A stretch of 37,892 nt of DNA from Campylobacterales bacterium. Its GTDB lineage: Bacteria > Campylobacterota > Campylobacteria > Campylobacterales > JALSKU01. Location: the NCBI GenBank assembly GCA_027065125.1, contig JAMOOV010000127.1, positions 1 through 37,892 on the forward strand. The letters run 5' to 3'. Position numbers and translations under genes: made by a program. The notes under the pieces are model-generated. The model was given only the letters and a program-made list of their open reading frames with translations. It had not been told where the DNA came from and searched no databases. Positions 1 to 37,892 of this stretch are shown one piece after another (positions within the stretch are counted from its first letter, which is position 1; every line of letters starts with the position of its first letter).

Positions 1-1
1 A

Positions 2-541
2 CAAAAACCAGACCTCATCATTAGTGGCATAAACAAAGGCTCAAATATGGGAGAAGATATCACATATAGTGGAACTGCCAGTGCGGCTATGGAGGCTGTT
101 TTACAAGGTATACCTTCATTTTCTATATCTCAAGTTTACAACAAAACACCAAGCAACATAATAAATCACGGATACTCACTTGCCTGTAAAACCGCCAAAG
201 ATATCGCCCAAAAACTACTCTCAAAAGAGATAGTCTTAAAGAAAAGAAATTTTTTAAATATCAATATCCCTCCTGTAAAAGAGAAGTTTTCAAAGGGATA
301 CAAGATCACTGAAGCTGGCATAAGACTATATGGCAATGATGCTCATATCCACAAAAATCCAAGAGGAGAAACATACTATTGGATAGGTGTTCACCCTCTT
401 CAATGGGATAAAAGAGGAGATAAATATATGTGTGATCTTGAAGCTATAGAGAAAAATTATATCTCCATAACTCCAATTCAATTAAATTTAACCTCATATA
501 AAGAAATAGAAAACTTAAAAAAGCTTGAAAATGAGATTTGA
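2..541 (+). CDS. surE: 5'/3'-nucleotidase SurE, C-terminal part (gene starts upstream of window)
   Basis: Reading frame is open from base 2: [43 protein letters not shown], the SurE signature (SGIN.G.N.G.D..YSGTV.AA.E). The ORF-track Met at 47 is internal. Confidence 0.93.
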
Positions 542-1169
542 TAGAATTAAACCACTCTTTAAAGAGAATTTCTCAAAGATACAAGCTACCAAAATACTCA
601 TCATTGGTGTTGGAGGAGTTGGAGGTTTTTGTCTTGATTGTTTATATAAAAGCGGAGTTAGAGATATAACAATCATTGACTATGATACATTTGAAGAAAG
701 CAATCAAAACAGACAAATTGGAAGCGATAATTTGGGAGAAAAGAAAGTTTTAGCATTATCAAATATATATAAAAATATATCCTTTATAGATACCAAAATC
801 ACTCCTAAATGGGTAGAAAAGTTTGATTTTAATTCATATGATTTAATCATAGATGCTATAGATGATATGCCCTCCAAAGTTGCTTTGTCTCATAAAACTT
901 ACAAAAAACTTATAAGCTCTTGTGGAGCTGCAAAGAGAGTAGATCCTACAAAAATAGAGATAAATTCCATTTGGAAAACTACAAATGATCCTTTTGCCAA
1001 AAAGTTTAGATATCAGTTAAAAAAAAGCGGTTTTGATAAAGATTTTGATGTTGTTTTTTCAACAGAAACACCTTTTTGCATTAACGAACTTGGAAGTTTT
1101 GTGGGAGTAACCGGAGCTATGGGATTAACTTTATGTTCACTTGCTTTGAGAAAACTCACTATTTTTTAA
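531..1169 (+). CDS. tcdA: tRNA threonylcarbamoyladenosine dehydratase (ThiF/HesA/MoeB-family E1-like), TcdA
   Basis: Starts [10 protein letters not shown]; nucleotide-binding motif [45 protein letters not shown] as in TcdA/CsdL. ATG at 531 is preferred over TTG at 525; overlaps the surE end. Confidence 0.88.
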
Positions 1170-1589
1170 TTTGATAATTTTATTTATATCTTTTCTATAA
1201 ATATAGCTATACACTCTTCCTTTATATAACAAATCACCATGAAATTTAATTTTTCCAAGTTGAAATGATAAATTATTGACTCTAAAAATGGATTCGGCTA
1301 TTTTATTTCCTATGGGTTTATATAGCATTGATACTGACAACAAAATTAAAAAAATATAAAAAAATATAAAAATTTTCACACGATTTTTTTGAGTTATTAA
1401 GTATCCAAGCAAAGAAGAAAATAGTATCATTGCAATATAATTTTGCTGATCTACAAATAAAATATTATAATACTCTTTTATGTGATACAAGTCTATATAG
1501 TTTATTTTGATACCAATAAAAAACAGAAAATCAAGAAGTAGATACAAAATCAAGCCCAGGAAGAAAGAGCTAAATAATTTGCCTATCAT
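1137..1589 (-). CDS. Hypothetical small integral membrane protein
   Basis: 150 aa ORF, several hydrophobic segments; start overlaps the stop of the upstream yrdC-like gene by 4 nt, consistent with translational coupling. Confidence 0.7.
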   Translation of the reverse strand: MIGKLFSSFFLGLILYLLLDFLFFIGIKINYIDLYHIKEYYNILFVDQQNYIAMILFSSLLGYLITQKNRVKIFIFFYIFLILLSVSMLYKPIGNKIAESIFRVNNLSFQLGKIKFHGDLLYKGRVYSYIYRKDINKIIKLKNSEFSQSK

Positions 1590-2035
1590 CTTATCCTCCT
1601 TATTTTACTATTGCTTATGACAAAAAGAGATGATGATTTTTTCTCTTTAAAGCCATTTGGAGTATAAAGGATTATATCAACTTTATCTTTAATATAATTA
1701 AAATCAAACTTTTCTCCGCTTTTGTTTGCGGAAGTAGAGTATTGCCAACCAAATCTTTTTAGAAAATTTTCAAAATGTATGCTTTTTACCACTCTTATGG
1801 CTTGATTATTGGGATATATAAAAGTCGTTTTTTGTTTCCTTCTAACTATCTTTTTATATTTACACGGAACTCTAGAAATATTTTTTAACTCTTTAAATGT
1901 AGATACATTTTTCAAAAAAAGTTTATTTTTATCTCTATTTTTGATATTTAAAAGTCTCTTTTTATCTTTGGATAAAAGCCCTACTGTCGTATCTGTTTGT
2001 ATGAGAAAAACTTGGCAAGAGAGTTTCTCTCTCAC
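1586..2035 (-). CDS. Short Sua5/YciO/YrdC-family protein (TsaC-like)
   Basis: 149 aa with [34 protein letters not shown] motifs of the YrdC fold; starts overlapping the carB stop. Confidence 0.75.
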
Positions 2036-5000
2036 CTTAAATAATCCTGTAAAGCCTTAGGTATAAAAACTCTGTTGCTATTTTGTATCTCTTTTATAGA
2101 TTGTAAAGCTATTGTTGCAGCCGCTATTGTTGTAAAGTATGGAATGTTTAGTTTTATAACTGTTCTTCTTATCTCTTTTGCATCATTCTTGCTTGATTTG
2201 TTATCACTTGTATTAATCACTAAAGAAATTTTATTATTTTTCATACTATCTTGAATATTTGGTCTTCCCTCGCTAATCTTATATACAAATTTAGCTTCGA
2301 CACCTGCTTCTTCCAAGGCTTTGTGAGTTCCTCCGGTAGCTACTATATCAAAGCCTAAAGCTTTAAAACCCTTACCAAGCTTGCCGGCAAACTCTTTGTC
2401 TATATCACTCAAAGACAAAAAGAGTGTTCCGGTTTTTGGCAGTATATTACCTGAAGAAAATTGTCCTTTTGCAAAAGATACAGCAAAACTATCGCTTATA
2501 CCCATAACTTCACCGGTTGATTTCATCTCCGGTCCCAATATCAAATCTGCTCCGGTTAGTTTATTGAATGGGAAAACCGCCTCTTTTACACTAATATGAT
2601 TTTTGATGCGAGGTTTATATATACCATTTTCTTTATACACTATAGAATTTTTATCATAAAATTTAAGAGCTTCTACCAAATCGCCCTCAAACATAACTTT
2701 TGTAGCAACTTTAGCCAAGGGTATGCCTGTAGCCTTGCTGACAAAAGGTACAGTTCTACTTGCTCTTGGATTTACCTCTATAATATACACTTCATCTCTA
2801 TATACTGCAAATTGTATATTTAAAAGTCCTATAACTCCCATATTTAAAGCTATCTTTTTGGTTTGATTTTCTACTTCTTTCAATATTTTTTCGCTAAGTG
2901 AAACGGCAGGCAAAGAGCAAGAACTATCTCCACTATGAACTCCTGCCTCTTCGATATGTTGCATTATCGCTCCAAGATAGACAGATATACCATCGCTTAT
3001 AGCATCTACATCTATCTCAATAGCTCTATCAAGAAATTTATCTATCAAGACAGGAGAATCATTGCTAACACTAACCGCCTCATTCATATACTCATTTAAC
3101 TCATCTTCGCTATAAACTATCCTCATAGCTCTTCCACCAAGCACATAACTTGGTCTAACTAATACCGGATAACCTATCTCTTGAGCTTCTCGCAAAGCAT
3201 CTTCTTTTGTAGTGGCAGTTGCATTTTTAGGCTGTTTTAAACCATTTTCTTCCGCAAAATCGGAAAATTTTTCTCTATCTTCAGCAATATCAATAACCTT
3301 AGCTGATGTCCCTATAATTTTTGCTCCGACAGATGTTAATTTTTTAGCAAGTTTTAAAGGTGTTTGACCTCCAAAATGCACTATAACTCCATCAGGATTT
3401 TCTCTATCTATTACAGATATTACTCTTTCAAAATCAATAGGCTCAAAATACAATATATCACTCGTATCATAATCGGTAGAAACTGTTTCCGGATTGCAAT
3501 TGTACATAATAGTTTCCACACCCATATCATTAAGTGCATAAGCCGCATGAACACAACAGTAGTCAAACTCTATACCTTGACCTATCCTGTTGGGACCGCC
3601 TCCTAAGATTAAGACTTTTTTCTTATCTGTCCTATAAAGCAAATCTTTGGTGTATTGGGTTATTGGAGTAGTTGAGTATAGATATGGAGTTAAAGCTTTA
3701 AATTCAGCTGCACAAGTATCTACTTCATTATAAATTAAATTAATGCCAAGCTTAACTCTGGCATTTCTAACATCATTTTCGCTGATACCTATATTATCTT
3801 TTTTATTTATAAGTTTTGCTATCATTTTATCACTAAAACCATCACTTTTAGCTTTTCTTAATAGTTCGGCATTATTCAATATATCCATGTCTATCTTTTG
3901 CTCAAAAGATACTATCTCATCTATCTGATATAAAAACCATCTATCTATCTTTGAGAGATTAAAGACATCATCTACACTAAAACCTTCTCTAAAGGCTTGA
4001 GCTATATAAAGTATCCTATCTTCATTGGCTCTTCTTATCTCTTTTTCTATCTTGTCTTTTGTCAAACCGGAAAGATATTCAAATCCGCAAAGTCCGGTTT
4101 CAAGCGAGCATAAAGCTTTTTGAATAGACTCTTTAAAAGTAACTCCTATTGCCATAGCTTCACCGACACTCTTCATCGAAGTCCCAAGAGTTGAGTTTGC
4201 TTGAGGAAATTTTTCAAAAGTAAACCTCGGCATCTTGGTAACGATATAGTCAATAGTCGGCTCAAAGCTGGCAGTTGATCCTATAATATCATTTTTTATC
4301 TCATCAAGAGTATAGCCAACAGCCAAATATGTAGCCACTTTAGCAATAGGATAACCTGTAGCTTTAGAGGCAAGAGCGGAGCTTCTGCTAACTCTTGGAT
4401 TCATTTCGATGACAGTCATTCTTCCGTTTTTGGGATTGACGGCAAATTGCACATTACTTCCACCGGTATCCACACCTATCTCTCTAAGTATTGCAAAAGA
4501 AGCATCTCTCATCGCTTGATACTCTTTATCGGTCAATGTCAAAGCCGGAGCTACTGTTATACTATCTCCGGTATGAACACCCATAGGGTCAAAATTTTCG
4601 ATAGAGCAAACTATGATACAGTTATCGTTTCTATCTCTTATAACTTCCATCTCGTACTCTTTCCAACCAAGTAACGATTCTTCTATGAGTATCTCACTTA
4701 TAGGACTCTCTTCGAGACCATTTTGTGCCAAAGCTTTATATTCATCTATATTGTATGCTACACCACTTCCTCCGCCGGCAAGTGTGTAGCTTGCTCTTAT
4801 GATAAGAGGAAAACCTATCTCCTCTGCAGCTTTTATAGCTTCTTCCATATTGTAAGCATATTTACTTTTAGGCAAATCCATACCGATTTTTATCATCGCC
4901 TCTTTAAAGGCTTGTCTGTCTTCACCTTTTCTAATCGCTTCCGGATTTGCTCCAAGAAACTTAACACCTTCAAGCATACCCTTTTCGTACATACTCATTG

Positions 5001-5295
5001 CAACATTTAAAGCAGTTTGTCCGCCCATTGTAGGTAAAATTGCATCTATATTTTCTTTTTTTATAATTTTTGAAATAATCTCTTCATTGATGGGTTCTAT
5101 ATAAGTTTTATCGGCAAACTCGGGATCAGTCATGATAGTAGCCGGATTTGAATTGATAAGCACAACTCTATAACCAAGCTCTTTTAAAGTTTTAGTAGCT
5201 TGTGTTCCACTGTAATCAAACTCACAAGATTGACCTATGATGATAGGACCAGAACCTATCAAAAGTATAGTTTTTATATCTTCTCTTTTTGGCAA
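2032..5295 (-). CDS. carB: Carbamoyl-phosphate synthase large subunit
   Basis: 1087 aa; [58 protein letters not shown]; duplicated ATP-grasp halves; C-terminal MGS-like domain. Confidence 0.98.
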
Positions 5296-5306
5296 TTTTT
5301 ATCCTT

Positions 5307-6056
5307 TTATGGTTGTATAACTATATGAAAAAAACCTGGTACGGCAACTTTGGCATATGGCTCCACTACTGCACTGGTATATGACTCTTCTTTTAACACT
5401 TGGGTAACTTTTCCGACTTTAATACCTTCAAAAAATATATTATCAAGACCGCTTGTATAGACTTCATCGCCTATATTAACTTTCATCCACGATGGAATAT
5501 ATCTTATAATCATCTCTTCCTTATCTCCAAAAATTATTCCGGGTAATTTCTTTTCTCCTATATATACAGAAAATATGCACTTCTCATCCCCTTGCAATAA
5601 TCCCATGGCTTTTTGATCTTTGTTTATAACTATGCCGGCACTATATCCTCTATACAAAAGACCAAAAATTTTATCTTTCTTTAAACCTTTAAAATCAAGC
5701 CAAACTCTATTATAATTAGCTAAATCAACATAAGATATAGCTCTTGTTACATTCATATCCGGAGTATAAATTTCACTCTTATCTTTCAATAAACTATTTA
5801 ATTTTCCAGCAAATGCAGACGAAAGTAGTGCTATTTTTTCTAAAGAGTTTACCTCTTTTTTTAATTTCACTATACTCTCTTCTTGCTGTATATATTTATC
5901 CTTAAAATCTTCTAAATTTTTTAAAACATTTACATAATATGTTTTGATACCTAAAGTTATATCAAAAATCGGATTTTTAATAAAACCATTAAAATTATAT
6001 TTTATAAGCAATAATACTATTACTATAAAAAGAATAAAATATTTATATTTAATCAT
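5307..6056 (-). CDS. mreC: Rod shape-determining protein MreC
   Basis: N-terminal TM, coiled coil, MreC-type beta domain (GDEVYTSGLDNIFFEGIKVGKV); directly downstream of mreB with 8 nt overlap. Confidence 0.92.
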   Translation of the reverse strand: MIKYKYFILFIVIVLLLIKYNFNGFIKNPIFDITLGIKTYYVNVLKNLEDFKDKYIQQEESIVKLKKEVNSLEKIALLSSAFAGKLNSLLKDKSEIYTPDMNVTRAISYVDLANYNRVWLDFKGLKKDKIFGLLYRGYSAGIVINKDQKAMGLLQGDEKCIFSVYIGEKKLPGIIFGDKEEMIIRYIPSWMKVNIGDEVYTSGLDNIFFEGIKVGKVTQVLKEESYTSAVVEPYAKVAVPGFFHIVIQP

Positions 6057-7083
6057 TTACAAGTTGTCTTAAAAACTTCATCTCCTCCAAAACTCTTCCT
6101 GTTCCTTTAGCTACTGCCAACAAAGGTTCATCAGCTACATATACGGGAAGTTTAACCAATTCGCTTAAATATTTATCTATACCTCTTATCAAAGCTCCTC
6201 CACCTGTAAGAACTATACCATTTTCAACAATATCTCCTGCCAAATCCGGAGGTGTTACTTCAAGCACATCTTTGAGTGCATCACTTATCTCTTTAATCGG
6301 TTCTTTCATAGCTTCTCTAATATCTTCACTATTTAATTCAACACTCACAAGTAAACCACTTATCTGATCTCGTCCTTTTACCACAAGAGTTAAATTTTCT
6401 TCAAGTTTTATAGCTGTTCCTATAGCAATTTTGATACTCTCGCCAGTTCTATCACCTATCAAAAGATTATATTTCTTCTTAACATAATCAACTATAGCTT
6501 GATCTATTTTATCTCCTGCAACTCTAATAGATTTGCAAATAACCAATCCCCCAAGAGATATAACTCCTATTTCAGTAGTTCCTCCTCCTATATCAACGAC
6601 CAAGTTACCGTGAGGTTTTTTAATCTCAAGATCTGCTCCGATAGCAGCAGCCATAGGCTCTTCTATAAGATAAACTTCTCTAGCTCCCGCACTCATAGCT
6701 GACTCTCTAACAGCTTTTCTCTCTACTTGAGTAAGCCCATAAGGAACACATATAACAATTCTTGGTCTTATAAAACTCTTTCTTTTGTGAGCCTTTTCTA
6801 TAAAGTATCTTATCATCTTTTCGGTCATATCAAAATCAGCTATAACTCCATCTTTCATAGGTCTGATAGCTTGGATATTACCCGGGGTTTTTCCAATCAT
6901 ATCTTTAGCTTCATGTCCTACGGCTAAAATATTATTTCTTCCATGCTTATCTCTCTGAATTGCCACGACAGAAGGCTCATTGATAATAATTCCTTTACCT
7001 CTTAGCAATACAAGTGTATTGGCTGTACCCAAATCTATACTCATATCATTTGAAAAAAATCCTATTATTTGATCTAATATCAT
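6049..7083 (-). CDS. mreB: Rod shape-determining protein MreB (actin-like)
   Basis: SIDLGTANTLVLLRGKGIIINEPSVVA..., VVDIGGGTTEIGVISLGG, VLTGGGALIRGID. Confidence 0.98.
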   Translation of the reverse strand: MILDQIIGFFSNDMSIDLGTANTLVLLRGKGIIINEPSVVAIQRDKHGRNNILAVGHEAKDMIGKTPGNIQAIRPMKDGVIADFDMTEKMIRYFIEKAHKRKSFIRPRIVICVPYGLTQVERKAVRESAMSAGAREVYLIEEPMAAAIGADLEIKKPHGNLVVDIGGGTTEIGVISLGGLVICKSIRVAGDKIDQAIVDYVKKKYNLLIGDRTGESIKIAIGTAIKLEENLTLVVKGRDQISGLLVSVELNSEDIREAMKEPIKEISDALKDVLEVTPPDLAGDIVENGIVLTGGGALIRGIDKYLSELVKLPVYVADEPLLAVAKGTGRVLEEMKFLRQLVND

Positions 7084-7094
7084 CTATTTCCTCT

Positions 7095-8315
7095 TTATGC
7101 TATTTTTTTACTATTTTTTATAAATAACGGCTTTGCACCGTTTTCTACAACATCTTTTGTTATCAACACTTCATAACCTTTAAGCTCCGGAAGTTCAAAC
7201 ATTATATCAACCATGATCTCCTCCATGATCGATCTAAGTCCTCTAGCACCCGTTTTTCTCTTGATAGCCATCTTTGCAATCTCCAGCAAAGCATCATCCT
7301 CAAAACTAAGCTTCACATCATCAATGGCAAACAATTTTTTATACTGTTTTACTATCGCATTTTTCGGCTTGGTTAAAATATCAACCATATCTTCCTCGGT
7401 TATCTCATTCAGAGTTGCGATAGAATGAAGTCTTCCTATCAATTCCGGTATTAAACCGTAATTGACCAAATCATCCGGCTCTACAAGTTCTATTAGATTG
7501 TCATCTTCGCTTTTATTTCTCTTTTCTTGATTAAAACCTAAGACATTATTGCCTATTCTTCTTTTTATGATATCTATAAGTCCGTCAAAAGCTCCACCAC
7601 AAACAAAAAGTATATTTGAAGTATCTATCTGCAAAAACTCTTGATTGGGATGTTTTCTACCACCTTTTGGGGATATATTGACGATGCTTCCCTCTATGAT
7701 TTTCAAGAGTGCTTGTTGTACTCCCTCTCCAGAAACATCTCTCGTTATAGATCTGTTTTCACTCATTCTGGCAATCTTATCTATCTCATCGACAAAAACT
7801 ATACCCTGTTCTGCTTTTTTAACATCTCCATCCGCCTCTTGCAATAGTTTTGTTAAAATATTTTCAACATCCTCTCCCACATAACCTGCTTCAGTCAAAC
7901 TTGTAGCATCAGCGATGGCAATAGGAACATCAAGAAACTTTGCCATAGTTTGAGCCATAAGAGTCTTCCCGCTTCCAGTAGGTCCTATAAATAAAATATT
8001 TGATTTTTGAATCTCCGTTTTATCATCTTTAACTAAATCTTTTTTAAATATTCTTTTATAGTGGTTATATATACCGACTGCAAAAATCTTTTTAGCCCTT
8101 GATTGTCCAATCACATAATCATCTAAAACCTTTTTTAACTCTTTAGGGGTAAAGGACATTCCTTCTTCACTATCAATCCTATCGGCAATCTCTTCATCAC
8201 CAAATAAAATCTTATAAGCAGATATCACACAATGTTCGCAAATACGAACCCCATTACCCTCTATTAGTCTATTTTCATCACTCTCTATCGAACCGCAAAA
8301 ACTACATTTTTTCAT
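7095..8315 (-). CDS. clpX: ATP-dependent Clp protease ATP-binding subunit ClpX
   Basis: N-terminal Zn finger CSFCG...CEHC, Walker A GPTGSGKT, Walker [24 protein letters not shown]. Confidence 0.98.
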
Positions 8316-8342
8316 ATATTTTTATCCTCTTTAGGGAAATTT

Positions 8343-9125
8343 TTACAAATGTCTATCAAATGGTATCCCTCTTGTTGTTTGTTTAATAAAGTTACAAAAC
8401 TTTAATACTTTTTCATTTGAACTCTCTCTTAAAACCTCTTCAATACTCTCTTTTATAGGTTTACTTGATTTAAAAACGGCTTTATAGGCTCTTTTTAACT
8501 CATTTATATCATCTCTTTGAAACCTTCTTCTAAGTCCTACAAGATTTAAACCTTTCAATTTGGCACGATTTCCTTCGGCAAGACAAAAGTGAGGAATATC
8601 TTGGCTGACAGCACTTGCTCCACCTATCATAACACTTTCACCTATCTTAACAAATTGATGAATAGGAGTTAAACCTCCCACAACGGTAAAATCCCCTATC
8701 TCTACATGTCCGGCAAGAGTAGCGGAATTTGCCAAAATGACATTGTTACCTATAATGCAATCGTGTGCTATATGACAATATGCCATGATATAATTGTTAT
8801 CTCCGAGAATTGTTTTTTTATCCTGTTTTAATGTGGGAAGATTGATAGTAACATACTCCCTGATGATATTGTTTTTTCCTATGATAAGCTCTCCGCACAC
8901 ACCTTTATATGAAACATCTTGAGGAAAATTGCCTACTACCGCATAAGAGTGTATCTGGGTATTGTCCCCTACCTTGGTATCTCCTCTTACCTGTGCACCT
9001 TGAAAAACTTTTACTCCGTCACCAAGTTTTACATGAGAACCCACAAAAGCAAAATCACCTATCTCCACATCTTTACCGATTATTGCACCATCTTCAATGA
9101 TAGCCGTTTTTGCAATATTGCTCAT
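8343..9125 (-). CDS. lpxA: Acyl-ACP--UDP-N-acetylglucosamine O-acyltransferase LpxA
   Basis: Hexapeptide-repeat left-handed beta helix; IMAYCHIAHDCIIGNNVILANSATLAGHVEIGD, HQFVKIGE. Likely start MSNIAKTAII (ORF track starts 5 codons upstream). Confidence 0.97.
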   Translation of the reverse strand: MSNIAKTAIIEDGAIIGKDVEIGDFAFVGSHVKLGDGVKVFQGAQVRGDTKVGDNTQIHSYAVVGNFPQDVSYKGVCGELIIGKNNIIREYVTINLPTLKQDKKTILGDNNYIMAYCHIAHDCIIGNNVILANSATLAGHVEIGDFTVVGGLTPIHQFVKIGESVMIGGASAVSQDIPHFCLAEGNRAKLKGLNLVGLRRRFQRDDINELKRAYKAVFKSSKPIKESIEEVLRESSNEKVLKFCNFIKQTTRGIPFDRHL

Positions 9126-9126
9126 C

Positions 9127-9576
9127 TTATTTATCCACAATCATAGCTTTTAGTTCCGCTTGTGCGACAACCTTATCGTCAACATATGCCTTACCGTCAA
9201 GTACCCATATAGTACCTTTGTGCTTAATGACATTTAATTTATAAACCAACTTATCTCCCGGTTTTATCGGAGATCTAAACTTAGCTTTATCAATGCTCAT
9301 AAAATAAACCACTTTATCTTGGGTATCCTCTTGGTCATCTTCACTCATACTTTTAAATGCCAATACACCTCCGGCTTGAGCCATACCTTCGATGATCATA
9401 ACTCCGGGATATATAGGATGCTCAGGAAAATGCCCCTGAAATACTTGCTCCCCTATGGTTACATTCTTGTAAGCCTCTATCGACTTTGACGGTTCTATCG
9501 AAACAACTCTATCAACAAGTAAAAATGGAAATCTATGAGGAAGTATCTTTTGAATTTCTACAACATCTAATAACAT
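9127..9576 (-). CDS. fabZ: 3-hydroxyacyl-[acyl-carrier-protein] dehydratase FabZ
   Basis: ILPHRFPFLLVDRVV, GHFPEHPIYPGVMIIEGMAQAGG. Likely start MLLDVVEIQ; ORF track extends to 9597. Confidence 0.97.
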   Translation of the reverse strand: MLLDVVEIQKILPHRFPFLLVDRVVSIEPSKSIEAYKNVTIGEQVFQGHFPEHPIYPGVMIIEGMAQAGGVLAFKSMSEDDQEDTQDKVVYFMSIDKAKFRSPIKPGDKLVYKLNVIKHKGTIWVLDGKAYVDDKVVAQAELKAMIVDK

Positions 9577-9611
9577 TTTTTGCAAACCTTTTATCAAATT
9601 CTAATATTTTA

Positions 9612-10691
9612 TCAAAAAATTACTAAATTTTCCCTAATATCTTGATATAAAGTTGCATCACAATATATTTCAAAATTAAGAAAATCTATCTTTTCAACTA
9701 TTACCATAGTAGAAATTGAATAAAAAGAGTTTTCTATCTTCATTCTCATCTCTTGTTCTTCTTTAAAAAGAGGAGGATTTTTTATCAAATCCAAAATATT
9801 TTTATAAGATTTTTTAAACAATAAATTAAATTTTTCAAGTGTTAAAATTTTTACCTCTTCTCTATTTGAATAGTATATATCATTAACATTTTTTTCTATT
9901 TTTAACTTTGCTTTTTTTCTTTTCAATTGGGAATATGATAAAAAATATGATGGTATTACTTTTTTATCAACTCTCATATATGCTCTTAACAATCGATAAT
10001 TTAAAAATCTCTCTTTTACTATTTCATACTTTTTACCAATCTTTTCAAGCCCATATCTCTTTTCATATAAAACTCTTCTCTCTTCAAGAGAATTTGGCAT
10101 AACTTGAGCATTAATACTCTCAAACAATTCTTGGGCTATCTTTTTTTGAATATCTCTCTGTTTTGATAAGGCATAGATACAACCACAATAATCCTGACGA
10201 TACAATTTATCTCTTCTGGATAAAGAGAATTGCTCTTGTGTACCGCCCCCTACTCTAAAATCAAGACAAACAAATTCCACTCCATATCTCTTTGCCAATC
10301 TCTCCCCGACATCTCTAAGTTGTTCTATTGATTTTTTCGGACTTGTCAAAAGAGTCGTCGTAACTTTTGTCTCTCCTATCTCAAGAGCTTTCTTCATGCT
10401 CTCTTCAACTCTTTTATCAAAGCAGATAGTACATCTCTCGCCCTTTTCGGGTTCATCTTCATAACCTCTAACAGCATTCATCCAAGAGATATAGTCATAC
10501 TCCCCCTCTATAAGCTCAACACTGAGCATTTCACAACTTCTTTTCACATCAAGAAGTCTTAGGTAGTATTCACTATATGGATGGATATTGGGATCATAAA
10601 AAAACCCTATCAACTTTTCATCGGGATATATCTCTTTTAATTTTTGCAAAAAAAAATGGCTATCTACCGAACAGCAAATATGGACTAACAT
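9612..10691 (-). CDS. queH: Epoxyqueuosine reductase QueH (DUF208) with about 170-aa C-terminal extension
   Basis: LVHICCSVDSHFF, GFFYDPNIHPYSEYYLR, GERCTICFDKRVE, FRVGGGTQEQFSLSRRDKLYRQDYCGCIYAL: Cys pairs characteristic of QueH. Confidence 0.9.
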   Translation of the reverse strand: MLVHICCSVDSHFFLQKLKEIYPDEKLIGFFYDPNIHPYSEYYLRLLDVKRSCEMLSVELIEGEYDYISWMNAVRGYEDEPEKGERCTICFDKRVEESMKKALEIGETKVTTTLLTSPKKSIEQLRDVGERLAKRYGVEFVCLDFRVGGGTQEQFSLSRRDKLYRQDYCGCIYALSKQRDIQKKIAQELFESINAQVMPNSLEERRVLYEKRYGLEKIGKKYEIVKERFLNYRLLRAYMRVDKKVIPSYFLSYSQLKRKKAKLKIEKNVNDIYYSNREEVKILTLEKFNLLFKKSYKNILDLIKNPPLFKEEQEMRMKIENSFYSISTMVIVEKIDFLNFEIYCDATLYQDIRENLVIF

Positions 10692-11149
10692 AACTCATTC
10701 AGTGCCTGTTTTACCTCATTTACATGATTTTTAACTTTTACTTTATCCCATCTTTTTGCCACATTTCCTTTTGGATCTATCAAGTAAGTCGTCCTAACAA
10801 CTCCCATATACTCTCTGCCGTACATTTTTTTAAGCTGCCAAACTCCATAGTCGCTCAATACCTTTTTCTCCTCGTCACTAAGCAGAGTGATCTTTAAATC
10901 CTTTTTCTCTATAAAATTTCTATGTTTTTTAGGACTATCGGGACTAATACCTATCACTACGGCATTTATTTTTTCAAAATCGGGCAAACTTTTCGCAAAG
11001 CCACAAGCCTCCGTAGTACAACCCGGAGTATTATCTTTCGGATAAAAATACAAAACTACCCATTTCCCCTTTAAATCTCTCAAGCAAATCTCCACTTCGT
11101 CTTGATTTGGCAAACAAAAATTTATCGCCCTATTTCCAACTTCTATCAC
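10685..11149 (-). CDS. bcp: Peroxiredoxin, Bcp/PrxQ type
   Basis: VLYFYPKDNTPGCTTEACGF; downstream DYGVWQLKKMYGREYMGVVRTTYLIDPKG. Confidence 0.95.
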   Translation of the reverse strand: MIEVGNRAINFCLPNQDEVEICLRDLKGKWVVLYFYPKDNTPGCTTEACGFAKSLPDFEKINAVVIGISPDSPKKHRNFIEKKDLKITLLSDEEKKVLSDYGVWQLKKMYGREYMGVVRTTYLIDPKGNVAKRWDKVKVKNHVNEVKQALNELC

Positions 11150-14046
11150 ATTGTTCCTTTATAATTTTTATTGAAATTTTTTATAAAACCGATAACATCT
11201 TTTTCCGCAATAGGTTTGCTATATAGATATCCTTGTATAACAAAACAGCCTCTTTCAAATAAAAACTCCCTTTGCTTCACATCCTCAACACCCTCTGCTA
11301 TAATTTTTAAATTCAATCCCTTGCCAAGCTCTATGATAGTATTGACTATAGCCTCATCCACTTTAGAGCCCGGAATATCTCTTACAAAGGATTGATCAAT
11401 TTTTATCACATTCAAAGGAAGCTTTTTAAGATAAGCAAGAGAGGAGTAGCCTGTTCCAAAATCATCCATGGAAACCATAAAACCCATATCTTGAAAACTT
11501 TTCAATAGATTTTTAGATGTTTTGATATTTTTCATAACAAACCCCTCCGTAACTTCCAATTCCATTAAATCACTACTACATCCATTTGATTTTAAAGAAG
11601 TTTTTACAACATCTATCAATCTATCATCTTTTAACTGCTTATCGGAAAGATTGATAGCTATTCTTCCTATATCATACCCTCTCTTTTGTAGCATCACAGC
11701 AAAACTCATAGCTTTATTCATAACCATTTCACCTATATCAAATAGTAAATTTAATTGTTCTGCTATATCAATAAACTCTATAGGTGAAACAATTTCATCT
11801 CCTCTTTTCCATCTTATCAAAGCTTCAAATCCAACTATCTTTTGCTTTTTTATATCTACTTGAGGCTGATAATAGAGTATAAATTCATCATTTTTGATAG
11901 CATTTTTTAAACTCTCCTCAAGTGTATGTCTTTTTTGAATCCTTTTATACATTTTATCTTGATAAAAGACATATCTGTTTTTTCCCTCTTCTTTTGCTTT
12001 ATACATTGCTATATCAGCATTTCTAATCAACTCTTCACTATTGTTTCCATCAGAAGGATACAGAGTAACTCCCATGCTTACCCCTACTTTTAAGTAGTGT
12101 TTTTGCACCATAAAAGTGGCGGAAAAAGCTTTTTTCAATTTATCCGTTACCATAACAACATCATTTTCATCATGACAATTTGTCAAAAGCAAAACAAACT
12201 CATCTCCTCCAAACCTAAAAAGATAATCAGTCTCTCTAATTTCATCTTTAAATCTTTTGGCAACTTGCATCAAAAGTTCATCGCCTACATCATGACCGTA
12301 GTAGTCATTGATATTTTTAAAACCGTCCAAATCCATAAACACTATGGCAAAAATCTTATCCTCTCTTTTGCTCCTTGCTATCTCCTCTTTGATTATCTCA
12401 TCAAACATATATCTATTGGGCAAATTTGTTAAAGTGTCGTGTTTTGCATGATAAGATAACTCCATCTCTTTATTTTTTAACTCTTTTTCTATCTCTTTTC
12501 TTATAGTGATATCCCTACAAGCAGCATGTAAAATAGCATCTTCCTTGATTTCTATAGATGTAACTACAACTTCTATCCAAAAAAGTTCTCCGGTAATCTT
12601 TTTGGCAAGCCATTCACATCTGTAAACACCTCTTTTTTTAGCTTCAGAAAGTAATTTAGATATTTTTACTTTAGAGGATTCTCCATCTATTTGATACTTT
12701 GAGGATAAAGAAAGCACATCATAAGATAACAACTCTTCTTTATCTTTAGCACCAAACATTTCAATCGCCATTTCATTGCAAGATATAAATTTATTATCTT
12801 TTATAAGAAATATACCATCTTTTGATTTTTCAAAAAGAAGTTCAAACATCTTTTTTTGTCTATTTATCTCTTTATACTGAGCTGTTATATTATCTTCATA
12901 CTCTAAAAATATCTTTTTTATTTTATTTGCCATAACAATCATCAAAATACTCAACAAAACGATTACAAGCAAAGATATTAAAATGATATCTTTAATGATC
13001 ATTGATATCTCATTTTTCAATATGTTATACTTTTCATTTGCACTATTTATAATGTCTCTGATATAAAAACCAGCTCCTATGACATAATTGATTTTTGGAA
13101 CCAATTTGACAAAAGATATCTTATAAGCGGGTTTTTTTGTTAGCGGATCTATAAGTGCTATATATTTATTAAAAAAACCATCAGGATGCTTTATCGCTCC
13201 ATTTATCATCTCTCTTGTCATATGTCTATGCTCTGCATTGACATAATTCCATATATTTTTACCTATCATAGACTTTTTTATATGACTAAGTACTGTTCCG
13301 TTTAAATCAAATGCAAATATATATCCTTTTTTACCATATCTATAATGTCTTATTATATTTAGAGATATTTTTTTAACTTTATTTAGAATATCGTTTTCAT
13401 AATAGGCACTCCCTACAAATATATTTAATGGCTTAAACTTTTTTATATACCCTATCTTTTTTTGCATTTTTTTACAACCGGGTTTATGCCAATACCAACT
13501 TTTAAAAAAAGAATCCTCTTTTTTTAGTCTATCAATAGTATCTTTTATGACTTCTTCGTCCATTTCATTTTTCAAATGTAGTAAATTTTTTCCCTCAAGA
13601 GATGGTTTAATAGGCAGTAAAATAGAAGTGCCGTTTAAATCATATATGAAAAAATAGCCACTTAGATTATCAAAAAATCTAACATCTTTCAATCTATCAT
13701 GTATCTTTTTGAGTATTTCCTGTTTTGGTAAATTTCTATTTTGTTTATAAATATCCTCAATGATTTTATAGGCAAATTCCACCATATATTTTATATTTTC
13801 TTTTGACTCTTTGTTTATAATATCATAATTTGCCTCTATCTGCTTTATGAGTCTATTAATGCGATCTTTTATTGCATCTTTTTCTATATTTATCAATTTT
13901 GTTTTATATAGCACAATCTCTTTTTTGTAAAGAGCATTTTCTCTATATACAAGGATAGAAGCTATCAATGTAACAATTACAATCATAGAGGCAATAGGTA
14001 TAAAATATATCCATTTTACAAGTTGTTTATTGTCTATTTTATTCAT
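11146..14046 (-). CDS. Membrane sensor with tandem Cache-like repeats, PAS, GGDEF and EAL domains (diguanylate cyclase/phosphodiesterase)
   Basis: Two Cache-like repeats (GYFFIYDLNGTSILLP...EGKNL; GYIFAFDLNGTVLSHI...IGKNIW) between TMs; PAS; RETDYLFRFGGDEF (I-site and GGDEF); EALIRWKR, MDDFGTGYSSLAYLKKLPLNVIKID, AEGVED (EAL). Confidence 0.94.
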   Translation of the reverse strand: MNKIDNKQLVKWIYFIPIASMIVIVTLIASILVYRENALYKKEIVLYKTKLINIEKDAIKDRINRLIKQIEANYDIINKESKENIKYMVEFAYKIIEDIYKQNRNLPKQEILKKIHDRLKDVRFFDNLSGYFFIYDLNGTSILLPIKPSLEGKNLLHLKNEMDEEVIKDTIDRLKKEDSFFKSWYWHKPGCKKMQKKIGYIKKFKPLNIFVGSAYYENDILNKVKKISLNIIRHYRYGKKGYIFAFDLNGTVLSHIKKSMIGKNIWNYVNAEHRHMTREMINGAIKHPDGFFNKYIALIDPLTKKPAYKISFVKLVPKINYVIGAGFYIRDIINSANEKYNILKNEISMIIKDIILISLLVIVLLSILMIVMANKIKKIFLEYEDNITAQYKEINRQKKMFELLFEKSKDGIFLIKDNKFISCNEMAIEMFGAKDKEELLSYDVLSLSSKYQIDGESSKVKISKLLSEAKKRGVYRCEWLAKKITGELFWIEVVVTSIEIKEDAILHAACRDITIRKEIEKELKNKEMELSYHAKHDTLTNLPNRYMFDEIIKEEIARSKREDKIFAIVFMDLDGFKNINDYYGHDVGDELLMQVAKRFKDEIRETDYLFRFGGDEFVLLLTNCHDENDVVMVTDKLKKAFSATFMVQKHYLKVGVSMGVTLYPSDGNNSEELIRNADIAMYKAKEEGKNRYVFYQDKMYKRIQKRHTLEESLKNAIKNDEFILYYQPQVDIKKQKIVGFEALIRWKRGDEIVSPIEFIDIAEQLNLLFDIGEMVMNKAMSFAVMLQKRGYDIGRIAINLSDKQLKDDRLIDVVKTSLKSNGCSSDLMELEVTEGFVMKNIKTSKNLLKSFQDMGFMVSMDDFGTGYSSLAYLKKLPLNVIKIDQSFVRDIPGSKVDEAIVNTIIELGKGLNLKIIAEGVEDVKQREFLFERGCFVIQGYLYSKPIAEKDVIGFIKNFNKNYKGTM

Positions 14047-14208
14047 TTTACTGTTATCTCTTTATTGTTGATATACAAACTGAGCTAAATTATACATTAT
14101 AAATATTTAAACCCGAATTATATCTATTTTAGCATCAGTTTATAATTCGATTTTAATATTATTTTTGATAATATATCTTCTTATTTTAATCAACTAAGGA
14201 TAATATTT

Positions 14209-15123
14209 ATGGAGAAAGCAAAGTATATTTGGATGGATGGAAAACTTACACCTTGGGATGAAGCAAAAGTTCATATTTTAACTCATACACTACATTACGG
14301 CAACGGTGTATTTGAGGGTACAAGAGCTTATCAGACTGAAGATGGCTTGGCGATATTTAGACTAAGAGACCATACTAAGAGACTTTTAAATTCTGCTAAA
14401 ATCACTATGATAAAACCTCCTTACACGATAGAAGAGTTAGAAAATGCACAAATTGAACTACTTAAAGCCAATGATTTTAAATCAAATGTATATCTAAGAC
14501 CTCTTATCTATCTTGGATATGGGGTTATGGGGCTTTACCATGTGAATGCTCCCGTTCAAACTTCCATAGCCGCATGGGAATGGGGTAGTTATCTTGGGGA
14601 TGAGGGGCTTGAAAAGGGTATCAGAGTTAAAATCAGCTCATTTACAAGAAACTCTGTCAAATCCACTATGGGAAAAGCTAAAGCCGTCGCAAACTATCTC
14701 AACTCCCAAATGGCAAAATTTGAAGCCGTAGAGTGCGGATATGAAGAGGCCCTTATGCTTGATGATGAAGGTTTTATAGCTGAAGGTAGCGGTGAGTGCT
14801 TTTTTATAGTTAGAGACGGGGTATTGATAACTCCTCCAAACGATACATCTCTTGAATCCATAACACAAGATATGGTGATAAAACTTGCAAAAGATTTGGA
14901 CATAGAGGTAAAGAGAGAGAGGATAACAAGAGATGAAGTGTTTGTATGCGATGAAGCATTTTTTACAGGTACTGCCGCCGAAGTTACTCCTGTTAGAGAA
15001 GTTGATGCCAGAATTATAGGAAATGGAAAAAGAGGTGCTATAACAAAAAGATTGCAAGAAGCATATTTTGATGTAGTTTACGGAAGAAATGATAGATATA
15101 AAAATTTATTAACATATATTTAA
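14209..15123 (+). CDS. ilvE: Branched-chain amino acid aminotransferase
   Basis: YIWMDGKLTPWDEAKVHILTHTLHYGNGVFEGTRAY; EALMLDDEGFIAEGSGECFFIV; class IV PLP aminotransferase. Confidence 0.97.
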   Translation: MEKAKYIWMDGKLTPWDEAKVHILTHTLHYGNGVFEGTRAYQTEDGLAIFRLRDHTKRLLNSAKITMIKPPYTIEELENAQIELLKANDFKSNVYLRPLIYLGYGVMGLYHVNAPVQTSIAAWEWGSYLGDEGLEKGIRVKISSFTRNSVKSTMGKAKAVANYLNSQMAKFEAVECGYEEALMLDDEGFIAEGSGECFFIVRDGVLITPPNDTSLESITQDMVIKLAKDLDIEVKRERITRDEVFVCDEAFFTGTAAEVTPVREVDARIIGNGKRGAITKRLQEAYFDVVYGRNDRYKNLLTYI

Positions 15124-15139
15124 AAACAAAAGGACATTA

Positions 15140-16201
15140 ATGCCAGCAGATTTAAACGACTATTTTAAAAAAAATAGCCAGAATAAAGACAATAATAACA
15201 ACTTTGAGCCACCTCAATTTTTTAAAGATTTTGGTAAAAAAGCAGGACTTTTATACACTCTTATCGTTATAATAGGATTGCTTATACTTGCAAAACCGTT
15301 TGTAGTGATAAATTCGGGAGAGGTAGGTATAAAGGCCACAGCAGGTAAATTTGACCCCAAAGCTCTTTCTCCCGGACTTCATTTTTTTATGCCGTTTGTT
15401 CAAGATGTTTTTATAGTGGATACGAAAGTTAGGATAATTAACTATACAGACAATGAAGATGTTACCATCCAAAATACAAAATCAGGGATAAAATTCAAAA
15501 GAGCTATTTTTGTACTTGATGCAAGAGGATTGCCGGTTTCTATCGATTTGACTGTACAGTATAAGTTAAAAGCAAAGTCTGCTCCTCAAACCATAGCTAC
15601 TTGGGGACTTAGCTGGGAAGACAAAATTATAAATCCGGTAGTTAGAGATGTAGCTAGAAATATAGTGGGAAAATACACAGCCGAAGAGTTGCCGGTAAAA
15701 AGAAACGAGATAGCCGCTCAAATCACAACTGGCATAAAAGACAGGATAGATGCTCAACCAGGACAACCGGTACAACTTCTTGCTGTTCAACTTAGGAGGA
15801 TAGTTCTACCTCAAAAGATAAAAGATCAAATTCTTAGAGTTCAGATAGCAAAACAACAAGCCCAACAAGCAAGATATGAAGTTGAAAGAGCTAAGCAAAT
15901 AGCACAAAAAAATGCTGCTCTTGCACAAGGTGATGCCGATGCAAGAAAGATAAGAGCTCAAGGTCAAGCTGATGCAACTAAGATAGAAGCCAATGCTAAT
16001 GCTTATGCAAATAAAGAGTTAGGCAAAAGTGTTACACCAAATCTTTTAAAATTAAAACAACTTGATGTACAGGGTAAATTTAATGAAGCCTTGCAAGTCA
16101 ATAAAAATGCTAAAATTTTCTTAACTCCAGGAGGAGTTGTTCCGAATATTTGGCTTGACAGCAAAGATTCTCAAAAGGCGGTTTCAGTTGGAAGTAAGTG
16201 A
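15140..16201 (+). CDS. SPFH/prohibitin-family membrane protein (HflC/HflK-like)
   Basis: Single N-terminal TM, then [43 protein letters not shown], typical SPFH domain, and an Ala/Gln-rich coiled coil. Confidence 0.92.
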
Positions 16202-16886
16202 TATAAAAAAGATAGCCAATAGAGTGGATTGGGATAAGAGTCCTCTTATCCCCGCTATCGCACAAGACTATAAAAGCGGAAAAGTTTTAATGTTGGCATA
16301 TATGGATAGAGTTGCTCTGGAGCTTACACTCAGTACCAATATAGCCCACTACTTTTCAAGGAGCAGACAGAGGATTTGGAAAAAGGGTGAAACAAGTGGA
16401 AATATCCAAAAAGTGAAGGATATTTTTATAGATTGCGATGATGATACGATACTGTTGCAAGTAGAGCAAATAGGCGGTGCAGCTTGTCACACAGGACGAG
16501 AGAGTTGTTTTTTCACAAAACTTCAAAGTGGAGAAGTCATATCCAAGCCTATAGAAAACAGTACGGATAACTACTCTATCGTAGATAAACTCTATCATGT
16601 TATTCAAGAGAGAAAAAAAGCTGACCCAAAAACATCATATACAGCATCTTTATATCAAAAAGGAGAAAATACTATACTTAAAAAGGTAGTTGAAGAAGCA
16701 GGAGAGTTTTGTTTTGCTATAAAAGACGACAAAGAAGAAGAGATTATCTATGAGGCTGCAGATTTGACATTTCATACTCTTGTAGCTCTTGCACACAAAG
16801 GAATAAATCCCGAAAGAGTAAAAAGTGAACTATCAAAAAGATTTGGACTTAGTGGCATAGAAGAGAAAAAAAATAGGCAAAAATAG
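16188..16886 (+). CDS. hisI: Bifunctional phosphoribosyl-AMP cyclohydrolase / phosphoribosyl-ATP pyrophosphohydrolase HisIE
   Basis: [29 protein letters not shown]...[14 protein letters not shown] (HisI) fused to [28 protein letters not shown] (HisE). In-frame TTG at 16188 gives the expected N-terminus; ORF track begins at 16137. Confidence 0.93.
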
Positions 16887-16894
16887 GCTATACA

Positions 16895-17410
16895 TTGTTA
16901 TCTTTAAAACTATATTTTCAAAATTTAACTATTTATGACTATATAGGATTCGGGTGGCTATTTTTAACTTTTATTATATTGGTTATTTTTAGTCTATATT
17001 TTTTTGGCAGAAAACCTATGTTTGCTATTTTTATGTTATTTATATCTTTTCTTTTTATTCCGGGAGGTTTTTTAGGGATTAAATATTTTCTTGACAACAA
17101 TATCAGAAAAAATAGTGTCAATATTTCTAAAATAAAGCCTTTGCATTTTACAAACTCTTTGATTGTTGAAGGTGATATAACAAATAAAGGAAAAATTGAC
17201 TTTAAAAAGTGCATTTTAAATATAAAAATAAAAAAAAGTGATAAAAATAAAATAAGAAATTTTATTAATTTGCTAAAGTCTATAAGAAAAGTGACGATGT
17301 TTATAGATAAGCCGATAGCAAAGATGCAAAACTATCATTTTAAGACAATGATTAATGATATTACTTATAAAAAAGATTACAATGTTTCAGCTTCGGCAAT
17401 ATGTTACTAA
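16895..17410 (+). CDS. DUF2393-like membrane protein
   Basis: Two N-terminal TMs then an extracytoplasmic beta-rich domain (LIVEGDITNKGKIDFKKCILNIKI); paralogous architecture to the next gene. Confidence 0.6.
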   Translation: MLSLKLYFQNLTIYDYIGFGWLFLTFIILVIFSLYFFGRKPMFAIFMLFISFLFIPGGFLGIKYFLDNNIRKNSVNISKIKPLHFTNSLIVEGDITNKGKIDFKKCILNIKIKKSDKNKIRNFINLLKSIRKVTMFIDKPIAKMQNYHFKTMINDITYKKDYNVSASAICY

Positions 17411-17419
17411 GGTTGAAAA

Positions 17420-17959
17420 ATGACATACTTTACAATTCTTCATTGGATAACATTAATAATATTTTTTCTTATCTTTCTGCTACTTGTTATAATTTCAAAA
17501 AAAGAGACCAATCCAAAAATATTTTGGTCTATGGTTTTTTCATCATTTCTTGTTATTAGTACTCTTTCTCTATTTTCTATATTTGTTCTTGACAAATATA
17601 CAAAAAAGGCAAAACTTATCAATGTTACCCACAAAAGAGTACTTATGAGTGAGTCTATTATGTTTTTTGGACGAGTTAAAAACATAGGAAAATTTAAAAT
17701 CGGACGATGTAAATTTGAAGTTAAAATTGTCAATAATGCTTTAAACCCAAACAGAATATCTGGCTCAACATTATATACTCCAAGATCAGGTTTAAAACAA
17801 CTTTTTTCCAGCAAAAAAGAGAAGCTATCAACTATCATAAAAGACTTTGTGGTGGCCAAAGATTTAAAACCGGGAGAAATTAAAAGTTTTGGAGTTGGCA
17901 TGCACTATCCCTCCTATTTTCAAAAATCAAGTATAAAATATAAACTCTATTGTCACTAA
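17420..17959 (+). CDS. DUF2393-like membrane protein
   Basis: Two TMs then SIMFFGRVKNIGKFKIGRCKFEVKIVNN; tandem paralogue of the preceding ORF. Confidence 0.65.
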   Translation: MTYFTILHWITLIIFFLIFLLLVIISKKETNPKIFWSMVFSSFLVISTLSLFSIFVLDKYTKKAKLINVTHKRVLMSESIMFFGRVKNIGKFKIGRCKFEVKIVNNALNPNRISGSTLYTPRSGLKQLFSSKKEKLSTIIKDFVVAKDLKPGEIKSFGVGMHYPSYFQKSSIKYKLYCH

Positions 17960-19299
17960 TCGATAAAATAGTCTCCGTCAAAACTCACAAGAGAGTAATT
18001 TCTGTCGTATCCTATAGCTTCTTTCAAACCCTCTATGCTTAAAAAGGTCAAACTGTCCGCTCCCATATACTCTTTTATCTCTTCTTTTGTCTTATTGGCA
18101 CTCATCAACTCTTTGTAGCTCGGAGTATCTATGCCGTATTTACAAGGGTATTTTATCTCCGGTGCGGCTATCATCATATGTATCTCTTTTGCTCCGGCAT
18201 CTTTTAACATCTTTACTATCTGTTTTGAAGTAGTACCTCTAACCAAAGAGTCATCAAGCACTATAACTCTTTTCCCGTTTATCTTCTCTTTGATAGGAGA
18301 AAGTTTTAATTTAACTTTTAAATCCCTTATCTCCTGAGTTGGCTCTATAAAAGTTCTCCCCACATAGTGATTTCTAACTATCGCCAATTCAAAAGGAATA
18401 TCACTCGCTTTGGAGTAACCAAGGGCTGCAGCTACACCACTATCCGGAACTGGTACTACCATATCAGCCTCTATATGTTTCGCCTCTTGAGCTAAAGCCC
18501 AACCTATCCTGCCTCTAACTTTATAGATACTTTTACCGTCTATCACACTATCCGGTCTTGCAAAATATATATACTCAAAAGCACAAGGTCTATAATCACT
18601 CTCAAAAAGCTGGACAGACTCCATAATTTTCGGATTTTCTTTGTCAAATATAAGCATTTCTCCCGGTCGTATATCTCTTACAAATTTAGCTTTTACAAGA
18701 TCAAATGCACAGGTTTCACTTGCCACTATATATCCACCGCTTTCAAGTTTTCCAAGAGATAGAGGTCTGACACCGTATCTATCTCTTATGACAAACTGTT
18801 TGCTTCTACTTTGTATGATAAAACAGTATGCACCTTTTACCTTTTTTAATGCCTCTACAATCCTATCTCTTAAATGTTCTTTTTGGCTCCTCGCTATAAG
18901 ATGTACTACATTTTCCGTATCCATTGAGGTTGCAAATATAGCCCCCTCGTTTATCAACTCTTTTCTAACTTCGTTTTTGTTGATCAGATTACCGTTATGA
19001 ACGATAGATATCTCTCCAAGCTTATATCTTGCAAAAATAGGCTGTGCATCAAGTATAGAGTCTTGTCCTGCCGTTGAGTATCTATTGTGTCCTATTGCCT
19101 GAGTTCCTTTGAGAATTTTAAATGAATCATTATCAAAAACTTCCGTTACAAGACCTCTGCCTTTTATCGTTTTTATATGACTATCATCACTGACACTTAT
19201 ACCGGTAGCCTCTTGACCTCTATGTTGCATAGCAAAAAGAGCATAATATGCTATCTTTGATGCATTTTCATCTCCAAAAACTCCAACTATTGCACACAT
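17956..19299 (-). CDS. purF: Amidophosphoribosyltransferase
   Basis: MCAIVGVFGDE (Cys nucleophile), HRGQEATGIS, HNGNLIN, VIVLDDSLVRGTTSKQIV (PRPP motif). Confidence 0.98.
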   Translation of the reverse strand: MCAIVGVFGDENASKIAYYALFAMQHRGQEATGISVSDDSHIKTIKGRGLVTEVFDNDSFKILKGTQAIGHNRYSTAGQDSILDAQPIFARYKLGEISIVHNGNLINKNEVRKELINEGAIFATSMDTENVVHLIARSQKEHLRDRIVEALKKVKGAYCFIIQSRSKQFVIRDRYGVRPLSLGKLESGGYIVASETCAFDLVKAKFVRDIRPGEMLIFDKENPKIMESVQLFESDYRPCAFEYIYFARPDSVIDGKSIYKVRGRIGWALAQEAKHIEADMVVPVPDSGVAAALGYSKASDIPFELAIVRNHYVGRTFIEPTQEIRDLKVKLKLSPIKEKINGKRVIVLDDSLVRGTTSKQIVKMLKDAGAKEIHMMIAAPEIKYPCKYGIDTPSYKELMSANKTKEEIKEYMGADSLTFLSIEGLKEAIGYDRNYSLVSFDGDYFID

Positions 19300-19317
19300 T
19301 TTATAACTCCATTATTA

Positions 19318-20100
19318 TCAAGATAAGCCGAGACAATCGTTAATGCTATATAGCTTCGGCTCCATATTTGCTATCCATTTTGCAGCTCTTATGGCACCTT
19401 TGGCAAAGGTATCTCTACTGGTGGCAGTATGATTTAACTCTATAAATTCTCCATCATTATAAAACCCCACGGTATGCCTTCCGACAATATCGCCACCTCT
19501 AAGAGCCATAATAGCTATCTCATCTTTTTTTCTCTCCCCGATATTTCCGTTTCTTCCGCTCACTCTAACTTCATCAAGCAAAAGTCCTCTTGCATTGGCT
19601 ACACTCTCTCCCAAAGTCAAAGCCGTACCACTTGGGGCATCTTTTTTATATCTATGGTGCATTTCCACTATCTCAATATCAAAATCACTCAATGCTTCCG
19701 ATGCAAGAGCGGCCAATTTATTTAAAACTGCTACACCCAAAGACATATTGGTTGAGTATAGAACCGGAACTTTTTGGCTTAACTCTTTTATGAGGTTGTG
19801 TTGATGCTCATTTAAACCAGTAGTGCCTATGACAAGTGGCTTAGGATTTTGTAAAGCTCTTTCCAAAAGAGTTTGTGTGCCTTTCGGCAAAGTAAAGTCG
19901 ATAACTACATCGGAATTTTCCAAAAGTGTATCCGTGTCGTTTGTTATCAAAACATTTTCCGGCACAGCAAATGTAAACTCTTCTATAGCATGAAGTACCG
20001 ATATCTCCACATCTTTATCATTTTTTAAATTCTCTATAAGAAGTTTTCCAACTCTTCCGGTTGATCCGTGAATTCCAACTTTTACCATTCTATTCTCCAA
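19318..20100 (-). CDS. dapB: 4-hydroxy-tetrahydrodipicolinate reductase
   Basis: [43 protein letters not shown] (catalytic motif). Confidence 0.97.
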
Positions 20101-21022
20101 GATAAGATATTACATTAATCGCTGCAGTAGCACCATCTCCAGCTGCACATACAACTTGCTTTGGAGCTTTTATCCTTATATCTCCGGCAGCAAATAATCC
20201 TTTTACAGAAGTTTTCATAGATAAATCCACAATAACTTCTCCATACTCACTTACATCACAAAGATAACTTCCGTCACTTTGTTTCAAAACTCCATTATTT
20301 ACATTCATTCCGACAAACACAAATATACCGGGTACCTTCAAATCTCTCTCGTCGCCCTCTTTATTAATGGTTAGTACACCTTGCACCCCCATAGTGTCAC
20401 CATAAACTTTTTTAATTTTAGAGTTTAATACCAACTCTATATTTTCACACTTTTTCAATCTTTCAACAGTCGCAGGACTTGCTCTAAAAGCATCTCTTCT
20501 ATGTATTAGATAAACTTTCGAGCATATATGAGAAAGATATATCGCCTCTTCCAAGGCAGTATCTCCACCTCCAAGAACTGCAACTTCTTTATTTTTGTAA
20601 AAAAATCCATCACAGGTAGCACAAGTACTAACACCTCTACCGAGAAACTCATCCTCACCTTCAAAATTGGCTCTTCTTGGAGTGCTTCCGGTACAAATTA
20701 TAACCGCTTTAGCATCCACCTCTTCTCCTCCGGCAAGAGAAATGGCAAATACTTCTTCAGACTTTTTTGATACCCTGGTAACCTCTTTCATCTCATGCTT
20801 TAAGCCAAATCTCATACACTGTTCAGGCCACGGTTCCATAAGCTCCATGCCGGTAACGACATCTTTAATGCCCGGATAATTCTCTATCTCGCTACTTTGT
20901 GTGATTTGACCTCCCGGCATCCCTTTTTCAAACATAACTACATTTTTAAGACCGCCTCTTGTAGCATACAATCCTGCAGTCAAACCGGCAGGACCTCCGC
21001 CGATAATCGCTAAATCTAACAT
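20090..21022 (-). CDS. trxB: Thioredoxin reductase
   Basis: [54 protein letters not shown]. Confidence 0.97.
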
Positions 21023-21034
21023 TTTTGCCCCTTT

Positions 21035-21484
21035 TTAAATTGTTTCTATCATACTGTCTTGTTTATATCTATACTTTTTTACTTTTTTTATCATAAATAT
21101 CGAAGGAACTCTATAAACATTAAATCTTTGTATAAGAGCCAATATCGTATTGATACCCGTAGTCAAATAGATAACTCTATCACTATTTTTAAACCTTTTT
21201 TGATATATATCCACAGCTAAAATCTTAACTTTGTTTTTAACTCTTTTTAGTATCTTTTGAATATCATTTTTTCTTGAACTATAAATCACAACCACATACT
21301 CTTTATCCATAGGTTTAAAAATATCTTTCTTTTCATAAAAGACCCATTTGTCAAAATTGATAAATTTATATTCCGCAAACCTATAGTTAAAGTAGGCATA
21401 AGCACTTGCTATCATAAGAGCACCGAAAAATGATGCGAAGAGATAATTAAGGGAGAAGATTTTTCTCCCTTTTTTTAAAGCCAT
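21035..21484 (-). CDS. Membrane-anchored hypothetical protein with a degenerate thioredoxin-like fold
   Basis: N-terminal TM; FNVYRVPSIFMIKK resembles the Trx cis-Pro strand; no CxxC. Abuts trxA (21484). Confidence 0.6.
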   Translation of the reverse strand: MALKKGRKIFSLNYLFASFFGALMIASAYAYFNYRFAEYKFINFDKWVFYEKKDIFKPMDKEYVVVIYSSRKNDIQKILKRVKNKVKILAVDIYQKRFKNSDRVIYLTTGINTILALIQRFNVYRVPSIFMIKKVKKYRYKQDSMIETI

Positions 21485-21801
21485 TATAAGATTGAGTTTA
21501 GTTTATCCGCAATAACTTGCTTTCCTGCTGCTCCAATCATTTGATCTACAAGTTGTCCATCTTTAAAAAAGAGAATTGTGGGGATAGATCTGATACCATA
21601 CTGAATAGCTATATCTTGCTCTTCATCGGTATTAACTTTACAAATCTTAGCTTTTCCATCAAAATCTTCCGCCAACTCTTCGATAACCGGAGCTATCATT
21701 CTGCAAGGTCCACACCATGGTGCCCAAAAATCAACTAAAGTTACACCCTCTTTTATAGTATCGTTAAAATTAGATGCATTTAATTCTATATATTTTCCCA
21801 T
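21484..21801 (-). CDS. trxA: Thioredoxin
   Basis: VDFWAPWCGPCRMIAPVIEELA, YGIRSIPTILFFKDGQ. Confidence 0.98.
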   Translation of the reverse strand: MGKYIELNASNFNDTIKEGVTLVDFWAPWCGPCRMIAPVIEELAEDFDGKAKICKVNTDEEQDIAIQYGIRSIPTILFFKDGQLVDQMIGAAGKQVIADKLNSIL

Positions 21802-21912
21802 TTTATTATCTCCTATGTTTTTTTAAGTGTCTTACACTTTAGGTTGATATTATACCCTTTTTTCTTTAAAAGGCAATTATGATATACTTTTAAAAAAATA
21901 ATTGGGATTTTT

Positions 21913-23367
21913 ATGGTCATAAAAGATTTTAATTTCAAAAATGAAAACATAAAAATAGATATTCAAAAAGAGATAAATAGTATATTAAATAAATTAACTA
22001 CATACAATCCAAAACAAAATAATCAAAAACTTTTTACAGATATAAAACATATCCTATCATATATAAAACAAAAAGGTGGGATTAAAACTTTACCAAAATT
22101 TCAAAAATTTGATAATTTAATTAAAACTATAAATACCAAGCTAAATAAATATCCAACCGATAAATTTTTACAAAATATAAAAAATGAAATATCATCTATA
22201 CCCAAAAAAGATAGTAATTTTTTTCAAATAAACAAAGATAATGAGCCAATTAAAAATCTCTTCAAATTAGTGGACTTGACAGAAAATTTAATTGAAGCCA
22301 ATAAAGATAACAAAACTATACAACTTTTAAAAGCTCACAAAGATATTCTTAATAAACTCTTGAGCAATCATATAAATAAAAACGAAATGGCAAAAAAAAC
22401 ATATTTAAATTTAGATATAAAAAATAACAAAGAGTTAAAAGATATTTTATCAAATATAAAAAACTTGATAGAAAACATTAAGCAAAAGATTCCTGCCAAT
22501 GCCAAAGATACTCATAAAATATTGTCTCAAATATCCTCCATAATAAAAAACAACACAAAAGAATCAAATCAGATAAAAGTAGAAAGCTTTGAGCAAATCA
22601 TTAAAAAAACGATAAAAAAATCCCAAGGATTAAAGATATCTTTTTATGGAGAAAAACACAATATAAAACATATAGGAAATATAACAAATAACTTAAATAA
22701 AATAGTCAAACTCATACAAGACAATCCGAAGTTAAAATCATTCAAACAAACAATTCAGAATTTTACAAAATCCATAGAGCAAATCAACTTAAAAGACAAT
22801 ATACAAAACTCTGGCATTTTGTATGAATCAAAAATTGCACACAATATAGACGACAAAAACATTTCAAACAATCCTATTGTAAAACAGGATATCAAAGCTA
22901 CTCTACTCGATCTAAAAAATGATATCCATATATTCAAAGACTCAAAAGCTACATCTCTTATAGACAAAACACTCACACAAATAGAATCTTTTCAAACCAA
23001 TTCGCTTATAAGTTCCACATTTATATCATATGTCCCATTTTTGTGGGAAGGGCTAAAAGAGGGTAGCATGCAGTTTGACAAATTAAAAAAAGAGGATAAT
23101 TTTAGCTGTAAGATAGAGTTATCTCTTGAAAAATATGGTGATTTACATATGTTACTTTTGCTAAATCAAAACAGTATTTCAATTGGTATAGAGGCAAAAA
23201 ATACAGAATTTGAAAAAAAAATAAAAAGCAATATAAAAGAGTTAAAAAAAAGGTTAAATGCCATTTCACTAAAATCAAATATATTTTTTGTAAATAGAAA
23301 AAACGACCCTTTTTTAAACAATTCATATGATAATAAAATAGATATAGGAATGGATCTTAAAATATGA
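21913..23367 (+). CDS. Lys/Asn-rich protein with FliK (Flg_hook)-like C-terminus; putative flagellar hook-length control-like protein
   Basis: C-terminal FSCKIELSLEKYGDLHMLLLLNQNSISIGIEAKNTEFEKKIKSNIKELKKRLNAISLKSNIFFV resembles the FliK hook domain pattern; translationally coupled to a FlhB C-terminal-like gene. Confidence 0.55.
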   Translation: MVIKDFNFKNENIKIDIQKEINSILNKLTTYNPKQNNQKLFTDIKHILSYIKQKGGIKTLPKFQKFDNLIKTINTKLNKYPTDKFLQNIKNEISSIPKKDSNFFQINKDNEPIKNLFKLVDLTENLIEANKDNKTIQLLKAHKDILNKLLSNHINKNEMAKKTYLNLDIKNNKELKDILSNIKNLIENIKQKIPANAKDTHKILSQISSIIKNNTKESNQIKVESFEQIIKKTIKKSQGLKISFYGEKHNIKHIGNITNNLNKIVKLIQDNPKLKSFKQTIQNFTKSIEQINLKDNIQNSGILYESKIAHNIDDKNISNNPIVKQDIKATLLDLKNDIHIFKDSKATSLIDKTLTQIESFQTNSLISSTFISYVPFLWEGLKEGSMQFDKLKKEDNFSCKIELSLEKYGDLHMLLLLNQNSISIGIEAKNTEFEKKIKSNIKELKKRLNAISLKSNIFFVNRKNDPFLNNSYDNKIDIGMDLKI

Positions 23368-23618
23368 TTAAAGAGAAAAAAGCCGTAGCATTAAAGTATG
23401 ACAACAAAAGAGATAAAGCCCCCAAAGTTATCGCTAAAGGCAAAGGAGAAGTGGCAAAAAATATTGTCAACATCGCAAAAAAAAGAGGTGTTCCTATCAA
23501 AGAAGATAAAGATTTAGTACAAATGCTTAGTCAAATAGAATTAAATAAAGAAATTCCTCCAAAATTGTATAAAGCAGTTGCTGAAATATTTAGTTTTATA
23601 TATAAATTGACCGGTTAA
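23364..23618 (+). CDS. FlhB C-terminal domain-like protein (FlhX/YscU-type export-switch homologue)
   Basis: KAVALKYDNKRDKAPKVIAKGKGEVAKNIVNIAKKRGVPIKED...NKEIPPKLYKAVAEIFSFIYKL matches FlhB downstream of its NPTH autocleavage site. Confidence 0.9.
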   Translation: MIKEKKAVALKYDNKRDKAPKVIAKGKGEVAKNIVNIAKKRGVPIKEDKDLVQMLSQIELNKEIPPKLYKAVAEIFSFIYKLTG

Positions 23619-23643
23619 AATTATCCTATTTATATGACAATTA

Positions 23644-23973
23644 TTAATAAATAGTTATATTTTCTATCATCTCTATACTGTTTTTCTTAACAATAACAGC
23701 ATCTACACAATAATCCAAATCCATTCTATGTTTCAAAAGATAGTAGTTTATAGTTTTTACAATTTTTTCCACTTTCTTTGGAGTAATTGCATAAACGGGT
23801 TCAAAATTTTTACCACTTTTAACCTCTACAAAATGCAAAATTCTATGTTTCAAAGCGATAATATCAATTTCGCCAAATTTTGAGTAAAAATTTCTTTCAA
23901 CTATACTATAACCATTTTTTTGTAGAAATTTACAAGCTTTATCTTCAGCAACATTTCCAACAATTCTACTCAT
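23644..23973 (-). CDS. yraN: YraN family (UPF0102) endonuclease-like protein
   Basis: AEDKACKFLQKNGYSIVERNFYSKFGEIDIIALKHRILHFVEVKSG: PD-(D/E)xK-like YraN pattern. Confidence 0.92.
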   Translation of the reverse strand: MSRIVGNVAEDKACKFLQKNGYSIVERNFYSKFGEIDIIALKHRILHFVEVKSGKNFEPVYAITPKKVEKIVKTINYYLLKHRMDLDYCVDAVIVKKNSIEMIENITIY

Positions 23974-26047
23974 GTACCAACTCTATATCCACTTTTATAG
24001 ACTTAAATAGAGCAGTTTTTGTTAATTCATCACTATCATTTCCAAAAAGATAGTTTATATGACTTTTTGCATGGTGAAAACTACAAAACATAGTACCTTT
24101 TTTAAGTTTTTTAGTAATTTTATATTTTAAAGGGGTACTTCTCCCATATTTTGAAGAAAGTATTACAAATTTTGCATCTTTAAAAAAATCTTTATCTTTT
24201 ATGCTGACATGTAAAATATCCTCTTTGTGTCTTTTTAATAGTGTCGGGGATTTTGCCGTTTGATTTGCATTGTTGTAGTGGGCTATTACTCTGCCGGTAG
24301 TTAGGTAGTATCTACTTTTTCCCTTTCTTAAAAGCTCTTCAACCATGCCTCTTAAGTAATATTTTCTATATGAAAAGTGTGCTTTTTTATCATCGGTTGC
24401 AAATCCATCCATATGCAAGACAGGAGTGCCATTTTTTTGTTTTATCGGCCACTGCAACCCTCTTTGTTTATTGGATGCCAAAAGCTCATAACTCGCATCA
24501 CCAAATCTATCGCTTGTTTTTCTAAATTCATCCCATATCTCTTTTGATGAATTGTAGTGTTTAAAAAAACCAAACTCTTTTGCTATACCATTTAAAACTT
24601 CCCAATCATCAGGAAGATCATTTTCCACCATAGGAGTTGCAAGTTGCACTCTTCTCTCGGCATTTATATATATACCCTCTTTTTCGTAAGCAGATTTTAC
24701 TCCGTATATGATGTCAGCATATTTTGTAATCTCATTATCAAACAGATCCAAAACTACAAGAAATTCCAACTCTTTAAGAGCCTCTTTTATTTTGTTTTGA
24801 TTTGGGTGGATATGGGCTATATCTTCCCCCATATTTATAATCGCTTTTATCTCTTTTTGCTTCATAGCCTCTATAATGTCAGGAGTTTTCTTGCCCTCTC
24901 TCAATGGAATTTTATAGTCTGGCAAGTAATATGGCAAACAGCCCATATCGCAAACCCCCTGCACATTATTCTGCCCTCTAAGGGGTACAAGACCAGCTCC
25001 TTTTTTTCCAATATTCCCGCTCAATATAGCAAGATTGCAAAGAGCTTCTACTGCATAAGAACCATCAAGCTGTTCAGTCACTCCTAAGCCCCACAATATG
25101 ATAGAACTATTTTTGGCATATTCTCTTGCTATATCTTTTATCATGTCACTTAAGTATTCATACCCTTTAATTTTTTTGAAAAAATCAGGATTTGCATACT
25201 CGTCATTTAAAATAGACTCTTTATACTCTTCAAAACCCACTGTTTTAGTAGCTACAAACTCTTTATCATAAAGCTCTTCACTCAATACAACATAACTCAT
25301 CATGTTAAGAACAAGCAAATTACTCTCAAAAGGCAAAGTACAATCATATGTAGCACTTACACTGATATGGGTTTCTCTTACATCAAATACAGCCACTTTT
25401 TTACCATTTTTTAAAGCATTTGTTACTCTTGTGGCGGCTATAGGATGAGCCTCCGTAGTATTTGAACCTATGACAATAATAAAATCCGCTTTTTCTATGT
25501 CATCAAAAGGATTTGTAGCCGCACCTTCGCCTATCACTCTTCTCATACCCTTAAGACTGGGGGCATGACACACTCTTGCACAATTATCTATATGAGGGCT
25601 AAGCAAAACTTCTCTTATAAATTTTTGAAAAAGATATCCACTTTCGCAATTACTTCTTGCCCCACCGATACCCGCTATCACATCACTTCCGTAAAGATCA
25701 GTAACTCTTTGCAATTTCCATGCTGCTATCTTGTATGATAATTCCAGTGAGGGATATATAAACTCATTATCATATGGAATATCTTTTAATAATTCTTCTC
25801 TTATCTCTTTTGAAAAATATAACTCATTTTTATAGATAAAATTTTTTCTTATCTTGACCTTAGGTAGTCTTTCGGGAGAGTAAACAAAGTTCCAACCCGC
25901 TTTTCCTTTTATACAAAGTTTGCCTCTGCTAATAGTTGTATCTTTTTTTGCATAAATTTTTTCGATATGATTATCTTTTACAACAGCGGTTATTTCACAT
26001 CCTACACCGCAGTAGGTACAGATAGAATCTATCTCTTTTGTATTCAA
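23966..26047 (-). CDS. Molybdopterin oxidoreductase, formate dehydrogenase catalytic subunit-like (Cys-containing, no Tat signal)
   Basis: CTYCGVGC...GKLCIKGKAG (4Fe-4S), NCARVCHAPS (Cys at the active site), VPLRGQNNVQGVCDMG, YYLTTGRVIAHYNNANQT. Confidence 0.82.
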   Translation of the reverse strand: MNTKEIDSICTYCGVGCEITAVVKDNHIEKIYAKKDTTISRGKLCIKGKAGWNFVYSPERLPKVKIRKNFIYKNELYFSKEIREELLKDIPYDNEFIYPSLELSYKIAAWKLQRVTDLYGSDVIAGIGGARSNCESGYLFQKFIREVLLSPHIDNCARVCHAPSLKGMRRVIGEGAATNPFDDIEKADFIIVIGSNTTEAHPIAATRVTNALKNGKKVAVFDVRETHISVSATYDCTLPFESNLLVLNMMSYVVLSEELYDKEFVATKTVGFEEYKESILNDEYANPDFFKKIKGYEYLSDMIKDIAREYAKNSSIILWGLGVTEQLDGSYAVEALCNLAILSGNIGKKGAGLVPLRGQNNVQGVCDMGCLPYYLPDYKIPLREGKKTPDIIEAMKQKEIKAIINMGEDIAHIHPNQNKIKEALKELEFLVVLDLFDNEITKYADIIYGVKSAYEKEGIYINAERRVQLATPMVENDLPDDWEVLNGIAKEFGFFKHYNSSKEIWDEFRKTSDRFGDASYELLASNKQRGLQWPIKQKNGTPVLHMDGFATDDKKAHFSYRKYYLRGMVEELLRKGKSRYYLTTGRVIAHYNNANQTAKSPTLLKRHKEDILHVSIKDKDFFKDAKFVILSSKYGRSTPLKYKITKKLKKGTMFCSFHHAKSHINYLFGNDSDELTKTALFKSIKVDIELVHE

Positions 26048-27306
26048 TCCTCGATCCTAATCATAGATGGCTTATCTTTTACAAAGTGCAATTTTTCAAT
26101 CTTTTCTAAAGCCTCTTTTATCTTTCTTTCTTGACATTTATGTGTAGAAAAAAGGAGACTTGTTCTACCACTATTTTTAGATGATTTTTGCAAAAAACTG
26201 TCTATGGATATATTGTAGTCGGTAAAAATAGAAGAGATTTTACTAAGAACACCAACTTCATCTTCCACACTCATTCTTATATAATACTCAGTTTCTATCA
26301 AATCCGCTTCAACAAGACTTAATTCGTTTGTTATCAACTTTTTAAATCCCAACATAGGAGTACTCTCTCCTCTTGCTATAGATATTATATCAGATACAAC
26401 AGCACTTGCAGTAGCATCTCCACCTGCACCGGCACCATAGTACAAAGTCTCTCCTACAAAATCTCCTACGACACTAACACCGTTCATAACTCCGTCAACT
26501 TTTGCTATCATCTGCTCTTTTTTGATAAGTGCCGGATGAACTCTAAGCTCCACTTTGTTGCCGTCTTTTTTCGCTATGGCAAGAAGTTTTATATTATATC
26601 CGAACTCTTTGGCAAAAAATATATCATCACTATTTATGGCTTCTATACCCTCTATAAGTATATCCTCTGGCTTAGCATCTATACCATATGCTATGGAGGC
26701 AAGGATAAGAAGTTTATGACTTGCATCAAATCCACCAATATCAAAAGTGGGATCCACTTCGGCATATCCAAGCTCTTGAGCCTCTTTTAAAACTTCCGAA
26801 AAACTCACACCCTCATTTATCATCTTTGTAAGCATATAATTACATGTTCCGTTTAAAATACCCTTTATTGAGATTATTTGATTTGCACTCAAGCCTTCTC
26901 TAAGAGATCTAATGATAGGTATCCCTCCTGCTACACTCGCCTCAAATCCAAACCCTTGAGAATTAGCTATCTCTTGTAGTTCATATCTATGATATGCCAA
27001 AAGAGCTTTATTGGCAGTTACAACTGATTTGCCTTTTTTAAGAGCTTTTTTTACTATTTCATAAGCTCTCTCTACCCCACCTATAAGTTCAACTACCATA
27101 TCTATAGAGTCATCTTCCAATACATCATCCGCATTATCGCTTAGTACAATATCCAAATCTTGATGTTTTTGTAAATTTCTTGCAACTCCAATAGCTGGAA
27201 CTATCTCCACTCCTGCTCTTGATCTTATGATGTCTTTATTTTCTTTAAGTATCTTTACAACACTACTTCCAACCGTTCCAAGACCTATTATGCCTATTTT
27301 TAACAT
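26044..27306 (-). CDS. hom: Homoserine dehydrogenase
   Basis: GIIGLGTVGSSVVKIL, VTANKALLA, GILNGTCNYMLTKM, AQELGYAEVDPTFDIGGFDASHKL; C-terminal ACT domain. Confidence 0.98.
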   Translation of the reverse strand: MLKIGIIGLGTVGSSVVKILKENKDIIRSRAGVEIVPAIGVARNLQKHQDLDIVLSDNADDVLEDDSIDMVVELIGGVERAYEIVKKALKKGKSVVTANKALLAYHRYELQEIANSQGFGFEASVAGGIPIIRSLREGLSANQIISIKGILNGTCNYMLTKMINEGVSFSEVLKEAQELGYAEVDPTFDIGGFDASHKLLILASIAYGIDAKPEDILIEGIEAINSDDIFFAKEFGYNIKLLAIAKKDGNKVELRVHPALIKKEQMIAKVDGVMNGVSVVGDFVGETLYYGAGAGGDATASAVVSDIISIARGESTPMLGFKKLITNELSLVEADLIETEYYIRMSVEDEVGVLSKISSIFTDYNISIDSFLQKSSKNSGRTSLLFSTHKCQERKIKEALEKIEKLHFVKDKPSMIRIED

Positions 27307-27320
27307 TTTTTCTCCAAATC

Positions 27321-28529
27321 TTACTTTTTATTTCTTAAATACTGTTTTATATTTCTTGCTGCTTGTCTTATTCGATTGTGATTTTCTATAAGAGCAATTC
27401 TTACATACTCATCCCCATGCTCCCCAAAACCAATCCCGGGACTAACAGCTACTTTTGCCTCTTTTAAAAGCTCTTTTGAAAATTGCATACTACCCATATA
27501 CCTCAATTTTTCAGGGATTCTTGCCCAAACAAACATAGTAGCACTCGGTTTTTCTATCTTCCAACCGGCATTTGCAAAACTTTGAAGTAGCACATCTCTT
27601 CTTCCTTTATATATCTGAGTTATCTCTTTAACACAATCTTGAGGACCATTGAGTGCTACCGTTGAAGCCACTTGGATAGGAGTAAACATGCCATAATCAA
27701 ACCAACTTTTTATCTTTTGGAGTGCGGCTATAAGTTTTGGATTGCCCACTATAAAACCAACTCTCCAACCTGCCATATTGTAACTTTTACTAAGAGTAAA
27801 ACTCTCCACGGCTACATCTTTTGCACCCTCTGCTTCAAAAATAGATGGGGTTTTATATCCATCATATGTCAAATCCGCATAAGCTATATCACTAAGTATA
27901 TAAAATCTCTCTTTTTTAGCTATCTGTACAAGTTTTTCATAAAAATCTTTTTTTACAGTTACCGTGGTGGGGTTGTGAGGAAAGTTTACCACTAAAAACT
28001 TCGGTTTTGGCATAGACTCTTCTATTGCTTTTTTTAAGTTAACAAAAAAATGATCATAATCCAACTCATACTTTTCATTATAAGTAAAATTCATCTTTAC
28101 AACATTTCCACCGGCTATGATAAATGCATGGGTGTGTATAGGATAAGCAGGTTCGGGGACTATGGCGACATCTCCCGGATTTGTTATAGCTTGAACAAGA
28201 TGAACATACCCTTCTTTGCTACCCATAACGGCAACCGCCTCTTTTTCCGGATCAAGCTTTATGCCATATCTTCTTTCGTACCAGTCTGTAATAGCAAGTC
28301 TTAGCTTGTATATACCCTTACTGACAGAGTAACCGTAATTTTTAGGTTTTTGAGCGGCTTCCACAAGTTTTTCAACTATATGAGGAGGGGTAGGACCGTC
28401 CGGATTGCCCATAGAAAAATCTATAATATCCTCTCCTGCTCTTCTTGCCTTCATCTTCATCTCATTTATTTCAGCGAAGACATAGTTTGGAAGTCTATTT
28501 ATGGCATTAAATTGTATTTCGTCAAACAT
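27321..28529 (-). CDS. Class I/II PLP aminotransferase (aspartate/alanine/LL-DAP aminotransferase-like)
   Basis: DFSMGNPDGPTPPHIVEKL, NFPHNPTTVTV, SFTLSKSYNMAGWRVGFIVGN (PLP lysine). Confidence 0.93.
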   Translation of the reverse strand: MFDEIQFNAINRLPNYVFAEINEMKMKARRAGEDIIDFSMGNPDGPTPPHIVEKLVEAAQKPKNYGYSVSKGIYKLRLAITDWYERRYGIKLDPEKEAVAVMGSKEGYVHLVQAITNPGDVAIVPEPAYPIHTHAFIIAGGNVVKMNFTYNEKYELDYDHFFVNLKKAIEESMPKPKFLVVNFPHNPTTVTVKKDFYEKLVQIAKKERFYILSDIAYADLTYDGYKTPSIFEAEGAKDVAVESFTLSKSYNMAGWRVGFIVGNPKLIAALQKIKSWFDYGMFTPIQVASTVALNGPQDCVKEITQIYKGRRDVLLQSFANAGWKIEKPSATMFVWARIPEKLRYMGSMQFSKELLKEAKVAVSPGIGFGEHGDEYVRIALIENHNRIRQAARNIKQYLRNKK

Positions 28530-28538
28530 ATTTTTCCT

Positions 28539-29357
28539 TTATTTGGAACTAATGTACACTTTCAAGCCAGATCTTATATTGCTTAAAGTGTATTTATCAT
28601 CAATCATTATATATTTTGTATTTTTGGGAACATCGGTTTTTAATTTTTTAGCGATATCATCTTTTTCATAGATGGAAAGGATATTTAATCCTCTGTCAAA
28701 AAAGACTACATAGGGATGCCATCTATTTAGAGGTCTGCTTTGCACAAAAAGTTGACTTGCACCGCCCTGAATGCCAAGCCAGTAGGATTTGATAGGTTTT
28801 TTCAAATCATAACTCACATCGCACAATACATCTTTAGCTATCAGTTTTGCATTTTGCATCGAAATGGTATATGTCCAGTCTAAATTTCCATTTTTTACTA
28901 TATCTGTAATTTCACATCCTCTTTTATTTAATTCATTAGAGAGATATACGGGATCGATTAAATTTTCTGTATCCATAACAATAGACCATGTGAAACCATC
29001 CGGATCTTTTATGGCTTTTTTCGTCATATAAAAATTAAATCCTATGGCATTTAATGAACTATTGATAATTTTTAAAAACAAAAGAGTATTTTTTTTGATT
29101 TTAAAAGTTACCAAAACTTTTTTTGGTCTTTTGAAAACAAGATTAATAAAGCCATTATCTCTAAGAACCTTTAATAGCCTAATAGTATCAATCTCTCCAT
29201 TGTTTATATACTTTGCTTTATCGCCTATAATTATATTGATAATTTTTTGCTCTTTATAATATTTTTGAGAACCTATAAAGCTTTTTATCTTATCGTCCAA
29301 GGTATCAGCAAATCCAAAAATAACTATAAGGAAAAAGGATATTACAATTTTTACCAA
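28539..29357 (-). CDS. Conserved hypothetical periplasmic/secreted protein
   Basis: 272 aa with an N-terminal signal peptide (MVKIVISFFLIVIFGFADT); start overlaps the previous gene. Confidence 0.7.
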   Translation of the reverse strand: MVKIVISFFLIVIFGFADTLDDKIKSFIGSQKYYKEQKIINIIIGDKAKYINNGEIDTIRLLKVLRDNGFINLVFKRPKKVLVTFKIKKNTLLFLKIINSSLNAIGFNFYMTKKAIKDPDGFTWSIVMDTENLIDPVYLSNELNKRGCEITDIVKNGNLDWTYTISMQNAKLIAKDVLCDVSYDLKKPIKSYWLGIQGGASQLFVQSRPLNRWHPYVVFFDRGLNILSIYEKDDIAKKLKTDVPKNTKYIMIDDKYTLSNIRSGLKVYISSK

Positions 29358-30298
29358 TATCGACCCTTATTAAGTTCGATAAACTCTTGTTTATTGATTT
29401 GTGTCAAGTTGCCATCTTTAAGATAAAATCTTATCGGATATTTTGAAAAAAATGAAATATTCTTATCTTTATAATAAAGTGTAAATTCTCCATGTCCGGT
29501 AGCAATAAGCATATCAGACTTTACTGCTATTGTTAAATTTTTATCTTGAATATAAGATTTTCTTTTATAATTTTTCATATTTACAATCCCTACCCACAAT
29601 TTACTTTTAGGAGAAAGTATCAAACGATTTTTCATAGGAAAAGTTTTAGTTTCTTCAGAGATATTTTTATCAATTAAAACTTCTTCTTTGCTAACATTAC
29701 TATCCATACTATCCATACTATTTACAGATTTAGAAGAATTTATCTCAATATTTTGAACTTTGGATTTATTTTCATCTTCGTCCAAAGCACTTTGATTATC
29801 ATCAGCAACTATGCTTACATTTTTTTCTATAAAGATATATTTGCTACTGTTGTCTTCATTGGTATTTGTACTATTGATTTCAATTCCTGAAATTTGCTTA
29901 GCTTTTTTTACTATAGGATTTTGGGTACAATTTTTTTCTATAGTTGGAAAAGACAATGGTTTTTTCAAGTAAAAAATTACTGCAATACCCACCAACATAA
30001 GAATCAATATAAAAAAAGCGATATATTTTGAATACTTTTTTTTAGATGGAGGTACTATAAAAAACTCTTTAGTTTTATACTTGTCATGCTCTTTAAGATA
30101 GTTTATTAATTTTTCTCTCTTTTGAGATAAATCAACCTCATACTCTCTTTCAAGAATTTTTATAAAACCAAGACCTTTAGTTTTGCTAAGATTATCAAAA
30201 TCTTCATTTTTGATATATTCCAAATCTTTTATATTAATCATAGTTTTTTTGGATATATCTTTTAAGTCAATTTTATCAAATAATTCAAATTCATCCAT
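29351..30298 (-). CDS. RodZ-like bitopic membrane protein (N-terminal HTH-like, TM, periplasmic domain)
   Basis: LKDISKKTMINIKDLEYIKNEDFDNLSKTKGLGFIKILEREYEVDL resembles the RodZ HTH; TM YIAFFILILMLVGIAVIFYL; periplasmic C-terminus. Likely start MDEFELFD; ORF track extends to 30340. Confidence 0.65.
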   Translation of the reverse strand: MDEFELFDKIDLKDISKKTMINIKDLEYIKNEDFDNLSKTKGLGFIKILEREYEVDLSQKREKLINYLKEHDKYKTKEFFIVPPSKKKYSKYIAFFILILMLVGIAVIFYLKKPLSFPTIEKNCTQNPIVKKAKQISGIEINSTNTNEDNSSKYIFIEKNVSIVADDNQSALDEDENKSKVQNIEINSSKSVNSMDSMDSNVSKEEVLIDKNISEETKTFPMKNRLILSPKSKLWVGIVNMKNYKRKSYIQDKNLTIAVKSDMLIATGHGEFTLYYKDKNISFFSKYPIRFYLKDGNLTQINKQEFIELNKGRYW

Positions 30299-30971
30299 TT
30301 GCAATCCTATCACAAACAATAGCTGCCGCAGCACTAACATTTAAAGAGTCAAATTCTCTTACCATTTTGATACTTATTTTTTTATCCATTTTTAACAAAA
30401 TCTTTTTAGGGATGCCGTTTCCTTCACTTCCTAAAAATATAGCTTTTTTCTTGTCAAACTTACTCTTTGCCAAATCTTCTCCGCCAAAGTCCATACCGTA
30501 TGTCTTAAAGCCGGACATCTTTAGCTCATTAATCAAGTCCAAAGTATTCGGATACATTACAATAGGCATACTCAGCAGTGCACCCGAACTTGATCTAACG
30601 ACTGCTTCAAAATTAAAATGCTTTTGTGAAGTAACAATAACAGCATCCACTCCAAACACATAAGCCGATCTGACTATGGCACCTATATTTCCTATATCTG
30701 TGATATTATATAGTATAAGGATAAAATTTTCATCTTTAACATCGCTAAAAGATGTTAATTCCAAATCCCTAATCTTAAGCAGAAAACCTTGATGATTTCC
30801 ACCCTTTGCCATCGCTTGAGCTTTTTTAAAATCCACTCTAACGATTTTTGCAACATTGGAAAATCTATAAAAAAGTTTTTTATCTATCTCTTTTTGAAGA
30901 TAAACTTCTTCTATCAATTCCGGATATTTTTCCAAAATATAAAAAGAGATTTGCTTACCATATACTATCAT
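30291..30971 (-). CDS. SpoU/TrmH-family RNA 2'-O-ribose methyltransferase
   Basis: NITDIGNIGAIVRSAYVFGVDAVIV, FLGSEGNGIPKKILLKMDKKISIKM, SLNVSAAAAIVCDR: SPOUT knot motifs. Confidence 0.93.
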   Translation of the reverse strand: MIVYGKQISFYILEKYPELIEEVYLQKEIDKKLFYRFSNVAKIVRVDFKKAQAMAKGGNHQGFLLKIRDLELTSFSDVKDENFILILYNITDIGNIGAIVRSAYVFGVDAVIVTSQKHFNFEAVVRSSSGALLSMPIVMYPNTLDLINELKMSGFKTYGMDFGGEDLAKSKFDKKKAIFLGSEGNGIPKKILLKMDKKISIKMVREFDSLNVSAAAAIVCDRIANG

Positions 30972-30999
30972 CTTATGATTTTATCTAAAATATCTTTAA

Positions 31000-31815
31000 T
31001 TATTGTTTAGCGACAAGTTCGGAGTACCACTCTTTTGTAGTTTTATTACTGATTTTACTAAGCAATTTTGCCTTTTGTTTTGGAGAAATATCCGCTTCTA
31101 AAATATCATTTTTAGACAAAGAAAAATTTTCTGTATTTTTACCTTTAATCGTCACTACCCATTCACCTTTTAAATTTTCATTTTCAAAAAGCTCATTAAG
31201 TTTTTCAGCACTATTTTTATACCATTTGTGATGAATTTTAGATATCTCTTTTTGCACAAAAAGTTCTCTATTTGCATCAAACGACGATATCTCTTCTATG
31301 AGTTTTTTTATCCTATGTGGAGATTCGTAAAGTATTGTATTGTAGCCACTGTTTAATACTTCTGATAAAGCTTTTTTTCTATCATTACCTTTATGCGGTA
31401 AAAAACCAAAAAAAAGAAACTCTTTCTCTTCAAAGCCACTGGAAGCATAAGATGTAACAGCAGCATTGGCTCCGGGTAAAACTTCATATGATATACTATT
31501 TTTTTGAGCATATTGCACTAAAAAGACTCCGGGATCACTGATACAGGGCATTCCTGCATCACTCATATAGATAACCGTTTTATCAAAGATTTTTTTATCT
31601 AAATCTTGCAATATTCTCTTTTCATTATGAGAATGCATAGAAAAAAACTCTTTGGAAGAAATCTCTATATCAAATCTCTCCTTTATGATACTTAAAAGTT
31701 TTTTTGCCATTCTTGTATCTTCACAAAAAACTATATCAGCAATCTGTATATATCTTATAGCTCTTTTTGTTAAGTCTTCAATATTTCCAAGAGGTGTGGG
31801 TATAAAGTATAGCAT
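31000..31815 (-). CDS. rsmI: 16S rRNA (cytidine1402-2'-O)-methyltransferase RsmI
   Basis: LYFIPTPLGNIEDLTKRAIRYIQIADIVFCEDTR, YMSDAGMPCISDPG, VLPGANAAVTSYASSG, ESPHRIKKLI. Confidence 0.97.
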   Translation of the reverse strand: MLYFIPTPLGNIEDLTKRAIRYIQIADIVFCEDTRMAKKLLSIIKERFDIEISSKEFFSMHSHNEKRILQDLDKKIFDKTVIYMSDAGMPCISDPGVFLVQYAQKNSISYEVLPGANAAVTSYASSGFEEKEFLFFGFLPHKGNDRKKALSEVLNSGYNTILYESPHRIKKLIEEISSFDANRELFVQKEISKIHHKWYKNSAEKLNELFENENLKGEWVVTIKGKNTENFSLSKNDILEADISPKQKAKLLSKISNKTTKEWYSELVAKQ

Positions 31816-31867
31816 GAAAGTTTTGCAAATCCACTATTTACATAGGGATTTGCAATATATAATCAAC

Positions 31868-32068
31868 CTATTTTAGATTGTATTTTTTCTTAAATTTTTC
31901 AACTCTACCAGCAGCATCCACTATTTTTTCACTACCTGTAAAAAATGGATGACATTCATTACATATATCTATTCTTACTTCAGATTTGTTTGACATAGTT
32001 GTAAATTTATTGCCACAAGCACAAGTTACACTACATTCAACATATTCTGGATGAATTCCTTTTTTCAT
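31868..32068 (-). CDS. rpmE: 50S ribosomal protein L31 (zinc-binding C+ form)
   Basis: [26 protein letters not shown]...[31 protein letters not shown]; four Zn-ribbon Cys. Confidence 0.98.
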
Positions 32069-32167
32069 TACAATAATCCTTTTTTTGTATTTCCTACGAC
32101 CCTGAGAGATAAATAAAATCGCAACAGACCCTCAAAAAAAGAGCCTGCTGCTATATAGGGGAGGGGA
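32069..32167 (-). promoter_or_regulatory. Candidate structured 5' leader of rpmE (L31)
   Basis: About 100-nt untranslated region, unusually GC-rich for the locus, with hairpin GCAGCAGGCTC-T7-GAGGGTCTGTTGC (32151-32121) and a CCCCTCCCC tract able to pair with GAGGG. Confidence 0.35.
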
Positions 32168-32173
32168 ACTGAA

Positions 32174-32203
32174 ATTATATCAAAATAAATATAAAAAAAT
32201 CAA
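32174..32203 (-). promoter_or_regulatory. Candidate sigma70-type promoter for rpmE
   Basis: Minus strand TTGATT-N18-TATAAT; the -35 overlaps the 3' end of the upstream CDS. Confidence 0.5.
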
Positions 32204-32616
32204 GTAGCAAACAAGAAAGACAAAATTATTACAAAAAGTAGAACAACAATATCAACTTTATATTTATTTGTTGCAAATTTTCTATATATTGTTTGTGATT
32301 CAATATCTTTTGCTCTTGTTCTTTTAAATTTTTTATGAGTTTTAAAAGCACCATAAATCACAACAACGGCACCCACTATCATAAAATAAACAGTACTTTT
32401 CATTTGAAAATGATATACCGACAAAACTACAAAACCGGTAAAAATCACAATACTCAATGATAAATAATATAATGGAGTAAAAAATTCAACTCTTTTAGTC
32501 ATAGGAATATAATCTTTAATTTTCATTACCACTATAAGATTTATCACAGCAATAATGAGAGTCAAAAAAACAAAAAATATATGCAAGTCCATTGACATTG
32601 AAATCAATTCATTCAT
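32200..32616 (-). CDS. Hypothetical four-TM membrane protein
   Basis: 138 aa, four hydrophobic segments, a start and well-isolated reading frame. Confidence 0.7.
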   Translation of the reverse strand: MNELISMSMDLHIFFVFLTLIIAVINLIVVMKIKDYIPMTKRVEFFTPLYYLSLSIVIFTGFVVLSVYHFQMKSTVYFMIVGAVVVIYGAFKTHKKFKRTRAKDIESQTIYRKFATNKYKVDIVVLLFVIILSFLFAT

Positions 32617-32764
32617 TATATGCTCCTCAAATTTAAAATTATAGCATATTTAATGGGTATATAAGGTAAAATTATGCATAATTATAATAAAGATTTATTC
32701 ACATTAATATTAATAAGTTTTGTGAGATATAATGTTGTAAATATAAAAATTTAAAGGAGATTTT

Positions 32765-33211
32765 ATGAAGAAAAGTGGTTTTACATTGATAGAACTTATC
32801 TTTGTGATTGTTATCATAGGAATATTGTCGGCTGTTGCCATACCAAAGTTTCAAAACTTAAAAGAGCATGCACAAGTCCGTAGTGTTATCAAAATTACAA
32901 CAGATTCCATGAGTTCGGTACCAGCTGCTGCAGTAAACAAATTGGACTTAGACGACAATAGTAGTTTTACTTTGGAAGATATAGTACCTATAACCGGAAA
33001 AGATTGGAATTATACCAGCGATCTAAATGGTAGTTATAACTACAAAGACTCTACAACTGGCAACAAAATAGCTGAAATAAATTTAAGTATTCCCAGCAGA
33101 GAGTTAAATGTAAGTATAAATTGTGATAATTTTAACTCAAACAAAGAAAAAGAGTTTTGTAAGAAAGATTTAAATAGCACTACCGGTCTTACAAAAACTA
33201 TTAATTTCTAA
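32765..33211 (+). CDS. Type II/IV pseudopilin with N-terminal methylation motif
   Basis: MKKSG|FTLIELIFVIVIIGILSAVAIPKF prepilin motif; AAGGAGA Shine-Dalgarno upstream. Confidence 0.9.
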   Translation: MKKSGFTLIELIFVIVIIGILSAVAIPKFQNLKEHAQVRSVIKITTDSMSSVPAAAVNKLDLDDNSSFTLEDIVPITGKDWNYTSDLNGSYNYKDSTTGNKIAEINLSIPSRELNVSINCDNFNSNKEKEFCKKDLNSTTGLTKTINF

Positions 33212-33230
33212 ATAGTTTTTTAAACTTAAA

Positions 33231-33704
33231 ATGAAAAAAGCTTTTACTCTTATAGAACTTATCTTTGTCATCGTCATCATCGGGATTCTCTCGGCGGTGG
33301 CGATACCTAAATTTACCCACTTAAGTGATAATGCAAAAGTAAGTGCGGAACTTTCTACTTCAGCCACCGTTCAAACGGCTATTGATGATTGTCATGGCGA
33401 ATATGTTATTGATGATGGGAGTGCAACTTTCAAATGCGGGGCAAGCATCACTACAAGCGATATGAATAGCACTACATACTATCCGAAAGCTTCAGCTATC
33501 TGCGATAATTCAAGCAAACCTTTTGGTAAACTTATGAAAAATCCACCAACAGATTGGAATTGTTCGTTAGACGATAGCAATAACAATATAGCTTATTTCA
33601 ACGGTCCCGCAAGCAATAAAGTCAAATATTGCAAAGACAATAAACCTTGTATTGGCAAAACATGGGCTTACTACGAAGAAAACGGTACTTTTATACTCCA
33701 ATAA
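33231..33704 (+). CDS. Type II/IV pseudopilin, Cys-rich paralogue
   Basis: MKKA|FTLIELIFVIVIIGILSAVAIPKF; six Cys in the C-terminal domain. Confidence 0.9.
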   Translation: MKKAFTLIELIFVIVIIGILSAVAIPKFTHLSDNAKVSAELSTSATVQTAIDDCHGEYVIDDGSATFKCGASITTSDMNSTTYYPKASAICDNSSKPFGKLMKNPPTDWNCSLDDSNNNIAYFNGPASNKVKYCKDNKPCIGKTWAYYEENGTFILQ

Positions 33705-33881
33705 TTTTATATATCTATTATCTTTTTTATAACCCAAAAACCAAAAGCCAATACCAAAAGTCGAGAAGGAGAGATAATAATCTGCTAAACAATTTAAATA
33801 TATAATGGGAAATGTGCAAATAAAGCAGTTTTCAAAAGTCTTGATTTGCCATATGAACCTTTTATATGATAAAATAAAAGT

Positions 33882-34328
33882 ATGAAAAGTTTAAGAATTT
33901 TAGCAATGGTGGGATTGGCGACTATCTTACTGTTGTTGACATCTTGCAAGGATGACTCTCTATTTGTTAAAAAATATGCAGATGTAATGGGAAAAAAAGT
34001 TGTCAAATCTTTCTCTTTTGATACTGATAATTACTACTTGCTTGATAAAGTTCAAAGAAGTTTTAAAAAATTTGGATTTAACTCTTCTAAAAAATCAAAA
34101 TATCACATTTATTTAACTTCTCACTATGTGATAAACTGTAAAAATCCGGTAATTCATGCATTGGGAGCAGATTTTAACGGTTTTATTAGGCTTAGTTTGT
34201 TTAGAAATAAAAAGGAGTTATATAGGATACAGAAAGATTTTAAAACAAGGGTTACAAATGATATGATAGATAATATCGTAAAAAGATTTTTGGAAGATAA
34301 TGGTTTTCAACCCGCTAAAGCGGGTTGA
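33882..34328 (+). CDS. Hypothetical lipoprotein
   Basis: Signal peptide with lipobox LLLTSC; 148 aa; stop lies inside a GC-rich hairpin. Confidence 0.7.
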   Translation: MKSLRILAMVGLATILLLLTSCKDDSLFVKKYADVMGKKVVKSFSFDTDNYYLLDKVQRSFKKFGFNSSKKSKYHIYLTSHYVINCKNPVIHALGADFNGFIRLSLFRNKKELYRIQKDFKTRVTNDMIDNIVKRFLEDNGFQPAKAG

Positions 34329-34331
34329 AAA
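34304..34331. terminator. Perfect 13-bp hairpin between convergent lipoprotein gene and rplT; possible bidirectional terminator without a U-tract
   Basis: ttttcaacccgct-aa-agcgggttgaaaa. Located at both gene ends, but the T-run precedes rather than follows the stem on both strands. Confidence 0.5.
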
Positions 34332-34335
34332 GTAG

Positions 34336-34686
34336 TTATATTGCCGCTTTTGCTGTCTCTACAACTTTTGCAAATGCTTCCGCATCATTAAAAGCAAGAT
34401 CGGCAAGAATTTTTCTGTCCAATTTGATATTGGCTTTGTTTAAAGCATAGATAAATTTTGAATAACTTATTCCATTTAGTCTGCAAGCTGCATTGATCCT
34501 TGTGATCCAGAGTCTTCTAAAATCTCTTTTCTTTCTTTTTCTATCGCGGTATGCATATACGAGACTTCTCTCTAATTGTTCTTTAGCTTTTCTAAAGTGT
34601 TTTCTTCTACCGCTGTAAAATCCTCTTGCAAGTTTAAGAAGTTTTTTATGTCTTCTTCTTCTGACTACACCTGTTTTTACTCTCAT
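34336..34686 (-). CDS. rplT: 50S ribosomal protein L20
   Basis: [67 protein letters not shown]. Confidence 0.98.
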
Positions 34687-34711
34687 TTTGTCTCCTTGAC
34701 CTATTTTGGTG

Positions 34712-34778
34712 TCGCTTTATGCGAACTTTCCCTTTTGACTTAATGTCTTAGGGGGAATGAAACTTGGCTAAACCAAGT
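34712..34778 (-). promoter_or_regulatory. Small hairpins in the 105-nt rpmI-rplT spacer
   Basis: ACTTGG-TTTAG-CCAAGT (34778-34762) and TCGC-ATAAA-GCGA (34724-34712) on the minus strand. Confidence 0.25.
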
Positions 34779-34791
34779 AAACTAAATCTCT

Positions 34792-34983
34792 CTAACTTTG
34801 AATCATAAGATTTACTGCTTTTACATCAGCCTTATCTACTACATGAGAACCTCTAAGAAATCTTTTTCTTTTTTGGCTCTTCTTAGTTAGGATATGACTT
34901 CTAAAAGCACTACCTCTTTTGATGCCATTTTTACTTTTTTTGAAACGCTTCGCAGCACCTCTAAGAGTCTTCATTTTTGGCAT
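34792..34983 (-). CDS. rpmI: 50S ribosomal protein L35
   Basis: [45 protein letters not shown]. Confidence 0.98.
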
Positions 34984-35008
34984 TAACTACTCCTTAGAAT
35001 TTTTGGGA

Positions 35009-35056
35009 ATACATCCCTCTTTATGGCAATATTTTTGTCACAAAAAGGGATGTATT
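35009..35056 (-). promoter_or_regulatory. Hairpin in infC-rpmI intergenic region, candidate ribosomal-protein leader
   Basis: Perfect 11-bp arms AATACATCCCT / AGGGATGTATT enclosing an inner TTTTTG-TGA-CAAAAA hairpin, just upstream of the rpmI AAGGAG. Confidence 0.4.
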
Positions 35057-35062
35057 GAATTT

Positions 35063-35584
35063 TTATTTATCTTTTTTTGGGAAAGTTAACATGTTGACAT
35101 ACCTTCCCTCTCTATAAGGTTTTGAGTCTCGATCAGCTATATCTTTGACCATTTCCCAGACTCTCTCAAGAATTTCAACACCACCTTCAGGATTTTGCAT
35201 CTCTCTACCTCTTAAAAAGACTCTAAATTTTACATGCTTTCCTGCTGTTATGAATTCTCTTGCATGTTTGACTTTGTAGTTGATGTCATTTTGGGCAATT
35301 TTTACAGAAAGTTTTATCTCTTTTACTTCTATAATTTTCTGTTTTTTTCTTGCTTCTTTCTTTTTTTTCTCTTGCTGGTATTTAAACTTACCATAATCCA
35401 TAACCTTGCAAACAGGAGGCTTTGCACTTGGGGCAATCAACACAAGATCAAGTCCTTGTTCTCTTGCTATCTGTTTTGCTTCGCTTGAGGATATAATCCC
35501 ATATTGTGTTCCGTCATCGCCTATACACCTAACTTGTGGTATATTTATATCGTTGTTTAGTAATACATCTTTACTTTTACTCAA
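35063..35584 (-). CDS. infC: Translation initiation factor IF-3
   Basis: [52 protein letters not shown]; start codon is TTG overlapping the thrS TGA. Confidence 0.97.
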
Positions 35585-37404
35585 AAGATAACTCCATCCA
35601 TTTTCTCCTTTAATATCTTTTTAAACTCTTCTTTTGTTATATTGTACTGTTTTCTTGTTGTCCTATCTCTTAAAGCGATAGTTTTATTTTGAACCTCTTC
35701 GTCCCCAAGGATAACAAGCAAAGGTACTTTTTGCTTTTCGGCAATTCTTACTCTTTTGTTTAGACTTTCATTTTTAGAAGATATTTCGCTGTCTATATCT
35801 ATGTCCATCAACTCATTTTGCAACTCTTTGGCATACTCTATGTGAGTATCGGCAATAGGTATGAAAACCACTTGAGTAGGAGCTATAAAAAATGGAAACT
35901 CACCGGCACAATGTTCTGTAAGTATCCCTATAAATCTCTCAAAAGAGCCGAGTATCGCTCGGTGTAGCATGACCGGTCTTGCTTTTTCATTATTGTTGTC
36001 GGTGTATTCAAGCTCAAATCTTTCGGGTAAATTGAAATCCACCTGTATGGTTCCGCACTGCCATTTTCTTTTAAGTGCATCAGTTATCTTGATATCTATC
36101 TTTGGTCCGTAAAAGGCTCCACCGCCCTCATCAACTCCATAGTTTATACCATTTTCATCAAGAGCATCCATAAGCCCTTTTGTAGCTTTTTCCCATATTT
36201 CGTCTTTGCCGATAGCTTTGGTAGGTTTTGTTGATATCTCCATTTCATATTTGAAGCCAAAACTCTTCATGATATCATCAACAAAACTTAAAACTTCAAT
36301 AACATTCTCTTTTATCTGCTCCGGTGTGCAAAAAATATGAGCATCATCCTGGGTAAACTCTCTAACTCTAAAAAGTCCGTGCAAAACCCCGCTTTTTTCG
36401 TGTCTATGAACTACACCGTATTCAAAAAATTTAAGAGGCAAATCTCTATAACTTCTAACATCGCTTTGATAAACTTTAATATGTCCGAGACAATTCATAG
36501 GCTTTATACCGTATTCTATACCGTCAATTTCGGTAAAGTACATATTTTCACCGTAGTTGTCATAGTGACCGCTGACCTTCCAAACATCGCTTTTTAGTAT
36601 CTCAGGACCTCTAACTGGCTCATATCCTCTTTTTCTGTGGGCTTTAAAAAGAAGAGCTTCAAGTTTGCTTCTTAGTCTTGCCCCGTTTGGTAGCCATATA
36701 GGAAGTCCTCCTCCTATCTCTTCATCAAAAGTAAAAAGTTTTAAATCGTTTCCAAGCTTTCTGTGATCTCTCTTTTTTGCCTCTTCTATCATGACAAGAT
36801 ACTCTTTTATCGCCTCTTTTGTAGCAAATGCGGTACCGTAAATACGAGTTAGCATCTCTTTGGTTTCATCTCCGCCGAGATATGCTCCGGTTACTTTGGT
36901 AAGTTTGAAGAATTTTAAATATTTGGTATTTGGCAGATGCGGACCGCGACACAAATCCTCAAAATCTCCCTGTTTGTAGATACCGACGATTGCATCTTCA
37001 GGAATTCTTTTTAAAACTTCGAGTTTCAAATCGTCATCTTTAAACTTTTCAAGAGCCTCTTTTTTGGTGATGGTGTATTTGGTTATGTCAAACTTTTTCT
37101 TAACAAGCTCTTTCATCTTTTTTTCGATATTTTTTAAATCTTTGTCGCTTATCTTTTCATTTACTCTAAAATCGTAATAAAATCCGTCCTCTATAACGGG
37201 TCCGACGAAAAATAGAGCATCTGGATATAGCTCTTTTATCGCTTGTGCCATAAGATGTGCACAAGAGTGTCTGATAATTTCAAGAGCATCATTTGAATTG
37301 TCAAAATATATCTTTTGGTTATTGCTTGTATCGATATCTTTTTCTTTTGCAGTTTGTAAATCAATTACTTCATTGTCTACTTTTACGGCTATAAAATCTT
37401 CCAA
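35581..37404 (-). CDS. thrS: Threonyl-tRNA synthetase
   Basis: [49 protein letters not shown], class II motifs; 607 aa. Confidence 0.98.
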
Positions 37405-37425
37405 AAATTTACCTCTTTTAAGTTA

Positions 37426-37501
37426 TGGTGGTCGCAACAGGACTTGAACCTGTGACCACCACCTTGTCGAGGTGGTGCTCTACCAACTGAGCTATGCGAC
37501 C
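37426..37501 (-). tRNA. tRNA-Val (anticodon GAC), CCA encoded
   Basis: Reverse complement ggtcgcatagctcagttggtagagcaccacctcgacaaggtggtggtcacaggttcaagtcctgttgcgaccacca folds as a cloverleaf; anticodon loop TCGACAA. Confidence 0.95.
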
Positions 37502-37596
37502 AAAATGAAAAACTAATTTTATCCAAAATAAGATTAAGAATAGTTTAGAGTAAAAAGAGTATAATTATGCTAAACAGTATGATTTTGGAGGAAAAA

Positions 37597-37892
37597 TTGA
37601 ATTCTATATTTAGAGAGTATGACATAAGAGGAATATATGAAAAAGAGTTAAATGAGCATAGTGTTAAGCTTATAGGGTATCTTCTAGGTCAAGAGATTAA
37701 AAAGATTGGAGAATATGTAGCTATAGGTTATGATGCGAGAATCCATTCTCCTATTTTAAGAGATTATCTTTGTAGCGGATTTGTTAAAGCAGGAGTGAAA
37801 GTACTTGATATGGGTATGGTGGCTACACCGGTTGCATACTTTGCCAATTTTGTGGAGTTTGGTGGCATAACCCCTTCGGCTTCAGTTATGAT
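37597..37892 (+). CDS. Phosphomannomutase/phosphoglucomutase, N-terminal part (runs off window; not in ORF track)
   Basis: NSIFREYDIRGIYEKELNEHSVKLIGYLLGQEIKKIGEYVAIGYDARIHSPILRDYLCSGFVKAGVKVLDMGMVATPVAYFANFVEFGGITPSASVM. GGAGG lies just upstream of TTG 37597; ATGs at 37579 and 37567 are in frame. Confidence 0.9.
   Translation, partial: MNSIFREYDIRGIYEKELNEHSVKLIGYLLGQEIKKIGEYVAIGYDARIHSPILRDYLCSGFVKAGVKVLDMGMVATPVAYFANFVEFGGITPSASVM

Follow-up and report, generated by a model that had tools for sequence, protein, structure and literature searches.

A FliK-like gene overlapping flhX, which encodes a stand-alone FlhB C-terminal domain: a putative accessory module for the flagellar export switch in Campylobacterota

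The window, that is, the whole stretch of 37,892 nucleotides of Campylobacterales DNA analyzed here (contig JAMOOV010000127.1), carries on its plus strand a FliK-like gene, referred to below as FliK-X, which is directly followed by flhX, a gene for a stand-alone cytoplasmic C-terminal domain of FlhB (FlhB-CC). The two genes share four bases, ATGA, and this overlap as well as both reading frames are established at the positions that an earlier note on this DNA had assigned to them. The features of the locus are the following:

21484–21801, minus strand: trxA (thioredoxin; TIGR01068), the divergent flank
21913–23367, plus strand: FliK-X gene, 484 aa, with a Lys/Asn-rich N-terminal part and a C-terminal Flg_hook domain
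23080–23295, plus strand: Flg_hook or type III substrate-specificity-switch domain, residues 390–461 of FliK-X (PF02120, predicted model, PDB folds)
23347–23364, plus strand: C-terminal tail GMDLKI of FliK-X, residues 479–484, conserved and predicted to be unstructured in isolation
23364–23367, plus strand: ATGA stop/start overlap of the FliK-X gene and flhX, seen in the sequence
23364–23618, plus strand: flhX, stand-alone FlhB cytoplasmic C-terminal domain, 84 aa (TIGR00789, predicted model)
23499–23507, plus strand: residues 46–48 of FlhX (K-E-D), which differ between partnered and unpartnered FlhX
23644–23973, minus strand: yraN (UPF0102; PF02021, NF009152), the convergent flank

Judging from the arrangement of the two frames, translational coupling of FliK-X and flhX is to be expected, and the 4-base overlap of the pair recurs in relatives as well as in Bacillus and Pseudomonas. 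The setting between yraN and trxA was correctly described in the earlier note, but it is peculiar to the window genome and three close relatives. A scan of 31 other open reading frames of the window against Pfam or NCBIfam revealed no flagellar gene. The 5’ region aligned over four relatives displays conserved AT-rich blocks. In a sigma-70 scan upstream of the pair, promoter-like sites barely exceeded chance, and inspection by eye of the same region recognized no sigma-54 or sigma-28 site; the assumption of a flagellar sigma-factor promoter upstream of the pair was dropped. A 149-aa protein with a membrane-like N-terminal stretch is encoded on the minus strand between trxA and trxB (21035–21484). 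Its similarity to thioredoxin is only sub-threshold (PF13098, E = 0.02), and it is retained in three relatives (L124, L126, and L158).

Residues 390–461 of FliK-X matched the Flg_hook family PF02120 with an E-value of 7e-8 and 32.6 bits, above the gathering score of 29.8, while the hook domain by itself reached 35.3 bits. A profile scan of the 484-aa protein returned no other family with a convincing match. Hook-domain proteins adjoining flhX (class X) and those adjoining flgD or located elsewhere (class C) were aligned separately. PF02120 was matched by 27 of the 28 X-class domains, and the X and C profiles aligned to each other in hhalign with an E-value of 1e-6 and a probability of 91%; on the basis of these sequence comparisons, the hook domains of the two classes are homologous. 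With the X profile, each Campylobacterota X protein tested scored 114–169 bits and each C protein at most 30 bits, the C profile mirroring this result, but the scores describe the classes and are not an independent test, since most of the scored proteins had built the profiles. FliK-X lacks the canonical L.P..LG core motif of FliK, which marks the canonical subgroup and not the whole PF02120 family, and it is not linked to flgD/flgE, a place that another fliK occupies in the window genome.

The predicted model of the window X domain, with pLDDT values above 90 in the core, consists of four strands, a helix, and a further strand. Among PDB structures, the substrate-switch domain of PscP matched it best (5cuk; probability 1.00, E = 0.022), and FliKC (2rrl) was matched with a probability of 0.84, so that both profile and fold agree with the FliK-like C-terminus proposed in the earlier note. 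Since the E-values of the fold matches are modest (E > 0.01, TM 0.38), the fold backs the sequence evidence and would be insufficient alone. FliK-X appears to be a new, distinct class of FliK with a floppy, conserved C-terminal tail.

FlhX scored 123.3 bits against TIGR00789 (flhB_rel; cut-off 117.35) and aligned only to the last 74 positions of PF01312 (262–335 of 335). With its 84 aa, it contains neither NPTH nor a membrane domain, both of which are present in the other FlhB of the genome, a full-length protein of 353 aa in which NPTH is intact. As previously suggested, FlhX begins at the point at which this FlhB would once cleaved (MIKEKKAVALKYD versus NPTHYAVAIRYD), although the FlhB residues had been given as AVALKYD and actually read AVAIRYD in this genome. 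The FlhX model (pLDDT 90) superposed on FlhB-C of Aquifex and Salmonella (3b1s/3b0z) with a TM of 0.86 and, together with the TIGR00789 score, upholds the description of the small protein as a pre-cleaved FlhB-CC. The identities and folds of both domains are thus established.

FlhB-C forms a four-stranded sheet with the cleavage site between beta1 and beta2 (PMC3640470); because FlhX begins at about this site, it is devoid of beta1. FlhX retains the early-substrate pocket of Salmonella FlhB, which is lined by A286, P287, A341, and L344 (PMC9307174), as A19, P20, A73, and F76, the correspondence having been assigned manually with the conserved APKV and AVAE blocks as anchors. Among these, P20 is invariant, A19 and F76 are nearly so, and position 73 is alanine in 16 of 17 partnered FlhX.

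In addition to the full FlhB, the window genome carries a canonical fliK with a YKPP...L.P..LG core, followed by flgD and flgE. The pair is therefore a second set, and, as anticipated in the earlier note, it lies apart from the canonical fliK and flhB, which were found on other contigs. This is different in family f9, where the canonical FliK profile detected no FliK in any of the eight genomes, while it readily found FliK in five controls. In the four f9 genomes examined, fliI, flgD, and flgE lie together with no fliK between them, and FliK-X is present in the family as the sole hook-domain protein. In Nitratiruptor, nearly all flagellar genes were reported to be located in one cluster with few outside, such as ‘flhX-fliK’ (Mo et al., 2022, PMC9321776), a description to which f9 probably corresponds. 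A canonical fliK is also missing from G105, a genome of the same genus as the window genome; this absence is not taken as evidence for a replacement by FliK-X, since flgD is absent as well and the fliK locus is thus probably absent from that assembly. In family f7 (G008:C1:377832, G122:C1:2475812, G207:C1:2181098), a canonical-type FliK is found ∼2 kb from full-length flhB.

A comparison of 91 distinct tails identified the last six residues as the most conserved part of the FliK-X tail, positions -12 to -7 being more variable. Position -6 is G in 71 of the 91 tails, position -4 is D, N, or E in 97%, position -3 is hydrophobic or K in 99%, position -2 is K or R in 80%, and position -1 is A, V, I, or L in 97%. 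The last 15 residues of FliK-X are unstructured in the model (pLDDT < 50), and a tail that is conserved yet unstructured fits the expectation for a docking motif. In Salmonella, FliK has been proposed to act via its last residues on the cleaved FlhB domain, ejecting FlhB-CC (PMC13344023).

TIGR00789 matches were obtained in 263 of 298 Campylobacterota genomes, about 255 of them with two matches and eight with one, while 35 genomes had none. When two matches are taken as FlhB plus FlhX, an assignment confirmed by frame length in a subset of genomes, FlhX is present in about 255 of the 263 genomes with FlhB and in none of the 35 without it; in the single-match genomes examined, the match is the full FlhB. 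The distribution of PF02120 is similar (261 of the 298 genomes), and the X profile gave strong matches (E < 1e-12) in 148 Campylobacterota genomes. Both genes could be placed in 129 Campylobacterota genomes; in 127 of these, flhX lies immediately downstream of the FliK-X gene and on the same strand, and of the remaining two, one is a fragmented assembly. In G120 (family f3), FliK-X and flhX are located on separate contigs (C55:103417 and C33:124649), apparently a real separation. There are also 43 genomes with a known flhX and no X protein, in which the neighbors of flhX differ and include, for example, a gene reading as riboflavin synthase. That so many genomes possess FlhX without FliK-X indicates that FlhX can act alone.

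In an independent set of genome contigs, almost every flhX locus whose upstream sequence was long enough carried an X protein there, a proportion biased by the retrieval of this set with motifs typical of partnered FlhX. The pair was present there in one Nitrospirota and two Nitrospinota genomes, and in the Nitrospirota locus (L185, 1653–2370) it comes after genes that read, by sequence, as csrA and fliW. The further search in other phyla used plasmid records. In Bacillus velezensis, the pair, which we take from B. subtilis to be ylqG-ylqH, is flanked by rnhB and sucC, its two genes overlap by four bases just as they do in the window, and the tail of YlqG reads KVDVKI. No PF02120 match was obtained for this Bacillus partner, and the X profile reached an E-value of only 0.046; homology of its hook domain is suggested by gene order and tail, the profile match being weak. 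The B. velezensis ylqG (L202, 1780–3483) is labeled ‘glycosyl transferase’, probably wrongly. In P. aeruginosa, the pair adjoins ccmA, and its upstream gene is annotated as FliK (PF02120, 67 bits), its downstream gene as an EscU/YscU/HrcU switch protein, again with the 4-base overlap seen in the window. The pair is not a one-off but has been kept through many flagellate families of Campylobacterota and in other phyla, and FlhX was already known; a unique inserted module was ruled out because the pair is widespread. Its conservation and its restriction to genomes that possess a flagellar FlhB are likewise established.

Residues 46 and 48 of FlhX are K or Q and D, respectively, in all 17 aligned partnered proteins, and F and N in all 10 unpartnered ones. 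In the tree, the unpartnered FlhX form one long-branch clade (support 99/99). The co-variation therefore represents a single event that may be a coincidence of descent, and is only suggestive; many independent partner losses as proof of co-evolution were ruled out for the same reason. The unpartnered F46/N48 type is found in families f2, f5, f10, f12, and part of f8. Family f8 holds both FlhX types, hinting at transfer or old duplication.

We infer binding and function of the two proteins from these observations and consider it probable that FliK-X and FlhX, coupled in translation, form a module that is accessory to the flagellar export switch. FlhX would represent a permanently ‘cleaved’ FlhB-CC domain without a membrane anchor, to which (or to the FlhB-CC of FlhB itself) the tail and the switch domain of FliK-X would bind, and the pair would tune the timing of the export change from hook-type to filament-type substrates. 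After FliK has ejected FlhB’s own CC, FlhX might re-occupy FlhB, by which the early mode would be kept or reset; alternatively, FlhX might be removed from the gate. In the window genome, the pair would work beside canonical FliK and FlhB, while in the f9-type family without canonical fliK it probably fulfills all the tasks of FliK. A reporter joined to the initial 36 codons (108 bp) of C. jejuni Cj0849c, a gene taken as the FliK-X orthologue by its locus number (next to flhX) and gene order alone, was exported via the Yersinia flagellar system (PMC2764114). By analogy, FliK-X may be exported by the flagellar system. The module is opposed by the many genomes that have FlhX but no FliK-X, by the absence of L.P..LG from the FliK-X class, by the single origin of the FlhX co-variation, and by the weak profile match of the Bacillus partner.

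A different explanation is that FlhX serves merely as a spare FlhB-CC part, the FliK-like gene being no more than a duplicated fliK in the same operon. This would be in line with H. pylori HP1575, an FlhX described as a ‘spare part’ able to replace deleted FlhB-CC (Wand et al., 2006, by its title as cited in PMC3040844 and PMC2923134), and with the persistence of FlhX without FliK-X in one clade. However, the nearly invariant linkage and the 4-base overlap across phyla point to a joint function, as do residues 46 and 48, which track the presence of the partner, and we regard the explanation as unlikely.

The junction of the two proteins allows yet another reading, since ADVIIT directly precedes NPTH in FlhB, and the X tail, approximately [VIFM][DNE][IV][KR][VAI] and GMDLKI in the window, directly precedes the start of FlhX. 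As a split FlhB-C, the FliK-X tail would supply the missing strand beta1 of FlhX in trans, and a soluble, permanently switched FliK/FlhB-CC complex could change places with the FlhB-CC of the gate, thereby resetting or holding the switch. Six tail residues cannot prove a replacement of beta1, and we find this reading quite unlikely.

If FliK-X were the actual hook-length ruler in these bacteria and the gene adjoining flgD were dispensable or otherwise employed, this would account for family f9, which has only FliK-X, and for the length of FliK-X, which varies widely from about 300 to 1000 aa, as expected of a ruler. The window genome and most families nevertheless retain both genes, and it is the other gene that has the canonical motif and precedes flgD and flgE, as is canonical for fliK, which leaves little room for a ruler function of this kind. 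A role of the pair in a non-flagellar process is very improbable, for although it lies among housekeeping genes in the window and adjoins ccmA in Pseudomonas and rnhB/sucC in Bacillus, none of the 35 genomes that lack a flagellar FlhB contains it, and it is adjoined by genes reading as csrA and fliW in the Nitrospirota locus.

Parts of the accessory module that we favor are already known, namely FlhX as a protein and the designation ‘flhX-fliK’, mentioned once in passing, and Pseudomonas records carry both names. Among the open-access papers searched, we found none that treats the pair as a module or describes its function, the tail, the two types of FlhX, or the situation in family f9. The FliK-X class, the two fixed FlhX differences in the partnerless clade, and the occurrence of one family with FliK-X as the only FliK appear to be new. 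It has long been asked how FliK makes FlhB switch its export specificity; according to the conclusion of a 2026 study in Salmonella, FliK uses its last residues to remove the cleaved domain of FlhB (PMC13344023). In several phyla, a switch domain of the FliK type and its conserved tail have been retained beside a free version of this very FlhB domain, usually in overlapping genes. The pair thus offers a small soluble system for the direct measurement of binding and structure, and family f9 a natural case in which FliK-X seems to be the only FliK.

Among the known systems, the FlhX family (TIGR00789), including H. pylori HP1575, C. jejuni Cj0848c, and B. subtilis YlqH, comprises the same stand-alone FlhB-CC without NPTH and without a membrane part. 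The FlhX of the Helicobacter family carries F46/N48 and has no FliK partner, whereas the window FlhX carries K46/D48 and has its partner present. The flhX-fliK of Nitratiruptor, named in passing outside the main flagellar cluster (PMC9321776), is the same pair; in contrast to family f9, which resembles Nitratiruptor and is without a canonical fliK, the window genome has a canonical fliK as well. With canonical, flgD-linked FliK, FliK-X has in common the C-terminal Flg_hook domain and its fold and a variable N-terminal region, but it differs in the absence of L.P..LG, in its tail (GxDxKx versus xxIPxYx), and in its linkage to flhX instead of flgD. The needle rulers PscP/YscP and their partners PscU/YscU share the fold of the switch domain (5cuk) and the partner domain (5cul), respectively; they belong, however, to the injectisome and not to the flagellum, and partners of the YscU type are anchored in the membrane and cleave themselves.
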